64,000 bases of DNA, from assembly GCF_032116555.1 (NCBI RefSeq), contig NZ_CP134949.1:372001-436000 (forward strand), read 5' to 3'. Both the position numbers and the translations under genes were made by a program. This stretch comes from Halobaculum sp. XH14 (GTDB lineage: Archaea; Halobacteriota; Halobacteria; Halobacteriales; Haloferacaceae). The notes under the pieces were generated by a model. It worked only from the letters and a program-made list of their open reading frames with translations, was not told where the DNA came from and made no database searches. Positions 1 to 64,000 of this stretch are shown here, one piece after another. Each line of letters opens with the position of its first letter. Position 1 is the first letter of the stretch.

Positions 1-24
1 GCGTGAGTGGACCGTGAGTTCCAC

Positions 25-1167
25 ATGTCCGATCTGCTGTTAGAAAACGTCGGTCGCGTCGTCACCGGCGACCCGGCGGACCCGACGAAATCGGTCGAAT
101 CGATCCACGTGCGCGACGGCGTCATCGAGGAGCTGGGAGCCTCCGCGACGACCGCCGACACCGTCATCGACGTGCGGGGGACGACCGTCGTCCCGGGGCT
201 GATCGACGCCCACGTCCACCCGGTGGCGGGCGGGTACACGCCCAGACAGAACACGCTCGGCTGGTGTGAAAGCTACCTACACGGCGGCGTCACGTCGATG
301 GTCTCGGCCGGCGAGATCCACCATCCGGGGCGGCCCGCCGACGCGGCGGGGACGAAGTCGCTCGCGGTGCTCAACCGGAAGTCGTACGGGAACCACCGGC
401 CCGGCGGGGTGAAACTCCACGCCGGGACGCTCGTGCTCACGGACGATCTCGCGGTCGAGGACGTCGAGGAGGTCCGTCGGCAGGGCGTCGAGCGCACGAA
501 GATCATCTTCGCCATGGCCGACCTCGATCACGCCCACGACCTCGTGGCCCGGGCGAAGGAGCTCGGCATGGTGACGATGATGCACGCGGGCGGCGCGAGC
601 GTTCCGGGAACCCGGTCCATCGGCGAGGAACAGTTCAGGCGCGTCGAGCCCGACGTCGCGCTCCACTTCAACGGCGGCCCGACCGCGATGCCCGACGACG
701 AGTGGCGAGCCCTCCTCGCGGACACGGACATGGATCTGGAACTCGTCGTCGCGGGGAACCAGCGGACCGCCGGCGAGATCCTGTCGACGCTCGCCGACCG
801 CGACGAGCTTGACCGGCTTCAGATCGCCACGGACACGCCGACGGGCACCGGCGTCGTCCCGTGTGGGATGTGGCTGGAGGCCAGTTTCCTCGCGAGCACG
901 ACCGACGTGAGCGCGGCCGAACTCGTCTGTCTGATGACCGGCACGCCGGCCGCCCACCACGGCCTCGACGCGGGTCGGATCGAGCCGGGCCGTCCCGCCG
1001 ACCTCTGTATCCTCGACGCGCCCCAGGGGAGCGCGGCAGACGACGCCCTCGGCGCGATCGAACACGGTGATTATCCCAGCGTCGACACCGTGCTCGTCGA
1101 CGGGGAGGTGCTCGTTGACGGGAGTCGGAACACGGGCCCCGCGAAGCGACCGGCGGAGATCCTGTAA
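25..1167 (+). CDS. Enamidase-like amidohydrolase
   Basis: This 380-residue protein of the cyclic amidohydrolase superfamily carries the metal-binding motif DAHVHP at residues 61-66. The segments around HAGGASVPGT, HFNGGPTAMP and TPTGTGVVP, and the C-terminal SRNTGPAKRPAEIL, resemble what I recall of the bacterial enamidase of nicotinate fermentation. That enzyme hydrolyses 1,4,5,6-tetrahydro-6-oxonicotinate to 2-formylglutarate and ammonia. The ATG at 25 is chosen over an in-frame GTG at 7 because it begins the conserved beta strand. The cytoplasmic product probably opens a cyclic enamide or lactam. The substrate is inferred, and a related dihydroorotase- or hydantoinase-like role is possible. 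Confidence 0.8.
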   Translation: MSDLLLENVGRVVTGDPADPTKSVESIHVRDGVIEELGASATTADTVIDVRGTTVVPGLIDAHVHPVAGGYTPRQNTLGWCESYLHGGVTSMVSAGEIHHPGRPADAAGTKSLAVLNRKSYGNHRPGGVKLHAGTLVLTDDLAVEDVEEVRRQGVERTKIIFAMADLDHAHDLVARAKELGMVTMMHAGGASVPGTRSIGEEQFRRVEPDVALHFNGGPTAMPDDEWRALLADTDMDLELVVAGNQRTAGEILSTLADRDELDRLQIATDTPTGTGVVPCGMWLEASFLASTTDVSAAELVCLMTGTPAAHHGLDAGRIEPGRPADLCILDAPQGSAADDALGAIEHGDYPSVDTVLVDGEVLVDGSRNTGPAKRPAEIL

Positions 1168-1224
1168 GGGTTCACGGGCGGTCGGTTCCCCGTCCCGTTC
1201 GGTCGTCCCGCCGGACCGGACTAG

Positions 1225-1232
1225 CTTTATCA
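1225..1232 (+). promoter_or_regulatory. TATA-like box of the cyclase gene
   Basis: CTTTATCA lies about 26-33 nt before the ATG at 1258, the spacing expected for an archaeal TATA box driving a leaderless mRNA. Confidence 0.5.
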
Positions 1233-1257
1233 TCTCCGTGCGAGACCTTCGAAGCGT

Positions 1258-1962
1258 ATGCTGCTCGATCTCACCCAGACGCTCGAGGAGGACGTCCCGT
1301 ACCCCGCGGTCTGCCCGCCGCCCTCGTTCGGCACGGTGCTGGACAACCGGGCCGACGATCCGCTCAACGTCCAGCAGTTCTCGCTGTCGACACACACCGG
1401 GACCCACATCGACGCGGTGCGCCACCGGTTCCCGGACGGCGAGTCGATCGACGAACTGCCCCTCGAACGGTTCACCGGCGAGTCGGTCGTCCTGGACGTT
1501 TCCAGGGAGGAGGCGGGCCCCGTGGACGCCGCGGACCTCGCGGCGGCCGTCGACCGCGACGACCTCTCGATCCGTCCAGACGACGTTGTGCTGCTGTACA
1601 TGGGCTGGGGCGACAAGTACGGCACGGACGAGTACGAGATCCACCCGTGGCTGACGACGGACGCGGCCGCGTGGCTCGTCGACCGCGAGGTCTCGCTCGT
1701 CGGGATGGACACGATCACGCCCGACGTTCCCGGCCCCCACCGATCGGACGACTGGGCGGAGACCGAACGGTGGCCCGTGCACGAAGTGCTGCTCGGCGGT
1801 GACGTCCTCATCGCCGAGAACCTGGTCAACCTCGACCGCATCGCCGGCGAGCGCGTCGCGGTGACGGCGTTCCCGCTGAAGATCCGTGACGGCGACGGCG
1901 CACAGACCCGGTTCGTCGCCGAGACCGAACACCGAGTCGCACCCGACGAGCCCCGGAGCTAG
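1258..1962 (+). CDS. Cyclase-family metal-dependent hydrolase
   Basis: This 234-residue protein has the family signature HTGTHID at residues 46-52, the metal-binding motif shared by bacterial kynurenine formamidase, isatin hydrolase and related putative cyclases. Further conserved stretches are LYMGWGDKYG and VGMDTITPD. Family members hydrolyse N-formyl or cyclic amide bonds, so it would suit the enamidase gene just upstream as a second amide-opening step. It has its own TATA-like box and no Shine-Dalgarno sequence. The length is typical (200-260 residues). The true substrate is unknown. Confidence 0.8.
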   Translation: MLLDLTQTLEEDVPYPAVCPPPSFGTVLDNRADDPLNVQQFSLSTHTGTHIDAVRHRFPDGESIDELPLERFTGESVVLDVSREEAGPVDAADLAAAVDRDDLSIRPDDVVLLYMGWGDKYGTDEYEIHPWLTTDAAAWLVDREVSLVGMDTITPDVPGPHRSDDWAETERWPVHEVLLGGDVLIAENLVNLDRIAGERVAVTAFPLKIRDGDGAQTRFVAETEHRVAPDEPRS

Positions 1963-2101
1963 GTTCCAGTCGAGCGGAGCGCCGGAGCGCCGCAGGCGGT
2001 CCCCGCCGGCTCTTCTGACGGTACACGACGCGGAGCGTTCGCCGTGCGTTCCACGCGAAAACCGTCACGTCGTGTTCGCAGTTACCGAACACCGAGTAAC
2101 C

Positions 2102-2123
2102 ATTACGATCGTATCGTTGTAAT
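2102..2123. promoter_or_regulatory. AT-rich imperfect palindrome, possible operator
   Basis: ATTAC and GTAAT form the two ends of a 22-bp imperfect palindrome inside a GC-rich spacer. It lies between the cyclase gene and the IclR regulator. It may be a regulator site, but only the symmetry and base composition support this. Confidence 0.3.
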
Positions 2124-2464
2124 TTGAACGGCGGGAATCGGTTGAATACGCCTCGCGGCGCGTTCACCGCGTCGGACTCGTCCGCCGCTCGACTCCGTCG
2201 TGCAGCACGGTCGGGAATGCGGGGACGAGCGCCCCCGATCCAGTCGATCTCCGATCCGGACGCGGACCAGTTCTCCGGACCGGACGCTTCGGCCGACCCA
2301 CGTCGCAGACGGAACCTGTTCGGGATCGCCGAACAGCCATCCCGACGGCGACGGTCGCCGACCGCCCGGCACCCGTCGAGCCGACCGCGACCGGTCCGGA
2401 TACCGAACCCGATCCGGACCGCTCGGACGCCCGGACGACCCCGACCCGCGTTTTGCGGGTCAAG

Positions 2465-2472
2465 CTTTAATG
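2465..2472 (+). promoter_or_regulatory. TATA-like box of the IclR gene
   Basis: CTTTAATG sits 24-31 nt before the ATG at 2496. It supports that start over the longer open frame beginning near 2124. Confidence 0.55.
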
Positions 2473-2495
2473 CATCCGGGCGAGGAGTGTTCGGT

Positions 2496-3272
2496 ATGAC
2501 CGACGACGAACCCCAACAACCAGGGGTGAAAACGACCGAAACGATCGTCGAGATAATCGAAACCCTGCGCGACCTCGACGGTGCGAGCGCCGCGACGCTG
2601 TCCGACCATCTCGGCATGTCGAGAAGCTGGACGTACGAGCACCTCGTCACGCTGGAGAAGCTGGAGTACGTCGTCAACGAGGACGGGACGTACCGACTGG
2701 GGTTGCGGTTCCTCGACCACGGCAAGTACGTCAAGAGCCGGATGCGGATCCACCAGCTCGTCCAGTCGTCGATCGCGCACCTCGCCGAGGAGACCGGCGA
2801 ACTCGTTCGGTTCGGGGTCGAGGAACACGGGCGCGTCTTCCAGTTGAACGAGGCGGCCGGCGAGCGGGCCGTCGCCGTCGACCGGTGGCTCGGCGAGCAC
2901 ACGCACATGCACTATCTCGCGCTCGGCAAGTCGATGCTGGCGTACATGCCCGAGTCACGGGTCAGGGAGATCCTCGACCGCCACGGGCTGCCGGAGATGA
3001 CGAACGAAACGATCACCGACGAGGGGAAGCTGTTCGACGAGCTGGAGGAGATCAGGGAGCGCGACGGGATCTCGTTCATCGACTCCGAGCTCGAAGCGGG
3101 CGTCAGGGCGGTCGGAGCGCCGATCATCCACTCGGAGGACATCGTCGGCGCGATCAGCGTCTCGGGGCCCGCGAACAGGCTGAAGGGGCCGCTGTTCCGC
3201 GAGACCATCCCCGAGCAGATCCGGGCGACGACCAACGAGGTCGAACTCAAGCTCCTCACCGAGCTCGAGTGA
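2496..3272 (+). CDS. IclR family transcriptional regulator
   Basis: This is a 258-residue regulator. An N-terminal winged helix (about residues 15-75, with SAATLSDHLGMSRSWTYEHL as recognition region) precedes a C-terminal IclR effector-binding domain (LGEHTHMHYLALGKSMLAY, AVGAPIIHSEDIVGAISVSG). IclR proteins bind small catabolic ligands and control degradation genes. The position between the enamidase/cyclase genes and the DapA-like genes suggests it governs this cluster. The start is set by the TATA-like box at 2465. The binding site was not identified. Confidence 0.92.
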   Translation: MTDDEPQQPGVKTTETIVEIIETLRDLDGASAATLSDHLGMSRSWTYEHLVTLEKLEYVVNEDGTYRLGLRFLDHGKYVKSRMRIHQLVQSSIAHLAEETGELVRFGVEEHGRVFQLNEAAGERAVAVDRWLGEHTHMHYLALGKSMLAYMPESRVREILDRHGLPEMTNETITDEGKLFDELEEIRERDGISFIDSELEAGVRAVGAPIIHSEDIVGAISVSGPANRLKGPLFRETIPEQIRATTNEVELKLLTELE

Positions 3273-3307
3273 CCTGAGCTCGGGGGCGAGGCCCGCCCTG
3301 CGGGAAC

Positions 3308-3315
3308 GTTAATAC
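3308..3315 (+). promoter_or_regulatory. TATA-like box of the first DapA-like gene
   Basis: GTTAATAC lies 23-30 nt before the GTG start at 3338. Confidence 0.5.
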
Positions 3316-3337
3316 GCCCCGCTCGACAGCACAACCC

Positions 3338-4258
3338 GTGAACCCGTTCGACACGCCGGGGCTTCTCGTGCCGCCGATGACGCCGTTCGCTGCCGGCGGC
3401 GACGTCGACCACGAGGCCTACGAGGAACAGATCGAGTACGTCCTCGCGAACTGTGATCCGGCGGCGATCCCGCTGCTGGCCGTCGAAGCACAGGAGTACC
3501 GGGCGCTCTCACCCGCCGAGCGGGCCGAGACCGTCCGTCGGGGGGCGGAGATCGTCGACGGGCGCGTCCCGGTCATCGTCGGCGCGTCGGCCGCCAGTCC
3601 CCGCCGGGCGATCGAGTTCGGCCGGATCGCAACCGAGGTCGACGCCGACGCGGTCCAGCTTCTGATCCCCCGACGGCTCCAGGGCGGAGCCACGCGCGTC
3701 GAGGAACTGGCCGCGTTCTTCGCCGAGGTGGGTGACGCGCTCGACCTGCCGATAGTCGCGTACCACAACCCCGGTCCGGGCGCCTCGTTGACGCCGGACG
3801 AACTGGTCCGGCTGGCGAGAGTGGACGCGGTCGCGGCGTTCAAGGAGAGTTCGAGAAACGCCAGGCGCGTGCTCACCCTGATCGAGCGGATCGACCGTGC
3901 GGGGCTGGCGAACTACTACACGACGATGGAACTCCTGCTGGTCACCGTCCTCATGGGAGGGTCCGGCGGGACGATGCCCGCCCCGCCAGCCGTGATCGCG
4001 AGCGACCTCCTCGCGGCGCTCGCGGACGGCGACCTCGAGGGGGCCCTCGACCGCCAGCGGGCGTTCGCCGAGTTCCCGGCCGGCTTCCTCGAACACGGCT
4101 TCCCGGCGGTGATGAAAGCGGCGCTCGCACACGTCGGCGTCGACGCGGGGGTCCCCCTGTCTCCCGCCGGTCCCCTGCCGGCGGAAGTGCGCGCGCGCCT
4201 CGCGGACCGGCTGGACGCCGTCGGGCTGGCGGCCCACTCGGCGTCCGATCGCCGGTAA
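3338..4258 (+). CDS. Dihydrodipicolinate synthase (DapA) family lyase
   Basis: This 306-residue TIM-barrel protein belongs to the class I pyruvate-dependent aldolase family. The Schiff-base lysine is K169 (AAFKESS) and the catalytic tyrosine Y142 (VAYHNPGP). The usual GTTGE pyruvate-binding motif is replaced by AVEAQEYRAL, so lysine biosynthesis is unlikely. A hydratase-aldolase or retro-aldol cleavage of a keto acid is more plausible. It starts at GTG behind a TATA-like box. It resembles the DapA-like protein at 5457-6341, especially in the TTM and GG-rich C-terminal half, so the two are probably old duplicates flanking the gene between them. Confidence 0.88.
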   Translation: MNPFDTPGLLVPPMTPFAAGGDVDHEAYEEQIEYVLANCDPAAIPLLAVEAQEYRALSPAERAETVRRGAEIVDGRVPVIVGASAASPRRAIEFGRIATEVDADAVQLLIPRRLQGGATRVEELAAFFAEVGDALDLPIVAYHNPGPGASLTPDELVRLARVDAVAAFKESSRNARRVLTLIERIDRAGLANYYTTMELLLVTVLMGGSGGTMPAPPAVIASDLLAALADGDLEGALDRQRAFAEFPAGFLEHGFPAVMKAALAHVGVDAGVPLSPAGPLPAEVRARLADRLDAVGLAAHSASDRR

Positions 4259-4264
4259 GTCGCC

Positions 4265-5320
4265 TCAGGTGTCCGCTTCCAGCGGAAGGATCGTCCCCCG
4301 GTCGATCTTCACTTCCCCGTCGATCTCCAGGGTCGGGCGGGCGACGACGCCGTCCATGTGCAGTCGGCTCTGCACGTCGCCGCCGACGTCGGCGTTCGTG
4401 CCCAGTCCGACGTGGATGCACCCGAGCATGACCTTGTCCTCGCGCTGGACGCCGACGATCTTCGACTCGGGGTTCGTGCCGACCGAGAACTCCGTGGGCA
4501 TCTTGTACGCGTCCTCGTCGCCGTACTCCTCGAGGATCCGCTCCAGTTCGAGCGCCTGGTACCCCCCGTCGACGTCGACGATGCGCCCCGACTCGATCTC
4601 GATCTCGATCGGCTCCTCCAGCCGACCCAGGGCGTGCATCGTCGTGTCGATGACGAGCGTCCCGTCGGCCGTGGCGGGGTCGGGCGGGACGTTGAACTCG
4701 CCGCCCGGGCAGATGGCCGCCCGGAAGCCCGGCCGGAACTCCTCGGCGCGCAGCGGCCAGCCCGGCGGCTCCTCCGGATCCGGCTCGTCCGGGACGAACA
4801 CGCGGTCCTCGATGCTCAGCGTCAGATCACAGCCGTGCTCGCTGGTGAGCCGCGCCTCGCTCCCTCCCTCGAACACCTCCGTCGCCACGCGGTAGGTGAG
4901 CCGCTCGATCTCCTTGTAGTCGGCCGTGAAGCCGCCGGACGTGAGCATGTCCATCGTCATCCCCCCGTCGAGACAGACGAAGGGGACGCCGCTCTCCATC
5001 GCCTCGTGGCCGGCGGGGCTGTGGAGCATCGCGGTCGTCGTGCAGGTGACGACGACGTCGACCTCCTTCATCTGGGCCGCGACGCTCGCCGGCGGGTCGA
5101 AGTAGTCCATCTCCCGCGGTTCGAACACGGAGACGATCGGGTGGGCGCCGATGTCGGCGACGGCGGCCGCGACGGACCGCCACACCTCCGGGTCGTGGTC
5201 GGTGTCGGTCACGAGCAGTACCTCGTCGCCGGCCTCGACGTTCGGTTCCAGCGGCTTCTTCACGTACTTCGCGGCCTCGATGGAGCGGTACGGCGCGTGA
5301 TCGATCGATCGCTGGCCCAT
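4265..5320 (-). CDS. M29-like metalloprotein (aminopeptidase / 2,5-dihydroxypyridine 5,6-dioxygenase superfamily)
   Basis: This 351-residue protein resembles both thermophilic M29 aminopeptidases and the NicX 2,5-dihydroxypyridine 5,6-dioxygenase, which share a fold. Visible features are the MLHSP stretch, GTLVIDTTMHALG, and likely metal ligands in TEFSVGTNP, GCIHVGLGTN and the HMDG motif near the C-terminus. The Glu and His pattern is closer to M29 aminopeptidases, while the catabolic setting favours a ring-cleaving or amide-hydrolysing role. The ATG at 5320 is chosen because upstream residues are not conserved-looking. It is convergent with the DapA-like gene on its left and divergent from the one on its right. 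Confidence 0.7.
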   Translation of the reverse strand: MGQRSIDHAPYRSIEAAKYVKKPLEPNVEAGDEVLLVTDTDHDPEVWRSVAAAVADIGAHPIVSVFEPREMDYFDPPASVAAQMKEVDVVVTCTTTAMLHSPAGHEAMESGVPFVCLDGGMTMDMLTSGGFTADYKEIERLTYRVATEVFEGGSEARLTSEHGCDLTLSIEDRVFVPDEPDPEEPPGWPLRAEEFRPGFRAAICPGGEFNVPPDPATADGTLVIDTTMHALGRLEEPIEIEIESGRIVDVDGGYQALELERILEEYGDEDAYKMPTEFSVGTNPESKIVGVQREDKVMLGCIHVGLGTNADVGGDVQSRLHMDGVVARPTLEIDGEVKIDRGTILPLEADT

Positions 5321-5424
5321 GAGTCCCGGTCGTCTTCCGCCCGAATAACTGTTCTGTCGGGCACGGCGCGGACCCCAGTCTCCGATCCCCACACCCGCCT
5401 CCCCGCACCCGACCCGACGAAAGC

Positions 5425-5432
5425 GTTAAGAT
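5425..5432 (+). promoter_or_regulatory. TATA-like box of the second DapA-like gene
   Basis: GTTAAGAT lies 25-32 nt before the ATG at 5457. Confidence 0.5.
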
Positions 5433-5456
5433 TCGACGCGGAGACGCTCCAGCACG

Positions 5457-6341
5457 ATGGATTCAGCGATCAGCGGCGTCGTCGCGCCCGTGATCACGCC
5501 GGTCGAGGAGGGCGAGATCCGGCCCGACCGCGTCGACCGAAGCGTCGAGTTCACGCTCGAGTGCGGCTGTCACGCGGTAGTGGCGGCCGGGACCGGCGTG
5601 CAGGAGACGTCCACGATGTCGCTCGAGGAGCGACGCGAGGTGATCGCCGCGACGGTCGAGGCGGTCGACGGCGCCGTGCCGGTCGTCGCCGGCGTCTCGT
5701 TCCCCTCGAAACCGGGGACCGCGGCGCTCCTCGAGCACGCCGCGCGGGAGGGGGCCGACGCGGTCGTCGCGATGCCGCCCTGGGGGCTCCCGCCGAGCGG
5801 CGACGCGATCGTGCGCTACTTCGAGTTCGTCGCCTCCGAGAGCGACCTGCCGGTGGTCGCGTACAACAACCCGACGGTGACCGCCGACATGTCGCGTGAG
5901 ACGATGGCCGCGGTCGCCGCGCTCGACGGCGTCACCGCCGTGAAGGAGAGTTCGCGCGACTGGCTGAAGATCGGGTGGCTGCTCGAACGGGTCCGGCACG
6001 CGGGCCACGCTGACGTGTTCACCACGATGGACGTGCTGCTCCCGACGCTCCAGGCCGGCGGCGGCGGCGCCATCATTCCCCCGCCGGCGACCGTGCCCGC
6101 GATGGCGGTTCACGAGGCCTACGAGGCCGGAGACCTCGAGGCAGCCGCCGAGGCCCAGCGCACGTTCGGCACGTTCCCGCCGGACGCGGCGAACGGCCTC
6201 ACCCCGACGGTGAAGGCGGCCGCCGAACGCGCCGGGGTGTCGGTCGGGCCACCGCGCTGGCCCTACGACCGGCTGCCGGCAGAGGCACACGACGACCTCG
6301 AGGCGTGGATGGACCGCGTCGACGTTCCGCGGTACGACTGA
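5457..6341 (+). CDS. Dihydrodipicolinate synthase (DapA) family lyase
   Basis: This 294-residue class I aldolase-fold protein has Schiff-base lysine K163 (TAVKESS) and tyrosine Y136 (VAYNNPT). The substrate loop reads AAGTGVQETSTM instead of GTTGE, suggesting a substrate other than aspartate semialdehyde. Similarity to the product of 3338-4258 in the KESSR region, the TTM segment and the C-terminal repeats of Glu/Ala points to a common origin. It has its own promoter. It probably acts on a keto-acid intermediate of the island's pathway, but this is inference. Confidence 0.88.
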   Translation: MDSAISGVVAPVITPVEEGEIRPDRVDRSVEFTLECGCHAVVAAGTGVQETSTMSLEERREVIAATVEAVDGAVPVVAGVSFPSKPGTAALLEHAAREGADAVVAMPPWGLPPSGDAIVRYFEFVASESDLPVVAYNNPTVTADMSRETMAAVAALDGVTAVKESSRDWLKIGWLLERVRHAGHADVFTTMDVLLPTLQAGGGGAIIPPPATVPAMAVHEAYEAGDLEAAAEAQRTFGTFPPDAANGLTPTVKAAAERAGVSVGPPRWPYDRLPAEAHDDLEAWMDRVDVPRYD

Positions 6342-6395
6342 GCCGTGACCCGGGCTCCCAGCCACACGGCGCCCACTGCGGTTGCTCCCCGCCGG

Positions 6396-7610
6396 TCACC
6401 GGGAGACGAGCCATCGGAGCGCGACCATCGAACCCGCCCCGACCACGCCCACGACGGCCCCGAGCGCGACGAACGCGCTCGGGGTGCCGACCACCGGAAG
6501 GAGCGCCGCCACGGCCACGGGACCGAGTAGCTTCCCGACGTTCATCGTCGTGCTGGCGCTCGACATCGCGCCGGCCCGGAGGTGGTCCGGGGCGTGCGCG
6601 TTCACCAGCGTCTTCTGGAGCGGGCCCAGGAAGCCGTCGCCGACGCCGTAGACGACGAGCCCCGCGACCAGGGTCGTGAGCGACGGCGAGGTGCCCATCG
6701 CTGCCACGCCGACGCCGGCGACCGCGAACGAGACGGCGGCGACGAGCGCGGCGTCGACACGGGCGACGAGCCGCCCGACCTGGGTGGAGCCGACGAGCGC
6801 GAACACTCCCTTGAGCGAGACGACGACGCCGACGAGCGACACCGCCAGCCCGAGCTCGCCGACCGCCAGCGCGGAGACGTAGGTGACGACGCCGAACAGG
6901 AGCGCGAACCGGAACACCGTCGACAGCAGCACGAGCGCCATCGTCGGCCGTCCGAGCAGTCCCAGGAGCTGTGTGACGTACTCGCGGACCGTCGACCGCC
7001 GCTCGGGGCGGACGTCGGGCATCGCGACCCAGGCCCACAGCGCGACCGGCAGGCCGAGCAGGAACAGGAGGAACGGGTACCGCCAGGAGGACAGAAAGAG
7101 GAGCCCGGCGATCGCCGGGGAGACCACGTTGACGACGCCCAGGCCGCCGTTGCGAACCCCCTGGGCGGTCGCCTCCCGGCTCCCGTCGTACACGTCGCCG
7201 AAGACGGTCATCGTCAGCGGCATCACGGCCGCGAACCCGACGCCCTGGAGGAGCCGGAGCGCGAGCGCGACCTCGAACGACCGGGTGAGCGCGAGCGCGC
7301 CGCCGGTCACCGAGAACAGTACGAGGCCGGGGACGAGGACCGTCCGTCGACCGAGCCGATCGGCCACCATCCCCAGCACCGGGACGAGCAGGATCTGGGG
7401 GAGCAGGATCGCGACCATGAACCGGCCCACCTCGGCCTCCGAAACGCCGTAGAGCACGGCGAGGTCGACCAGCAACGGGCTGACGAGGTACTCGCCGGTC
7501 ACGACGACCGCCGCCGAGACGACCATCACCTGCGTGATCCGGTCCCCCGCGACGTCGCCGTCGGCGCCGAAAAGCCACCTGAGGGCCCGCGTCCCGTCGA
7601 ACGTGCTCAT
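6396..7610 (-). CDS. MFS transporter
   Basis: This 404-residue protein has about 12 hydrophobic segments and the MFS loop 2-3 motif (GMVADRLGRRTVLV) near residue 80. It is a drug:H+ antiporter-like single-polypeptide carrier of the cytoplasmic membrane. It lies 163 bp downstream of the livM-like gene on the same strand and may be co-transcribed with the ABC importer. It could export a toxic intermediate or import a related compound. The substrate cannot be deduced. Confidence 0.88.
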   Translation of the reverse strand: MSTFDGTRALRWLFGADGDVAGDRITQVMVVSAAVVVTGEYLVSPLLVDLAVLYGVSEAEVGRFMVAILLPQILLVPVLGMVADRLGRRTVLVPGLVLFSVTGGALALTRSFEVALALRLLQGVGFAAVMPLTMTVFGDVYDGSREATAQGVRNGGLGVVNVVSPAIAGLLFLSSWRYPFLLFLLGLPVALWAWVAMPDVRPERRSTVREYVTQLLGLLGRPTMALVLLSTVFRFALLFGVVTYVSALAVGELGLAVSLVGVVVSLKGVFALVGSTQVGRLVARVDAALVAAVSFAVAGVGVAAMGTSPSLTTLVAGLVVYGVGDGFLGPLQKTLVNAHAPDHLRAGAMSSASTTMNVGKLLGPVAVAALLPVVGTPSAFVALGAVVGVVGAGSMVALRWLVSR

Positions 7611-7773
7611 CCGTCACCCTCCCGGGTCCTCCCCCGTGGTCGGTTCACACGCTCTCCTGACGCGGCATCCCGCATGTACGTGTCGACCTGAAGCGACTGA
7701 TCACGAGCGCGAACAGCGGGGAGCGGCCGCAGTTAGCACCGGGAGGTGAGGGGGCGGCCGCCCCGTGGGCGAG

Positions 7774-8736
7774 TCACTCGAACCGCTCCTTGATCCACCC
7801 GCCGATCCCCTCCGGGACGAAGATCAGCAGGACGATGAGGATCACGCCGTACACGATGAACCGGACCTCGCTGAGGAAGCGAAGCACCTCCGGAACGAAC
7901 ACGACGAACATCCCGCCGATGATGGCCCCGCCGACGGTGGTGATCCCACCTGCGACGGCGGCGAGGATGATCTCGATCGTCGCGTCGAGGTTGAACAACG
8001 TCGGGGTGATGTAGCCGGTGATGGGGGCGTAGATGCCGCCGGCGAGCCCGCAGATCGCCCCCGACAGCGAGAACGCGAGCAGCCGGTACCGCTGGGTGTC
8101 GATGCCGACCGACTCGGCGACGATGGTCTCCTCGTGGAGCGCCAGGAGCGCCCAGCCGTGTTCGGACTCGACCAGTCGCCTGATGACGAGGTAGGAGCCG
8201 ACGAACGCCACCAGCGCGACGTAGAAGTACAGCACGTCGATGGAGACGACCGCCGTCAGCGCGTCCGGGAAGTAGAGGTCAGGACTCGGCATCCCGATGC
8301 TTCCGCCGAAGAACCCGGGGAAGAGGTCGAGCGCGAGGACGAACATCTCGTTGAACGCGAGCGTGATGATCCCCAGATAGATGCCGGTCGCGCGCGTCGC
8401 CGGCTTCCCGAGCGCGTAGGCGACGGCGGTCGTGACGACGATCGCTGCCGGGATCGCGAGCCACGTCGGGACGCCGGCGTTGGCGACTTTGATGAACGTG
8501 TATGCTCCGACGCCGAAGAATGCCCCCTGCGAGAGGATGAGCTGACCGGAGTACCCGATCGGGGCAATCGCCGCGAACGCCAGGATCGCGTAGATGAACG
8601 AGAGCGTAAACAGGTACAGCCTCGACCCGCTGAATACGAACGGGAGCGCGAACAGCGCGACGGCTGCTACGCCAACCAGCTTGCGCCAGTGGTTCTCGAG
8701 GAACGCCTTCGGCCCGCTCACCGTCTCGCTCGCCAT
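7774..8736 (-). CDS. livM: Branched-chain amino acid type ABC permease LivM
   Basis: This 320-residue polytopic membrane protein has the LivM signature: IAPIGYSGQLILSQGAFFGV in the first half, and RLVESEHGWALLALHEETIVAESVGID followed by GLAGGIYAP in the conserved cytoplasmic loop. It forms the permease heterodimer with the LivH protein. Its ATG overlaps the livH stop codon (ATGA), so the two are translationally coupled. LIV/HAAT importers carry amino acids, amides, urea and aromatic acids. Here the cargo is probably the island's substrate. Confidence 0.93.
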   Translation of the reverse strand: MASETVSGPKAFLENHWRKLVGVAAVALFALPFVFSGSRLYLFTLSFIYAILAFAAIAPIGYSGQLILSQGAFFGVGAYTFIKVANAGVPTWLAIPAAIVVTTAVAYALGKPATRATGIYLGIITLAFNEMFVLALDLFPGFFGGSIGMPSPDLYFPDALTAVVSIDVLYFYVALVAFVGSYLVIRRLVESEHGWALLALHEETIVAESVGIDTQRYRLLAFSLSGAICGLAGGIYAPITGYITPTLFNLDATIEIILAAVAGGITTVGGAIIGGMFVVFVPEVLRFLSEVRFIVYGVILIVLLIFVPEGIGGWIKERFE

Positions 8737-9602
8737 CAGGAATCACCTCGCAGGCCCGTGGGACGGGCGATGAGGATGAGGAACAGAATGAGGAAGACGA
8801 CGAAGATGCGGTACCGGCTGCCGACCACGACCGACGAGATGCTGTCGATGACGCCGATGAGGAGGCTGGCGGCGATGGTCCCGCCGAAGCTGCCGATGCC
8901 GCCGACCACGACGATGACGAACGCGAACGCCGTGAGTTCGACGCCGATGGACGGCGAGAGCGGGAAGAGGATACCGTAGAGCACCCCCGTCATCCCCGTG
9001 ATGAACGATCCGATCCCGAACGTGATCGGGTAGACGCGGTCCTCGTCGACGCCGATGATCTTGGCACCTTCCTTGTCGTTCGCGAGCGCGCGGATCGCGA
9101 GCCCGAAGTACGTGTACCGGGTGAACAGGTACAGCGCCGCGAGCATCAACACCGCGACGACCGAGACGAGGACCTGGTTGTACGTGATCGTCCCGCCGAA
9201 CAGCTGGAAACTCCCGAGGTTCGGGAAGGAGACCCGGAACAACGACGCGCCGAAGTAGTAGCGCAACAGCTCCTCGAAGGCGATGACGATGCCGAACGAG
9301 GCGAAGAACGAGAGCAGGAAGAACTCGTCGTCGTCGTACAGCGGAGCCATGATGAGTCGCTCGACGGCGACGCCGGCGACGAACGTCAACACGAGCGCGA
9401 TGGCGATGGCCGGGACGAGACCGATGCCAAAGCCCATCAGCGCGATGACGCCGAAGCCGCCGAAGGCGGCGAACTCCCCCTGCGCGAAGTTGGGGATGTC
9501 GAGGACGCCGAAGATGAGCGTCAGCCCGACTGCCGTCAGCGCGAGCAGGAACCCGAAGATGAGCCCTGTGGCGATCGCGTACGGGATCTGTTCGAGCACC
9601 AT
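8736..9602 (-). CDS. livH: Branched-chain amino acid type ABC permease LivH
   Basis: This 288-residue membrane protein carries the LivH motifs GLTLIFGVLDIPNFAQGEFA near the N-terminus and AIRALANDKEGAKIIGVDEDR in the coupling loop. The ATG at 9602 (MVLEQIPYAIA) is chosen because it abuts the stop of livF and begins the first membrane helix. The order on this strand is livK, livG, livF, livH, livM with 1-14 nt gaps or overlaps, a classical HAAT operon. Confidence 0.93.
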   Translation of the reverse strand: MVLEQIPYAIATGLIFGFLLALTAVGLTLIFGVLDIPNFAQGEFAAFGGFGVIALMGFGIGLVPAIAIALVLTFVAGVAVERLIMAPLYDDDEFFLLSFFASFGIVIAFEELLRYYFGASLFRVSFPNLGSFQLFGGTITYNQVLVSVVAVLMLAALYLFTRYTYFGLAIRALANDKEGAKIIGVDEDRVYPITFGIGSFITGMTGVLYGILFPLSPSIGVELTAFAFVIVVVGGIGSFGGTIAASLLIGVIDSISSVVVGSRYRIFVVFLILFLILIARPTGLRGDS

Positions 9603-9603
9603 C

Positions 9604-10311
9604 TCAGGCCCCCCCTCCGAGGTATCGCTCGACGATCCGGTCGTCGTCCAGGAACTCGGTCGCGTCACCGGTCATCGTGATCCGGCCGTTCTCGAGGAGA
9701 GCACCGCGATCCGCGACCTCCAGGGCCTCGTTCACGTTCTGTTCGACCATCACGATGGTCACGCCATCCTCGTTGATGCGTTCGATGCGCTCGAACAGTT
9801 CGGTGACGAGATTCGGCGCGAGGCCGACGGACGGCTCGTCCAGCAAGAGCAGGTCCGGTTCGGACATCAGCCCCCGGCCGATGGTGAGCATCTGTGCCTC
9901 GCCGCCGCTGAGCGTATCCGCCCGCTGTCCCTTGCGCTCTTCGAGCCGAGGGAACGTCGCATAGACGCGGTCGAGGAGCTCCTGCTTGTCGGCGTCCCGG
10001 TTGAGGTACTGTCCGAGGATGAGGTTCTCTCGCACGCTCATGTCTCGGAAGAGGTGTCGTCCCTCGGGGACCAGCGACATTCCCATCTCGACGCGGTCGG
10101 GCGTCGAGACGGTCGTGATGTCCCGATCTCGAAACGTGACGCTGCCACTCGTCGGACTGATGATTCCCATGAGCGTTCGCATGATGGTCGTTTTGCCGGC
10201 ACCGTTCGGGCCGATGATGGAGAGCAGTTCCCCCTCGCTCACGTCGAGCGAGACGTCGTAGAGAACTTCCATGTCGCCGTATCCGGCGTCGACGGCTGAA
10301 GTGTGGAGCAT
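9604..10311 (-). CDS. livF: ABC transporter ATPase LivF
   Basis: This 235-residue nucleotide-binding subunit has Walker A GPNGAGKTTIMR, signature LSGGEAQMLTIGRGL and Walker B LLLLDEPSVGL. LivF-specific features include the short domain without the LivG insertion. It pairs with LivG to energise the LivHM permease on the cytoplasmic face. Only one base separates it from livG on one side and livH on the other. Confidence 0.94.
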   Translation of the reverse strand: MLHTSAVDAGYGDMEVLYDVSLDVSEGELLSIIGPNGAGKTTIMRTLMGIISPTSGSVTFRDRDITTVSTPDRVEMGMSLVPEGRHLFRDMSVRENLILGQYLNRDADKQELLDRVYATFPRLEERKGQRADTLSGGEAQMLTIGRGLMSEPDLLLLDEPSVGLAPNLVTELFERIERINEDGVTIVMVEQNVNEALEVADRGALLENGRITMTGDATEFLDDDRIVERYLGGGA

Positions 10312-10312
10312 G

Positions 10313-11032
10313 CTAGGCGATGTACGCCTCCTGCACCCTGCTGTCGTTCATAATCTTGTCGGGCTTGCCCGACGCGAGGAAGCGTCCGTTGTCGATGACG
10401 ACGATCTTGTCACAGATCCGCCTGATGACGGAGAGGTCGTGTTCGATGACGAGGAACTCTATCCCGTGATCCTCGTGTAGCTGGACGATGTGCGAGATGA
10501 GCTCGTCCTTCTCGCTCGGATTCAACCCCGCCATGATCTCGTCGAGGAGCACCAGCGACGGGCCGGTCAAGAGCGCTCGCGCGAGGTCGAGGTACTTCTG
10601 TTCGACGAACTGGAGGTTCTCGGGGGAGCGATCGCGAGTCTCCCGGAGATCGAACAGGTCCAGGAGATCCTCCACCGAAAACGCGGTCTCGGCGTTCCGG
10701 TCCGCGGGGCCGAAGTGGCGGGCGATTCTGAGGTTCTCCTCCACGCTCAACTCCGTGAACGGGCGGGGGGACTGGAACGTCCGCGAGATCCCCCGCCGAC
10801 AGATCTCGTGAGGTTTCTCGCCCGTGACCTCCTCCCCCTTGAAGTAGACCGACCCGGTCGTCGGCTTGAGGACGCCGGTGGTGAGGTTGAAGAACGTTGT
10901 CTTCCCCGCGCCGTTCGCACCGATCAGCCCCGTGATCACGCCCTCTTCCATCTGGAGATCGAGTTCGTCGAGCGCCACGATGCCGCCGAAATGTTTCGAA
11001 AGGTTTTGTGCTTCTAGCAACATTTCTTCCAT
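10313..11032 (-). CDS. livG: ABC transporter ATPase LivG
   Basis: This 239-residue ATPase has Walker A GANGAGKTTFFN and Walker B SLVLLDEIMAGL. The signature helix is degenerate: NLQFVEQKYLDLARAL stands where LSYGQQ or LSGGQ is usual, so its ATP-sandwich site may be asymmetric with that of LivF. A second in-frame ATG at 11023 (MLLEAQNLSKHFGG) is the more usual family start. Transcription comes from the substrate-binding protein gene 14 bp upstream. Confidence 0.92.
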   Translation of the reverse strand: MEEMLLEAQNLSKHFGGIVALDELDLQMEEGVITGLIGANGAGKTTFFNLTTGVLKPTTGSVYFKGEEVTGEKPHEICRRGISRTFQSPRPFTELSVEENLRIARHFGPADRNAETAFSVEDLLDLFDLRETRDRSPENLQFVEQKYLDLARALLTGPSLVLLDEIMAGLNPSEKDELISHIVQLHEDHGIEFLVIEHDLSVIRRICDKIVVIDNGRFLASGKPDKIMNDSRVQEAYIA

Positions 11033-11046
11033 GGCGGGTCGGCGAT

Positions 11047-12216
11047 CTACGATTCCCTCGGGGGGAGCTCGGATGTCTTGTACTCCACCGCGGCGACCGG
11101 ACTGTCGTCCTGGATCTCCCAGCGGAGCAGCGAGGAGCGGAACGTCTGGTTGTCCCCGCTCTCGTTGAAGTTGATGTCGAAACCCGAGATCGACGGCAGT
11201 TCGATCTCGCCCAGCGTCGTGTTCGTGCTCTGGGGGGTCTGCTCCTCGGCCTGGACGACCGCCTGCATCGCCGTGTAGGCGGCGTCGTAGCCGAGGAAGT
11301 CGATCGTCTCCGCCCGCTCGTCGAACCGCTCTTGCTTCTTCGAGATGAAGTCGGCGGCGGCGTCGGTTCGGCGGTCGACGCCGTGATAGCCGACGCCCTC
11401 CACGGTGTTCCCCATCGCGCTGAGGAACGCGTTCGACCCGTACAGGTTACCGCCGATGTGGTACTTGCCGTCGATGAGTCCGGCGTCCTTCGCCTGTTCG
11501 ATGAGGACGACGCCGTTGTTTCCGGGGTAGATGCCCAGGAACGCGTCGGTCTCGTCGGGGTCGATGTTCGAGAGGGTCGGCCTGAAGTTGTCAGTCCCCA
11601 GCGGCACGAACGTGGAGGAGATCAACTCCACCCCGAAGTCCGCCATGTGCATCTCGAAGTACTCCTTGAACTTCCGGCCGTAGCTGTAGTCGGCGAAGAT
11701 CGCTGAAACGTTGCTAGCGCCGACGTTCTCGTAGTACTCGAGCGTGGCCAGCGCGAGCTGTTCGCCGTTGCCGTACGTCCGGTACATGTAGTCGGTCCCG
11801 TCCTGGGTCACCTCCGGGTTCGTGATGACGGGGCCGACCATCGGCACTTCCTCCTGCATCAGGAGGTCGCGCAGGCCGACGCCGACGTCGCTGGAAACGG
11901 GTCCAGTGAGGGCGATGCAGCCGTTCTCGATCTGCTCTTGCACCACGCTCCTGGCGGTCTCGACGCTCCCTTCGGTGTCGGCAAACACCATCTCGAACTC
12001 GTCGTCGACCTCGCTGTTCACGTCGTCGAGCGCGATTTCCGCGCCCTGACGTAGCCCCTCACCGAAGGTCGAGAGGGAACCGGTCAGCGACGACACGAAC
12101 CCGATCTTTCGCTCGTACTCGGTGCCGCCGCCGCCGCCGACGCAGCCGGCGAGTCCCGTCAGTGCCGCCGCCGATGCACCTGTCCGTTTCAGAAACGCCC
12201 GTCTGTGTGTTACCAT
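11047..12216 (-). CDS. HAAT-type substrate-binding lipoprotein (LivK/UrtA-like)
   Basis: This 389-residue type 1 periplasmic-binding-fold protein begins with a Tat-like signal RRAFLKRTGASAAALTGL followed by the lipobox LAGC (Cys about residue 25) and a glycine linker. It would be exported folded and lipid-anchored outside the cell, as is usual in haloarchaea. It captures the substrate for LivHMGF and is the first gene of the importer operon. The ATG at 12216 is preferred to a TTG at 12219. Ligand specificity is unknown; the context suggests an amide or N-heterocyclic acid. Confidence 0.9.
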   Translation of the reverse strand: MVTHRRAFLKRTGASAAALTGLAGCVGGGGGTEYERKIGFVSSLTGSLSTFGEGLRQGAEIALDDVNSEVDDEFEMVFADTEGSVETARSVVQEQIENGCIALTGPVSSDVGVGLRDLLMQEEVPMVGPVITNPEVTQDGTDYMYRTYGNGEQLALATLEYYENVGASNVSAIFADYSYGRKFKEYFEMHMADFGVELISSTFVPLGTDNFRPTLSNIDPDETDAFLGIYPGNNGVVLIEQAKDAGLIDGKYHIGGNLYGSNAFLSAMGNTVEGVGYHGVDRRTDAAADFISKKQERFDERAETIDFLGYDAAYTAMQAVVQAEEQTPQSTNTTLGEIELPSISGFDINFNESGDNQTFRSSLLRWEIQDDSPVAAVEYKTSELPPRES

Positions 12217-12240
12217 CAACCATTGATGAATAGGGTGTGC

Positions 12241-12250
12241 TCAAATAGTT
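12241..12250 (-). promoter_or_regulatory. TATA-like box of the ABC importer operon
   Basis: On the minus strand this reads AACTATTTGA, 25-34 nt before the ATG at 12216, within an AT-rich stretch. Confidence 0.45.
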
Positions 12251-12576
12251 TTCGCTGACTGTTCGGTTCCTCAGGAGTTATCTCGCGCGGCTCCGTTAAT
12301 TCATACCGACGGTCGGCTTATTCCACCCGGCGTTCGTCGATTCTTGCCGTTCTCTCGTTCCCGCGCACGTGAACGGGAGAAGGACAACGGACGCGGGTGC
12401 CCCCGTCGTGGTGGACGAACACGGCGACTGTCGACGACGCGGAACTCGCGGGTTGATCCCCACGCGTGAAGTCGCGGTCATTCACGAGCGACGGGTACCC
12501 GGTGGAGCAGACGGTGCTCGTTCGAGCCCGGTTCCGACACGGCGGCGGGGTCCACGGCCAAACCGTCGAACGGCTC
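12251..12576. other. Intergenic region between two minus-strand units
   Basis: No gene, tRNA or clear repeat is seen. The region separates the importer operon promoter from the end of the maleate-isomerase-like gene. Short GC-rich inverted stretches near 12330-12370 could form a weak terminator. Confidence 0.4.
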
Positions 12577-13302
12577 TCACAGGTCGAACAGGCTGCCAGC
12601 CTGGACCGACTCCGAGCCCACCCCTGCCGCACGGAGGGCGTCCCACAGGGTGGCCTGGTGTGCGGAGACGACCGGCTTGTCCAGGTCGGCCTCCAGCGTC
12701 TCGACGACCGGCATCCCGTGGTACTCCATGCCGCTGATGAACACCCCGTCCGCCTCGTCAGTGTCGATGGAGCGGACGCGTCGGTACACGCTTCGGGGGG
12801 TCGAGGTGCCGTAGTCCGCCCCGGACGCGAAGTCCTCGCCGTGAACGTCGAGGACGGAGTAGCCGTGTTGCTCGAGGTACGCGACGAGCAGGTCGCTGAG
12901 TTCGTCGATGTACGGCGTGGCGATCACGAGCGACTCCAGGTCCAGCGCCTCGAAGGCCCGCCGGGCCGCCGTCGCGGTCGTCACCGCCGGGACGCCGGCG
13001 CGCTCCTCGATCCGTTCGGCGAGTTCGACGTCGTACCCCTTCCCCCGGTAGAAGCTCCCGGCGGTAACCCCGTACGCGACGACGTCCGGGTCGACCTTCG
13101 CCACGGCGTCGGTCGCCCTGTCCACGTCGCGGTTCATCCCTTCGAGCGCGGCGGCGTCCACCGGGTCATCGAGCGGGAGGCGGGCCGCGTGCACGGTCAC
13201 GCCCTCGGGCGCGTGCCGGTTGAACTCGACCTCGCTCACGGTGTTGATGTCCGGGGTCAACAGGCCGATCCGCGCCCGCCAGCCGTAGTGCTTGCCGGTC
13301 AT
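12577..13302 (-). CDS. Maleate isomerase / Asp-Glu racemase superfamily protein lacking the usual cysteines
   Basis: This 241-residue protein has the maleate cis-trans isomerase/arylmalonate decarboxylase fold, seen in the N-terminal RIGLLTPDINTVSEVEF and the C-terminal DKPVVSAHQATLWDAL. The two catalytic cysteines of maleate isomerase fall at V79 (GVTAGSF) and G191 (FISGMEYHG), so neither is present. A conventional two-cysteine mechanism is therefore impossible. A decarboxylase, lyase or binding role is possible. The ATG at 13302 matches the family N-terminus. It is divergent from an MFS gene, with about 160 bp between them. Confidence 0.8.
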   Translation of the reverse strand: MTGKHYGWRARIGLLTPDINTVSEVEFNRHAPEGVTVHAARLPLDDPVDAAALEGMNRDVDRATDAVAKVDPDVVAYGVTAGSFYRGKGYDVELAERIEERAGVPAVTTATAARRAFEALDLESLVIATPYIDELSDLLVAYLEQHGYSVLDVHGEDFASGADYGTSTPRSVYRRVRSIDTDEADGVFISGMEYHGMPVVETLEADLDKPVVSAHQATLWDALRAAGVGSESVQAGSLFDL

Positions 13303-13462
13303 GGGTCGTGATACCGCACAGCGGACCAAATACGTTCTGCCGACCGATCGCTCGTTTCGCCGACCCCTCTCCCGTCCCCCCGACCGATCTCATCGCACCG
13401 ACGCTCGTCCCCTGGCTTGCTCGTATCGATACGCTTTCGGCTTCGGAACGAAACCGACACTC

Positions 13463-14665
13463 GTGGTCGACGGAGAAGCTCGTGTCCCGGAAACCGTCCA
13501 CGGGTGGTGGATCGTGCTCGTGGGGACGCTCTCGATGACGTTCACGTTCGGAACGCCCTACTCGTACGGGCTGTTCCTGGGAGCGTTCGCCGAGACGTTC
13601 GACGTGTCGCGCGTCACCCTCTCGACCGTCTTCTCCGTCGAACTGTTCGCGTTCTACGCCGGCGCGGGCGTGGTCGGGGTCCTCGTGACGCGGCTCCCGG
13701 CCCGCGCCGTACTGCTGGTCACCGGCGGTACGACCGCGTTACTCGCGCCGTCCCTCTACGTCGTGGACTCGCTCGCGGGGCTGTTCGTCGTCTTCGGACT
13801 GCTCGGGACCGCGCTGGGGACCGTGTACGTGGTGCTGGCGTCAGTCGTCCCCCAGTGGTTTCGGGAGCGTCGCGGCCTTGCGACGGGCGTCCTCTTCATG
13901 GGCAACGGGCTCGGACTCCTCGTGCTTCCGCCGGCCTGGCGGTACGGCTTCGAGCAGTTCGGCGTTCGGCGGGGGTTCCTCATCGTCGTCGGGGTCAGCG
14001 CAGTTTCGTTCCTCCTCGCCGGCGCGTTCTGCCGACGGCCGCCCTGGAGCGAGCCCGGCGGCGAGTCGCTGGCGGACCTCTCCCGCTGGCTGGTCCGGCT
14101 GGCGGGCGGTCGCGGGTTCCAGTTGACGTTCCTCGGCATGGGGCTCGCGTTCGCCTGGTACTACCTGCTCGCCGCCTACGCGGTCGATCTGTTCGTCACC
14201 CGGGGTCTCTCGGAGGCGACGGCGACGCTCGCGTTCGGGTTCATCGGCGGGGTCAGCGTTTTCTCGCGGGTCGGGAGCGGCGTGGTCGCCGATCGGTTCG
14301 GCTACCGGCGAACGTTCCTCGCTTCGCTCGGCCTGGCGGCGCTTGGAAGCGCGCTGCTGTTGGTTCCCAGCGCCGTCTTCGTCTTCCTGTCCGTCTGCGT
14401 CTTCGGCCTCGCGCTCGGAGCCATCGGCACCCTGTACATCCCGATCCTCATGCGGCGGTACGACCCCGAGAAGGACACGGCGATCATCGGCGTGTTCAAC
14501 GTGACCTTCGGCGTGTTCGCGCTGGCCGCACCGCCGGTCGGGACGGCCCTGATCGCGTACAGCGGGTCCTACTCGGGAGTCACCGTGCTCACGCTGCTCG
14601 CGTCGATCGGCGCCATCTGTGCGGTCTGGCTGGGAACGCCCCCGGCGCAACTGGACTCCTCCTGA
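13463..14665 (+). CDS. MFS transporter (OFA/monocarboxylate-like)
   Basis: This MFS protein of about 400 residues begins VHGWWIVLVGTLSMTFTFGTPYSYG, typical of the oxalate-formate/monocarboxylate subgroup. It has GVVADRFGYRRTFL as the central loop motif. The GTG at 13463 is the nearest in-frame start upstream of the first helix; the longer frame (from 13292) overlaps the divergent gene and is unlikely. It probably imports an organic acid such as a dicarboxylate, in keeping with the neighbouring maleate-isomerase-like protein. The exact start is uncertain. Confidence 0.85.
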   Translation: MVDGEARVPETVHGWWIVLVGTLSMTFTFGTPYSYGLFLGAFAETFDVSRVTLSTVFSVELFAFYAGAGVVGVLVTRLPARAVLLVTGGTTALLAPSLYVVDSLAGLFVVFGLLGTALGTVYVVLASVVPQWFRERRGLATGVLFMGNGLGLLVLPPAWRYGFEQFGVRRGFLIVVGVSAVSFLLAGAFCRRPPWSEPGGESLADLSRWLVRLAGGRGFQLTFLGMGLAFAWYYLLAAYAVDLFVTRGLSEATATLAFGFIGGVSVFSRVGSGVVADRFGYRRTFLASLGLAALGSALLLVPSAVFVFLSVCVFGLALGAIGTLYIPILMRRYDPEKDTAIIGVFNVTFGVFALAAPPVGTALIAYSGSYSGVTVLTLLASIGAICAVWLGTPPAQLDSS

Positions 14666-14690
14666 GTTGGGGGAGCGATCCGCCCGCTCG

Positions 14691-15425
14691 TCAGCCGAGC
14701 CGACGTTCCCACGCCGGGGCCGCGAGCGATTCCCCGCTCACGCCCTCAGGTCCCTGTCCGGCCAGCAGCACCGCCGCCTCGTCCATGACGTCCGGCTGCA
14801 GGATCGACTCCCGCTCCTCGTCGGGCAGGTGGTCCCAGAACGCCGTGTTCACCCGGCCGCCGGGACCGAGGCTGTTGACGTTGATCCCCGCCTCGTCGTA
14901 CTCGGCCGCCATCGTCCGCGTCAGGGCCTCCACGCCGGCCTTCGAGGCGGCGTACGGGCCGAACCTGGGCGCCGGTTTCTCCGCCAGCCCCGAGGAGACG
15001 TTGACGACGTTCCCGGAGCCCCCGTCGAGCATGTGTGGCAGCGTCGCCTTCGAGAACCGGAACACGCCGGTCAGGTTCGTGTCGAGCACCAGCTCCCACT
15101 CGTCCTCGGTCACGTCCCCGAGGAGCTTGCCGTCCTTCCCGAGGCTCAACAGGCCCACCGCGGCGTTGTTCACCAGGGTGTCGATCCCGCCGAACGCGTC
15201 GACCGTCCGCTCGACGGCGCGGGACACCGAGTCGGCGTCCCGCACGTCCGCCGGCGCGACCAGCGTCTCCCCGTCGGCGTCCGCGGCCACCGCGGTCAGT
15301 TCGTCCCCGTCACGCGCGACCAGCGCCACGCTCGCGCCCTCCGCCGACAGTCGCAGCGCCATCGACCGACCGAGCCCGCGGCTCGCGCCCGTGACCACGA
15401 TCCGTTCGCCGTTCAGGTTCGCCAT
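14691..15425 (-). CDS. SDR family oxidoreductase
   Basis: This 244-residue classical short-chain dehydrogenase has the cofactor motif TGASRGLG (residues 13-20), NNAAV, and the active-site Ser with YAASK. The acidic residue after the second strand is not obvious (VALVARDG), so NADP(H) may be used. It would oxidise or reduce a hydroxy or keto intermediate. The ATG at 15425 is preferred to a GTG two codons upstream. It is convergent with the MFS gene. Confidence 0.9.
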   Translation of the reverse strand: MANLNGERIVVTGASRGLGRSMALRLSAEGASVALVARDGDELTAVAADADGETLVAPADVRDADSVSRAVERTVDAFGGIDTLVNNAAVGLLSLGKDGKLLGDVTEDEWELVLDTNLTGVFRFSKATLPHMLDGGSGNVVNVSSGLAEKPAPRFGPYAASKAGVEALTRTMAAEYDEAGINVNSLGPGGRVNTAFWDHLPDEERESILQPDVMDEAAVLLAGQGPEGVSGESLAAPAWERRLG

Positions 15426-15530
15426 GGACACTGATGACCGAACCGTCCCATAAGGGTTTCCTCGGGGAGAGCCCCCGATCCGGCGGCCGATTCAGCCCAC
15501 GACCCGGCCGTCAACGATCGTCGGTCGTCG

Positions 15531-15935
15531 TTAGACGTCGCCGGTGTACGTCCGGGTGGCCGTGAGCCGGTCCATCTTCCACTCGCCCCCGTGTTTGCCG
15601 TACTCGACGTCGTGTGTGCCCATCGCCCACTCGCCATCCCCGTGGTCCGGGTCGTCGGCCTTCAGGAGCACGTACGACCAGCGGGCGGTCGCCTCGTCGC
15701 CCTCGACCGTGATGATGGGGTTCGTGGCGAGGTGCTGATACGCGGCCGGCCTGTTCGCCGCGCTGGATTCGAGGAACTCCCGGATCTCCTCGCGACCCTC
15801 GAACGACCGGTCCCCGAGGGCGAACGTGCCGTTCGGAGCGAACAGGTTCGCCAACGATTCGGGCTCGCCGTCGTCGACCGCCCGGATGTACTCGTAGTGG
15901 ATCCGCTCGAGCTGGCTTCTATCGCGTTCGGACAT
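15531..15935 (-). CDS. SnoaL-like / NTF2-fold protein
   Basis: This 134-residue protein has the SnoaL-like pattern: an N-terminal helix ending IRAVDDGEPESLANLFAPNGTF, then GREEIREFL, and beta strands AYQHLATNPIITVEG and ATARWSYVLLK. Such proteins are small subunits of ring-hydroxylating dioxygenases, isomerases or dehydratases. It lies 49 bp downstream of a flavin reductase gene and is probably co-transcribed with it. A dehydratase or isomerase role is plausible but unproven. Confidence 0.8.
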   Translation of the reverse strand: MSERDRSQLERIHYEYIRAVDDGEPESLANLFAPNGTFALGDRSFEGREEIREFLESSAANRPAAYQHLATNPIITVEGDEATARWSYVLLKADDPDHGDGEWAMGTHDVEYGKHGGEWKMDRLTATRTYTGDV

Positions 15936-15984
15936 GCCGGGTAGTCGTGAGCGGCCGGCTCACAAGAATCATTCGTCGCGGGGC

Positions 15985-16467
15985 TTACTCGATGGTGCCG
16001 TACTGGCCCCTGAAGAACGTGAGCGGGGCCGCGTCGGGCTCCTGGACGCCCATCTCCTCGACGTGGCCGAGATAGATGGTGTGGTCGCCCCCGTCGTAGC
16101 TCTCCGTGAGGGTACAGTCCATGTAACAGATCGCCTCCTCGACGATCGGCGATCCGGTCGCCTCCCGACGGAACGTGACGTCCTCCCAGGGGTCGTCCAT
16201 CTCCTTGTGTTCGCCCGCGAAGCGGTTCGAGAGCCACTCCTGCTCCGCGGAGAGGACGTTCACCGCGTAGCGCTCGCTCTCGGCGATCAGGTCGTGCGAC
16301 GTCGTTCCCTTGTCAGCGTTGAACAGGACGAGCGGGGGATCGAGCGACACCGAGGCGAACGAGTTCACGGTCATCGCGTGATCGTCCCCGTCGACCGTCG
16401 TCGTCACGACCGTCACGCCCGTCGCGAAGTTTCCCATCACCTGTCGGAACTGATCTTGCTCGACCAT
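15985..16467 (-). CDS. Flavin reductase family protein
   Basis: This 160-residue flavin reductase-like domain has the family hallmark FATGVTVVTTTVDG at residues 11-24, SFASVSLDPPLVLF for FMN binding, and SERYAVNVLSAEQ. In two-component monooxygenases this protein supplies reduced FMN. Two luciferase-type monooxygenases encoded at 19205 and 24843 are the obvious clients. It is probably first in a unit with the SnoaL-like gene. It could alternatively be a pyridoxamine-oxidase-like protein, but the motif order fits the reductase. Confidence 0.9.
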   Translation of the reverse strand: MVEQDQFRQVMGNFATGVTVVTTTVDGDDHAMTVNSFASVSLDPPLVLFNADKGTTSHDLIAESERYAVNVLSAEQEWLSNRFAGEHKEMDDPWEDVTFRREATGSPIVEEAICYMDCTLTESYDGGDHTIYLGHVEEMGVQEPDAAPLTFFRGQYGTIE

Positions 16468-16611
16468 GAGCAGTTGCTATGCTCGCTACTACTAAACTAC
16501 TGTGCCCGGCGGCCGACGATCCTCCTGCCGTGCCGCCGGCGACCGGCGGCCGACGATCCGGCGTTGGCACTCCGGACGCGAAGCGGGAGGGAGAAACGTC
16601 GAACCGCCCGG

Positions 16612-17430
16612 TCAGGACTCGAGGAACTCCCTGGTCCGCGAGAGGAACTCCTCGGGGTGTTCGATGTGTGCGCTGTGGTGAGTCTCCTCGAGCAGGACGA
16701 GTTCCGAGCCCGGGATCATCTCGTGGAGTTCGGTCATCGCCTCGGGCGGCTGCAGGGGGTCATCCTGCCCGCCGAAGATGAGCGTCGGCACGTCGACCCG
16801 CTCGTACTCGTGGCTGCGCCTGAACTCCCGGTCCTCCTCGAACGGCGTGTTGAACCGGATGGCGGCGGTGCTCTGCCAGTGGCCGGGGATCCTGCTCGCC
16901 GCCCGTTTCCGGTCGACGTACGCCTGGTCGTACCACTCCTCGTAGAACAGGAGCGAGAGGATCTCGCGGACGTCCTCCTCGGTGGCCTCGAAGTTGTGGA
17001 GGATCTCGCCGAACCCCTGCGGGGCCCCGCCGCCGCCGCTCACGAGGACGATCTTGTTCATGTTCCACTCCGGGTCGTCCTCGCACGCGAGGCTGGCGAT
17101 GTAGCCGGCGCCCATCGAGTGGCCGATGAAGTGCGCCTCGTCGACGTACAGCGCGTCGAGGAACGCCCCGACGTGGCGCACCCGTCGGTCGAACTGGTCC
17201 CCGAAGTCGAACACTTTCTCGGAGCGGCCGTACCCGAGCAGGTCGGGCGCGAGGACGTGATAGTCCTCCGCCAGGTCGTCGATGACTGGCTCCCAACTGA
17301 GCTCCGCGGTCGCGCCGAACTCGCCCGAGTGAATCAGGACGAGCGTCTCGTCGTTGCCCTCGCCCGCTTCGAGGTAGTGTGTTTTCAAGTCGTTGACGTC
17401 GAGGTACCGACTCGTGTAGGATTGACTCAT
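16612..17430 (-). CDS. Alpha/beta hydrolase
   Basis: This 272-residue alpha/beta-hydrolase-fold protein has an oxyanion region LIHSGEFGA, nucleophile S105 in GHSMG, an acidic residue in GGQDDPLQPP, and the catalytic His in EETHHSAHIEHP. Relatives include meta-cleavage product hydrolases and N-formylmaleamate deformylase (NicD). The atypical HSGEFG in place of HG is shared with several ring-cleavage hydrolases. The ATG at 17430 gives the usual family length. It diverges from the amidohydrolase-2 gene and probably acts on a ring-opened intermediate. Confidence 0.86.
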   Translation of the reverse strand: MSQSYTSRYLDVNDLKTHYLEAGEGNDETLVLIHSGEFGATAELSWEPVIDDLAEDYHVLAPDLLGYGRSEKVFDFGDQFDRRVRHVGAFLDALYVDEAHFIGHSMGAGYIASLACEDDPEWNMNKIVLVSGGGGAPQGFGEILHNFEATEEDVREILSLLFYEEWYDQAYVDRKRAASRIPGHWQSTAAIRFNTPFEEDREFRRSHEYERVDVPTLIFGGQDDPLQPPEAMTELHEMIPGSELVLLEETHHSAHIEHPEEFLSRTREFLES

Positions 17431-17585
17431 GCTACCACCATTCCCGGTAGGTTCTGGGAAAGCGACCGACATAAGTGTTCCCGACCGTCGGACGTGGTGG
17501 CCCTCCGCCGTCGACCGTCGGGTCGGGGGCGGCGGACGCACGGGGCACCGAAATCGTCATGGTCGTCCGTGCGGACGGGTCACAC

Positions 17586-18713
17586 ATGTCGGTAGAGGAG
17601 TCGGGCCCGGAGGCAGAGGTCCCGCCCGAGGCGTTCGAGACGCGCATCGTCGACGTCGACTTCCACATGAACCCCGCCGAGGAGGTCCTCCTCGAGTACG
17701 TGGACGACGGGACGGTGCGGGAGAAGCTGACGACGGAGTTCGGGATGACCCCCCGGAAGGGCAAGTGGGACGCCGCCTACGCGATCAAGGGGGGCAACGA
17801 GGGGCTGTTCACGCAGGGGCGCGCACAGACCCCGGCGGACGTCCGCGAGGCGGCGCGGACGTTCGCGATCGACGAGCCGGTCGTCAACGCCGGGATCAAC
17901 AACCTGCCGACCCAGCACCACCCCGTGCTGAAGAACGCGGTCGCGGGGGCGGCCAACGACTGGCTCCTCGACGCCGTCGTGCCCGAGGACCTCCACTGTC
18001 TCATGATGCTCCCCCAGTGGGACCCCGAGTTCGCGGTCGAGGAGATCGAACGCGTCGGCGACGAGCGGGGGATCGTGGGCGCGTACGGCTGGTTCGGTCC
18101 GTTCCGGCTGTTCGGGACCACCGACTTCGATCCCGTGTTCGAGGCGCTGGAGGCCAACGACCTCCCGCTGTTCCTCCACGGGTCGCTCTCGTTCTGGCCC
18201 CAGAACACCCCCGTCGGCGACGGCACGTACACGTGGACCGAGATACTGGGGTTCGACTGGCCCGTCCACGCCCAGATGACGACGGTCAACATGATCATGA
18301 GCGGGGTGTTCGACCGGTTCCCGGACGTCCAGGTCGTCATCCAGGAGGGGGGCCACTGGTGGCTCCCGTTCCTCCGCTATCGGATGGACGAGTTCTACGA
18401 GATGCACCCCGAGGACGTCGCGATCACGCCGCGGAAGTTCGAGGCCGGGGAGCGGTACCTGGACCGCTCCCCGAGCGAGTACCTTCGGGATAACGTCAAC
18501 GTCTGCACCCAGCCGATGGCGCCGCCCGACCGGTCCGGGGAGCTGCGGAACCTGCTCGAACTGTCGATGGCGGCGGACACGTTCCTCTATTCGAGCGACT
18601 GGCCCCACCAGACGCTCGACCCGGCGACGTGGGCGTTCGACAACCCGGCGATCGACGACGAACTGCGCGACGCGATCCTGCACGGGAACGCCGAGCGGCT
18701 CCTCGGGATCTGA
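17586..18713 (+). CDS. Amidohydrolase-2 family (decarboxylase-like) protein
   Basis: This 375-residue member of the ACMSD/resorcylate decarboxylase branch of the amidohydrolases has metal ligands suggested by IVDVDFHMNP (about residues 22-31), LFLHGSL, and EGGHWW, with a late acidic residue in YSSDWPH. Family members decarboxylate aromatic acids or hydrolyse C-C or amide bonds. The ATG at 17586 is preferred to upstream in-frame starts. The stop codon lies 2 nt before the ATG of a Rieske ferredoxin gene, so the pair is translationally linked. The substrate is unknown. Confidence 0.85.
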   Translation: MSVEESGPEAEVPPEAFETRIVDVDFHMNPAEEVLLEYVDDGTVREKLTTEFGMTPRKGKWDAAYAIKGGNEGLFTQGRAQTPADVREAARTFAIDEPVVNAGINNLPTQHHPVLKNAVAGAANDWLLDAVVPEDLHCLMMLPQWDPEFAVEEIERVGDERGIVGAYGWFGPFRLFGTTDFDPVFEALEANDLPLFLHGSLSFWPQNTPVGDGTYTWTEILGFDWPVHAQMTTVNMIMSGVFDRFPDVQVVIQEGGHWWLPFLRYRMDEFYEMHPEDVAITPRKFEAGERYLDRSPSEYLRDNVNVCTQPMAPPDRSGELRNLLELSMAADTFLYSSDWPHQTLDPATWAFDNPAIDDELRDAILHGNAERLLGI

Positions 18714-18715
18714 CG

Positions 18716-19078
18716 ATGTCGTCGGAAACCTCCCACCGGGTCGCGGCGGCCGACGAGATCGACCCCGGCGAGGGGATGGGTGTCGAGGTCGACGGCATCG
18801 AGATCGCCCTGTTCAACGTCGAGGGCGAGTTCCACGCCATCAGCAACCGGTGTCCACACCAGCGCGCCCCGCTCTGCAAGGTCGGCGAGAAGAAGATCAA
18901 CGGTGAGCTGTGCTGGAGTGACACCCGCGGCGGGGTCGACGCCGAGACGCCGGCCATCTCCTGTCCGTGGCACCTCTGGGAGATCGAACTCGAGACGGGC
19001 GAACATCCCGTGTCCGGGTCGAAGATCGGGTGCTTCGACGTCGTGGTCGAGGAGGGCGACGTGTTCGTCGAGCTCTAG
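18716..19078 (+). CDS. Rieske [2Fe-2S] ferredoxin
   Basis: This 120-residue protein is a single Rieske domain. Its cluster ligands are C46 and H48 (CPH) and C83 and H86 (CPWH). There is no membrane segment and no catalytic oxygenase domain, so it is a soluble electron carrier of the NdmA/biphenyl-dioxygenase ferredoxin type. It follows the amidohydrolase-2 gene by 2 nt and precedes a flavin-dependent monooxygenase gene, and it may carry electrons for an oxygenase encoded elsewhere. An insertion of about 25 residues between the two ligand pairs is longer than usual. Confidence 0.92.
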   Translation: MSSETSHRVAAADEIDPGEGMGVEVDGIEIALFNVEGEFHAISNRCPHQRAPLCKVGEKKINGELCWSDTRGGVDAETPAISCPWHLWEIELETGEHPVSGSKIGCFDVVVEEGDVFVEL

Positions 19079-19174
19079 GCGGGCCCCCCGGACCCCGCCC
19101 CCGCGCCGCTACTGCCCATCCCATCGGTTCGGCGGATCGACCCCTCCCATCGGTTCGGTGGGCCCCTGCGAAGG

Positions 19175-19182
19175 ATTTTATG
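19175..19182 (+). promoter_or_regulatory. TATA-like box of the first luciferase-type monooxygenase
   Basis: ATTTTATG lies 23-30 nt before the ATG at 19205 in an otherwise GC-rich spacer. Confidence 0.5.
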
Positions 19183-19204
19183 AGGAAACGCCTATGAGGG
19201 GGGT

Positions 19205-20347
19205 ATGGAAATCATCCATTTCCATCTGATGCCGTGGCAACGGACCGAGGACGCCATCGCGTGGCCCTACTCCGAGGACAAGTTCGACCCGGCGATCGGG
19301 GGCGACCTCTACGAGACGTACTTCTCCCAGCTCGAGTACTCCGAGGAGCTCGGATTCGACACCATCGGCTTCAACGAGCACCACTACACCGCCTACGGCC
19401 TGATGCCCGGCCCGAACCTCGTCGCAGCCCACATGGCGGCCCGGACCGACGAGATCGGCCTCGCGGTCATGGGCAACGTGCTGCCGATCCGCGGCAACCC
19501 GATCCGGGTGGCAGAGGAGATGGCGATGCTCGACAACATCAGCGACGGACGGATGACGAGCGGGTTCGTCCGCGGCATCCCGACCGAGTACGCCGCCTAC
19601 AACGTCGACCCCGACGAATCGCGCGGCCGCTTCGAGGAAGCCTGGGAACTCGTCGTCGAAGCCTGGACCGCCGAGGAGCCGTTCGACTGGGACGGCGAGT
19701 TCTGGCAGTACGACGACGTCTACATCTGGCCGCGACCCAAGCAGGACCCCCACCCGCCGCTCTGGATGCCCGCCGAGAGCCGGAAGTCGATCGAGTGGGC
19801 CGCCAAAAAGCGGGTCCCGATGGCGCAGGTGTACGTCGGGACGGAGAACCTCGTCGACTCCGCGGACTACTACCGACAGGTCGCACGCGAGGAGTACGGC
19901 TGGGAGCCCACGGAGGAGTACTTCTCGCCGTGCCGTCCGGTCTACGTCGCGGAGACGATGGGGAAGGCACGGGCGGAGGCGGAAGAACACCTCGAGTTCT
20001 TCTACGACACGCTGTTCGCCGGCCTCTACCGCGCCGGCGCGGTCCAGCAGGTCGGCGAGTCCGCCTACCGGGAGGACGACTCCTTCTCCTATGCGGACCA
20101 CACGCCCGAGAAGGGGAAGAAGGCGATGAACTTCGACTTCGACGAACTACAGGAGACCGGCGAGATCATCGTCGGGTCGCCCGAGTACGTGGTCGGCGAG
20201 ATCGAGCGCCAGTACGAGGCGATCGGCGGGTTCGGCACGTTCATCGGACTGTTCCAGTTCGGGACGCTCCCCGACGACCTGGTTCGACGGAACCTCGAAC
20301 GGTTCAGCGACGACGTCATGCCCGAAGTGCGGTCGCTGACGAACTGA
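19205..20347 (+). CDS. LLM-class flavin-dependent monooxygenase
   Basis: This 380-residue bacterial-luciferase-fold protein has the signatures FNEHHYTAYGLMPGPNLVAA, NPIRVAEEMAMLDNISDGR and WMPAESRKSIEWAAKK. Such enzymes use reduced FMN from a partner reductase to hydroxylate or open rings. Examples include pyridine-, pyrimidine- and nitrilotriacetate-type monooxygenases. The flavin reductase at 15985 is the likely partner. The gene has its own TATA-like box. The C-terminal region (GTFIGLFQFGTLPDDLVRRN) is complete. Confidence 0.9.
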   Translation: MEIIHFHLMPWQRTEDAIAWPYSEDKFDPAIGGDLYETYFSQLEYSEELGFDTIGFNEHHYTAYGLMPGPNLVAAHMAARTDEIGLAVMGNVLPIRGNPIRVAEEMAMLDNISDGRMTSGFVRGIPTEYAAYNVDPDESRGRFEEAWELVVEAWTAEEPFDWDGEFWQYDDVYIWPRPKQDPHPPLWMPAESRKSIEWAAKKRVPMAQVYVGTENLVDSADYYRQVAREEYGWEPTEEYFSPCRPVYVAETMGKARAEAEEHLEFFYDTLFAGLYRAGAVQQVGESAYREDDSFSYADHTPEKGKKAMNFDFDELQETGEIIVGSPEYVVGEIERQYEAIGGFGTFIGLFQFGTLPDDLVRRNLERFSDDVMPEVRSLTN

Positions 20348-20434
20348 CGTGGACGGGAGTCGGACCGCGAGCAACGGGAGTCCTCGAGCCACACCCGTCG
20401 CACGCGGAGCGGGGAGATCGCCTCCAGTGCGGGC

Positions 20435-21070
20435 CTACTCCGGCTTGCCGGGGAAGTTGACGAACCGGTCGAGCCGGTCGCGCCCCTCCTCGAGTATCGA
20501 GCTCCCGTGGAAGACGAGGATGACGTCGAACGAGTAGTCGAGCAGCCGTTCGAGCCCCTCCTCCAGGGCGATGAGGTCGGTGCTGTACGCCGCCGGCGGG
20601 AGGACGGGGTAGCCGGCCGGCATCCCGCGCTGGTCCGACCCGCTCACGACGTCGCCCGACACCATCACGCCGCGGTCCTCGTCGACGAACGCGTAACTGT
20701 CCTCCTTGTGACCGGGGACGTGGAGCGCCTCGAACCCGCCGATCGTGTCGCCGTCGTCGTAGACGTGATCCGGCTCGTGACCGTCCAGATCCGTCTGTGC
20801 CGAGGCCCAGACGTCGGCGTCGAACGCCTCGGTGATCGTCCCGAGCCCGCCGACGTGGTCGTGATCGCCGTGGGTGAGCACGATCCGTTCGGGCGTCATC
20901 CCGGTTTCCTCGATGCGGGCGACGGTTTCGTCCGCGCCGTCGGCGAAGCCGGTGTCGAACAGCGTCGGCGTCTCCCCGTCCACGAGGAACACGCGATACC
21001 GCCGGCCGTCCGCGAACGTCTTCGCCGTGACGTCGTACACGCCGTCCTGAATCTCCGTGACTCCCGTCAT
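20435..21070 (-). CDS. Metallo-beta-lactamase-fold hydrolase
   Basis: This 211-residue MBL-fold protein has the binuclear zinc motif THGDHDHVGG, then HVPGHKEDSY and VSGDVVSG supplying further ligands. Members hydrolyse thioesters, lactones or phosphodiesters. The N-terminus MTGVTEIQDGVYDV fits the fold, so the ATG at 21070 is used. It is the first of three MBL proteins in the island (also at 21937 and 32496). It is convergent with the monooxygenase gene. A role as lactonase or acyl-CoA thioesterase in the pathway is possible. Confidence 0.88.
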   Translation of the reverse strand: MTGVTEIQDGVYDVTAKTFADGRRYRVFLVDGETPTLFDTGFADGADETVARIEETGMTPERIVLTHGDHDHVGGLGTITEAFDADVWASAQTDLDGHEPDHVYDDGDTIGGFEALHVPGHKEDSYAFVDEDRGVMVSGDVVSGSDQRGMPAGYPVLPPAAYSTDLIALEEGLERLLDYSFDVILVFHGSSILEEGRDRLDRFVNFPGKPE

Positions 21071-21114
21071 GGTGTGAGAGTTCCCTACGCCGCATAATGT
21101 AGTTTTCCCCGCCG

Positions 21115-21855
21115 CTATTCGACCGCGAGCGGGCGCAGGCAGTCGAGCACGACGCCGACGTCCTCGGGCCCCGCTCGGCCGACCGCGGTCGGCCGGACCT
21201 CCCTCGTCCACGCGTCGAACTCGTCCATCGCGCCGTGGTACTCGACGAGGTTCGGGTGGAAGAGGAACGTCTCGCCAGGGGCGGCACGGTCCGTGAGCTC
21301 CGCGAACGCCGCCTCGGGCGTTCCGTCGCCGCCGAGCAGGCGCGTGTCGTGGGGGAACACGGAGTCGAACAGGTCGATCCCGTCCGGCGCGTCGGCTTCT
21401 GACCGGCCGAGGATCCACGTGAGGCCGAGTTCGTCCGCGGCCCGGAGCGTCCCCTCGCTCACCTCCTTGAACGGCGCGAAGAAGCCCTCCGGGCGGACGC
21501 CCGCGGCGTCCTCGATGGCGTCGAGCCCCCGCGCGAGGTTCTCGTGGGCGAGGTCGTACGGGAGCCCCGCGCACTCGACGTGTCGATACCCGTGGAGCAC
21601 GATCTCGTGGCCCTCGTCGTCGAGTTCCTCGATGATCGCCGCCCGCTCGTCGGCGTCCCGTCCGAGGAACGCGACGCTCGCCCGCGCGTCGGCGTCGAGG
21701 AACAGCCGCGAGAGCGTCCGGTACTCCTCGTCAGTGTAGCGGGCGAGTGCGTGGAACGTGCGCCTGTCCAGCTCCGCGTCGGACCCGGCGTGCTCGGCGA
21801 TGAACCCGAAGAACGCCCGCGTTTCCAGCCGCCGTAGCTCCGATAGCTCCTCCAT
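21115..21855 (-). CDS. Polysaccharide deacetylase (NodB-like) family protein
   Basis: This 246-residue protein has the NodB-like core GHEIVLHGYRH, with the metal-binding His pair, and RPEGFFAPFKEVS. The usual first motif (TFDDG) is not evident at the N-terminus. Instead there is FLGRDADERAAIIEEL, so the domain is divergent. Such proteins remove N-acyl groups or, as in allantoinase/PuuE-like members, open cyclic ureides. In this island an amidase role on a small N-containing compound is more plausible than cell-wall work. The 45-bp gap to the downstream MBL gene suggests co-transcription. Confidence 0.75.
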   Translation of the reverse strand: MEELSELRRLETRAFFGFIAEHAGSDAELDRRTFHALARYTDEEYRTLSRLFLDADARASVAFLGRDADERAAIIEELDDEGHEIVLHGYRHVECAGLPYDLAHENLARGLDAIEDAAGVRPEGFFAPFKEVSEGTLRAADELGLTWILGRSEADAPDGIDLFDSVFPHDTRLLGGDGTPEAAFAELTDRAAPGETFLFHPNLVEYHGAMDEFDAWTREVRPTAVGRAGPEDVGVVLDCLRPLAVE

Positions 21856-21936
21856 GGTTCGCCCGGACGATGGGTCGGTCCGGTCATAAACGCTCCCCCG
21901 GCCCGACGAACGCGCGGCCGTCGCCGGTCCGCCCGG

Positions 21937-22704
21937 TCAGTGAAACGCCTGCCGGGACGACGCGAGGGACACGTCCTCGGGAAGCTCGCGGAGCGTCGAG
22001 CGCGACGTCGACAGGTCGGCCGTGACCGCCGCCTCGGGCGAGGTCTGGAGGTTCACGCCGAAGTCGACGTCGACGGTCGGGACGGGCGCGCCGTCCTCGA
22101 TGTAGAACGGCGAGTCGTGGCCGGGGATCACGAGATCGACCCGCGATTTCACGTCCCGAATCGTCTCGATGGCCTCCCGCTTGTCGTGGAGCACCATCGG
22201 GTTCTCCGTGGCCACCTCGCGCGTGTTCTTCACGGCGTCGCCGGTGAAGCCGTAGGTGCGGTCCCCCTGGGACAGCAGGAACCCGACGTGGTGTTCCGTG
22301 TGGCCGGGCGTCGGGAACGCCTCCAGGCCGCCGACGGTATCGCCGAGCGCGAACGGTTCGACCCCGAGCGAGTCGAGCATCGCCGCGGCGTTGCGCGGGG
22401 TCGCCCAGTCGTACTCGCCGTTTCGAACGCGTGCCAGTTCCTCCTCGTACACGTGAACCGTCGCGTTCTCGAAGAGGTCCACGTTGTCACAGTGATCGAA
22501 GTGGACGTGCGTGAGCAGCACGTCCTCGACGTCGTTCGGATCCACGCCGACCTCATCGAGCGCGTCCGTGAGGAGCGGTCGCCGCGCCAGCGAGCCGACG
22601 TCGACGACCGTCGACTCGTCCACCAGCGCCGCCGATGCCTGTCCGAGGTAGCCCTGACTCGACCGTCCGGGGATGCCCTGCAGGAGCACGTCTATTCGCG
22701 TCAT
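21937..22704 (-). CDS. Metallo-beta-lactamase-fold hydrolase
   Basis: This 255-residue MBL protein has the zinc motif THVHFDHCDN and further ligands in PTPGHTEHHVGF and GFTGDAVKN. The pattern HVHFDH is typical of N-acyl-homoserine-lactone-lactonase-like and other lactonases. The ATG at 22704 (MTRIDVLLQGIPGR) is the family start. It is divergent from the nitrilase-family gene, 90 bp away. It may cleave a lactone or thioester; the substrate is unknown. Confidence 0.87.
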   Translation of the reverse strand: MTRIDVLLQGIPGRSSQGYLGQASAALVDESTVVDVGSLARRPLLTDALDEVGVDPNDVEDVLLTHVHFDHCDNVDLFENATVHVYEEELARVRNGEYDWATPRNAAAMLDSLGVEPFALGDTVGGLEAFPTPGHTEHHVGFLLSQGDRTYGFTGDAVKNTREVATENPMVLHDKREAIETIRDVKSRVDLVIPGHDSPFYIEDGAPVPTVDVDFGVNLQTSPEAAVTADLSTSRSTLRELPEDVSLASSRQAFH

Positions 22705-22763
22705 CGCCTCCCCGGTCGGACGCGGACGGGTAAAGCGTGTGGGTCGATCCCCGCCGGCCGAAC

Positions 22764-22770
22764 GATTATT
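22764..22770 (+). promoter_or_regulatory. TATA-like box of the nitrilase-family gene
   Basis: GATTATT lies 25-31 nt before the ATG at 22795. Confidence 0.45.
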
Positions 22771-22794
22771 GCTCTGGGGAGCCGTCACCCACGC

Positions 22795-23613
22795 ATGCAA
22801 CTGGCACTCGTGCAGTTCGAACCGCGGGGCACGGTCGCGGGAAACCGCGAGCACGTCGAGGAACGGGTCCGGGAGGCGGCCGCCGACGGCGCGGATCTGG
22901 TCGTCCTGCCCGAGATCTGGAACGTCGGCTACTTCGCGTTCGACCGGTACGAGGCGGACGCCGAACCCCTGGACGGCGAAACGGTTTCCGCGGTTCGATC
23001 GCTCGCGGCCGAGGTGGGGATACCGATCCACGCTGGGAGCATCGTCGAGCGGGACGGTGACGACCTGTACAACACGAGCGTCTACGTCGACGACGCGGGC
23101 GAGGTGCGGGCGACCTACCGGAAGATGCACCTGTTCGGCTACGAGTCCGCCGAGAACGAACTGCTCACTCCCGGGGACGAGGTCGTGTGCTTCGAGACGG
23201 CGTTCGGGACGGTCGGGCTCGCGACGTGCTACGATCTCAGGTTCCCGGCCCTGTTCCGGGCGATGTCGGACCGCGGCGTCGACCTCCTGCTCGTGACGTC
23301 GGCGTGGCCGCTTGCGCGGCTCGACCACTGGTCGCTGTTGACGCGGACCCGGGCGCTCGAACACCAGTGCGTGCTCGCCGCGGCGAACGGGGTCGGTCCG
23401 AACGAGGGGGTCGAACTCGGCGGCCACAGCTGTGTCGTCGATCCATGGGGGACGCCGGTCGCGAACGCGGGAGGGCGCGAGGGGACGATCCACGCGCGGG
23501 TCGACCCGGCGACGGTCGGCGAGTCCCGCGCCGAGTTCCCGACGCTGGCTGATCGACGGATCGACGTCCGGTACGACGTCGGGGACCCGCGGGAGGGCGA
23601 GTTGAACGACTGA
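22795..23613 (+). CDS. Carbon-nitrogen hydrolase (nitrilase superfamily)
   Basis: This 272-residue amidase of the nitrilase superfamily shows the full triad: E40 (LPEIWNVGY), K110 (YRKMHLFGYES) and C145 (ATCYDLRFPALFR). The KMHLF and DLRFP segments match omega-amidase and N-carbamoyl-amine hydrolase subgroups. In this island it could hydrolyse an open-chain amide such as a maleamate-like acid and release ammonia. The ATG at 22795 lies just after a TATA-like box and begins the first strand (MQLALVQFEP). Confidence 0.92.
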   Translation: MQLALVQFEPRGTVAGNREHVEERVREAAADGADLVVLPEIWNVGYFAFDRYEADAEPLDGETVSAVRSLAAEVGIPIHAGSIVERDGDDLYNTSVYVDDAGEVRATYRKMHLFGYESAENELLTPGDEVVCFETAFGTVGLATCYDLRFPALFRAMSDRGVDLLLVTSAWPLARLDHWSLLTRTRALEHQCVLAAANGVGPNEGVELGGHSCVVDPWGTPVANAGGREGTIHARVDPATVGESRAEFPTLADRRIDVRYDVGDPREGELND

Positions 23614-23663
23614 GCGTTCGCGAGGAAGGGGTCGAGCGTCGTTCCCGTCCGAACGAGCGCCCG

Positions 23664-24368
23664 TCAGGTGCCCTCGGGCGTGTGCCAGTCGATGACGTCG
23701 ACGGTGTAGGCGACGGACAGCGTCCGGTTCAGGACGGGGTCACGGAGCTCCGCCTCGAAGTACGGTTCGGTCCGCAGTTCGCCGGCGTCGGTCCCGACGC
23801 TGCCCGAGAACAGGAGCGTCCCGTCGTGCGGGGGCGTCGTCCGGTCCTCGAGCAACGAGAACAGGTCCTCGGGGGGACGGAGCTCCGCCAGCGTCCCGGT
23901 CTGGTACCGGTCCGGATCGGTCGGATCGCCGGTCCAGCTCCTGAGTTCGAGTTCGTCCCAGTGGTCGGCCACCTCCGCGAGTTGCCAGAACGTGTCCCCG
24001 ACGACGTTCGGACACACCTGCTTCGAGAGCGCGACGTTCTCCGTCTCGAGTTCCCGGTCCGTGTGGTCGCTGCCGACCGTCACGTACACCCTGTCGTGTG
24101 CGACGTAGAAGGCGACCTCCACCTCGCCGCTCGTCTCGCCTGAGGCGACCTGGATGTTCGTCCCGGTCGAGAGCGAGTGGCGGGGCTTCGGGTAGAGGAT
24201 CGGGGTTCGATCGGGCGGGGACACCCCCTCGGCTTCGAGTTCGGCGACGTGCCGGTCGACGGCGTCGCGGTCCCGCCCCGTCCAGCCGGCGTTGACGAGG
24301 CGGTCGATCGAGAGGCTGACCGACTCCTCGTCCCCGTTCCGGTGGAGCAGGCACCCGTAGATGGTCAT
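23664..24368 (-). CDS. DUF2848 family protein
   Basis: This 234-residue protein matches what I recall of DUF2848, an uncharacterised family found in catabolic clusters: IDRLVNAGWTGRDRDAVDRH near residue 25, SSGEVE-like SGEVEVAFY, GSDHTDRELE, ALSKQVCPNVVGDTFW, and a late FSGSVGT. It looks related to the fumarylacetoacetate-hydrolase-like fold, which would suit cleavage of a C-C bond or hydration, but this is a guess. Its ATG overlaps the stop of the cupin gene by 4 nt (ATGA). Confidence 0.75.
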   Translation of the reverse strand: MTIYGCLLHRNGDEESVSLSIDRLVNAGWTGRDRDAVDRHVAELEAEGVSPPDRTPILYPKPRHSLSTGTNIQVASGETSGEVEVAFYVAHDRVYVTVGSDHTDRELETENVALSKQVCPNVVGDTFWQLAEVADHWDELELRSWTGDPTDPDRYQTGTLAELRPPEDLFSLLEDRTTPPHDGTLLFSGSVGTDAGELRTEPYFEAELRDPVLNRTLSVAYTVDVIDWHTPEGT

Positions 24369-24712
24369 TCGTAGTATCTGACCTCGAACGTGAGACAGCC
24401 GTTGGGTGACCGATACGGGCCGTGTTCCATCCCGGGCTTGCGGTACGCGTACATGCCGGCCGTGAAGGACTCGTCCAGCCGCTTGTCGATGAGTTCGCCG
24501 TGGAGGACGTACGCCTCCTCGTAGAACTCGTGGGTGATGACCGACTCGGACTCGGTCCCCGGCTCCAGTTTCAGGAACCGCGTGTGGCTGCCGTCCGGTT
24601 CTTCGTGCAGGATCATCTCGGAGACCCCGTCCGAGTAGGCGCCGGCCTGCTCCCACTCGTACTCGTTCGCCTCGGCGGTCGGGTCGTGGAACTCCTTGCT
24701 GGGGGTTGGCAT
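24365..24712 (-). CDS. Small cupin-domain protein
   Basis: This 115-residue single cupin barrel has FLKLEPGTESESVITHEFYEE and YVLHGELID in motif 1 and YRKPGMEHGPYRS in motif 2. One metal-binding His appears in each motif. It lies upstream of and overlaps the DUF2848 gene, so the two form a two-gene operon. Small cupins of this sort act as isomerases, dioxygenases or ligand sensors. Which applies cannot be decided. Confidence 0.82.
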   Translation of the reverse strand: MPTPSKEFHDPTAEANEYEWEQAGAYSDGVSEMILHEEPDGSHTRFLKLEPGTESESVITHEFYEEAYVLHGELIDKRLDESFTAGMYAYRKPGMEHGPYRSPNGCLTFEVRYYE

Positions 24713-24810
24713 CGACGGTCGAAACGAGGAATCCCCGTTATTTATGCGTTCCCGTCAGGATCGCCGATCAGTCCGGCAGTCGTAACAGACGACGTACAAT
24801 AATCAAAACC

Positions 24811-24818
24811 ATTATACA
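24811..24818 (+). promoter_or_regulatory. TATA box of the second luciferase-type monooxygenase
   Basis: ATTATACA lies in a clearly AT-rich patch, 25-32 nt before the ATG at 24843. It supports that start over an in-frame GTG at 24831. Confidence 0.6.
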
Positions 24819-24842
24819 TCTGTATTAGAAGTGTTCGTACAC

Positions 24843-26222
24843 ATGGTAGAAGTGGGTACGTTCCACAACGGTAGTACCAACATCGGCCTGAAGCGCCTCG
24901 AGAGCGGGCACATCATTCCCGACGCGGACTTCGACGAGCGACGTGCCGACGCGCGCGAGGTGGCACGGGACCAGATCGAACACGGGATCAACGCCGAGAA
25001 GGCGGGCCTGGATCGGGTGTACTTCACCGAACACCACTTCCAGCCGATGGGGCTCGAGTTCAGTACGAACCCGCTGATGTCACAGATGCAGGTCGCCAGG
25101 GAGACCGACCACGTCAAACTGGCGCAGATCTCGAACATCATCGTCTGGCACGACCCGGTCCGGCTGGCCGAGCAGACGGCGCTGCTCGACGTGATGAGCG
25201 ACGGGCGCGTCGAGGTCGGCATCGGCCGGGGGTACCAGCCCCGCGAGAACGAGGTGTTCGGACAGTACTGGGGAGGCACCATCCAGAGCCAGGAGCAGAA
25301 CCGCGTGTCCTTCGAGGAGAAGTTCGAGATCCTCAAGCAGGCGTGGACCGAGGACCTCTTCTCCCATCACGGGGAGTACCACCAGATCCCGCCCGCCCAC
25401 ACCAAGTGGCACCACGGTCAGGAGAAGCAGTACCTCGCCGACGACGTCACGAGTTACGACGTCGACGACATGCTCGAGTGGATCGAGGAGGAGGACGAGT
25501 ACTCGAGCGGCGGGCAGAGCGTCACCGGCGGCCGCTCGCGGCTCAAGACGCTGAACGTGCTTCCCAAGCCCGTCCAGGAACCGTTCCCGCAGCTCTGGCA
25601 GCCGATCAACTCCTCCCGCTCCGTGAAGTGGGCGGCCCGGAACGGCGTCAACCCGATCATCACGCTGGGCCCGGCAAAGCGCATCTCGCCGATCGTCGAG
25701 ACGTACTACGAGGCTGCCGAGGAAGCCGGCTGGCCCGACGTCCGTCCCGAGTACGACGGCGAACCGTTCGCCTACGGCTGGGACGAGGAGCGGCACCGGG
25801 GCGTCGCGATCTACCGTCCGGTGTTCAACACGGAGCACGGGACCGACGAGCAGTACGAGCGGTTCAAGATGGGCCAGGAGTTCCTCTGGCAGTGGTTCGA
25901 CGCGTTCTTCGGCCTCGAACGGATGCTCTCGATGGACGACGACGAGGTCGACGCGCTCCGTGACCGCCGTGACCTCGCCGAGGACGACTACCTCACGCCG
26001 GACATGCAGCTCCTGAAGGAGAAACAGGTCGCCATCGTCGGGGACAGCGAGGAGATCGCCGACCAGCTCGTGGGGCTGGGCGAGGACTGCGGCTACGAGG
26101 ACTTCAACGTGGCCGGCGTGTTCGAGTGTGCGGGCCTGTCGGGCGAGGAGATCGACGGCCAGATGGAGGTGTTCGGCGAAGAGGTCGTCCCGTACCTCGA
26201 AGGCGAGTACCCCAGCCCGTAG
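24843..26222 (+). CDS. LLM-class flavin-dependent monooxygenase
   Basis: This 459-residue luciferase-fold oxidoreductase has signatures FTEHHFQPMGLEFSTNPLM, DPVRLAEQTALLDVMSDGR and LWQPINSSRSVKWAARNG. It is about 80 residues longer than the paralogue at 19205. The extra length comes from an acidic insertion (about residues 190-230, rich in DD and EE), which may be a haloarchaeal surface loop or a substrate lid. It needs reduced flavin from a partner reductase. It is placed just before ribK-ribB. Confidence 0.9.
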   Translation: MVEVGTFHNGSTNIGLKRLESGHIIPDADFDERRADAREVARDQIEHGINAEKAGLDRVYFTEHHFQPMGLEFSTNPLMSQMQVARETDHVKLAQISNIIVWHDPVRLAEQTALLDVMSDGRVEVGIGRGYQPRENEVFGQYWGGTIQSQEQNRVSFEEKFEILKQAWTEDLFSHHGEYHQIPPAHTKWHHGQEKQYLADDVTSYDVDDMLEWIEEEDEYSSGGQSVTGGRSRLKTLNVLPKPVQEPFPQLWQPINSSRSVKWAARNGVNPIITLGPAKRISPIVETYYEAAEEAGWPDVRPEYDGEPFAYGWDEERHRGVAIYRPVFNTEHGTDEQYERFKMGQEFLWQWFDAFFGLERMLSMDDDEVDALRDRRDLAEDDYLTPDMQLLKEKQVAIVGDSEEIADQLVGLGEDCGYEDFNVAGVFECAGLSGEEIDGQMEVFGEEVVPYLEGEYPSP

Positions 26223-26858
26223 TTCGACGCCCGGATCGCCCCTCCATCCGTCCCGATCGTTCATCCACGTTTTACGCCATCTCCGAACACGGTAGCCGAC
26301 GGCATTCCGGCCGCGAAAACCGACCGAACGGAGCCCGATCAGCTTCCGTTCCGGGCCCGGAATCTCCCCTCATTCGTGCCGGCCCCGCCGGTTTTCGGGT
26401 CGCTGAACCGGGTCAAATCGGCCGCCTGGACCCGTTCCGGCCGGGAGCGAACCCGGAGAGCAACCGACCGACGAACTCGACCGGCCGGCCGGGTCGACGT
26501 TCGGAATCCCCGAACAACGGCGTCGTGTCCCCGGCCCCTTCGACCGCTGCACGCTCCAATACTTACAGTACTACGGCTGTAAAGTATTCGTGGTATTTGG
26601 ACACACGTCACAGGACCTCTCGACTCCGGGTCCGAGCCCGCTACGGCTTTCGAACTCGTGTCCGGACATAGCGAACAGATGATGGTCCGTCGCGTCCCCG
26701 AACGCGCGTCTCGAGTCGGGAGCGAACGTCCGGCGCGCGCTCCCCGGTTCGGATCGCCGTGGGTCGACGCGATCCGGTCGGGGCCGGCGTCTGCGTCCGC
26801 GGAGAAAAGATTATCAGTGAGAAACGAGAACGTGTAGATCCGACAGCGCTGGCAACCA
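26223..26858. other. 636-bp intergenic region before ribK
   Basis: No credible gene is found. The left half is GC-rich with Pro/Arg-type pseudo-translation. A nearly perfect inverted repeat lies at 26558-26588, and a possible ribK promoter (AGATTATCA near 26810) at the right end. Confidence 0.5.
26558..26588. promoter_or_regulatory. Inverted repeat AATACTTACAG/CTGTAAAGTATT, candidate operator
   Basis: AATACTTACAG is followed after 8 nt by its complement CTGTAAaGTATT with one extra A. It stands out in GC-rich DNA about 270 bp upstream of ribK, whose product has a DNA-binding domain. It could be a binding site or a small hairpin; neither is proven. Confidence 0.4.
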
Positions 26859-27539
26859 ATGAGACACGACAATCGCGTGCGGCGGGAGAGTGCCACGTCA
26901 CTCGATCGGGACCTGTTGCGCCTGCTGGCCGACCGTGGGGCGGCGTGCCGGGAGACGTGGGTCGACCCGGAGGAGATGGCCGGGCGACTGGATCGGCCGC
27001 CGGCGGAGATCGGGTCCGCGCTCCGGGCGATGGCGGCGGAGGGATACCTCCGGGTGACGCGTATCGAACGGGGGGCGATCCTCACCATCACCGACCGCGG
27101 CCGGGGCGAACTCGACGGGCCGACCGGGGAGGACCGCATCGAACTCGCGGGCACGATCGAGGACGGGCTCGGGAAGGGCGGGGAGTTCGTGGCGCTCCCG
27201 GGGTACGAGCGACAGTTCGAGGCGCGGCTCGGCTATCGCCCGTTCCCGGGAACGTTGAACGTCGCCCTGACCGAGGACGCCGCGCGGAGCCGGCGGGAAC
27301 TGGCGGACGTTCCCGGAATCCCGATCGACGAGTGGGAGGCCGACGGCACGACCTACGGTGCCGCGACCTGTTACCCGGCGTCGATCAGGGCCGACGAGGG
27401 GAGCGCGCGGGAACTCGTCCACGTGCTCGTCCCGGAACGGACGGCACACGACGTCGACAAACTCGAACTGATCGCGCCGATGCGGCTGCGGGCGGACCCG
27501 GCATACGACACCGGGAGCGAGGTCACGATCCATGTCTGA
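26859..27539 (+). CDS. ribK: CTP-dependent riboflavin kinase with N-terminal HTH (RbkR type)
   Basis: This 226-residue protein has a winged-helix domain (residues about 10-85, WVDPEEMAGRLDRPPAEIGS) fused to the archaeal CTP-dependent riboflavin kinase domain (GTIEDGLGKGGEFVALPGY, FRPFPGTLN-like YRPFPGTLNVAL). It phosphorylates riboflavin to FMN. The fused HTH is the bifunctional RbkR architecture, which regulates riboflavin genes. Its stop overlaps the start of ribB by 8 nt. It may supply FMN for the island's monooxygenases, though it is also a housekeeping function. Confidence 0.92.
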   Translation: MRHDNRVRRESATSLDRDLLRLLADRGAACRETWVDPEEMAGRLDRPPAEIGSALRAMAAEGYLRVTRIERGAILTITDRGRGELDGPTGEDRIELAGTIEDGLGKGGEFVALPGYERQFEARLGYRPFPGTLNVALTEDAARSRRELADVPGIPIDEWEADGTTYGAATCYPASIRADEGSARELVHVLVPERTAHDVDKLELIAPMRLRADPAYDTGSEVTIHV

Positions 27540-28206
27540 GAGCAACTACCGGACGGCGGGAGGGACCGACGTCGACCGAGCCGTCAAGGCGTTCCGGTCC
27601 GGCGAGCCGGTGCTCGTCCACGACGCAACCGACAGGGAGGACGAAACCGACATCGTCTATCCGGCCGCGGCCGTGGGCCCGGAGGACGTGACCCGGCTCC
27701 GGAACGACGCCGGCGGGCTCGTCTGTGTCGCGCTCGCCGCGGACGTCGCGGACTCGTTCGACCTCCCGTTCCTCGCCGACGCGCTCGATCACCCCAGCGT
27801 CGAGTCGGGGAACCTGGCGTACGGCGATCGGTCGTCGTTCTCGCTTCCCGTCAACCACCGCGACACGGTGACGGGGATCCCCGACGGCGAGCGCGCGCTG
27901 ACCATCTCGGCGCTCGGGGCTGCCGCGGCCGAGCCGGACCGGACCGAGTTCGCCGCCTCGTTCCGCGCGCCGGGACACGTCCCGCTCCTGCGTGCTGCGG
28001 ACGGGCTGTTGAGCGAGCGGCGGGGACACACGGAACTCTCCATCCGGCTCGCCCTGGAGGCCGACCGCGCGCCGGCGACCGTCGTCTGTGAGATGCTCGA
28101 CGACGACACCGGGGAGGCGCTCACGCGGGAGGCCGCGGCGGCGTACGCCTGGGACCACGGACTCGTTCAGGTCGAAGGGACAGAGATCGTCAACTCCCTC
28201 AGGTGA
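27532..28206 (+). CDS. ribB: 3,4-dihydroxy-2-butanone 4-phosphate synthase
   Basis: This 224-residue RibB domain makes the four-carbon precursor of riboflavin from ribulose 5-phosphate. It shows the expected DATDREDETDIVYPA acidic loop, RNDAGGLVCVAL, SFSLPVNHRDTVTGI, and FRAPGHVPLL with the catalytic His; RRGHTELS is also present. There is no fused GTP cyclohydrolase II domain, as usual in archaea. It overlaps ribK, so they are co-translated. Confidence 0.95.
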   Translation: MSESNYRTAGGTDVDRAVKAFRSGEPVLVHDATDREDETDIVYPAAAVGPEDVTRLRNDAGGLVCVALAADVADSFDLPFLADALDHPSVESGNLAYGDRSSFSLPVNHRDTVTGIPDGERALTISALGAAAAEPDRTEFAASFRAPGHVPLLRAADGLLSERRGHTELSIRLALEADRAPATVVCEMLDDDTGEALTREAAAAYAWDHGLVQVEGTEIVNSLR

Positions 28207-28264
28207 TCGCTCGCCCGGCCCGTGACGCCGGCCAGTCGCGGTTCGGCGCCGTGAGCGGAGGAAG

Positions 28265-28272
28265 ATATAATT
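28265..28272 (+). promoter_or_regulatory. TATA box of the third DapA-like gene
   Basis: ATATAATT lies 24-31 nt before the ATG at 28296. Confidence 0.6.
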
Positions 28273-28295
28273 GACCGGTGATCGAATCAGGTTTC

Positions 28296-29213
28296 ATGAG
28301 TCGCCTTGACCTGAGTGGTATCAACCCCGCGAACGTCGTTCCGCTCGCCGACGACGGCGAGCGCATCGACGAGTCCGGCCTCCGGTCGCACCTGCGCGAC
28401 CTGGTCACGACCGAGGGGATGAACGGGATCGTCTGTAATGGCCACGTCGGCGAAGTGTACGCGCTGACGAGGGACGAACAGCTCCGCGTCGTCGAGATCG
28501 CGCGCGAGGTCACCCCGGACGGCATGCCCGTGGTCTCGGGCGTGGTGGGCGGGTCGACGACCGAAACCGTCGAGCAGGCGGGTCGGATGAAGGAGGCGGG
28601 CGCGGACGGCCTCCTCGTGATCCCGCCCCACACGCCGATCAACGAGCATCGACGTGCGGCGGTGACGTTCTTCGAGGACCTCTCGGACGGGGTCGACGTC
28701 CCGCTCGTCATCTTCCAGCATCCCACCTGGGCCGGCGGGTTCTACGAGCCGTCGCTGCTCGCGGAGCTGATCGGGGTCGACAACGTCGTCGCGGTGAAGG
28801 ACGCCGTCTGGGACGTCGACCACTACCAGGAGGACGTTCGCGCCATCCGCGACGCGGACGAGGACGTGCAGGTGCTGGTGGCCAACGACGAGCACCTCCT
28901 GCCGTCGTTCTCCATCCGGTCCGAGGGGGTCATCCTGGAGCTCGCGGCCGTCATTCCGGAACTCGTCCGGGACCTCCACGCCGCCGTCGAAGCGAGCGAT
29001 ATCGCGGCGGCTCGGCGAGTCTACGCCCGGATGGAACCGTTCATCGACGCGATGTACGAGCCGCCGGTGACCGAGTCCCACACCCGACTCAAGGTCGCAC
29101 TCGAACTCCAGGGACGGATCGACTCGGCCGTCCCCCGTCGTCCCGGGGTGCCGATCGACGACGAGGAGGTCGAGTCGATCCGGGAGAGCATGGAAGCGAC
29201 CGGCATCCTGTAG
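28296..29213 (+). CDS. DapA family lyase with Tyr-to-Phe change
   Basis: This 305-residue class I aldolase-family protein has Schiff-base lysine K168 (VAVKDAVWD). The position of the catalytic tyrosine is F140 (VIFQHPT), so the proton shuttle of canonical DapA is lost. The loop NGHVGEVYALT replaces GTTGE. It belongs to a different subfamily from the two DapA-like proteins at 3338 and 5457. Its role is probably hydration, dehydration or aldol cleavage of a substrate with its own acid-base group. Its own promoter separates it from ribB. Confidence 0.88.
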   Translation: MSRLDLSGINPANVVPLADDGERIDESGLRSHLRDLVTTEGMNGIVCNGHVGEVYALTRDEQLRVVEIAREVTPDGMPVVSGVVGGSTTETVEQAGRMKEAGADGLLVIPPHTPINEHRRAAVTFFEDLSDGVDVPLVIFQHPTWAGGFYEPSLLAELIGVDNVVAVKDAVWDVDHYQEDVRAIRDADEDVQVLVANDEHLLPSFSIRSEGVILELAAVIPELVRDLHAAVEASDIAAARRVYARMEPFIDAMYEPPVTESHTRLKVALELQGRIDSAVPRRPGVPIDDEEVESIRESMEATGIL

Positions 29214-29257
29214 TTCGGTCCGGCACCCGCACGGGTCCGGTGGTTCGCGGCGAAGCG

Positions 29258-29265
29258 GTTTTATC
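29258..29265 (+). promoter_or_regulatory. TATA-like box of the creatininase-family gene
   Basis: GTTTTATC lies 22-29 nt before the ATG at 29287. Confidence 0.5.
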
Positions 29266-29286
29266 GCTCACCGCCGTCCCGCCTCC

Positions 29287-30114
29287 ATGGCCGAATCCAC
29301 GAGCGGCGTCGGCGGAACCTGGGCGGAGTCGTCCGCACCCGAGATCCGTCGGCTGGCCGAGCGTCCCGGCTCGATCGTCGTCGTGCCGGTCGGAAGCGTC
29401 GAGCAACACGGCGACCACCTCCCGGTCGCGACGGACGCGATTCTCGCGGGGGCGGTCGCTGGCGCGGCCGTCGAACGGGTCGAGGCGGACGTACCGGTGA
29501 TCGCGACCCCCGTCGTCGCGCCCGGCTTCTCGCCCCACCACCTGTCGTTCGGCGGAACGCTCTCGCTCCGGCGGGAGACGCTCGTCCGACTGCTCACCGA
29601 CGTCGCCGAGTCGGCGCTCGACGGCGGGTTCGACGCCCTGCTGTTCGTGAACGGCCACCGGGGGAACGACTCGATCGTCGGCAGCGTCGTGGGCAGCGTG
29701 GGCGCGGCCCGTCCCGACGTGGACGTGGGGGCGGTCACCTACTTCGACCTCGCCGCGCCGTTCGTCGACGACGTCCGTCGGAGCGACGTCGGCGGGATGA
29801 GCCACGGCGGCGAGTTCGAGACGTCGCTCATGCTCCACCTCCGGCCGTCCCTGGTGGACGAGAGCCGATTCGAGGTCGAGTACCGCCGGGAACCCCACGA
29901 GCACGGCGTCCACGACATGTTCGAGAGCGGCCCGCTCGGCAGATATCGTGACTTTGCCGACCTCTCGTCCTCCGGGGTCGTCGGCGATCCCTCGGAGGCG
30001 AGCGCCGAAACGGGCGACTCGCTGTTCGAGGGGCTCACGACCGAACTCGCGGCGGTCCTCGAGGAGCTTCACGACGTCACGACGGGGACGGAGCGACCCC
30101 CGTCCAGTGACTGA
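29287..30114 (+). CDS. Creatininase family amidohydrolase
   Basis: This 275-residue member of the creatininase (creatinine amidohydrolase) family has metal ligands E39 and H41 (EQHGDHLP), D50, and the later motifs NGHRGND and SHGGEFETSLML, which hold the remaining His and Glu. The family hydrolyses cyclic amides such as creatinine and the formamide of archaeal riboflavin precursors (ArfB-like proteins). The ArfB possibility is notable because ribK and ribB are close by. A catabolic cyclic-amide hydrolase is the other option. Confidence 0.88.
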   Translation: MAESTSGVGGTWAESSAPEIRRLAERPGSIVVVPVGSVEQHGDHLPVATDAILAGAVAGAAVERVEADVPVIATPVVAPGFSPHHLSFGGTLSLRRETLVRLLTDVAESALDGGFDALLFVNGHRGNDSIVGSVVGSVGAARPDVDVGAVTYFDLAAPFVDDVRRSDVGGMSHGGEFETSLMLHLRPSLVDESRFEVEYRREPHEHGVHDMFESGPLGRYRDFADLSSSGVVGDPSEASAETGDSLFEGLTTELAAVLEELHDVTTGTERPPSSD

Positions 30115-30117
30115 CGC

Positions 30118-30624
30118 TCAGTCCCGCTCGGGGGCGGGTAACTGCTCGACGATCTCCGTGTCGTACACCTCGTCGACGTCGACGAGCTTTTCGGCCTCAC
30201 GGACGGCAGCGGGTGGCTCGGGGAGCCCCTCTGCGGGCGTCTCGACGGGGACGCCCGCCTCGAGGAACCCCCGTTCGAGCCCCGGCTCGAACAGGATGTG
30301 GAGCCTCGAGACGCGGTCCTCCGCGTTCCGGAACCCGTGGACGACCCCCTTCGGGAGGTACACGGGTTCGCCCGGCCCCACCAGCGCGTGCTCGTCGGCG
30401 TAGTAGACGTCGAACTCGCCGTCGATCGGCATGAGCAGTTCGTCGTGGTCGTTGTGGACGTGCAGCGGCGCTTCGTACCCCGGCGGGCACGTCTGCTCGG
30501 CGAGCGACAGCGAGCCGTCCGTCTCTTCCGCGCTCGTCTTGACCGTGACGATGGACCCCCGCGACCACCACACCGACGTTCCCTCGTCCCGCCTGCGGAC
30601 GATCGGGTTCGGTTCCGGACACAT
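30118..30624 (-). CDS. Cupin-domain protein
   Basis: This 168-residue cupin has motif 1 PLHVHNDHDELLMPIDGEF and motif 2 PVYLPKGVVHGFRN. The full HxH...E...H metal ligand set is visible, so it probably binds Fe or Mn and may be enzymatic. The C-terminal tail is acidic and Pro-rich. The ATG at 30624 (MCPEPNPIV) gives a compact protein; longer frames look non-coding. It is convergent with the creatininase gene. Its function is not known. Confidence 0.82.
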   Translation of the reverse strand: MCPEPNPIVRRRDEGTSVWWSRGSIVTVKTSAEETDGSLSLAEQTCPPGYEAPLHVHNDHDELLMPIDGEFDVYYADEHALVGPGEPVYLPKGVVHGFRNAEDRVSRLHILFEPGLERGFLEAGVPVETPAEGLPEPPAAVREAEKLVDVDEVYDTEIVEQLPAPERD

Positions 30625-30838
30625 ACACCCCGAACCGGGGGCGACTGGACGATAAAGGTGGTGCAGCGGGTGACGCCCGCGGTGCGGTTCGATCGACCGG
30701 CGGTCAGGGGACGGGTTCGGTCCGATCGACGGACGGCCCGGCGGGCGGGTTCGGGTCGGCCGGAACGGATGCGAGGCCGGTTCTACCGAAATCAGCACGG
30801 ATAAGGTGCCGCCCGCGTGAAGGGTGAGCATATCACGC

Positions 30839-32425
30839 ATGGCCTCCCGATCGACGAACTTCACCAGCGTCCTCGACGCACGCACCGCCCCGAACCCGGA
30901 CACCGTCGCGCTCGTCCACGACGCGACCGGCGAGCGCGTCACCTACGGGGAGCTCGCCGACCGCGTCGCGGCCGCGGGGAACGTGCTCCGGTCCCGTGGC
31001 GTCGAACAGGGCGATCGCGTCTGCCTGTTCTTCCCGAACGAACTGTCGTACCTCTCGGCCCTGTTCGGGGCGATGCGTCTCGGCGCGGTTCCGGTCCCGA
31101 TCAACGTCCGGCTCTCCGCGGACGCGATCACGTCGGTCGTCGCCGACGCCGGCGCGACGGTCGCGGTCGCCAGCGGCGAGGAAGCGATCGGACGACACGC
31201 CCTCGAGGCGCTGGCGTCGCCCGACACCGCGCTCGAAACCCTGCTCGTCGACGACCCGGACCCGACCGTGACCGACGCGGCCAACGAGTCGGATGTGGGC
31301 TCGTTCGCCCGGGCGATGGACGGGGCGTCGACCGACCTGGAACCGGCCGCGGTCGCCCCGGAGGACCCCGCGATGCAGCCGTACACGAGCGGGTCGACCG
31401 GCGAGCCCAAGGGGGTTCTGCTCACGCACGGCGGCGTCGCGTGGAACACGGACTCGCTCGCCAAGGCCCTCATGCTCGACGACAGGGAGCGGGGGCTCGC
31501 CGCGACGCCGCTGTACCACAAGAACGCGATGCCGGGGTTGAAGGCGCTGCTCGACAGGGGCGGGAGCGTCGTCGTCATGCCGGGGTTCGAGGCGGCGGCG
31601 GTGATCCGCGCGATCGACGAACACGGGATCACCTTCATCACGGGCGTGCCGGCGATGTTCAAGCTGCTGCTCGACGAGACCGAGGCGATCGCCGAGGCGG
31701 ACCTGTCGAGTCTCTCGTTCGCCGAGTGCGCGAGCGCGCCGGTGCCGGCGGAGCTCCACGAACGGTTCGCGGACGCGTTCGACGCGACGCTGCTCGAGGC
31801 GTACGGGCTGACCGAGGGCGGCCCGGTCGTGTCGGTGTCGCCGCGCTGGGGCGTCACCAAACCCGGAAGCACCGGACTCGCGATCCCGGGGACCGAGACG
31901 GTCGTCGTCGACCCGGACTCGCTCACCCCCCTCGAGGCCGGCGACGTGGGGGAACTGCTCGTGTCGAACCCCGGGCTGGGGCGGTACCACGACCGCCCGG
32001 AGGAGGTCGAGCGGAACTTCCTGCGCCGGGACGGGGCGACGTGGCTGCGAACGGGCGACCTCGCCCGGAAGGACGGGGACGGCTACCACTACATCGTCGG
32101 GCGCGTCGACGACATGATGATCGTCGGCGGGGAGAACGTCTACCCGACCGAGGTCGAGGAGCTCCTGCTGGGCCACCCGGCCGTCAGGGACGTCGCGGTG
32201 GTCGCGGCCCCCCACTCCGTGAAGGGCGAGGCGCCGGTCGCGTTCGTCGTCGCCGACGACGTCACGGCCGCGGAGCTGAAGGAGTACGCGCTCGACCGCG
32301 GACCCGCGTACGCACATCCACGGCGGGTGTTCTTCAGGGAGTCGCTGCCGCTCACCGGGACCGAGAAGATCGACCGGGGGACGCTCGAAGGCGAGGTGGA
32401 GGGGCTCATCGACGGGACGCTCTGA
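30839..32425 (+). CDS. Class I adenylate-forming acyl-CoA ligase
   Basis: This 528-residue AMP-dependent synthetase has the P-loop YTSGSTGEPKGVLLTH, the acyl-adenylate motif AYGLTEGGP, the TGDLARKDGDGY hinge motif and the C-terminal catalytic lysine in LTGTEKIDRG. It activates a carboxylic acid to its CoA thioester. In the island it would prepare a ring-opened acid for further breakdown. Similar proteins include cyclohexanecarboxylate-, malonate- and crotonobetaine-CoA ligases. The ATG at 30839 is preferred to a GTG at 30824. Confidence 0.92.
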   Translation: MASRSTNFTSVLDARTAPNPDTVALVHDATGERVTYGELADRVAAAGNVLRSRGVEQGDRVCLFFPNELSYLSALFGAMRLGAVPVPINVRLSADAITSVVADAGATVAVASGEEAIGRHALEALASPDTALETLLVDDPDPTVTDAANESDVGSFARAMDGASTDLEPAAVAPEDPAMQPYTSGSTGEPKGVLLTHGGVAWNTDSLAKALMLDDRERGLAATPLYHKNAMPGLKALLDRGGSVVVMPGFEAAAVIRAIDEHGITFITGVPAMFKLLLDETEAIAEADLSSLSFAECASAPVPAELHERFADAFDATLLEAYGLTEGGPVVSVSPRWGVTKPGSTGLAIPGTETVVVDPDSLTPLEAGDVGELLVSNPGLGRYHDRPEEVERNFLRRDGATWLRTGDLARKDGDGYHYIVGRVDDMMIVGGENVYPTEVEELLLGHPAVRDVAVVAAPHSVKGEAPVAFVVADDVTAAELKEYALDRGPAYAHPRRVFFRESLPLTGTEKIDRGTLEGEVEGLIDGTL

Positions 32426-32464
32426 ACGTTCTCCCCGGGGTGGAACCGGCCCCACCGGTGGTGA

Positions 32465-32472
32465 GATTTATC
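32465..32472 (+). promoter_or_regulatory. TATA-like box of the third MBL gene
   Basis: GATTTATC lies 24-31 nt before the GTG at 32496. Confidence 0.45.
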
Positions 32473-32495
32473 CGCCCGGCCGCAAAGGTACGGCC

Positions 32496-33398
32496 GTGCC
32501 GACGTTTCCAGTGGCCCCGGACGTGTACGGGATTGCCCTCGACGACGACGAGACGACTGCCGCGTACCTGATCGACGACGAGGAACCGACGCTCGTCGAG
32601 ACGGGGACGGCGCAGGGAGCGTCCCGGATTCGATCCACGCTGACGACGCTCGGCGTCCCGCCGGAGACGCTCCGTCACGCGGTGATCGGCCACTACCACC
32701 TCGACCACGCGGGGGGCGCGAGAGCGCTGCTGGAGGAGGCTCCCGAGTTGACCTGTTACGCCCACGGGTCGATGACCGCCTGGCTGACCGAGGGGGAGCA
32801 GTTCGATCGGCTCGTCGAGAGCACCGCGAGCGCGCTTCCGGACCAGTTCGAGGGGATGGGCGCGCCGGACGGGCCGCTCCCGACGTCGCGCCTCCGGTCG
32901 GTCGGCGACGACGGAACCAGTCTCGACGTCGGGAGCCGGACCGTCGAACTCGTCCACACGCCCGGCCATTCGCCCGATCACCTCTCCGCGTTCGTCCCCT
33001 CGGACGGCATCGCGTTCGCGAACGAGGCGATCGGGCGGCTGTTCCCGCGGACCGACACGTTCCTCCCGCCCGCGACCGTCCCGTCGTTCGATCTCGAGGC
33101 GACCGCGCGGAGCATCGACCGGCTCGCCGACCTCGACCCCGACCTGGTCGCGTTGAGCCACTTCGGCGTCCACGACGAGCCGGCCGCGCTGTTCGACCGC
33201 GCGCGCCGGGCGCTCTCCCGCTTCCGCGACCGGGTTCCAGCCCTCCACGAGGCTCACGGGGAGGACCTGGAGGCGACGGTCGACGCCGTGCGTCGGGAGC
33301 TGCTCGACGGGCTCGAGGCGGGGTATCCGCGACGCTTCGTGGACACCCAGGCTGACGTGTGTACGCGCGGGTTCCTCGCCGCGACCGACCGCCGCTGA
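32496..33398 (+). CDS. Metallo-beta-lactamase-fold hydrolase
   Basis: This 300-residue MBL-fold protein has a zinc motif GHYHLDHAGG, then HTPGHSPDHLSAF and a C-terminal helix region DPDLVALSHFGVHDEP. The N-terminus (GIALDDDETTAAYLIDDEEPTLVETG) is characteristic. The C-terminal extension of about 80 residues resembles those of lactonase or acyl-CoA thioesterase relatives. It follows the CoA ligase gene by 70 bp but has its own TATA-like box. It starts at GTG. Confidence 0.87.
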   Translation: MPTFPVAPDVYGIALDDDETTAAYLIDDEEPTLVETGTAQGASRIRSTLTTLGVPPETLRHAVIGHYHLDHAGGARALLEEAPELTCYAHGSMTAWLTEGEQFDRLVESTASALPDQFEGMGAPDGPLPTSRLRSVGDDGTSLDVGSRTVELVHTPGHSPDHLSAFVPSDGIAFANEAIGRLFPRTDTFLPPATVPSFDLEATARSIDRLADLDPDLVALSHFGVHDEPAALFDRARRALSRFRDRVPALHEAHGEDLEATVDAVRRELLDGLEAGYPRRFVDTQADVCTRGFLAATDRR

Positions 33399-33483
33399 CA
33401 GCCGTTGGGACCGACGAGCCCACCGCAAGTCCGTCGCGTCACTCCGCCGCCCGCCCCGTCACCGCGCCGCCCGCGCCGTCACC

Positions 33484-34239
33484 TCACCAGGAGTCGGAGA
33501 GCTGCCGGCGGGGATAGATGGAGACCTCGTGGACCGTGGTCGCGTCGGAGCGCTTGCACGCGAACGCGATGGCCTCCGCGACCTCCTCGGGCTCGGGTGC
33601 CTCGCCCGCCTCGTAGCGTTCGCGCTGTGAGAGCCCCTCCTCGAACTCGAACCCGGTGCGGACCCCGCCGGGGTTGACCAGCGTGACCGCGACGTCGTCC
33701 TCGCCCGCCCTCGCCTCCATCGAGTGCGCGAACGACCTGACCCACCCCTTCGTGGCGGCGTACACCGGGTTCGCCGGGAACGGGTACTCGCCGGCGAAGC
33801 TCCCGACGAACACCAGGTTCCCGCTCGTGGCCTCCAGTTTGGGAAGCACGGCCTGCGTCACGTAGAACGTCCCGTGAACGTTCGTCTCGGTGATCGCCCG
33901 GAACTCCGCCGGCGACGTCTCGACGGGGTCGCCCTCGACGCCCGTTCCCGCGTTGTTCACCGCGACGTCCAGTTCGCCGTGCCGGTCGACCGCCGCGTCG
34001 ACGGTGGCGCGCACCTGTTCGGGGTCGCGGACGTCCGTCGGCCGGACGTGGACGTCGGCGTCGAACTCCGCGCGCAGTTCGGACGCGAGCGTCGAGAGCC
34101 GGGACTCGCGCCGCGCCGTGATCGTGAGGTCGGCCCCCTCCCGCGCGAGCGCCCCGGCGGTCGCCCGACCGATGCCGGAACTCGCGCCGGTGACGAGTGC
34201 AGCCGTCCCCGTGAGTGTTGATTCCACGGTCGCTTCCAT
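33484..34239 (-). CDS. SDR family oxidoreductase
   Basis: This 251-residue classical SDR has cofactor motif TGASSGIG (about residues 17-24), NNAGTG and the active site Ser in VFVGSFAGEY with YAATK. The cofactor-discriminating region reads TITARRESRL, whose Arg residues favour NADP(H). It lies divergent from the VOC-family gene, with 120 bp between them. It acts on a hydroxy or keto intermediate of unknown nature. Confidence 0.9.
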   Translation of the reverse strand: MEATVESTLTGTAALVTGASSGIGRATAGALAREGADLTITARRESRLSTLASELRAEFDADVHVRPTDVRDPEQVRATVDAAVDRHGELDVAVNNAGTGVEGDPVETSPAEFRAITETNVHGTFYVTQAVLPKLEATSGNLVFVGSFAGEYPFPANPVYAATKGWVRSFAHSMEARAGEDDVAVTLVNPGGVRTGFEFEEGLSQRERYEAGEAPEPEEVAEAIAFACKRSDATTVHEVSIYPRRQLSDSW

Positions 34240-34359
34240 GTGTCCGACATCCCATGTTCGCTTCGGTACCGGGGATACCTGAACGCCCCCGGCACGCGGC
34301 GTCTCGGCCGTATCGACCGCTATCACAAGCGGCTTTCGCGTCCGGGGCGATGCCGACGT

Positions 34360-35238
34360 ATGACCACGCAGGGTGGACCCCCTCGCATCGACCACGTGAC
34401 GATCGCGGGGCGGGACCTGGACGCACTCGAGGCGGCGTTCGAACGGGTCGGGATCGACCCGGAGTACGGCGGCAGACACGAGTCGTCGGTGACCCACATG
34501 TCGGTGGTCGGGTTCGCGGACGGCACGTACGTCGAACTCCTCGGGAAGGCGGAACCGGGGACGGCAGACTTCTGGGACGCCCACATCGACGGCGACGCCG
34601 GCCCGTGCGCCTGGGCCGTGCGAACCGACGACATCGACGGCGCGACCGAGGCACTCGTGGAGGCGGGCGTCGCGGTCGACGGGCCGTTCCCCTACAGCCG
34701 CGACCGCCCGGACGGGACCACCGCCGAGTGGAAACTCACCTTCCCCGGGGAGGGCGAACCGGGCGAGCTGTTGCCGTTCCTCATCGAGGACGTCACGCCG
34801 AGGAGCCGGCGGGTTCGACCGACCCCGTCCGCCGTCGAGTCGGGGCTCTCGGGGGTCCACACCGTCGTCATCGCGGTCGAGGACCTCGACGGGCCGATCG
34901 AGCAACTCCGGTCCGCGCTCGGGCTCTCCGCGCCGACGCGCGGGCGGGTCGAGCGGGGTCGGCTCGCGGGCAACGCGGCGGCATTCGCGGACGCGCCGGT
35001 GGCCCTCCTCGCGCCCGGAGGGACCGACGGCTGGGTGGAGGACCGCCTGGAACGGGTCGGTCCCGGCCCGTGTGCGTTCCTGTTCGGCGACGCCGGCGAC
35101 GACGTCGATCGGTTCCCCGTCGGCGAGCGGTGCGAGTTCGGGCCGCTGGACGTCGCCCTCCTCGATCCCGACCGCGTCGGTGGCATCGAGCTCCTCGGGA
35201 TCGTGGACGCCGAGGGGGCCGAAGGCGGTCGGTCGTGA
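34360..35238 (+). CDS. VOC superfamily (glyoxalase/dioxygenase-like) protein
   Basis: This 292-residue protein has two related betaalphabetabetabeta units, starting RIDHVTIAGRDLDALEAAFERV and LSGVHTVVIAVEDLDGPIEQL. The first His (IDHVTI) is a likely metal ligand. The second module has H in GVHTVV, but its terminal Glu is less clear. Similar proteins include glyoxalase-like domain 3 family members and extradiol-type enzymes. It may be an isomerase or ring-cleaving dioxygenase. The ATG at 34360 is the usual start. Confidence 0.8.
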   Translation: MTTQGGPPRIDHVTIAGRDLDALEAAFERVGIDPEYGGRHESSVTHMSVVGFADGTYVELLGKAEPGTADFWDAHIDGDAGPCAWAVRTDDIDGATEALVEAGVAVDGPFPYSRDRPDGTTAEWKLTFPGEGEPGELLPFLIEDVTPRSRRVRPTPSAVESGLSGVHTVVIAVEDLDGPIEQLRSALGLSAPTRGRVERGRLAGNAAAFADAPVALLAPGGTDGWVEDRLERVGPGPCAFLFGDAGDDVDRFPVGERCEFGPLDVALLDPDRVGGIELLGIVDAEGAEGGRS

Positions 35239-35287
35239 CCGTCCGCGGCGGGAGTTCGTCACCGGAACGCCCCGACCCGGACCGTCC

Positions 35288-36325
35288 TCAATCCTGCACG
35301 AACAGCACTTTCCCGTACAGCTCCCGATCGTCCATCTTCCGGAACGCGGTGTCGTACTCGGACAGCGGGTAGGTCTCCTGGATCACGGGCTCGATCGTTC
35401 CGTCCCAGACGTACCCACAGAGCTCCTCGAGTTCGTGGGGGAGCGCCCCCGAACTCCCGACGAGATCGAGCTGGCGGATGAACAGGAGCCGGAGCTCGGT
35501 TTCCGGGTTGGGGCCGGCGGTCGCACCGGAGGTGATCAACCGACCGCCGTCCCGGAGCGACCGCATCGAGTCGGTCCACGTGGGGCCGCCGACGCAGTTG
35601 TACACGGCGTCGACGCCGGTCTCCCCCGTCAGTTCCCAGATCCGCTTCGAGAACGACTCCTCGACGTAGTTGATGACGTGGTCGACGCCGAGATCGCGGA
35701 GGAACTCCGCCTTCGCTTCGGTGCTGGTCGTCGCGTACAGCGTGTCCACGTTGAACACGGCGTCGGCGATCTGGACCGCGAACGTGCCGACGCCGCCCGT
35801 CGCCCCGACGATCAGCGCCTCCTCGGTCGGCCGGAGGTCCCCTCTGGTCGCCAGTGCGCGCCAGGCGGTCCCGCCGGCGGTCGGGACCGCGCAGGCGGTC
35901 TCCAGCGACACGTCGTCCGGGACGGGGATGAGCGCGTGGGCCGGGACCGCGACGAACTCGGCGTGGCCGCCACGGCGCATCTCCCCGAGCATCTCGAAGT
36001 CAGGGCACGACAGGTGCTCGCCGCGTTCGCAGGCGGGACACGACCGACACGACAGGTACGGGTTCACCAGCACGCGGTCGCCTTCCTCCCACGCGGTGAC
36101 GCTCTCACCGGCGTCAGCAACGGTGCCGGCGACGTCGCCGCCGGTCCAGAAGGGGTAGCCGGGGACGTAATGGTCGAGCTCCCTGACCGCGAAGAGGTCC
36201 ATGTAGTTGAGCGCCGACGCTTTCACGTCGATCAGTACCTCCTCGGGCCCGGCGGTCGGTCGATCGACCCGCAACAGTTCGTAGTTCTCGATCGGTCCGT
36301 GCTCGTGGAACCCGACAGCCTGCAT
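35288..36325 (-). CDS. Zinc-containing quinone oxidoreductase / medium-chain dehydrogenase
   Basis: This 345-residue MDR-family protein has GGDVAGTVADAGE, a structural zinc lobe with four cysteines in CRSCPACERGEHLSC, and the Rossmann motif VGATGGVGTFAVQ. The catalytic zinc position reads NYMDLF instead of the alcohol dehydrogenase Cys, as in quinone oxidoreductases. It is probably NAD(P)H-dependent and reduces an enone or quinone. The ATG at 36325 (MQAVGFHEHG) is chosen; another lies four codons upstream at 36337. It is the last recognisable gene of the island. Confidence 0.9.
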   Translation of the reverse strand: MQAVGFHEHGPIENYELLRVDRPTAGPEEVLIDVKASALNYMDLFAVRELDHYVPGYPFWTGGDVAGTVADAGESVTAWEEGDRVLVNPYLSCRSCPACERGEHLSCPDFEMLGEMRRGGHAEFVAVPAHALIPVPDDVSLETACAVPTAGGTAWRALATRGDLRPTEEALIVGATGGVGTFAVQIADAVFNVDTLYATTSTEAKAEFLRDLGVDHVINYVEESFSKRIWELTGETGVDAVYNCVGGPTWTDSMRSLRDGGRLITSGATAGPNPETELRLLFIRQLDLVGSSGALPHELEELCGYVWDGTIEPVIQETYPLSEYDTAFRKMDDRELYGKVLFVQD

Positions 36326-36824
36326 TGTTGACCCCATACTCGGTGGGGGTTTCGTCGGCTTCGGCAAATAACCGCCCCCTCGGGAGAAGCTTTCCCCGAA
36401 CGTGCGGCAGTTCTCCCGAGTCGAGTCAGTTCGCACGCGCCGACAAGTTAAGATATACTGTTAATTGTGTTATCTAGTATAAATTCTGCTACTATCTGGG
36501 CGTGCTCACGTGCGACTCCCACGTGGTCGTTCTGAACCCGAGTGAAAACTGGGATGTGAGTCTCCTGCGCATCGTTGAGGGTGCTTGATCGTTCTCCCGC
36601 TCCGATCCAGGGCGGCATCCCCCTTCATCGCGTGACTCGCTCAGTTCGCCGCGGCGAGTGGGAGTGTCCATGGCGGCCCAGCAGTACGTACTGAACCGCG
36701 TCAAAGCGCCTGCCCGTAACCGATACTGAACGTCCGCTCTGTCGAACGAAGCGTCTCGAGCACGGCGCACTCATGGCCCGACGGTCAGTGTCGTCAGGCA
36801 CCCTTCTGGACTCACACCGTCCCT

Positions 36825-36862
36825 GATATATATGAACTCTTATATAAATATAAATTTGCCAT
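36825..36862. promoter_or_regulatory. AT-rich patch with overlapping TATA elements
   Basis: Runs of TATATA and TATAAATATAAATTT occur in about 38 bp of otherwise GC-rich DNA. This could be a strong archaeal promoter or a DNA-unwinding element. No clear gene follows on either strand. Confidence 0.4.
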
Positions 36863-37215
36863 TAAACGGGTTCCTTCATGATTCTCATCTTTCGAGGCGA
36901 GCAAGCGCTCCCGTTCGGGATCAACCCAGCAGTGACCCCGCTGACGGCTTTCGCTGCCCCATGACGAACGTCCCCGTCCGACCGCTCGAACGCCGGCACC
37001 TGCGCGACATACCGTCCCATCACACGCCAGTTCGATCGACCACGGTCGCAACCCGATCGAGCCACTCACCGACGGTCGAGACAGTTGTCGCTGACACGGG
37101 AACGGAAGTTCGACTCACCTCGCGGTTCCCACGGTGCGACCCGTTCTACCATAAATTCAGAGGTCAGTTCGTCTCTATCGCCGAAATCCGCGTCTCAGTG
37201 ACCCGCTCCAAAACC

Positions 37216-37294
37216 GGGGTTGGACATCTCAAACGGGGAAAAACCGCTGAGCAACCCGATTTCGGCCGTTTCAGCTCGAAAAAGGTCCAACCCC
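37216..37294. repeat. Inverted-repeat pair 1 (GGGGTTGGAC...GTCCAACCCC)
   Basis: GGGGTTGGAC at 37216 and its exact complement GTCCAACCCC ending at 37294 enclose about 59 nt. A transcript could fold into a stem of 10 bp or more. Confidence 0.65.
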
Positions 37295-37324
37295 GCTCAG
37301 AGACCGAGAGAACGGGCAGAAATC

Positions 37325-37530
37325 GGGGCTGGACATTTTCCCCCTCGCTCACACGGCGCCGAGGGGGCGGTCTCGACATGAACAAGGGGTGTTCGACGGA
37401 ACGAATAATTGCCCGTCTGAGCACGGTAATCGCCAGAATTCGGGCGAATCAGGGCGTTACTCGGACCAACGAACCGATCAGTTCGACGCCACGAACGTAT
37501 CACGCTATCCGTCCAGAAAAATGTCCAGAC
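37325..37530. repeat. Inverted-repeat pair 2 (GGGGCTGGACATTTTC...GAAAAATGTCCAGAC)
   Basis: CTGGACATTTTC near 37329 matches GAAAAATGTCCAG at 37516-37528 on the opposite strand. The enclosed segment is about 175 nt. Confidence 0.55.
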
Positions 37531-37913
37531 CTGTTGAGCCCCGCTGTTTCAAAACACCAGAGTGCGGATAGGAACCCAGGATCGTTCGCGGAGATCGATG
37601 CAGTTGGTTCCGGGAGCAGTTCCACGCGAAGCGAAGCGTTTCGATGCGTCGGCTGGCGGCCGTCCCGGTCGTGGACTGTGGCTCAACTGCCCACAGCATG
37701 CTGTACAGCAGGGTAGCTTTCGGTTCGCGGTCGGCTACTCCACTCTCTCATCGTGAGTACCCGAACGCCACCGTGACCAAGTCGCCCCGACTGTTTCATC
37801 TCGAGCGCTCCCGACGCGTTTTCTCCGCCAGGGACGGCTTCAGATGCAGCGGGATCAGCTGGGTCCGCAATCGGGTCAGACCCCAGATATCGCCGTTCCC
37901 TCGGCGATTAACC

Positions 37914-38053
37914 GGGGTTGGACGTCTCGAGATGGGATGTGTACCGGGTGAGTTTCCCGTCGAGAGCCGATCTGACCCGTAAGATCGACCGAATTGGGAT
38001 CGGATCCGTTCGGGGGAAGATCGGCCAGATCGGGCCGAAAATGTCCAGCCCCT
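37914..38053. repeat. Inverted-repeat pair 3 (GGGGTTGGACGT...ATGTCCAGCCCC)
   Basis: GGGGTTGGACGT at 37914 faces ATGTCCAGCCCC ending near 38052. Pairing includes G-U-type and one mismatch. It has the same motif and orientation pattern as pairs 1 and 2. Confidence 0.6.
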
Positions 38054-38239
38054 CCTGGCGGATCGGGCTCGCCGGCGATTTTACGGTCAGATTCGGCTCT
38101 CGTGGCCGATCTCGTATTTGACAACGATATGAAGAGTGGTGGCCGTGTCGCCGGTGACCGGTACGTCCCGGGCCCCCGGGGCACCGTTCACCGCCGGTCG
38201 ACAATCACCCGATCGATGAACAACTATCAATGTGCGATC

Positions 38240-39493
38240 TCACCGAGTCACGGCGAGCGGTTCCCGGAGCGTCCACTCGTCGGTCGTGGGGTCGAGTCGG
38301 TGTGGTTCGGCACCCCGTTCCGCGAGGATGCCCGCGTGGTACAGCATCGCCTTCAGCTGGAAGACCGTCGGCGAGTGATAGACGTGGCCGTCCGCGAGCG
38401 TCTCGACCCTGAGGTCCCCGTCCGCGTCCAGCACGCGACCCCGGACGTCCTCGGTGCCCCGGACGAACAGCTCGACGGTGAACGTCGGATGCTGGACGTG
38501 CATCCACTCGACCAGGTCGACGAGTGACGGCTCGGCGATGCCGTCGTCGTGCATCGTCTGGAGCTCCTCGACGAGCAGTTGCGTCGCGGGGTACGCCCAG
38601 ACGACGCGTCTGGTCAGCACGCCCCACTCGGGCGCGAGCTCGCAAAAGCGCGTCCGTGACCCCTGCCACTCCTCGAACGCGTACAGTGCGGCGTCGGCCG
38701 ACCCGTAGCGGTCCAGCGCGAAGCGGATCACCTCCTCGCCGAGCGGCGTGAGACGTTTCCCCCGGGGCCGTTCGTCCACGAGTCCGAGGAACGCTGCCCC
38801 CGTCCGAGCGCTCTCGACCGCGCCCACGACGCGTTCGGCGAGCACCGAGTCGGTGTCGGCAGGGTGATAGCGCGCGAGCGGATACGCGAGGTAGTTCTTC
38901 GGGTGGTTCAGCCCGAACGACCTGTCGGCGACTCCCTGCGCGGTCGCCTGAAAGCGGATCGCCGTCGCGTCGTCGGAGGTTCGGTTCCCGACGACGCGCG
39001 GCACGCCGAGCGGGTCGACGGTCCCGTCGTCCGCGACGGCGAGGACGCCGACGTTGAGTTCGCGGGCGAGCGTCCGGGCCGACCCCGAGATCGCGTCGGC
39101 CGGCGCGGCGACGAACGCGGCGTTCGCCTCGTGGAGCCGGTCGTGCGCCTGGACGACGCCCCGTTCGACGTCGACGCCACCGGCGCCGGTGTGGCCCTTC
39201 GCCTCGACGGCGATCAGCGGCGGCTGCTCGCCGAAGCGCTCGACCGCGAGGAGGTCCGACTCGAGCGTTCGGACGCCGACGAGATCCGGGTAGCCCGAGC
39301 CCAGCCTGACGTGGTTGAACGGGGCGAGCTGCTCGCGGACGTCCGCTGGTATTCGCTGGTCGGGCAGCCACTCCTCCATCGCGAACTGCGTGTCCGCGAC
39401 GGCGTACGCGTTCCCGTCGCCGGTCGCCGGAAAGAGGCGGCGCTTGGCGTGGGCGAGCACCCGTGGTTCCGACAGCGCCGCCGCGCCTGCCAT
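38240..39493 (-). CDS. Uncharacterised protein with PD-(D/E)XK-like nuclease motif
   Basis: This is a 417-residue protein of unknown function. The N-terminal third has a pattern that fits a PD-(D/E)XK nuclease core: a YPDLVGVRT strand with its Asp, followed about 25 residues later by LIAVEAKGHTG, where Glu and Lys form the E-x-K pair. Next comes a conserved VDVERGVVQAHDRL helix. The remainder is helical and may recognise DNA. It stands alone between the non-coding gap and the HxlR gene. It could be an orphan restriction-type protein or a haloarchaeal repair nuclease. Confidence 0.65.
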   Translation of the reverse strand: MAGAAALSEPRVLAHAKRRLFPATGDGNAYAVADTQFAMEEWLPDQRIPADVREQLAPFNHVRLGSGYPDLVGVRTLESDLLAVERFGEQPPLIAVEAKGHTGAGGVDVERGVVQAHDRLHEANAAFVAAPADAISGSARTLARELNVGVLAVADDGTVDPLGVPRVVGNRTSDDATAIRFQATAQGVADRSFGLNHPKNYLAYPLARYHPADTDSVLAERVVGAVESARTGAAFLGLVDERPRGKRLTPLGEEVIRFALDRYGSADAALYAFEEWQGSRTRFCELAPEWGVLTRRVVWAYPATQLLVEELQTMHDDGIAEPSLVDLVEWMHVQHPTFTVELFVRGTEDVRGRVLDADGDLRVETLADGHVYHSPTVFQLKAMLYHAGILAERGAEPHRLDPTTDEWTLREPLAVTR

Positions 39494-39630
39494 GGTTCGG
39501 GGTTTCGGGGGTGGTACATGAAGGTTCAGGTGGAGGCGGAGCTGAGGGAGCGAGATGCGTCGTGCTGTCTCTCGGAATGCCCGTGGGACCGACGGACGAG
39601 AGCGACGGGCCACCGGCTCGATTGCCCAGA

Positions 39631-40104
39631 CTATGGAAGCTCGTCCTGCCGGCGTGCCCACGCGAGCAGCGGGTCCAGCCGCTCGCACAGCTCCTCGCCC
39701 GAACCCGTCAGCTCGTACTCGACGCGGGGCGGGATCTCGTCGTACTGCTCGCGGGAGAGATACCCCGCCTCGACGAACTCCTCGAGCCGCGCGGACAGCG
39801 TCGAACTGCTCACGTCGCCGAACGCGTCCTCGATCTCGCCGTACCGCACCGGCCCGACCGCGCCGACGACACAGACGAGCTGCATCGCGTACGTCCGGCT
39901 GAGCAGGTCCATGACGCCGCCCAGCGGACAGTAGCACGCGGCCGGTTCCCCGGTCGATTCCGTCGGTTCCACCGGTTCGGTCGATTTCGCCGACTCAACC
40001 GACCCCGCCGACTCGTCCGACTCCGCTGATTCTACCGATTTCGCCGATTCTGGCGATTCTGCCGATTCCGTCGTTTCAGGCCGGCTCCCCGTTCGTCCCG
40101 TCAT
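39631..40104 (-). CDS. HxlR-type winged-helix regulator with repetitive N-terminus
   Basis: This 157-residue regulator has a C-terminal HxlR-like winged helix (about residues 60-150: RYGEIEDAFGDVSSSTLSARLEEFVEAGYL) with a CYCP motif just before it. The N-terminal 55 residues are low-complexity, a degenerate run of Glu-Ser-Ala units (AESPESAKSVESAESDES). HxlR proteins are often sensors of electrophiles or metals through cysteines. It is divergent from the MerB-like gene with a 77-bp shared promoter region, so it may control it. Confidence 0.85.
   Translation of the reverse strand: MTGRTGSRPETTESAESPESAKSVESAESDESAGSVESAKSTEPVEPTESTGEPAACYCPLGGVMDLLSRTYAMQLVCVVGAVGPVRYGEIEDAFGDVSSSTLSARLEEFVEAGYLSREQYDEIPPRVEYELTGSGEELCERLDPLLAWARRQDELP
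39965..40075. repeat. Degenerate 9-nt tandem repeat within the HxlR gene
   Basis: About ten imperfect copies of GCCGATTCN-like units (NNNGATTC) encode the acidic Glu/Ser-rich N-terminus. The array may vary in length between strains. Confidence 0.6.
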
Positions 40105-40147
40105 AGCTTCGTTCGAGCACACCTGGTTCGATGCTTCGGACTCGACA

Positions 40148-40154
40148 GTATATG
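40148..40154 (+). promoter_or_regulatory. TATA box of the MerB-like gene
   Basis: GTATATG lies 28-34 nt before the ATG at 40182 in the divergent spacer with the HxlR gene. Confidence 0.5.
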
Positions 40155-40181
40155 TGCTTTGGATCTCGAAGTAACGGCTGC

Positions 40182-40874
40182 ATGTCGGATTCCAGGTGCC
40201 GTTGCTGTGACCCCACGGACGCACCGACGACCGACCGTCCCGCGTCGACGGACCGCTGGCTCGACGAGCGCCCGGCGGGCGACGCGTCGCTCCCGCCCGA
40301 CGTGGCCGACCGCATGAACGAGTTCTACGGGACGTCGATCGGGACGATCGACGAGTTCGTGGCCGCGACCCGCGTCGCGACGGGTGGCGGCGCGATCGCC
40401 CGCGAGGACCTCTGTCACGTCGAGGTGGAGACACCCCACGTCGCCAGGACGGCCGGGGAGCGCCACCACTTCCGGTGTTTCCTCGACGGGATCGCGCTCG
40501 CGTTCATCGCCGAGGAGCCGGTCGAGATCAGCACCGTGAGCCCCTCCGGAGCGCCGATCGAACTCGACGCGACGCCCGACGGCGACGTCGCTGCGACGCC
40601 GTCCGAGGCGGTGATGTCGCTGGGGATCGCGGCGGACGTGGCGACCGGCGACGACACGGCGTCCGTCGACGACGCAGCGACCGGTGACGATACGGCCCAC
40701 GTCGACGGCGCGCCGGCCGTCGAGGCCGTCTACGGGGCCGTCTGCCCGGCCGTGAAGGCGTTCCCCTCGCGGGAGCACTACGAGGGCTGGGCGGCGGGCG
40801 TCGACGCCGCCACCGTCGGGCTCCCGCTTCCGCTCGGAGCGTCGATCGCCGCCGCCCTGACGGGGGAGCGTTGA
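40182..40874 (+). CDS. merB: MerB-like alkylmercury (organomercurial) lyase
   Basis: This 230-residue protein has the MerB active-site pattern: C99 and D102 in RCFLDGIALAF correspond to the first Cys and Asp, and C188 in VCPAVKAFPSREHYEGW to the second Cys. MerB breaks carbon-mercury bonds, yielding Hg(II). Odd features are a Cys-rich N-terminus (RCRCCD) and a 36-bp tandem duplication coding ATGDDTASVDDA-type repeats (residues 154-177) between the catalytic residues. No merA or merR is in the window. The next gene starts 1 nt after the stop codon. Confidence 0.88.
   Translation: MSDSRCRCCDPTDAPTTDRPASTDRWLDERPAGDASLPPDVADRMNEFYGTSIGTIDEFVAATRVATGGGAIAREDLCHVEVETPHVARTAGERHHFRCFLDGIALAFIAEEPVEISTVSPSGAPIELDATPDGDVAATPSEAVMSLGIAADVATGDDTASVDDAATGDDTAHVDGAPAVEAVYGAVCPAVKAFPSREHYEGWAAGVDAATVGLPLPLGASIAAALTGER
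40641..40712 (+). repeat. Tandem 36-bp repeat (2 copies) inside merB
   Basis: Two 12-codon units (40641-40676 and 40677-40712) differ at a few bases and code ATGDDTASVDDA and ATGDDTAHVDGA. The frame is kept. Confidence 0.8.
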
Positions 40875-40875
40875 G

Positions 40876-41520
40876 ATGACGCCCGGTCGGACGCCGGCGT
40901 CGGACCGACCGAAGTCCCTCGCCGAGATTCGGGCGACGTACGCCGAGCAGGCCGAGTCGATCCACCGGTTCGAGCGGGTGAACCGGCTGCTTACCGGCCG
41001 GTACCGTCGCGAGCGGTTCGGGGACGTGACGGGCCGGGTGCTCGACGTCGCCTGCGGGACGGGGACGAACTTCCGCTATCTCCCGGACGGGATCGAACTC
41101 GTCGGCATCGACATCAGCCCGGAGATGCTGGCGAAGGCCGAAGAGCAGCTCGCGGCCCTCGGGATGGACGGGACGCTCCGGAACGTGGACGCGGAGGCGC
41201 TCGAGTTCGAGGACGACGGGTTCGACGCGGTGATCTCGGCGCTCTCGACCTGCACGTTCCCGGACCCCGTGGCCGCGCTCCGGGAGATGGCGCGCGTCTG
41301 TAAGCCGGACGGGACCGTTCGGCTCGTCGAACACGGCCGGAGCGACGTCGCCCCCTTCGCGCGATTCCAGGAGTGGCGTGCGGACGCCCACTACGAGCGG
41401 AACTGTTGCCGATGGACTCAGGAGCCGAGCGCGGTCGTCGCGGCCGCGGGGCTGTCCGTGCGGGATTCGAGCACCGGGCTGTTCGGCACGATCACCACGT
41501 TCGAGATCGACCCCGAGTGA
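40876..41520 (+). CDS. Class I SAM-dependent methyltransferase
   Basis: This 214-residue Rossmann-fold methyltransferase of the UbiE/COQ5-like type has motif I VLDVACGTGTN (about residues 55-65) and motif II VGIDISPEML. Motif IV is ALSTCTFPDPVAAL. The 1-nt spacing to merB makes a two-gene operon very likely. Methylation of an arsenic or mercury compound or of a thiol are possibilities suggested only by context; the cysteines needed for an ArsM-like role are not obvious. A quinone or lipid substrate is also possible. Confidence 0.88.
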   Translation: MTPGRTPASDRPKSLAEIRATYAEQAESIHRFERVNRLLTGRYRRERFGDVTGRVLDVACGTGTNFRYLPDGIELVGIDISPEMLAKAEEQLAALGMDGTLRNVDAEALEFEDDGFDAVISALSTCTFPDPVAALREMARVCKPDGTVRLVEHGRSDVAPFARFQEWRADAHYERNCCRWTQEPSAVVAAAGLSVRDSSTGLFGTITTFEIDPE

Positions 41521-41539
41521 GGCGTATGGACTTGCGGTC

Positions 41540-44395
41540 TCACGCCCGGTGGCGCTCGGACTCGATGGCGTCCCCCACGATCCGGGCGAGCTCCGACCGC
41601 GACAGCGGCTCCAGTTCGACGTGGGTCCCGTCGGCCGTGTAGAGAATGCCGGCGGTCACCTCCCGCTCGGGGAACCACTCGTTCAGGACGTGGTAGTAGA
41701 CGCTCAGCTGCTTCCGGTACTCGGCCTCGGCGTGCCGACTAAGGTCGGTCTTGAAGTCGACGATCTCCGCCGAATCGGGCCGGAGGTGGACGAGGTCGAC
41801 GATCCCCGAGATCGCCACGCGCTCGCCGTCGACGGTGAGCGGGAGAAACGCGTCCGCCTCGACCCGCAGTTCACCGTCGAGCGAGTCGAGGAACCGCTTC
41901 ACGGTTCGCTCGTCCTCGTTGGCCGGCTCCGCGGCCTCGCCGTTCACGTACCGCTCGGCGAACTCGTGCGTTCGCGTACCGAACTCCGTCCCGCGGCCCT
42001 CCTCGACGTCCTCGAACACGTCCTCGCGCATCAGGGTGTGGGGCGTCTGCCCGATCGGCCCCTCAGGGGTGGGAACCGAGATCTGCAGCCTCGACTGGAT
42101 CGTTTCCTGCCCCCGGTCCTGCTGGACGTCCGGCTCCAGCTCCTCGAGTTCGACCGGGAGCTCCTCGATGAACGTGTTGGGCGTCTCCCCGGCCGAGAGG
42201 ATCAGGTGGTGCTCGGCGCGGGTCATCGCCACGTACAGCAGCCGGCGCTCCTCGTCGTAGCCGCGCGGGAGACACGTCCGAAGCACGTCCGACCGCCAGT
42301 CGTCGTACAGGTGTGGCCGCCCGTGGTCGTCCGCGTAACGCGTTCGCTGACGGAGCCCCACCGTGTCGTCGAACGTGATCGTCCCGCCGCTCCCCCCGGA
42401 CGGCGGGAACCGGTGGCGGTTCATGTTGGCGAGGACGACGATCGGGTGTTCGAGCCCTTTCGCCGCGTGGATCGTCCGCACCGTCACCGAGTTCGTGCCC
42501 GCGCCGGCGTCGATCTCGTGGGTGCTGCCCGCCTCGATGCCGCGCTCGATGTACCGAACCAGCTCCCCGCGGGTCATCGTCGTCTCGTCGTGGACCGACT
42601 GGACCGTCGTCAGGAGTTCGTCGGCGGACGCGCCGTCGTAGTCGTACCGCGAGCAGACGAGGCGGGCGACGCTGCCGACGGTTTCGCGCGCGTCGAGGTC
42701 CGCCCTGAACGACGCCATGTTCTCGGGGAACTCCCCGGTCTCGAGGACGTGCCGGATCTCGTCCAGCGCGTAGCCCGCCTCCTCGAGGACGACCGCCCAG
42801 CCGCGGTCGGCGTCCGACTCGAGGATCCGCAGCCACGCGAGGAGGAGCTTCGCGGGGTCCGACCGGAACAGTTCGATGCCGCCCTCGTAGGCCAGGGGAA
42901 CCCCGTACTCGTCGGCGGCCGAGAGCAGGTCCCTGCCGAACTCCCGCGTCCGGGTGAGCACCGCGACGTCGCCGTACTCGGGTGGTCGACGTTCGCCGTC
43001 GTCCTCGACCCGGTACGCCTCGTTCCCGACCAGCTCCTGGAGCTTCGTCAGGACCGCCTCGTGTTCGTCCTCGTGGCGGATCGCCTCGATCCGGGAGTGG
43101 TCGTGGTCCGTGTCCGCCGACAGCGAGACGACCCGCTCGCGGACCGCGTCGACGTCGACCTCGTCCGTACTCGCCGCGGGCGTCAGGAGGCTCTCCTCGG
43201 AGAAGTCGAGGATGGACTGGGTCGAGCGGTAGTTCTCGACCAGTTCGACCTCGGTGATCGGGCCGGTCGGCCACGAGACCCGCTCATGGTCGTCGTTCAG
43301 CTCTCCGACGAACCGGTCCAGCCGGGACTCGAAGTCGGTGATGTTCTCGACGGCGGCGTACTGGAACGAGTAGATGCTCTGCTTCCAGTCGCCGACGACA
43401 CAGACGTTGTCGGTGCCCGCGAGCAGGAGCGCGAGCTTGAACTGGATCTCGCTCGTGTCCTGGAACTCGTCGACCATCACGTACTCGAACTCGACCGCCT
43501 CCCGGAGCCGGTGGTCCTCACACAGCAGGACGAACGCGAGGAGCTGGAGGAAGCTGAAGTTCAGGTAGTTCCGACCCAGCGCGAACGCCAGGTACTCGTG
43601 GTAGACGTCGTGGACGAACGATGTGAGCCCCTCCCGGTCCTCCTCGAACGCGCGCCGTGCGACGTCATCGGGAACCCGTTTCGTCCCCTCCCCGCGGAGT
43701 TCCGACCGGTCGGGGGCATCGGGGAGGTAGCATCTGTCCCGCCCGTACCGGCCGAGTCGCTCGCGGAGACGCGACTGCTTGCTACCCCCGTTCCGCGGCC
43801 GATTCAGCTCGTCGAACGCCTCCCTGAACGCATCGAACTCGCCCTCGAGGTGTCGCTCGCCGTTCCGGTACCAGCCGTCGCCCGTGGGGAACACGCCCTT
43901 GGCCGCGAGCCGTTTGAGCAGGTCGAGGAGTTCGGTCGGGTCCGCGACCGCCCGGAAGAACTCGTCGTACTCGGGGTGGTCCTCGCTGAACCCGCGGACG
44001 AACTCCCGGAAGCGCTCGGCCTCGACGGTCTCGTCCTCGAGGAGACGCGTCGAACGGGTGACGCGGTCGTCGATGTCCAGCAGCGTCGGCGCCGCGAAGC
44101 CGTGCTCCACGAGGAGGTCGTGACAGAGGCTGTGGAACGTCTGGATGGGGGCGTCCGAGAGGGTACGCATGCCGTACTCGGAGCGGGAGACGATGCGCTC
44201 TCTCATCTCGGTCGCCGCGCCGTCCGTGAACGTCACGAGGAGGACGTCCTCGGGGTCGACCGCGTCCCGTGAGACGACGTTCGCGTACCGGCGCGTCACG
44301 GTGAACGTCTTCCCCGTCCCGGCGCCGGCGTCGACGACGTGGATCCCCTCCGTGCTCTCGATGAGCCGTCGCTGCCGGTCGTTCGGTTCGGTCAT
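41540..44395 (-). CDS. UvrD/AddA-like helicase-nuclease
   Basis: This 951-residue superfamily 1 helicase has Walker A GAGTGKTFTV, DEXX-like MVDEFQDTSEIQ, RYADD and the late RLLYVAMTRAEH. A C-terminal PD-(D/E)XK nuclease is seen in GIVDLVHLRPDSAEIVDFKTD. This is the AddA/RecB architecture for processing double-strand breaks. Its ATG overlaps the stop of the AddB-like gene (ATGA), confirming a two-subunit enzyme. The start at 44395 is chosen because of that overlap; a GTG three codons upstream is also in frame. Confidence 0.92.
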   Translation of the reverse strand: MTEPNDRQRRLIESTEGIHVVDAGAGTGKTFTVTRRYANVVSRDAVDPEDVLLVTFTDGAATEMRERIVSRSEYGMRTLSDAPIQTFHSLCHDLLVEHGFAAPTLLDIDDRVTRSTRLLEDETVEAERFREFVRGFSEDHPEYDEFFRAVADPTELLDLLKRLAAKGVFPTGDGWYRNGERHLEGEFDAFREAFDELNRPRNGGSKQSRLRERLGRYGRDRCYLPDAPDRSELRGEGTKRVPDDVARRAFEEDREGLTSFVHDVYHEYLAFALGRNYLNFSFLQLLAFVLLCEDHRLREAVEFEYVMVDEFQDTSEIQFKLALLLAGTDNVCVVGDWKQSIYSFQYAAVENITDFESRLDRFVGELNDDHERVSWPTGPITEVELVENYRSTQSILDFSEESLLTPAASTDEVDVDAVRERVVSLSADTDHDHSRIEAIRHEDEHEAVLTKLQELVGNEAYRVEDDGERRPPEYGDVAVLTRTREFGRDLLSAADEYGVPLAYEGGIELFRSDPAKLLLAWLRILESDADRGWAVVLEEAGYALDEIRHVLETGEFPENMASFRADLDARETVGSVARLVCSRYDYDGASADELLTTVQSVHDETTMTRGELVRYIERGIEAGSTHEIDAGAGTNSVTVRTIHAAKGLEHPIVVLANMNRHRFPPSGGSGGTITFDDTVGLRQRTRYADDHGRPHLYDDWRSDVLRTCLPRGYDEERRLLYVAMTRAEHHLILSAGETPNTFIEELPVELEELEPDVQQDRGQETIQSRLQISVPTPEGPIGQTPHTLMREDVFEDVEEGRGTEFGTRTHEFAERYVNGEAAEPANEDERTVKRFLDSLDGELRVEADAFLPLTVDGERVAISGIVDLVHLRPDSAEIVDFKTDLSRHAEAEYRKQLSVYYHVLNEWFPEREVTAGILYTADGTHVELEPLSRSELARIVGDAIESERHRA

Positions 44396-46980
44396 CGCGT
44401 CCACCCCTCGAGGATGCAGTCGCGGTGGTCGACGTAGCGGTAGTTCGGCTCGCCGCCGGGTCCCTCGACGGGGAAGCGCTCCGCGCCCGCCCGCCGCGCG
44501 TTCACCTCCGCCAGCCGCTCGTCGACGAACGCCTCGAACGCGTCCAGGTCGTCGCTGAAGTAGTTCCGCTCCCGGATGCGGCGGAGGTGACGCAGCGCCT
44601 GCGTACAGCCGTTCTCGACGTACCTGTACTCGCCCACCGCCGCCCGCATCCGGTCGATGAGCGCCCGGCCCAGCGACGACGCGAGGAGGTCGTCGCTGTC
44701 GTCCGCCTCCGGGAACTCGTGGTCCCGGAGAACCGCCTCGTAGGCGTCGTACTCGACCTGTTCGAACGTCTTCCGGCAGTCGCCAGCGGCGTCCTCCCGG
44801 AGCTCCGTGAACACCTCCCGTCCGGCGACGTGCTCCGCGAACGGCGTCGGGTGGTACGTCACGGTCGTGAGACAGTCCTCGAGGTCGGCCTCGCCGCGGA
44901 GGACGTCCTCCAGCGTCTCCAGGAAGTGGAAGAACGTGAACTGCAGGCGCTCGTCGGGGCGATCGGCCCTGTGGTGGGTGAGATACAGCAGCGCCTGGAA
45001 GTTCGGCCGGTCGCTCGGCGGGTCGAGCGCGGAGCGTTTGACCACCGACGTCGGCGACGACTTCGCCCCGCTCTTGTAATCGATGAGGTGGTCACGCCCG
45101 TGCACGAGGTCGATCTTCCCCTTCAGGCCGAGGTCGTCGTTCTCGAACCAGCGTTCCGCGTGGGGAGCGTCCACCGCGCGGTCGTAGTACTCCGCGAAGA
45201 AGTTGCGCCCCCGGCCGCCGTCGGCCGTCACGAACGCCTCGCCCTCCGGCGGGTTCGCCTCGAGGAACTCGACGATGGTCTCCAGTCCGACCCGGTACTT
45301 CGTCCGGCGCACCTCGCGGTCGATCTCGCGCAGGAACGGGTCGACCTCCTTCAGGATGACGTCCGCGACCTCGTCGAGGTCCGCGTCCGCGACGGCGTCG
45401 GGATGGGCGACGGCGAACTCCGCGAAGTCGTGGAACAGGTTCCCCTCCGCGAAGTAGTCCCGGTCGGGGCCGTCGACGAGGCGGCCAAAGAGGTAGTCGC
45501 GTGGACAGTTGACGTACGTGCTCAGGCTCGACTGGCTGATCGCCTCCACCCGCCCCGGCTCGACGTCGAGGGGTTCCCGCTCGAAGCCGCCCCCGGGCGA
45601 CCGGGCGGTGCGGGCGTGCCGAACCGAATCGAGGTCGTCGAACCGCTCGAACGCCTCGTCGAACAGTTCCTCGAAGTAGAGACACGGCGTCACGGGCGTG
45701 CCGCCCGCCGTGTCCTGGACGAGGTACTGCTGGTCGACGCCGTTCTGGAGCAGGAGCTGGAACTGCCGGATCTGGCGCTCGAACTCCCGGTCACGGTCGA
45801 CCCACGGTCGCCGCGGCGAGGACCGCGTCCAGCCCTCGTCGATCCCCAGGAGGAACACGAGCGGGCGGTCGACGTACGCGGCCGTGTTCGCGTCCGCGAG
45901 CAGGACGCCCTCGTTCTCGCGGTCCACGGGGACGTCGTAGGTCTCCAGGTAGAACGCCAGCCGGTCGACCGCAGGCTCGGTCACCCTCTCCTCGAGAATG
46001 CCGAGCGCCCCGAGTTCCTCGCGGAACGCCGGGAGCGAGGCGTCCGTGACCGATTCGAACTCGTCGAGCGCCGTCCCGAACGTGTGCGACTCGATCCCCT
46101 CGGCGAACGCGACGAGCCAGTCGGTGCCCGGATGGTCGAGGTCGCGGAGACGCTTCTCGTCGTGTTCGACGTCGACCCCGTGCCCTAGGTGGGTGAGGAG
46201 CGGCCTGACGTCGCCGACGCGCGTGTCCCGCCCCGCGTGGGCGCTCCGGAGCAGCCCCAGGAACGCCCGGTGATCGGGCTGGTCGGCGAAGCCGGGCCCG
46301 CCGTAGTACGGGACCTCAGCGGCTTCGAGCGCGGACTCGACGAGCGGCGAGTACTGCCCGCCCGCGTCCAGGACGACGCCGACGTCGTCGGCGTTCTCGG
46401 GCGTGACCGTCTCGAGGAGGGCGTCGACGATCGCGGCCGGCGAGTCGAGGATGCGGAACGGCGAGTGGTCGAACGGCTCGTCCGTGAACGGGTCGACCGT
46501 CTCGTACTCGTCCGGGAGGATCGACCGCTCGAGCGCCGTGAGCTGGTCGATCCCGACGACGGCGACGGACGTGTCGGCGTCGATCGAGAACCCGGCGAGC
46601 CGCCCCGAGGTCGTATCCAGGTCCGCGACGCACTCGACGACCCGTTCGGTCGGTTCGCCCGCGAACGCGTCGTACTCGAGGATCGCGTCGACGCTCCCCT
46701 CGTGTTCCCAGCACTGCAGGACGTTTCCCACGACGTGGGCCGCCTCCTTCCACGGGAGGTCGAGGCGGTCGATCACCGCGAGGAACGCGAGCCTGTCCTC
46801 GGACTCCTCCCGGCGCCCGGCGGCCAGCCGGCGCGGCGTGATGGCGAACGGGCCGAACTGCGGCCCGTCGAGCCGGCGGTTCAGCGCGCTCGCGAGCGGC
46901 GCTTCGGGGACGAGCACGCGGTCGAACGCCTCGCACTCGGCGTAGAGCGTCTCCAGCGACTTCGCCCGCGTGAGTGACAC
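44392..46980 (-). CDS. AddB-like PD-(D/E)XK nuclease
   Basis: This 862-residue protein is the partner of the AddA-like subunit. The C-terminal third has the nuclease core: GKIDLVHGRDHLIDYKSG contains the Asp and the D-x-K pair, preceded by SQSSLSTYVNCPRDYLF, a typical RecB-family helix. The N-terminal part is a degenerate helicase-like region without a Walker A motif, as in AddB. Cysteines that could form the AddB [4Fe-4S] cluster are few, so that cluster may be absent. It starts at GTG and is translationally coupled to the downstream gene. Confidence 0.88.
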   Translation of the reverse strand: MSLTRAKSLETLYAECEAFDRVLVPEAPLASALNRRLDGPQFGPFAITPRRLAAGRREESEDRLAFLAVIDRLDLPWKEAAHVVGNVLQCWEHEGSVDAILEYDAFAGEPTERVVECVADLDTTSGRLAGFSIDADTSVAVVGIDQLTALERSILPDEYETVDPFTDEPFDHSPFRILDSPAAIVDALLETVTPENADDVGVVLDAGGQYSPLVESALEAAEVPYYGGPGFADQPDHRAFLGLLRSAHAGRDTRVGDVRPLLTHLGHGVDVEHDEKRLRDLDHPGTDWLVAFAEGIESHTFGTALDEFESVTDASLPAFREELGALGILEERVTEPAVDRLAFYLETYDVPVDRENEGVLLADANTAAYVDRPLVFLLGIDEGWTRSSPRRPWVDRDREFERQIRQFQLLLQNGVDQQYLVQDTAGGTPVTPCLYFEELFDEAFERFDDLDSVRHARTARSPGGGFEREPLDVEPGRVEAISQSSLSTYVNCPRDYLFGRLVDGPDRDYFAEGNLFHDFAEFAVAHPDAVADADLDEVADVILKEVDPFLREIDREVRRTKYRVGLETIVEFLEANPPEGEAFVTADGGRGRNFFAEYYDRAVDAPHAERWFENDDLGLKGKIDLVHGRDHLIDYKSGAKSSPTSVVKRSALDPPSDRPNFQALLYLTHHRADRPDERLQFTFFHFLETLEDVLRGEADLEDCLTTVTYHPTPFAEHVAGREVFTELREDAAGDCRKTFEQVEYDAYEAVLRDHEFPEADDSDDLLASSLGRALIDRMRAAVGEYRYVENGCTQALRHLRRIRERNYFSDDLDAFEAFVDERLAEVNARRAGAERFPVEGPGGEPNYRYVDHRDCILEGWTR

Positions 46981-47084
46981 GAGTTTCCGGACACGAGTCG
47001 GTCACTAAAGTGTACTGTGGGGTGGGAACCGACGGCGACCCCGACCGCCGCCGGGATGGCTTCCGGTCCATCAGCAGAACGGCG

Positions 47085-48701
47085 CTACTGATACCGCCCG
47101 CGCCCCTCGATCCCGCGCAACCGCTCTAACACGGCCTCCTCGCTCACACTAGCGTACCCCTCCTCGAACGCCGCGACCAGCGACGCCGACTCGTCGGCGG
47201 TCCCCACGAGCGACTGCTCGAACACGTGGAGGTCCATCGCGTGGTCCTCGACGTGGCCCGACCCGAACCCCAGGCCGAAGTCGAGCAGGAAGACGCGCTC
47301 GCCGTCGACCCGCACGTTCCGCGTCGTCGGGTCGCCGTGGACCACGTCGGCCGCGTGGAGGCGCGCGAGGTGTTCGCCCACGGTCCCCACCGCCTCCTCG
47401 GACAGCGCCGCCGCGAGGTCCCGCTCCCCGACGCGCTGCATGCGGATCGTCGCCTCCGCGACGTCCACGTCGCGGACGAGCGGGGTCGGCACCCCCTGTT
47501 TGCGCGCCTCGGCGAGCAGTCGCGCCTCCGAGACGGTGCGCTCGCGCCGCAGCGTCGCGTCCAGGTCGGGATGGCGGTACCCCTTCGGCAGTCGTCGCTT
47601 CGTCACCGCGTCGCCCGACATCTCGACGGTCGCCTCCGCGCCGCGGAGCGCCACGTCGTCCGCCCCGCCGCTCGCCGCGCCGTTCGGGTCGGGAACCCGC
47701 GAAACGGACTCGTCGTCGCCGCGCCAGGTGACCGGCACCTCGTCGGGCCGGAAGTTCGGGTCGATGGCCGACTCCGCCACCGACACGGTGTCGCCCGCGG
47801 CGGCCATCTTCGCGCCGAGCACGGCGATCATCCCGGCGTTGTCCCGGAGGAACCGTGGCTCGGGCGCGAAGAAGTCGGCCCCGCGCGCCTCGCACATCGC
47901 CGCGAGCATCCCCCGGAGGCGGTCGTTCTGGCCGACGCCGCCGCCGAGCACCAGTTCGTCGGTGCCGGTGAGCGAGAGTGCCCGTTCGGCGACCTCGGTC
48001 AGCATCGCGAACGTGTGCTCCTGTAACGAGTTGCAGACGTCCTCGACGGGGACGCCGTCGTCGTAGGCGTCCTTCGCGGCGCTCATGATGCCCGAGAAGG
48101 AGAAGTCCATCCCCTTCACGACGTACGGGAGGTCGACGTACTCGCCGCCCGCGGCGCGGGCCTCGATCTTCGGCCCGCCGGGGTGTGACCAGCCGACGTG
48201 GCGCGTGAACTTGTCCAGCGCGTTGCCGACGCCGGTGTCCATCGTCTCGCCGAGCACGCGATACCGGCCGTCGTGATAGCCCAGCAGGTGGGCGTTCGCC
48301 CCGGAGGCGTTGAGACACACCGGCGAGTCGAACCCCGAGCGGTGGCGGCCGACCTCCAGGTGGGCGACCATGTGGTTCACGCCGACGAGCGGGACCTCGA
48401 GGGTCCGTGCCAGCGCCCGCGCGGCGGTGCCGACGATGCGGAGACACGGGCCGAGCCCCGGGCCCCGCGAGAACGCGACGGCGTCGATCGGATCGGCGCC
48501 GTGCTCCTCGCGGGCCCGCGAGAGCGCCGTCCCGACGACCGCCGGGATCGCCTCGCCCATGTGTTCTGCGGCCTCGCGCGGGTGAATGCCGCCGCTGTCG
48601 GGTTCGTACGCGTCGGACTCGATGAAAACCGCGTCCTCGGCGTCGTCGAACACCGCGGCGCTGGCACACCACGCTGTCCCTTCGATGCCCAGGACGCGCA
48701 T
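47085..48701 (-). CDS. kae1-bud32: Kae1-Bud32 fusion: tRNA threonylcarbamoyladenosine synthase with kinase domain
   Basis: This 538-residue bifunctional KEOPS protein has an N-terminal Kae1 domain (to about 330) with the metal motif VNHMVAHLEVG and SGGANAHLL-like ASGANAHLLGYH. A C-terminal Bud32 atypical kinase domain follows, with VVHGDPTTRNVR and FLLDFGLGFG. It makes the t6A37 modification of ANN-decoding tRNAs. The Kae1-Bud32 fusion is common in euryarchaea. It follows rps24e by 15 bp on the same strand. Confidence 0.96.
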   Translation of the reverse strand: MRVLGIEGTAWCASAAVFDDAEDAVFIESDAYEPDSGGIHPREAAEHMGEAIPAVVGTALSRAREEHGADPIDAVAFSRGPGLGPCLRIVGTAARALARTLEVPLVGVNHMVAHLEVGRHRSGFDSPVCLNASGANAHLLGYHDGRYRVLGETMDTGVGNALDKFTRHVGWSHPGGPKIEARAAGGEYVDLPYVVKGMDFSFSGIMSAAKDAYDDGVPVEDVCNSLQEHTFAMLTEVAERALSLTGTDELVLGGGVGQNDRLRGMLAAMCEARGADFFAPEPRFLRDNAGMIAVLGAKMAAAGDTVSVAESAIDPNFRPDEVPVTWRGDDESVSRVPDPNGAASGGADDVALRGAEATVEMSGDAVTKRRLPKGYRHPDLDATLRRERTVSEARLLAEARKQGVPTPLVRDVDVAEATIRMQRVGERDLAAALSEEAVGTVGEHLARLHAADVVHGDPTTRNVRVDGERVFLLDFGLGFGSGHVEDHAMDLHVFEQSLVGTADESASLVAAFEEGYASVSEEAVLERLRGIEGRGRYQ

Positions 48702-48716
48702 TCGGGGGCGGCCGCC

Positions 48717-49025
48717 CTACGCCTCTTCGGCCTCGGCGTCCTCCTCGACGCCGATGGCGTTGCGGTCGAGCATGTACGCCTGCTCGACGTCCTCGGCGTC
48801 CTCGGCCGTCTCGTACACCTTCGCGTAGCCGATCGTCTTCCGCATGCCGAACTTCGTGTTCAGCTCGTGGACGACGACCTCGTCGGCGTCCTTGTCGAGC
48901 TTGGCCGCGAGCGAGTCGCGGACCTGCAGGCGGGCGGGCGTCGCGTCCTCGTGTACGATCTCGAAGCGGACGTCGGTGCGGTGCAACATGGGGTTCCCGT
49001 CCTCGGAGATGACGTCGATGTCCAT
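48717..49025 (-). CDS. rps24e: 30S ribosomal protein S24e
   Basis: This 102-residue ribosomal protein has the S24e signature HELNTKFGMRKTIGYAKVYE. The acidic tail EEDAEAEEA is typical of haloarchaea. It lies directly before kae1-bud32. In many euryarchaea the small zinc-ribbon S27ae gene stands between the two, but here only 15 bp separate them. It is also separated from the DUF359 gene on its other side by an inserted block. Confidence 0.95.
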   Translation of the reverse strand: MDIDVISEDGNPMLHRTDVRFEIVHEDATPARLQVRDSLAAKLDKDADEVVVHELNTKFGMRKTIGYAKVYETAEDAEDVEQAYMLDRNAIGVEEDAEAEEA

Positions 49026-49146
49026 GGTTCAGTTGCCGGAAAATCCGGGTGTTGGGGGGAAAAGGATTTCGAAGCGGCCGGCAGTCCGACGGCGGGCCGA
49101 CGAGGACGGCGTCGTTCTCCCCCCGGGCGTCGCCCGCCGCCCGGGG

Positions 49147-50394
49147 TTATCCCGAGTCGTCGCGTCCGAACGCCCGGATCCCGTCGGCGGCGACGACGTA
49201 CGCGCCGCCCTCGACGAGCGTCGGCGGGCCGCCGATCCCCGAGGCGATCACGTCGGAGATGCCTTTGTCCTCGGTTCGCCGGTGCCACCGTTCGGTCCCG
49301 TCCGCCAGGTCGAGCGCGTAGATCCGTGCCTCGGAGCCGGTCTCGCCGACGTAGACGGCCGCGTCGTCGACCGCGGGAGTGGTCGCCGAGCCGCGCGGAA
49401 CGCCGAACCGCCAGCGCTTGCTCCCGTCCGCGCGTTCCAGGCAGACGACCGCCTCGTTACCCGGGACGATGACCGCGTCCTCCGTGACCGCCGGCGTCGT
49501 CCGGCCGTCCGGTTCGACGCCGACGTCGGCGGTCCAGCCCACGCTCCCGTCGGCCACGTCGACCGCGCGGACGAGGCCGTCGGTGTCGAGGAGGAAGGCA
49601 GTTCCGGCCGCGAGCGCCGGGCCGGACTCGGACCCACTGGCGACGTCCACCTCCCAGACTGACTCGCCGTCGGTCGAGAACCCGTGCAGTACCCCGGCGT
49701 CGCTGGCGACGACGACGGTGCCGTCGGCGACCGCCGGCGGCGCCCGCACCTCGCCGTCGAGTTCGACCAGCCAGCGTTCGGTGCCGTCGGGTGCGAACGA
49801 GGCGACCGAGGACGGCGTCTGGAGTTCCCCCTGGGCGGCGTAGACGTCGCCGTCGACGACCGCCGGCGGCGTCGGGCCGCCCCCGCCGAAGTCGGTCCGC
49901 CACAGCCGCCCGTCGCCGCCCGGGTCGTACGCCTCCATCGCGGTGTAGCGCTGGACGTAGAGCCGCCCGTCGCCGACGGCGGGGACGGCCGCGGCCTCGC
50001 CGCCCAGTTCGACCGCCCACTGCTGCCGGCCGGTCGCGGCGTCGCGGGCGACGAGCAGCGAGTCACGGTTGCGCTCGACCGCGTACAGCGTCCCGTCGGC
50101 GACGACCGGCGTGGACAGCCGGCTGAAGAACGACCAGCCAAGCGACGGCTCCTCCGGCGTCGCAGTCCCGTCGAGTCGCCCCCGGCGGTCGGGCGTGTTG
50201 CCCCGCTGTGGCCACTCGGTGTCGGTCGGAAGGGGGGTTGGTGACCGGGGTGCCGCGGAGGTCGGGGGCGGCGGCGGGAAGCTGTGGGTGTCGGAGCCGG
50301 TCGGCGTCCCGTTCGGTCCGGCCCCAGGGACGCCGGCACAACCGGCGGTGGTGGCGAGGGCCGCGAGGAGGGCGCGTCGCGAGAGGCGGGGCAT
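49147..50394 (-). CDS. PQQ-like beta-propeller lipoprotein
   Basis: This 415-residue protein starts MPRLSRRALLAALATTAGC, a Tat-type signal ending in a lipobox with the Cys at about residue 19. It then has a Pro/Thr-rich linker and about seven repeated blades of the form PAVADGTVYVA...G.ERW. This is the BamB/PQQ-repeat beta-propeller fold, probably a lipid-anchored surface scaffold rather than an enzyme. It is the first gene of the block lying between rps24e and the dephospho-CoA kinase gene. Confidence 0.88.
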   Translation of the reverse strand: MPRLSRRALLAALATTAGCAGVPGAGPNGTPTGSDTHSFPPPPPTSAAPRSPTPLPTDTEWPQRGNTPDRRGRLDGTATPEEPSLGWSFFSRLSTPVVADGTLYAVERNRDSLLVARDAATGRQQWAVELGGEAAAVPAVGDGRLYVQRYTAMEAYDPGGDGRLWRTDFGGGGPTPPAVVDGDVYAAQGELQTPSSVASFAPDGTERWLVELDGEVRAPPAVADGTVVVASDAGVLHGFSTDGESVWEVDVASGSESGPALAAGTAFLLDTDGLVRAVDVADGSVGWTADVGVEPDGRTTPAVTEDAVIVPGNEAVVCLERADGSKRWRFGVPRGSATTPAVDDAAVYVGETGSEARIYALDLADGTERWHRRTEDKGISDVIASGIGGPPTLVEGGAYVVAADGIRAFGRDDSG

Positions 50395-50541
50395 GCGGTG
50401 GTGGACTCTGCCGTGTCGGATGAAGTGTCTTGTGTGCGAGTCGGCGGGTTCCCCTGGTCCCGCTCTCGCCCATCCGGCCCGGCTGGTATGAGCGCGTCGC
50501 AGGCGACCATCGGGATCGCGATACGCCGCCCAACAGCACGT

Positions 50542-50563
50542 CATATGGTATCCTAACCATATG
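50542..50563. promoter_or_regulatory. Palindrome CATATGGT-6-ACCATATG, candidate operator
   Basis: A perfect 8-bp inverted repeat with a 6-bp spacer, immediately followed by a second palindrome and a TATA box. It fits a binding site for the TumA antitoxin. Confidence 0.6.
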
Positions 50564-50581
50564 TATGGGGCCCTCCCCATA
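50564..50581. promoter_or_regulatory. Palindrome TATGGGG-4-CCCCATA overlapping the BRE/TATA region
   Basis: A perfect 7-bp inverted repeat directly adjoining the first palindrome. It overlaps the BRE/TATA region, so bound repressor would block TBP/TFB. Confidence 0.6.
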
Positions 50582-50588
50582 TATTTAT
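50581..50588 (+). promoter_or_regulatory. TATA box of the TumE/TumA operon
   Basis: ATATTTAT lies 24-31 nt before the ATG at 50612, giving a leaderless transcript. Confidence 0.6.
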
Positions 50589-50611
50589 GCCGTTGGGGCG
50601 ACTACCACAGG

Positions 50612-50899
50612 ATGTCGATGGTGTACTCGGTCGTCGAGAACGAAGAAGACCGCGTCGGAACCCGTGTCACGCGCCGACGGATAATCAAAACCGACGACCC
50701 ACAGTACCCGAGCGGGTACCGCTACGCGCTCCACTACGGCTACACCGACGGCCGGGGCACCATCCTGCGGTACGACAATGAAAACGAGACGATCGGCCGC
50801 CATGAGCGTCACACCCCGGACGGAATCGAGCCCATCGATTTCCCCGGCATACTGGCACTGCGCGACCGGTTCCTCGACGAAATCGAGGCCCTACCATGA
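50612..50899 (+). CDS. tumE: TumE-family (DUF6516) toxin
   Basis: This is a 95-residue TumE/DUF6516-like protein with the pattern YRYALHYGYTDGRGTILRYD, NENETIGRHERHT and IDFPGILALRDRFLDEI. The family is reported as the toxin of a type II toxin-antitoxin pair with an HTH antitoxin, TumA. The start ATG at 50612 follows the TATA box; a second ATG two codons later is possible. The stop overlaps the next gene by 4 nt (ATGA). The toxin target cannot be inferred. Confidence 0.8.
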   Translation: MSMVYSVVENEEDRVGTRVTRRRIIKTDDPQYPSGYRYALHYGYTDGRGTILRYDNENETIGRHERHTPDGIEPIDFPGILALRDRFLDEIEALP

Positions 50900-51324
50900 C
50901 CGATGACACCCTGAAGATCACGTTCGGACAGGCCGATGACCACCGGCGAGCCGCTCGCGAGCGGCTCCAGCGGGCAGAAGCCGGCGAGAGCGGCGACGCG
51001 ATCGAACAGGACGCTCGGTTCGTCCTCAACTTCGAGGAGTTTGGCGACGTCGAGCAGCTCATGCGGACGTCGAACCTCGAACTGCTGGACGCGATCATCT
51101 CCGAGCAGCCCGAGAGCATTCGCCAGGCGGCGATGGCGGTCGACCGAGACTACAAGGAGGTCCACCGGAACCTGCAGGAACTCGAATCACTGGGCGTGAT
51201 CGAGTTCACACGGGAGGGAACGAGCAAGAAACCGATTCTCCGAGGCGGAGCCGAAACGATCGACGTCTCGTTTCGGATGAAGGGACACGGCGAGATCGGT
51301 GATCGGTCTGGCGCGTCGGCGTGA
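50896..51324 (+). CDS. tumA: TumA-like HTH antitoxin
   Basis: This 142-residue protein has a C-terminal winged helix (about residues 60-110: LELLDAIISEQPESIRQAAMAVDRDYKEVHRNLQELESLGV) and a charged N-terminal arm (DDHRRAARERLQRAEAG). It overlaps the TumE gene by 4 nt, and the pair forms a typical toxin-first TA operon. The protein probably binds the two palindromes before the operon and represses it. Confidence 0.82.
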   Translation: MTDDTLKITFGQADDHRRAARERLQRAEAGESGDAIEQDARFVLNFEEFGDVEQLMRTSNLELLDAIISEQPESIRQAAMAVDRDYKEVHRNLQELESLGVIEFTREGTSKKPILRGGAETIDVSFRMKGHGEIGDRSGASA

Positions 51325-51372
51325 AAGGACGACGGTGAAACCCGACCACGCCGGTTTCTCGCGGAAGCGTCG

Positions 51373-51510
51373 ATGGGAACCTCGGTAACGGAGTCGTCGT
51401 CGCCGTCCGCGCCGCCGAGCGTCGTCCTGCCGACGACGCGGTAGATCGACGCGTGCGCGGCGCTTGCTGCCAGCTCGACGAAAACCACGAGCCGCTGGTC
51501 GTCCGGACGG
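51373..51510 (+). pseudogene. Fragment of a family 2 glycosyltransferase gene
   Basis: This is a degraded copy of the start of the intact glycosyltransferase gene at 53438. A 26-bp run (51417-51442) is identical to 53458-53483, and the flanks are close. From an ATG at 51373 the frame reads APPSVVLPTTR and then a TAG at 51442, where the intact gene has Trp. After a frameshift the copy continues ENHEPLVVRTA, against EGDELLVVHDT in the intact gene. It ends near 51510. Confidence 0.8.
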
Positions 51511-51570
51511 CGCGGACGACCATGGCGTCGTTCCGGCCGCCGGAACCGGGGGCCACCACGAGCGGTCGCG

Positions 51571-52233
51571 TCAGCGATCGGTGCCGCCGACGTGGAGCGA
51601 CGAGAACACGGTCGCCTCGATCTTCCGGAGGTGTTCGCCCACGGTCGTCCCGGAGAGCCCGGTCACGGACGCGATCTCCTCGTGGGTCGCCCCGCGGGGC
51701 TCCCGGTAGTAGCCGAGGTCGACCGCCACCCGGAGCACCTCCCGCTGGCGCTCGGTCAGCCGGGAGACGACGTGGCGCGGGCCGGGCGTGTACGGGCCGG
51801 TCCGTTCGATCTCGATCCTGACGCCCTCGGGCCGCTCGGCGAACGCGTCGGCGAAGGCCGACTCCGTCCCGATGTACGTCGCCCGGAGGCCGCCGTCGTC
51901 GGTGTACTCGACCGGCATCTCGATGAGGGACGACGACTCGCGCCGGCCCTCCATGAGCAGCCTCGTCAGGTCGTCCGCCGCGTAGCGCGTGTACGAGAAG
52001 AACCCGCCGTCGTCGCCGGAGACCGAGAACTCGACCACCTCGGGCGACTCCGACAGGATTCGGCGGAGCCCCCCGACGTCGCCCCGCCCCTCCGCGAACA
52101 TGGCGACGGTGTCGTCGTCCAGGAGTTCCATCCGGTGGATGGCGCGGTACTCGAGGCCGAGGTCGAGGACCCGCCGGTCGAGCCGGTTGATCCCGTCCTC
52201 GTCGGGGTAGGCGACGACGGTGACGTAGCGCAT
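51571..52233 (-). CDS. Bat-type HTH regulator (HTH-10)
   Basis: This 220-residue protein has the bacterio-opsin-activator-type architecture: an N-terminal sensor-like domain of about 155 residues and a C-terminal HTH-10 domain (LTERQREVLRVAVDLGYYREP, ATHEEIASVTGLSGTTVGEHLRKIE). This family is expanded in haloarchaea and regulates metabolic and membrane genes. No effector residues are recognisable. Its promoter region overlaps one copy of a 48-bp repeat (52273-52320). Confidence 0.88.
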   Translation of the reverse strand: MRYVTVVAYPDEDGINRLDRRVLDLGLEYRAIHRMELLDDDTVAMFAEGRGDVGGLRRILSESPEVVEFSVSGDDGGFFSYTRYAADDLTRLLMEGRRESSSLIEMPVEYTDDGGLRATYIGTESAFADAFAERPEGVRIEIERTGPYTPGPRHVVSRLTERQREVLRVAVDLGYYREPRGATHEEIASVTGLSGTTVGEHLRKIEATVFSSLHVGGTDR

Positions 52234-52272
52234 GCGCCCCGATGGGTCGCCATCCCCCAAGTCGGTGTCTAA

Positions 52273-52320
52273 AAGCGTCCATGGATGGCCGGCAGCACGC
52301 TCACGGTCCCCGGCTGCGGA
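52273..52320. repeat. 48-bp direct repeat, copy 1
   Basis: It matches 53380-53427 at 41 of 48 positions, starting AAGCGTCC and ending GCGGA. It lies between the HTH regulator start and the SDR gene. Confidence 0.75.
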
Positions 52321-52545
52321 GCCGTACCCGATGGATTTCGGAGACGCGACGTGGCAGACGGTGGGCTCCGGTCCCGACGCCGGAGCCGAACGAGCGAACG
52401 CCCCCGACACTCGTCGGGCTCGGTTCCGCACCCGTCGTGGCGACGCCGCTCCGAAACGTGTGAACCGCTGCGGACGGTGGACGGGACCGGTCCGTGGTTC
52501 TCGCCGATCGCCGCGGTTCATCACGGATCGGGTGCCATCCCGCGG

Positions 52546-53310
52546 ATGACGACGCCGACCGACGGGGAGGTCATCGTCCTCACCGGCGCGAACGAGGGGA
52601 TCGGCTACCACATGCTCAGGGCGCTTGCCGAGGAGGACCGTCGGATCGCCGCGCTCGACGTGAACGGGGACGACGTCCTCGACGTTCGGGACGACGCGAC
52701 CGCCCGGGTTCGATACGACGAGTGCGACGTCACCGACACCGACGACGTGACGACGGCGGTGAACGACGTCGTGGCGGAGTGGGGCCGGATCGACGTCCTC
52801 GTCAACAACGCGGGCGTGGCAGACGTCGGACTCTTCGAGGAGCAGTCGATGGCCGAGACGCGCCGCGAGTTCGAGGTCAACTTCTTCGGCTATCAGCGGC
52901 TGATTCGGGCGGTCCTCCCGCACATGCGGGCGCGGGGGACCGGGATCATCCACAACATGTGCTCGGGAACGGCCGACACCGGGCACCCCGGCCTGTCCGG
53001 CTACGCCGCGACCAAGGGTGCCATCAAGGCGTTCGTCCGCTCGCTCCGGCTCGAACTCCGCGACACGGGCGTCTCCTGTACGCTGATGGTTCCGCCGTCC
53101 GTGGACACGGGGATGACCGCCGACCTGGACTACCCCGAGCGGATGACGGTCGCCCCCGAGAACGTCGGCCGCAAGCTGGCCGGCAAGATCCACTCGACCC
53201 GGCCGGTGATCACGCCCGACCTGACGACGCGAGTCGGACTGTCGCTCACCCGGCGGTTCCCGTCGCTCTGGCGACGAATGACGGCGGGGGTCGTCGGCGA
53301 CCCGGAGTGA
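52546..53310 (+). CDS. SDR family oxidoreductase
   Basis: This 254-residue classical SDR has cofactor motif TGANEGIG, NNAGVAD and the active site with GTADTGHPGLSGYAATK. The usual catalytic Ser is CSG in MCSGTADTG. The C-terminal region (TTRVGLSLTRRFPSLWRRM) is basic and amphipathic, so it may lie at a membrane and act on a lipid or sterol-like substrate. The two copies of the 48-bp repeat flank this gene and its upstream region. Confidence 0.88.
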   Translation: MTTPTDGEVIVLTGANEGIGYHMLRALAEEDRRIAALDVNGDDVLDVRDDATARVRYDECDVTDTDDVTTAVNDVVAEWGRIDVLVNNAGVADVGLFEEQSMAETRREFEVNFFGYQRLIRAVLPHMRARGTGIIHNMCSGTADTGHPGLSGYAATKGAIKAFVRSLRLELRDTGVSCTLMVPPSVDTGMTADLDYPERMTVAPENVGRKLAGKIHSTRPVITPDLTTRVGLSLTRRFPSLWRRMTAGVVGDPE

Positions 53311-53379
53311 CGACGCGACCGACCCGGTGGCGACCGCCAGCGGGCGTGTGGCCGACGGCGTCCGGGTGCCGTCGCCCAT

Positions 53380-53427
53380 AAGCGTCCGTGGATGGCCGGC
53401 AGCGGGCTCACCGTCCCCCGGCGCGGA
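53380..53427. repeat. 48-bp direct repeat, copy 2
   Basis: The other copy of the repeat, ending 10 bp before the glycosyltransferase start. Confidence 0.75.
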
Positions 53428-53437
53428 ACTATCCACG

Positions 53438-54352
53438 ATGACCGACCACCCGCCGACGAGCGTCGTCCTGCCGACGACGCGGTGGACCGACGCGTGCGCG
53501 GAGCTGGCCGCCCAGGTGGACGAGGGCGACGAACTGCTCGTCGTTCACGACACCGGGGACGACCCCGTCGCCGGGCGGGACGACGTCCCCGAGGGCGTCC
53601 GGCTCGTCGCCGCCGGCGAGCCGGAGCGCTGTTCGGGGAAGGCCAACGCCATCGCCGCCGGGATGGAGACGGCGCGCCACGATCGGCTCGTCTGGACGGA
53701 CGACGACTTCCACCACCCGCCGGACTGGCTGGCGACGATGAACGCGGACTACGCGGAGCACGGGCCGACCTCGGAGGTGCCGTACTTCGTCGGGCAGGAC
53801 CCCCTGTCGGTGCTGCTCGAACCGCTGTACGCCTCGGCCGGCTCGCTCCCGCTCGCCCTCGGCAACCAGATCTGGGGCGGCGCGGTCGTGTTCGACCGAA
53901 CCGACATCGACGAGGCCGCGTTCCTGGACGAGCTTCGGCGGACCGTCAGCGACGACGGCCTCCTGATGGAGCATCTCGACGTGACGACCGTCGGCCGGAC
54001 GCGACCCGTCCACGTCGGCGGGAGCGTCCGCGAGGCGGTCGAGCGCCCGGTCCGGTGGGGGCAGATCCTCCGGTGGCACTTCCCCGGCGCGATGGTCGGG
54101 ACGTGGCTCGTCTCGCTGCTCGTCCTCGCCGGTGCGGTCCTGGCCCCGCTCCCCGCGGCGGCGGTGCTGACGGCGGGACACCTCGCGGTCAACGAGGTCC
54201 TCGGCGTCCGCCGGTGGACGGCCGTGCTCGCGTACCCGTCGCTGTTCGTCTTCGTCCCGCTCGTGGGTTTCGCGCTCCTCAGCCGGACGTTCGTCTGGGG
54301 CGGCCGGCGGTACCGCTGGCGCGGGAAGTTCGACGTGACGGTCCTCGAGTAG
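53438..54352 (+). CDS. Family 2 glycosyltransferase with C-terminal membrane segments
   Basis: This 304-residue GT-A-fold protein begins SVVLPTTRWTDACAELA and has a DDD-type nucleotide-sugar motif VWTDDDFHHP (about residue 88). It ends with two or three hydrophobic helices and a RRYRWRGKF motif resembling the Q/RxxRW loop of processive or ceramide-type transferases. It probably transfers a sugar to a lipid at the inner face of the membrane. A pseudogene fragment of a paralogue lies at 51373. Confidence 0.86.
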   Translation: MTDHPPTSVVLPTTRWTDACAELAAQVDEGDELLVVHDTGDDPVAGRDDVPEGVRLVAAGEPERCSGKANAIAAGMETARHDRLVWTDDDFHHPPDWLATMNADYAEHGPTSEVPYFVGQDPLSVLLEPLYASAGSLPLALGNQIWGGAVVFDRTDIDEAAFLDELRRTVSDDGLLMEHLDVTTVGRTRPVHVGGSVREAVERPVRWGQILRWHFPGAMVGTWLVSLLVLAGAVLAPLPAAAVLTAGHLAVNEVLGVRRWTAVLAYPSLFVFVPLVGFALLSRTFVWGGRRYRWRGKFDVTVLE

Positions 54353-54453
54353 CGAATCGTCCGGACCGGACCCGGTTCACGTCACCGCGCGCCGTCGATC
54401 CCTGCGGGTTCACAGCCGTTCCGGACGACACGGGAGAACGTGACGCGACGACC

Positions 54454-54984
54454 TCACCGCCGCTCCAGCAGCTCGAACGCCGCCGCCGCGTCGCCGTCCA
54501 TCCGCTTCATGAGGTCGCGCGCCTCCGCCTTCGTCTCCGCGGTCACGGGGACGAGCACCATCCCCTCGTCGGGCTGGCCGTAGACGACGCTCGCGCCCTC
54601 CGGAGCGGCGACGATGGCGGGGAGCGTGGCGAGGTCCTCCTCGCCGGTCACGTGGACGACGACGTGGTCCTCGCGGTCGATCGCCTCCCGGAGCGCGGAA
54701 AGCATGGCAGAAGAGAGCGTCGCGGGCTCGTTGTCGACCTCGAGGCGGTCGTTCCCGCCCGCGAGGACCGCGGCGATCTCCTCGCCCACGGCCTCGCGTT
54801 TCGTCTTCCCGTCGAGCACGGAGACGTCGGGGTCGCGGTCGGCGACGCGGAGGTGGTAGGTGACGACGTCGCCGACGGCGAGGATCGGGTCGCCGGCGTC
54901 CGCGAGCAGCGCGTCCGTATCGGCGTAGACGTCGCCGAGCGGCTCCTTGAACGCGCCGCGGAGGGAGTCGGGGAGCCGGAGCAT
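54454..54984 (-). CDS. GTP-dependent dephospho-CoA kinase (DUF359)
   Basis: This 176-residue protein of the DUF359 family is now known as the archaeal GTP-dependent dephospho-CoA kinase. Conserved motifs are AVGDVVTYHLR, DGKTKRE, NEPATLS and VHVTGEEDLATLPAIVAAPEGASVVYGQPDEGMV. It performs the last step of CoA synthesis. It is the third gene of the rpo7-spt4 operon with a 4-nt gap. In other euryarchaea rps24e follows directly; here a 5.4-kb block intervenes. Confidence 0.95.
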   Translation of the reverse strand: MLRLPDSLRGAFKEPLGDVYADTDALLADAGDPILAVGDVVTYHLRVADRDPDVSVLDGKTKREAVGEEIAAVLAGGNDRLEVDNEPATLSSAMLSALREAIDREDHVVVHVTGEEDLATLPAIVAAPEGASVVYGQPDEGMVLVPVTAETKAEARDLMKRMDGDAAAAFELLERR

Positions 54985-54988
54985 CCCG

Positions 54989-55186
54989 TCAGCGGACCTT
55001 CAGTGCGTAGCTGCCCGGCTCGCTCACGTTCATCTCGGGGGCGATCTCCGAGCTCTCGGGGTGGGTGATGATGACGTAGCCGGCCCAGTCCTCCGTGAGC
55101 GAGGAGGAGCCGCAGCTGTCACAGGTCTGGCTGTCCGGGTCGTTCACGTAGTGGCACTCGCGGCACGCGAGCCGGTCTTCCGCCAT
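54989..55186 (-). CDS. spt4: Transcription elongation factor Spt4
   Basis: This 65-residue zinc-ribbon protein has CRECHYVNDPDSQTCDSCG, with all four cysteine ligands, then WAGYVIITHPESSEIA. With Spt5 it forms the universal elongation factor. It follows rpo7 with no gap (stop and start adjacent). Confidence 0.96.
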   Translation of the reverse strand: MAEDRLACRECHYVNDPDSQTCDSCGSSSLTEDWAGYVIITHPESSEIAPEMNVSEPGSYALKVR

Positions 55187-55759
55187 CTAGCTCCCCTCCG
55201 CGGTCGCCTCCCGCTCCTCGGCGTCGGCTTCCAGCCACTGGTGCTTGCCGAGGCCGGGCTGTTTCGCGGTGAGGCCGATCTTGGAGTCGCGGGGGTTGCG
55301 CTCGTCGATGCTCTTGGTCACGACGCGAACCCGGACCGAGTCCTCGACGCCGAGCGTCTGGTTGGATTCGGTCGAGGCGAGCTGCTGGTTCTCGCCGTCG
55401 TAGGCGAGGTACTCGTCGGAGATCTGCGAGACGTGGAGCAGCCCGTCGACCGGGCCGATGCCCACGAACGCGCCGAACTCGACGACCTCGACGACGTTGC
55501 CGTCGACGACCTCCTGCATGTCCGGGTCGAAGGTGACGGCGTCGAACTCCGCCTCGTAGTAGACGCCCGGGCGGTTCGGGAGGACCGCACCATCGCCGAT
55601 GTCGTTCACCCGGGTGACGCTGACGACGCTGCCCACGTCCTCGTCCATCCGCCCTTCGAGCTTGTCCTGCAGCAGCTTTCGCACCCTGCTGTTCGTCACG
55701 TCGGCCAGGTGTTCGGGTGGCACCTCGACCGTGTCCTTGAGTCGTACCCGCTTGTACAT
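55187..55759 (-). CDS. rpo7: RNA polymerase subunit Rpo7 (RpoE')
   Basis: This 190-residue subunit has the N-terminal RNP-like domain (MYKRVRLKDTVEVPPEHL) and a C-terminal S1 domain (VEVVEFGAFVGIGPVDGLLHVSQI). With Rpo4 it forms the polymerase stalk. It is the head of the rpo7-spt4-DUF359 set. Confidence 0.96.
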   Translation of the reverse strand: MYKRVRLKDTVEVPPEHLADVTNSRVRKLLQDKLEGRMDEDVGSVVSVTRVNDIGDGAVLPNRPGVYYEAEFDAVTFDPDMQEVVDGNVVEVVEFGAFVGIGPVDGLLHVSQISDEYLAYDGENQQLASTESNQTLGVEDSVRVRVVTKSIDERNPRDSKIGLTAKQPGLGKHQWLEADAEEREATAEGS

Positions 55760-55760
55760 G

Positions 55761-56141
55761 TTATTGTGCTGTTACCGCCAGTGTGTTCCCGCCCCTTAAA
55801 CAGATTACGCGAACGGCTCGGTCCGCGAGCCGCTCGCGCAGGGGGCCGTCGTTCGTGACGACGTAGCCGTCGAACCCGCCCGACGCGAGTTCGACGACGG
55901 CGTCGTCGGCGTACGATTCGTCCGTCTCGACCACGCGGGCGCGCTCGGCGAGATCCCGGCCGACCGCGGCCGCTTTCGCCTCCGCGCCCGCGCCCTCCCG
56001 CAGCTTCTCCAGTTCCGCGAGGACCGCCGCCGGGGTGACGTACTCGGCGTCCGCCACCAGCGCGTCGACCGCCTCGAACAGCCGCACGTCGCACTCGACG
56101 GGCATCATGAGCGCGTTCGTGTCGAGGACGACGGTCGTCAC
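55761..56141 (-). CDS. PIN-domain protein (VapC9/Utp24-like)
   Basis: This 126-residue PIN domain has LDTNALMMPVECDVRLFE (first Asp), the middle AELEKL Glu, and the C-terminal VVTNDGPLRERLA with its Asp. It starts at GTG. In archaea this gene usually stands between aIF2 gamma and rpo7, as here, and may be an rRNA-processing nuclease like eukaryotic Utp24. There is no antitoxin gene, so a VapC role is unlikely. Confidence 0.92.
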   Translation of the reverse strand: MTTVVLDTNALMMPVECDVRLFEAVDALVADAEYVTPAAVLAELEKLREGAGAEAKAAAVGRDLAERARVVETDESYADDAVVELASGGFDGYVVTNDGPLRERLADRAVRVICLRGGNTLAVTAQ

Positions 56142-56150
56142 GGTCGATAC

Positions 56151-57377
56151 CTACGTCAGGGTCCCGACGCCGATGAGTCGCCAGCGGGCGCCCATCCGTC
56201 GGTTGATCGCGATCTTCGCGCCCGCCTCCGCACAGACCGGGCGCTTCAGCGACACCTCGCACTCGCCCTCGCGGGCGCTCGTCACCGCGCCGACCGTCGT
56301 CGCCGTGCCCACGGTGAGCATCAGCGGCTCGCCGGTCGAGATCTCCTCGACCTCGCCCTCGCCGACGACGCGCTCTAACAGTTCGACGTCCATCTCGAAC
56401 GCCTCGCGCGTCGGCGGGAGGCTGCCGGGCTCGCCGGCGACCTGGCCCGCGAGCGCGTCGCCCTTCGTCAGGCTCGGGTCCAGGCCGGTGCCGACGCCGA
56501 GCAGGCCGCCCGGGCCGACCGTCTCGGCGGGCTGGCCGCCCGCCTGGAGCGACCGGACGCTCGTCTCGATCGGCCGGTACTCGGACTGGCCGCCCTCCTC
56601 GACCTCGCGGCCGGGTCGGAGTTCGAGGTCGTCGCCGGCCTCGAGGGTACCCTGCGAGAGCGACCCGCCGAGCACGCCGCCGAGCAGTTCGTCGGCGGTC
56701 GTGCCGGGCCGGTTGATGTCGAACGAGCGCGCGACGTACATCCGCGAGGCGAGCGTCTCGTCGCGCTCGGGCGTCGGGATCTCCGCCTCGATCGCCCCGA
56801 TGAGGTAGTCGACGTTGATCTCCTGCTGGGCGCTGATGGGGACGATCGGGGCGTCCTCGGCCACCGTGCCCTCGACGAACTCCTCGATCTGGGCGTAGTT
56901 CTCGCGGGCGCGGTCGGCGCTCACGAGGTCGATCTTGTTCTGTGCGATGACGATGTTGTCGATGCCGATGATGTCCAGGGCCATCAGGTGCTCCTCGGTC
57001 TGGGCCTGGGGCACGTCCTCGGTCGCGGACACGACCAGGACCGCGCCGTCCATGATGGACGCCCCGGACAGCATCGTCGCCATCAGCGTCTCGTGGCCCG
57101 GCGCGTCGACGAACGAGACCGTCCGCAGTAGCTCGGTCTCGACGTCGTGCTCCGGACACGTCTCCTCGACGGTGAACGCCTCGGGCTCGTCGCACTCGGG
57201 ACACTTGCGCAGCGTCGCGTCGGCGTAGCCCAGCCTGATGGAGATGCCGCGTTTCATCTCCTCGCTGTGCTGGTCGGTCCACGACCCAGAGAGGGCCTGA
57301 ACCAGCGTGGTCTTGCCGTGGTCCACGTGGCCGACGAGTCCGATGTTCACCTCCGGTTGTGTGTTCTCCGTCACCAT
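56151..57377 (-). CDS. Translation initiation factor aIF2 subunit gamma
   Basis: This 408-residue GTPase has G1 [11 protein letters not shown]3 DAPGH, G4 NKIDL and the zinc-binding Cys pairs [10 protein letters not shown] and EETCPEH. It is the tRNA-carrying subunit of aIF2. The ATG at 57377 ([16 protein letters not shown]) is the usual haloarchaeal start. It heads the unit running to the PIN gene. Confidence 0.97.
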
Positions 57378-57777
57378 TGACCTCCGAGAGAGATTCTCGT
57401 TGTGGATTTTTCGGCCCGAGCGAATGATAAAGGTGCTGTTCTGGGGTTCCGCGCCGCCTTGCGGTTTTCCCGCTCGCTTCGTGTGAACGTGTGTCAGTGA
57501 GTGGTTTCGGTTCGGGTTCCGGTGGTGGTCATTGCGGGGACGGCCGTGGGGACGAACACACTGATTTCGTTGGTGACGACGTGCACCCGCTAATTTCAGT
57601 GACGCCGTGCAGACCGCTGCTGCTTGACCTAGGAGGACCTCGCCCTCCCCAGCCTCCTGCGATGCTCGCTCGCAGGCTCGCTGCGCTTCTCGTCCCTCGC
57701 GCGCATCCGGCGGGCACGGAGGCCCGCCGGCACGCGCCGACCGCACTTGGACGGACGAGGTTCGTGGCGCGCGGCGT

Positions 57778-57800
57778 TCACGAGAGCTCCGCTCTCGTGA
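57778..57800. repeat. 9-bp hairpin TCACGAGAG...CTCTCGTGA
   Basis: A perfect 9-bp stem with a 5-nt loop. Confidence 0.7.
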
Positions 57801-57802
57801 GC

Positions 57803-57827
57803 TCACGAGACGCACGGCGTCTCGTGA
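57803..57827. repeat. 11-bp hairpin TCACGAGACGC...GCGTCTCGTGA
   Basis: A perfect 11-bp stem with a 3-nt loop. It shares the TCACGAGA half with the hairpin just upstream, so the two may be duplicates. Confidence 0.7.
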
Positions 57828-57971
57828 ACGGCCAAGCGGAGCGCGGCCGCTCGTGCGAGGCTCACGCGAGCGCAGCGAGTCTTCCGTGAGCGCGGACCGT
57901 CAAGCACCGCAGCGCGACCGGAGGGAGCGCGAGGAGCGTGGTTCGAAAGGCGCGAGCGCCGTTCGTCATCA

Positions 57972-57990
57972 CGAAAACCTTCGGTTTTCG
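57972..57990. repeat. 8-bp hairpin CGAAAACC...GGTTTTCG
   Basis: A perfect 8-bp stem with a 3-nt loop. Confidence 0.65.
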
Positions 57991-58227
57991 AACGACAGCG
58001 GCCGCACCGAGTCGATAGCCGCGGGGGCTTTCGAGGCGGTCCGACCGAGACGAATGACTCCGACCCCGACAGGAGCTCCCGAGGCAGTTCGAACGGAAGG
58101 AACGGCCGGGTCGGGGACGTCCGCGTTCACCACTGTACCAGTCCCTACGACGATACCCGTCAAGACCCCCGAGACGAATCGGCATACATCCGAAAGAAGT
58201 AATCCTACGACACCAGTCAGGACGGAC

Positions 58228-59235
58228 ATGGACGCCTACGAGCGGATTACCCGGAACGTCTCCGAGGTAGTCACCGAGGAGGAGGTGCGGGCGCTGGCCG
58301 ACGACGCCGACGGCAAACGGGCGTACGTCGGCTACGAGCCGTCCGGCGTCCTCCACATCGGGCACATGCTGACCGCGAACAAGCTCATCGACTTACAGGA
58401 GGCGGGCTTCGAGGTCGTCGTCCTCCTGGCCGACGTGCACGCCCACCTCAACGACAAGGGGAGCTTCGAGGAGATCCGCGAGACCGCAGAGCGGATGAAG
58501 CGGCAGTTCATCGCGTACGGGCTCGACGAGGAGCAGACCGAGTTCGTGTACGGCTCCGAGTTCCAGCTCGACGAGGAGTACGTGCTCGACCTCCACGAAC
58601 TCGAGGTGTCGACCACGCTCAACCGCGCGCAACGGGCGATGGCCGAGATCCAGGGCGGCGACACCGCGAAGGTGAGCCACGTCGTCTACCCTCTGATGCA
58701 GGCGCTCGACGTCGAGTACCTCGATCTCGACCTCGCGGTCGGCGGGATGGACCAGCGGAAGGTCCACATGCTCCACCGCGAGATCGTCCCGGGGCTGGGC
58801 TACGAGTCCCGGCCGTGCCTGCACACGCCGATCATCGCCGACCTGACCTCCGGCGTCGGGAAGATGTCCTCCTCCTCGGGCGTCTCGCTCTCGATGGAGG
58901 ACTCGACCGCGGACATCGCAGAGAAGGTCAACGCGGCCTACTGCCCGCCGACGCGGGACCCCGACCCCGACGACGAGGGGAACGAGCGCGAAAACCCCGT
59001 CCTGGAGATCTTCCGGTTCCACGTGTTCCCGCGCTTCGAGACGGTCGTCGTCGAGCGCCCCGACGAGTACGGCGGCGACCTGACGTACGAGGAGTACGAG
59101 GACCTGGCCGCGGACCTGGAATCGGGCGAACTCCACCCCGCCGACGCGAAGGGTGCGCTCGCGGACTACCTCGACGAACTCGTCGCGCCGGGCCGCGCGG
59201 TGCTCGCCGAGTTCGCCGGCGACGCCGACCAGTAA
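58228..59235 (+). CDS. tyrS: Tyrosyl-tRNA synthetase
   Basis: This 335-residue class I synthetase of the archaeal TyrRS type has GYEPSGVLHIGHM with HIGH at residues 43-46, and GKMSSSSG as the KMSKS loop. The YVLDLHELE and VGGMDQRKVHM segments belong to the amino-acid-binding core. It charges tRNA-Tyr. The ATG at 58228 matches the usual N-terminus; longer in-frame extensions are not protein-like. Confidence 0.97.
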   Translation: MDAYERITRNVSEVVTEEEVRALADDADGKRAYVGYEPSGVLHIGHMLTANKLIDLQEAGFEVVVLLADVHAHLNDKGSFEEIRETAERMKRQFIAYGLDEEQTEFVYGSEFQLDEEYVLDLHELEVSTTLNRAQRAMAEIQGGDTAKVSHVVYPLMQALDVEYLDLDLAVGGMDQRKVHMLHREIVPGLGYESRPCLHTPIIADLTSGVGKMSSSSGVSLSMEDSTADIAEKVNAAYCPPTRDPDPDDEGNERENPVLEIFRFHVFPRFETVVVERPDEYGGDLTYEEYEDLAADLESGELHPADAKGALADYLDELVAPGRAVLAEFAGDADQ

Positions 59236-59541
59236 CGCCCGATCCGCCGGTCACCGCCGTCCCCGTTCTCGCCACTCCGATCGCTCCACAGCACGTCGGA
59301 GTACCTGCGTTTCCACGTCGGAGTACCTGCGTTTCCACGTCGGAATTCCCTCGTCTCCCGACCACGACGGTTCCATTCGTGGCACGTGTTCACTCGCGAC
59401 AGATACTACTACCTGAACGTCAATTATAACGGTCGTTAGATTCAAAAAACAGTTAACTATGCGGGGCCTGTATTGAATATCCAACGGAGAAGATCGGCCG
59501 AAGCACACGTTCGGCCGAAACCACCGACAGCACGATCACCC
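59236..59541. other. Intergenic region with tandem repeat and AT-rich promoter DNA
   Basis: The region contains a 22-bp tandem repeat (59292-59344) and then AT-rich DNA (about 59415-59470) likely to hold the uspA promoter. No gene is seen. Confidence 0.5.
59292..59344. repeat. 22-bp tandem repeat, 2.4 copies
   Basis: The unit CACGTCGGAGTACCTGCGTTTC occurs twice exactly, at 59292 and 59314, and then partly at 59336. Confidence 0.8.
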
Positions 59542-60021
59542 ATGACCGCGACCGCACACGCCCACCCGACGCCCGACGCGACCGCCGCACAGTCGTTCGA
59601 CCGCATCCTCGTCCCCGTCGCCGACGCCGCCGACGCCGAGTCGCTCGCGGACACGGCGCTGTCGCTGGCGGCCGCACACGGCGCGACGGTCCACGCGCTC
59701 TCGGTCGTCGACATCGACGCGGGCGGTGGCCACTGGGACGTCGTCGTGGAACGCCACGAGGCCGCGGCCACCGGCGGGGTCGACGCGGTGGCCGAGCGCG
59801 CGGCCGCCCTCGGGGTCGAGACGGTCAAGCACGTCCGCTACGGCGACCCCGACGGCACCATCGCCGACTACGCCGCCGACCACGGCGCCGACCTCATCGT
59901 GATGGGCGCGCGCGACCGTTCGGGGCTCTCGCGGTTCCTCTCGGCCGGCAGCGTCACGCCGCGGGTGCAGCGTCGCTCCTCGGTGCCCGTGCTCACGGTT
60001 CCGGAGTCCGGCGCGGAGTAA
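59542..60021 (+). CDS. Universal stress protein (UspA family)
   Basis: This 159-residue single UspA domain has RILVPVADAADAESLA at the first strand and the ATP-binding motif GARDRSGLSRFLSAGSVT (G-2x-G-9x-G-S/T). Acidic haloarchaeal members respond to salt and nutrient stress. It is preceded by AT-rich DNA at 59415-59470. Whether it binds ATP in vivo is not visible. Confidence 0.92.
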   Translation: MTATAHAHPTPDATAAQSFDRILVPVADAADAESLADTALSLAAAHGATVHALSVVDIDAGGGHWDVVVERHEAAATGGVDAVAERAAALGVETVKHVRYGDPDGTIADYAADHGADLIVMGARDRSGLSRFLSAGSVTPRVQRRSSVPVLTVPESGAE

Positions 60022-60121
60022 GCGTCGCGCGGAGTAGTCGCGCAGCGACGGCGGCGGACGCGGTTCGAGGGGGTGTCGACCGGCCTGGTTCTTCGGCGGG
60101 GGGCAGCGTTCCGCGTGGAGG

Positions 60122-60496
60122 CTACGAGTCGTCCTCGCCGAGGTGGGAGACGTCGGTCGCGGCGTCGACGATGTCGAGCAGGGGGAACTGGGGTTCGCGG
60201 TCGAACGAGACGAAGACGCCGCTGTACCGGGAGGACGGGAAGAGGAAGACGATCAACTCCGTGAAGAGGAATAGCTGGCAGTCGAGGTCGCCGAACTCGC
60301 CGACCGACTTGAAGTCCTCGGCCGACACCTGGTTTGCCATCATGCTCTGATAGGCCCGGTCGAAGTCCATCCGGGTGTACTCGTCCTCGAGGTCCTCCCG
60401 GACGTACTCGACCTCGTAATCGATCGATTCGAGGGTCGCCACGACCCGTAGCTGTCCGCCCGCGACGTCCTTGAACGCCTCCACCAGGCTGGACAT
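60122..60496 (-). CDS. Conserved haloarchaeal protein of unknown function
   Basis: This 124-residue protein has no recognisable domain. It looks like a small alpha-beta protein with a C-terminal half FLFPSSRYSGVFVSFDREPQFP. I believe similar proteins occur widely in haloarchaea. Its codon usage and acidity are normal. It is divergent from uspA and close to a small membrane protein gene. Confidence 0.8.
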   Translation of the reverse strand: MSSLVEAFKDVAGGQLRVVATLESIDYEVEYVREDLEDEYTRMDFDRAYQSMMANQVSAEDFKSVGEFGDLDCQLFLFTELIVFLFPSSRYSGVFVSFDREPQFPLLDIVDAATDVSHLGEDDS

Positions 60497-60572
60497 CTGT
60501 CCGCTTACATAACGGTCGCGGATGACAAAAGACCGGCGGTGAACGCGGTTTCGAGCCGCTCTCGCGGGGCGA

Positions 60573-60752
60573 TCACGCGAAGCCGAACTGCCGCATCAAC
60601 CCGCTCGCGAGCCCTTTCACGACCAGCCCGGTTCCGACGATCACCAGCGCGATCCCGGCCGCGACGACGGGGTCCGCGTAGGCGACGAGGCCGATCCCGC
60701 CGACCACCAGCAGTACGCCGAGGAGTCCGACCGTGCCGAGTTTCTCGAGCAT
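60573..60752 (-). CDS. Small two-helix membrane protein
   Basis: This 59-residue protein starts MLEKLGTVGLLGVLLVVGG and has two hydrophobic segments (about residues 8-25 and 28-47) separated by AYADP, with a C-terminal RQFGFA. It has normal haloarchaeal codon usage and a stop TGA. It is probably a conserved haloarchaeal membrane micro-protein of the DUF7470 type, though I recall that family only loosely. Function unknown. Confidence 0.8.
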   Translation of the reverse strand: MLEKLGTVGLLGVLLVVGGIGLVAYADPVVAAGIALVIVGTGLVVKGLASGLMRQFGFA

Positions 60753-60816
60753 GCTCCGGCGTCTCTCTCCCGGGGCCTAAACCGTCGCGGTCCGGCGTGG
60801 GGGCGAAATCCCGGCG

Positions 60817-60825
60817 AATTTAAAC
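60817..60825 (+). promoter_or_regulatory. TATA box of the aIF1A gene
   Basis: AATTTAAAC lies 28-36 nt before the ATG at 60853. Confidence 0.6.
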
Positions 60826-60852
60826 CTCGGCCGACAGAAGCTCCGTCTAGCC

Positions 60853-61143
60853 ATGAGCGACGACGACTCCGGCGGTCGCAAGAACCTCCGGATGCCCGAT
60901 GACGACGAGGTGTTCGCCGAGGTGACGAACATGCTCGGAGCCAATCGCGTGAAAGTCCGCTGTGCCGACGGCACCGAGCGGACCGCACGTATCCCCGGCC
61001 GGATGCAGAAACGCATCTGGATCCGGGAGGGCGACATCGTGCTCGTGGAGCCGTGGGACTGGCAGGACGAGAAGGCCGACGTGGCGTGGCGCTACGAGAA
61101 GGCGGAAGCCGACCAGCTGCGCGAGGAAGGCCACATCAAGTAG
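60853..61143 (+). CDS. Translation initiation factor aIF1A
   Basis: This 96-residue OB-fold factor has [37 protein letters not shown] and [15 protein letters not shown]. It helps the small ribosomal subunit in start-codon selection. It has a clear TATA box and a short leader. Confidence 0.97.
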
Positions 61144-61231
61144 CCCGGTTTCGACGGCACACCGGCGGTTCCGGCTCGACGGACTCCCTCCGTAGCTGAT
61201 CGAGTTGCCGATTCTCCACTCCCGTCCAGTC

Positions 61232-61636
61232 TCACTCGACGGCGCGCTCGCGCTCCGCCGACGCGGATTCGACCGCTTCGGTTTCGAGCAGATCGTCGAG
61301 CCGCCGCTGGAACGCTTCCTGCCCGAGTTCGCCCTCCGCGTACCGCCGTCGGAGCGTTTCGATCGGCGTCTCGGCCCCGTCGTCGGGGTCCCCTTCGATT
61401 GGTGCCCCCGCCGTGGGTGCCGCGTTCGCCTGCCGAACGAGGCCCCGCGTCAACTGGCCGGCGATCCCGAACGACGCGGCGATGACCGCGAGATACAGCA
61501 GTGCCACCGCCAGGACCGGGGTCCCCTCGAGGAGGCCGAACGCCAGCACCCAGAGCCCGACCGCGGACGCGAGCACGGCGACGCCGACGCGGACGGAGGG
61601 GCTGTCCGGCACGTACCGGTGAACCAGCTCGTACAT
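61232..61636 (-). CDS. SHOCT-domain membrane protein
   Basis: This 134-residue protein has two transmembrane helices (about residues 17-35 and 40-60), a Pro/Gly linker, and a C-terminal SHOCT domain (ETLRRRYAEGELGQEAFQRR). SHOCT domains are short oligomerisation modules common in haloarchaea. The role is unknown. It is convergent with aIF1A and divergent from rio1. Confidence 0.88.
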   Translation of the reverse strand: MYELVHRYVPDSPSVRVGVAVLASAVGLWVLAFGLLEGTPVLAVALLYLAVIAASFGIAGQLTRGLVRQANAAPTAGAPIEGDPDDGAETPIETLRRRYAEGELGQEAFQRRLDDLLETEAVESASAERERAVE

Positions 61637-61785
61637 CGGTTCCGACGTCTCGACACCGCCACAAAAGCGTCGGGGGAACCGGGACCCCGCCGTCCGTTCC
61701 CGGTCGCGGACTCGACCGTCGCCGCCTCCGGGTCACCGCGAACGACCTGCGGGGCTTTTCACGCCGGGCGACGTAGCCGGGTGCA

Positions 61786-62658
61786 ATGACAGGGGAGTTC
61801 GGGCTCGTCGATCCCGAGGAGGCCGAGGTGCCGGGCGACGAGTGGGAGTCGCTCGACGTCTCGGACGACGAGGCCGACCGCATCGCCCGGCGGCAGGACG
61901 ACGAGTTCGACGAGTTCCGGATCAGGGTCAAGGACACCGAGCAGTTCAAGATCGAGGCGTCGGTGTTCGACGACGCGACGCTCGCGGCCGTCTACAAGCT
62001 CGTCCAGGACGGCCACATCGGCGCGTTCGGCGGCCCCATCTCGACCGGGAAGGAGGCGAACGTGTACGAGGCGCTCGGGGACGACGGGGAGGAACTCGCG
62101 GTGAAGGTGTACCGCATCGGCACCTCGAACTTCCGGCACATGCGCGAGTACCTGGAGGGCGACCCACGCTTCGAGGGCATCGGCTCGGACAAGAAGAAGG
62201 TCGTGCTCGCGTGGGTGCGAAAGGAGTTCGCCAACCTCCGCCGCGCGAAGGCCGCGGGCGTCCGCGTTCCCGACCCCATCGCCGTCCAGCGGAACGTGCT
62301 CGTGATGGACCTGGTCGGTCACGCCGACGACCGGGCGCGCCGGCTCTCGGAGGTCGACGTGGAGAACCCCGAGACGGCCTACGAGGTCGTCCGCGAGTAC
62401 ATGCGCCGGCTCTACTCGGCCGGCCTCGTTCACGGCGACCTCTCGGAGTACAACATGATCATCCACGAGGGCGAACTCGTCGTCATCGACCTCGGGCAGG
62501 CGGTGACGGTCCACCACCCGAACGCGCGCGAGTTCCTCGAACGCGACTGCGAGAACGTCGCCGCCTTCTTCTCCCGGCAGGGGATGGCCGTCACGGGCGC
62601 GGAACTGCAGGAGTACGTCACCGCGCCCGAGCCGGAGCCGTCGGCGGATCTGGAGTGA
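61786..62658 (+). CDS. RIO1-family serine protein kinase
   Basis: This 290-residue atypical kinase has the ATP loop STGKEANVYEA, the RIO1 signature VKVYRIGTSNFRHMREYL, a catalytic loop HGDLSEYNMI and the metal-binding VIDLGQAV. RIO1 acts in small-subunit rRNA maturation. The N-terminal 35 residues are acidic. In many archaea it sits close to aIF1A, as here. Confidence 0.95.
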   Translation: MTGEFGLVDPEEAEVPGDEWESLDVSDDEADRIARRQDDEFDEFRIRVKDTEQFKIEASVFDDATLAAVYKLVQDGHIGAFGGPISTGKEANVYEALGDDGEELAVKVYRIGTSNFRHMREYLEGDPRFEGIGSDKKKVVLAWVRKEFANLRRAKAAGVRVPDPIAVQRNVLVMDLVGHADDRARRLSEVDVENPETAYEVVREYMRRLYSAGLVHGDLSEYNMIIHEGELVVIDLGQAVTVHHPNAREFLERDCENVAAFFSRQGMAVTGAELQEYVTAPEPEPSADLE

Positions 62659-62808
62659 GTTCGACGGCGGCGTGACCGCTCGACCCACCGACCCAGAGAC
62701 GGAACGGCCGTTCGACCCGTCCGCTCGACAGAACGAGCCTTCTGCTCGCCCGCCGACAGAAGTGTCATTCTGCGAGTACATTTCTGCCCCCGTCCCCATC
62801 GGACGGAC

Positions 62809-64000
62809 ATGCGATCGCTCCTCGGCAACGTCGCCTTCCGGCGGCTGTTCGTGGGTCGGCTGGTGACGAACGCGGGCGACAGCCTCTACGCGGTGGCGGC
62901 GATGTGGCTCGTGTTCGAGCTCACCGGGTCGACGTTCTACACCGGCCTCGCGGGCGCGCTGACGATGGGCCCGCAGGCGCTCCAGGCGTTCGTCGGCCCG
63001 CTGGTGGACCGCTGGCCGCTCCGTCGCCTCCTCGTCGGCATCCAGGTGACACAGGCGGTCGTCGTCCTCGTGGTGCCCGCGGCGTGGCTGCTGGGCGTCC
63101 GCTCGGTCGAACTCGTGCTCGTCGTCGTCCCGGCGCTCTCGATGCTGAACCAGTTCGTCTACCCGGCCCAGAGCGCCGCGCTGCCCCGCATCGTCGACGA
63201 CGACGAACTCGCGGACGCCAACGCCGCGTTCTCGTTCGCCTACCAGGGCGCCGACCTCGTGTTCAACGCACTCGCCGGGGCGCTCATCGCGCTGTTCGGC
63301 GCGGTGGCGCTGTACGCGATCGACTCGCTGACGTTCCTCGTCGCGGCGGTGCTGTTCGCCGGCGTCGTCGTCCCGGCGGCGGGGGCGGGCGATACGGCGA
63401 CCCACGGTGCCGAGGAGGCACCGTCGGCAGGCGATGCCGGGGATGCTGTGGGCGACGATCCGGCCGCGGGTCCGGCCGAGACCGACGGCGGCGAGTCGGA
63501 CGGCTCCGACCGCGGCGAACCGGACGGCTACCTCGACCGCCTGCGCGGGGGCGCGGCGTTCGTGCGCGGGACGCCGCTCGTCTGGCTGCTCGGGGCCGGC
63601 GTGCTCACGAACGGCCTGCTCGGCGTCTCGACCGCGGTGCTGCCGGCGTTCGCCGATACGATGGGCGGCGCGGGCGCCTACGGCGCCATCCGGGCGGCGA
63701 CGGCCGAGGGCCTGCTCGTCGGCGCGCTCCTCGGGTCGAAGCTGGACCACGTCGGGTTCGCGCGGCTGTTCGTGCCCGGCTTCCTGCTCTCGGCGGCGGG
63801 CTGGTTCGCCGCCCTGTTCGCGCCGACGCTGCCGCTCACGGCGCTCTGTTTCGCGCTCGCGCTGCTGCCCGTCGGCGCGACGAACGTCCTCGTCTCGACG
63901 CTGATCCAGCGGATGGTGCCCGACGACTTCCTCGGCCGCGTGAGCGCCATCCTCGGCTCCGCGTCGGTCGCGGTGATGCCCATCGGCTCGCTCCTCGGGG
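62809..64000 (+). CDS. MFS transporter, truncated by the window end
   Basis: This protein is open for 397 residues with no stop before the window edge. It has about ten hydrophobic helices so far, the MFS loop VGPLVDRWPLRRLLVG, and an acidic Gly/Asp linker (about residues 195-235) between the two halves. It resembles the MFS_3/enterobactin-exporter type (NreB-like). The start ATG at 62809 begins the first helix. Confidence 0.88.
   Translation, partial: MRSLLGNVAFRRLFVGRLVTNAGDSLYAVAAMWLVFELTGSTFYTGLAGALTMGPQALQAFVGPLVDRWPLRRLLVGIQVTQAVVVLVVPAAWLLGVRSVELVLVVVPALSMLNQFVYPAQSAALPRIVDDDELADANAAFSFAYQGADLVFNALAGALIALFGAVALYAIDSLTFLVAAVLFAGVVVPAAGAGDTATHGAEEAPSAGDAGDAVGDDPAAGPAETDGGESDGSDRGEPDGYLDRLRGGAAFVRGTPLVWLLGAGVLTNGLLGVSTAVLPAFADTMGGAGAYGAIRAATAEGLLVGALLGSKLDHVGFARLFVPGFLLSAAGWFAALFAPTLPLTALCFALALLPVGATNVLVSTLIQRMVPDDFLGRVSAILGSASVAVMPIGSLLG

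Follow-up and report, generated by a model that had tools for sequence, protein, structure and literature searches.

Maleate isomerases and arylmalonate decarboxylase (AMDase) have a fold in common; what can a protein so folded still do once both catalytic cysteines of the family have been replaced? The question is raised by a gene of Halobaculum sp. XH14 in the 64,000-nucleotide stretch analysed here, which we call the window. The first-pass annotation had described its product as maleate-isomerase-like, with V79 and G191 instead of the two catalytic cysteines. This replacement was borne out by the translation and by alignments with relatives. The gene and the three codons of interest are as follows.

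12577..13302, minus strand: cysteine-less Amdase-family protein of 241 residues (PF17645, 4e-28; pLDDT 91.5; Foldseek matches; cysteine-free translation)
13066..13068, minus strand: codon of V79 (GTT), at the first catalytic cysteine position (alignments)
12730..12732, minus strand: codon of G191 (GGC), at the second catalytic cysteine position (alignments)
12661..12663, minus strand: codon of A214 (GCA), at the position of a serine invariant in two-cysteine proteins (comparison with 25 such proteins)

An intact family member without cysteine

The open reading frame starts with ATG and is intact over all 241 residues, and its product is the sole family member in the 3.68-Mb source genome. With 99.0 bits against PF17645 (Amdase), where the Pfam gathering threshold is 25.9, it belongs to the family. 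The AlphaFold2 model, built with 20 aligned sequences, reached a pLDDT of 91.5 and a pTM of 0.90. Foldseek placed it closest to maleate isomerase (TMq 0.88-0.91), 4IX1 and AMDase (TMq 0.88), and a PDB sequence search gave 4IX1, maleate isomerases, 2DGD and AMDase as best matches. The fold, whose surrounding motifs the first-pass annotation had seen as kept, was recovered in a confident model at TM values of about 0.9 to maleate isomerases and AMDase. A cysteine elsewhere in the pocket might have taken over, but none is possible, as the whole translation contains no cysteine at all. A Pfam scan of the protein found no regulatory domain, fused or adjacent.

The two cysteine sites and the pocket

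In the alignments the motifs GVTAGSF, with V79, and FISGMEYHG, with G191, occupy the places where relatives have GCTTGS- and VSCTNY-type motifs. The replacement is no sequencing slip, since a change from Cys to Val takes at least two base changes and a haloarchaeal protein of a second genus, from an independent genome (G207), has the same two residues. The substitutions are also beyond chance, because 102 of the 120 homologues read out, from all sources, have both cysteines and because V16, C79, C191 and S214 are invariant in the 25 two-cysteine proteins. In the cysteine-less pair formed by the XH14 and G207 proteins all four are altered, and identically so. Exclusive to the pair, against the same 25 proteins, are T16, V79, L139, G191, M197 and A214. 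The residues gained in common (V, G, A, M, L, T) include no ionisable group, nucleophile or acid/base.

With trait columns excluded, identity within the pair is 56% in the pocket and 41% in the rest of the protein; two-cysteine pairs of similar divergence gave 60% and 42%, for a pocket list that was chosen by us, with positions taken from alignments and not from distances in the model. The pocket of the pair seems to be still constrained, the excess identity being modest and coming from one pair. According to the alignment, P17, N20, T80 and Y131 are the kept part of the cleft that holds the carboxylate.

Comparison with characterized relatives

Maleate isomerases of Nocardia farcinica (2XED) and Pseudomonas putida (Iso, 4FQ5/4FQ7) share the fold with a TMq of about 0.9. 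Residues N14, C76, Y133, N163 and C194 of the Nocardia enzyme correspond to N20, V79, Y131, G161 and G191. Maleate isomerase reportedly acts via a covalent succinylcysteine, as Fisch et al. in 2010 are said to have described and as the PDB title of 2XED also has it. The catalytic pair C76/C194 has no equivalent here. The residues N14, Y133 and N163, which we take to be substrate-binding after Fisch et al. 2010, are retained in the first two cases (N20, Y131) and replaced in the third (G161). In the tree the protein lies outside the maleate isomerase clade, on a separate, haloarchaeal Amdase branch, a point on which the first-pass description needs correcting.

AMDase of Bordetella bronchiseptica (3DG9 and others) is alike in fold (TMq 0.88), and the stretch SFYRG that follows the first site is identical in both proteins. 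Residues G74, T75, S76, Y126, C188 and G189 correspond to V79, T80, A81, Y131, G191 and M192. We compared the two with the residue criteria of PMC4996985. Instead of the proton donor C188 with G74 opposite (criterion 10 of PMC4996985), the protein has G191 and V79. In the dioxyanion hole (T75, S76, Y126, G189), T80 and Y131 are kept, while A81 and M192 differ. The hydrophobic pocket is likewise altered: V43 is kept as V48, Y48, V156 and M159 are L53, G161 and Y164, and L40 lies outside the aligned fragment. AMDase needs one thiol, C188, which protonates the enediolate, and even the relocated-cysteine mutant G74C/C188S is 20,000-fold slower (PMC12576825). The alignments with both enzymes thus confirmed the replacement at the two cysteine sites, and the pocket turned out to be kept only in part. 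As both thiols are absent, neither AMDase nor maleate isomerase chemistry can operate in this protein, and judged by its defining residues it is neither enzyme.

The ectoine utilisation protein EutA is in the same Pfam family. The NCBIfam equivalogs for EutA and AMDase both match the protein at about 98 bits, far under their own cut-offs (TIGR02990, 98.5 bits against 318; NF052327, 97.6 bits against 225). EutA of a Sinorhizobium, unlike the protein studied here, carries both cysteines, and no ectoine uptake or degradation genes were found among the ten neighbouring proteins scanned.

The best PDB sequence match (6e-21) is 4IX1, an uncharacterised structure of OPAG_01669 from Rhodococcus opacus PD630. 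It likewise lacks both cysteines, having Thr at the first site and Gly at the second. Unlike the haloarchaeal protein, it keeps an SS motif at 213-214 (SSD), and it lies on a distant branch.

Distribution and repeated loss of the cysteines

Relatives of the protein amount to about 100 and occur in 89 of the 391 halobacterial genomes. Only one further halobacterial protein without both cysteines was seen (G207, L031:9945-10682), again with V and G, among sequences of which some were unreadable at one cysteine site, being fragments or misaligned. It is 44% identical to the XH14 protein. Since the wider contig scan used conserved stretches other than GVTAGSF, the haloarchaeal group may exceed two. 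Genome G207 also encodes a two-cysteine paralogue about 50 kb away (L032). There, the cysteine-less gene is flanked by two carbon-nitrogen hydrolases, an aldehyde dehydrogenase and a different kind of ABC transporter; the neighbourhoods of the two haloarchaeal genes differ, and no common operon was found for them.

Other haloarchaeal homologues showed further variation. One (G327, L033:8243-8896, minus strand) has Arg at the first cysteine and keeps the second. Another (L123, G271:C1:164000-164955) gave two separate match pieces with Phe at the first cysteine and looks broken. Two homologues with both cysteines (L066, L071) come immediately after hydantoinase/oxoprolinase A and B genes, and an Nramp-type transporter is encoded upstream.

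The wider scan also returned bacterial proteins in which the motifs GMSAETF/GVSAVSF and VGTNLS place M or V at site 1 and G at site 2. When one of these proteins served as query in a plasmid search, the same pattern came up in Roseomonas, Novosphingobium, Tistrella, Salipiger, Thioclava, Cupriavidus and Leisingera. In the records that carry annotation these proteins are named arylmalonate decarboxylase. The bacterial clade (Novosphingobium, Roseomonas, Tistrella, Thioclava and others; loci L048, L051, L054, L056, L058-L060, L062, L132-L138) has M, V or I at the first site and Gly at the second, and the Ser at 214 is changed here too. It is, however, only about 25-29% identical to the latter, forms a separate well-supported clade and has other neighbours (FAD monooxygenase, DUF4437 cupin, CoA-transferase). 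FAD monooxygenases, DUF4437 cupins and isochorismatase-family proteins recur around its genes, and the Leisingera gene adjoins one for a large adenylation-domain protein.

A single origin of all cysteine-less members was considered and rejected. The haloarchaeal pair grouped with the bacterial clade in the 123-row tree, with weak support (64/92), and in the tree calculated without the trait columns, which had fewer rows, the pair moved into the haloarchaeal branch. This join is probably an artefact of the trait residues and of long branches. We take the tree without trait columns as the fairer test, though long branches keep it short of certain. In it, the pair (83/96) sits inside the haloarchaeal branch (93/93) among two-cysteine proteins, the bacterial clade stands apart (100/100), and 4IX1 groups with a protein retaining the second cysteine. 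With trait columns dropped, the well-supported branches force at least two changes; the tree itself requires three. Both cysteines were probably lost at least twice, with glycine at site 2 each time.

By these alignments the XH14 protein is not alone in lacking both cysteines, a state found in the G207 protein, in a widespread bacterial clade and in 4IX1 as well. The Amdase family contains several cysteine-less lines, one of them already crystallised without an assigned function. Since other branches of the family probably lost the same cysteines separately, the gene looks like a recurrent variant and not a broken gene. A decaying, functionless copy of a two-cysteine enzyme would have lost its catalytic residues too, and the form is rare, occurring in 2 of the 391 halobacterial genomes. 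Against this stand the intact reading frame, the confidently predicted fold and the recurrence of the coordinated pocket residues in a protein of another genus that is 44% identical; we regard decay as unlikely.

Genomic setting

The neighbouring genes in the window are as follows.

7774..11032, minus strand: remaining genes of the LIV-type ABC transporter (open reading frames assigned by sequence; tblastn to LIV-type genes elsewhere)
11047..12219, minus strand: substrate-binding lipoprotein of the branched-chain-type ABC transporter (PF13458, 1e-43; PDB matches are amino-acid binding proteins)
14691..17541, minus strand: SDR, SnoaL-like protein, flavin reductase and alpha/beta hydrolase
17586..19078, plus strand: PF04909 protein related to AibH2/ARO dinuclear oxygenases, then a Rieske ferredoxin (PDB matches; PMC7782822, PMC10811679)
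19205..20347, plus strand: luciferase-like monooxygenase (PF00296, 1e-46)

The cysteine-less gene sits in an accessory catabolic island. The lipoprotein gene is the next one downstream in the same direction, leaving a gap of about 360 bases to the importer (7774-12219). On the opposite side, the genes from the SDR through the monooxygenase lie 1.4-7 kb away. In the PDB, AibH2 (6m1w_B, 5e-33) and the characterised ARO proteins 8SM7, 8SM9 and 8SM6 are the closest matches of the PF04909 protein. An adjoining Rieske gene is a recognition mark of such dinuclear oxygenases (PMC10811679), and in the aib cluster of Rhodococcus a Rieske gene lies beside the oxygenase (PMC7782822). This PF04909 'amidohydrolase' and its small Rieske ferredoxin are kin of the AibH2/AibG system and of other dinuclear (Mn/Fe or Fe2) AROs.

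Orthologues of the PF04909 protein with 61-69% identity were found in more than 20 of the haloarchaea searched, with the Rieske gene alongside in those examined. Among ten fetched haloarchaeal loci that contain a maleate-isomerase-type gene, eight had an ARO/Rieske pair within about 3 kb of it, divergently adjacent in three. These canonical loci (L155-L159, L168, L169, L172) carry the motifs YACLIG and LSSCVQMPSL. The association in eight of ten suggests that maleate or an analogue is the product of the pathway. In the source genome the oxygenase pair is 4.3 kb from the cysteine-less gene and a canonical maleate isomerase is absent, which suggests, at most, that the cysteine-less protein may serve a related acid-processing step.

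It could then be asked whether the protein isomerizes maleate or a close analogue without cysteine, in place of the canonical enzyme of the oxygenase pathway. The absence of a canonical gene here, the proximity of such genes to orthologues of the oxygenase pair elsewhere, and the retention of N20 and Y131 would agree with this. Against it, the protein has lost both cysteines along with the third substrate residue (N163, here G161), the gene is not adjacent to the oxygenase pair, and most of the examined oxygenase loci without a canonical isomerase gene also have no family member nearby. We consider this replacement very unlikely, the least probable of the explanations discussed here.

Other links in the neighbourhood were sought. 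For the substrate-binding protein, a search for orthologues beside other cysteine-less genes turned up a single relative (34%) among 391 genomes, and the genome that carries it has no homologue of the cysteine-less protein. No such homologue was found in the 20-kb surroundings of luciferase-like monooxygenase orthologues in three other haloarchaea, and a literature search found no paper linking maleate isomerase with luciferase-like monooxygenase clusters.

Proposed function

The first-pass annotation had concluded that the chemistry must differ or that the protein may only bind. In broad terms this holds, as the residues make the known cysteine chemistry impossible and a binding role is indeed possible. 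Proton shuttling by the protein and nucleophilic addition are disfavoured, because the thiols became inert residues and no ionisable group was gained in common. For the same reason two main readings are left: stabilisation of an anion or enolate alone, with solvent as the acid, or binding without turnover. Given the catabolic setting and the kept cleft, we place catalysis somewhat ahead of binding.

Our best explanation, to which we would give slightly less than even confidence, is that of a functional island protein whose action on an organic acid involves no cysteine chemistry; catalysis, reaction type and substrate class are all inferred. The two-domain fold of the model and part of the carboxylate cleft (P17, N20, T80, Y131) are retained, while both cysteine faces and the accompanying serine have been rebuilt as V79, G191 and A214. 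The substrate would most likely be an organic acid made or imported through the neighbouring genes. The cysteine-free step might be loss of CO2 or tautomerisation through an enolate held in an anion hole, with water as the proton source.

This explanation agrees with the intact, single-copy reading frame and a confident model nearest to the maleate isomerase and AMDase folds. It also agrees with the coordinated residues T16, V79, G191, M197 and A214 in a second genus, whose genome has a two-cysteine paralogue, and with the retention of N20, T80 and Y131, the counterparts of N14/Y133 in maleate isomerase and of T75/Y126 in AMDase. The catabolic island with its transporter and its oxygenases, the latter of a type found near maleate-isomerase-type genes in eight of ten such loci, points the same way. 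Against it, we know of no cysteine-less member with an established activity. No acid or base is evident, as the pair gained no common ionisable residue. The neighbourhoods of the two haloarchaeal genes differ, and the excess identity of the pocket is modest and depends on our own residue list. A protein of Acidianus hospitalis, automatically annotated as AMDase but lacking some key features, was tested and proved inactive on arylmalonates (PMC4996985).

The same loss of both catalytic residues, with shared changes (V, G, A, M, L, T) that bring no nucleophile or acid/base, would suit a pseudoenzyme whose role is limited to binding a small organic acid, perhaps as an intracellular sensor or as a regulator or partner of the island transporter or oxygenases. 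The kept fold and partly kept anion-binding cleft would serve it as well. The protein has, however, no fused or adjacent regulatory domain that we could find, the source genome holds no active paralogue to regulate, and the setting is catabolic. We see such a binding role as a real possibility, if a rather doubtful one.

In conclusion, the XH14 protein may be the haloarchaeal case of a fold whose active site separately turned cysteine-free at least twice, perhaps three times, with site 1 taken by a hydrophobic residue or Thr and site 2 by Gly, for a new organic-acid reaction; we put this proposal forward tentatively. In automatic annotation such proteins appear as maleate isomerases, Asp/Glu racemases or arylmalonate decarboxylases, whose mechanisms their residues preclude. 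The lines in which both cysteines have repeatedly given way to similar residues form a natural set in which to study what the fold is capable of without a thiol. The set bears on the engineering of AMDase and on the annotation of many catabolic clusters.
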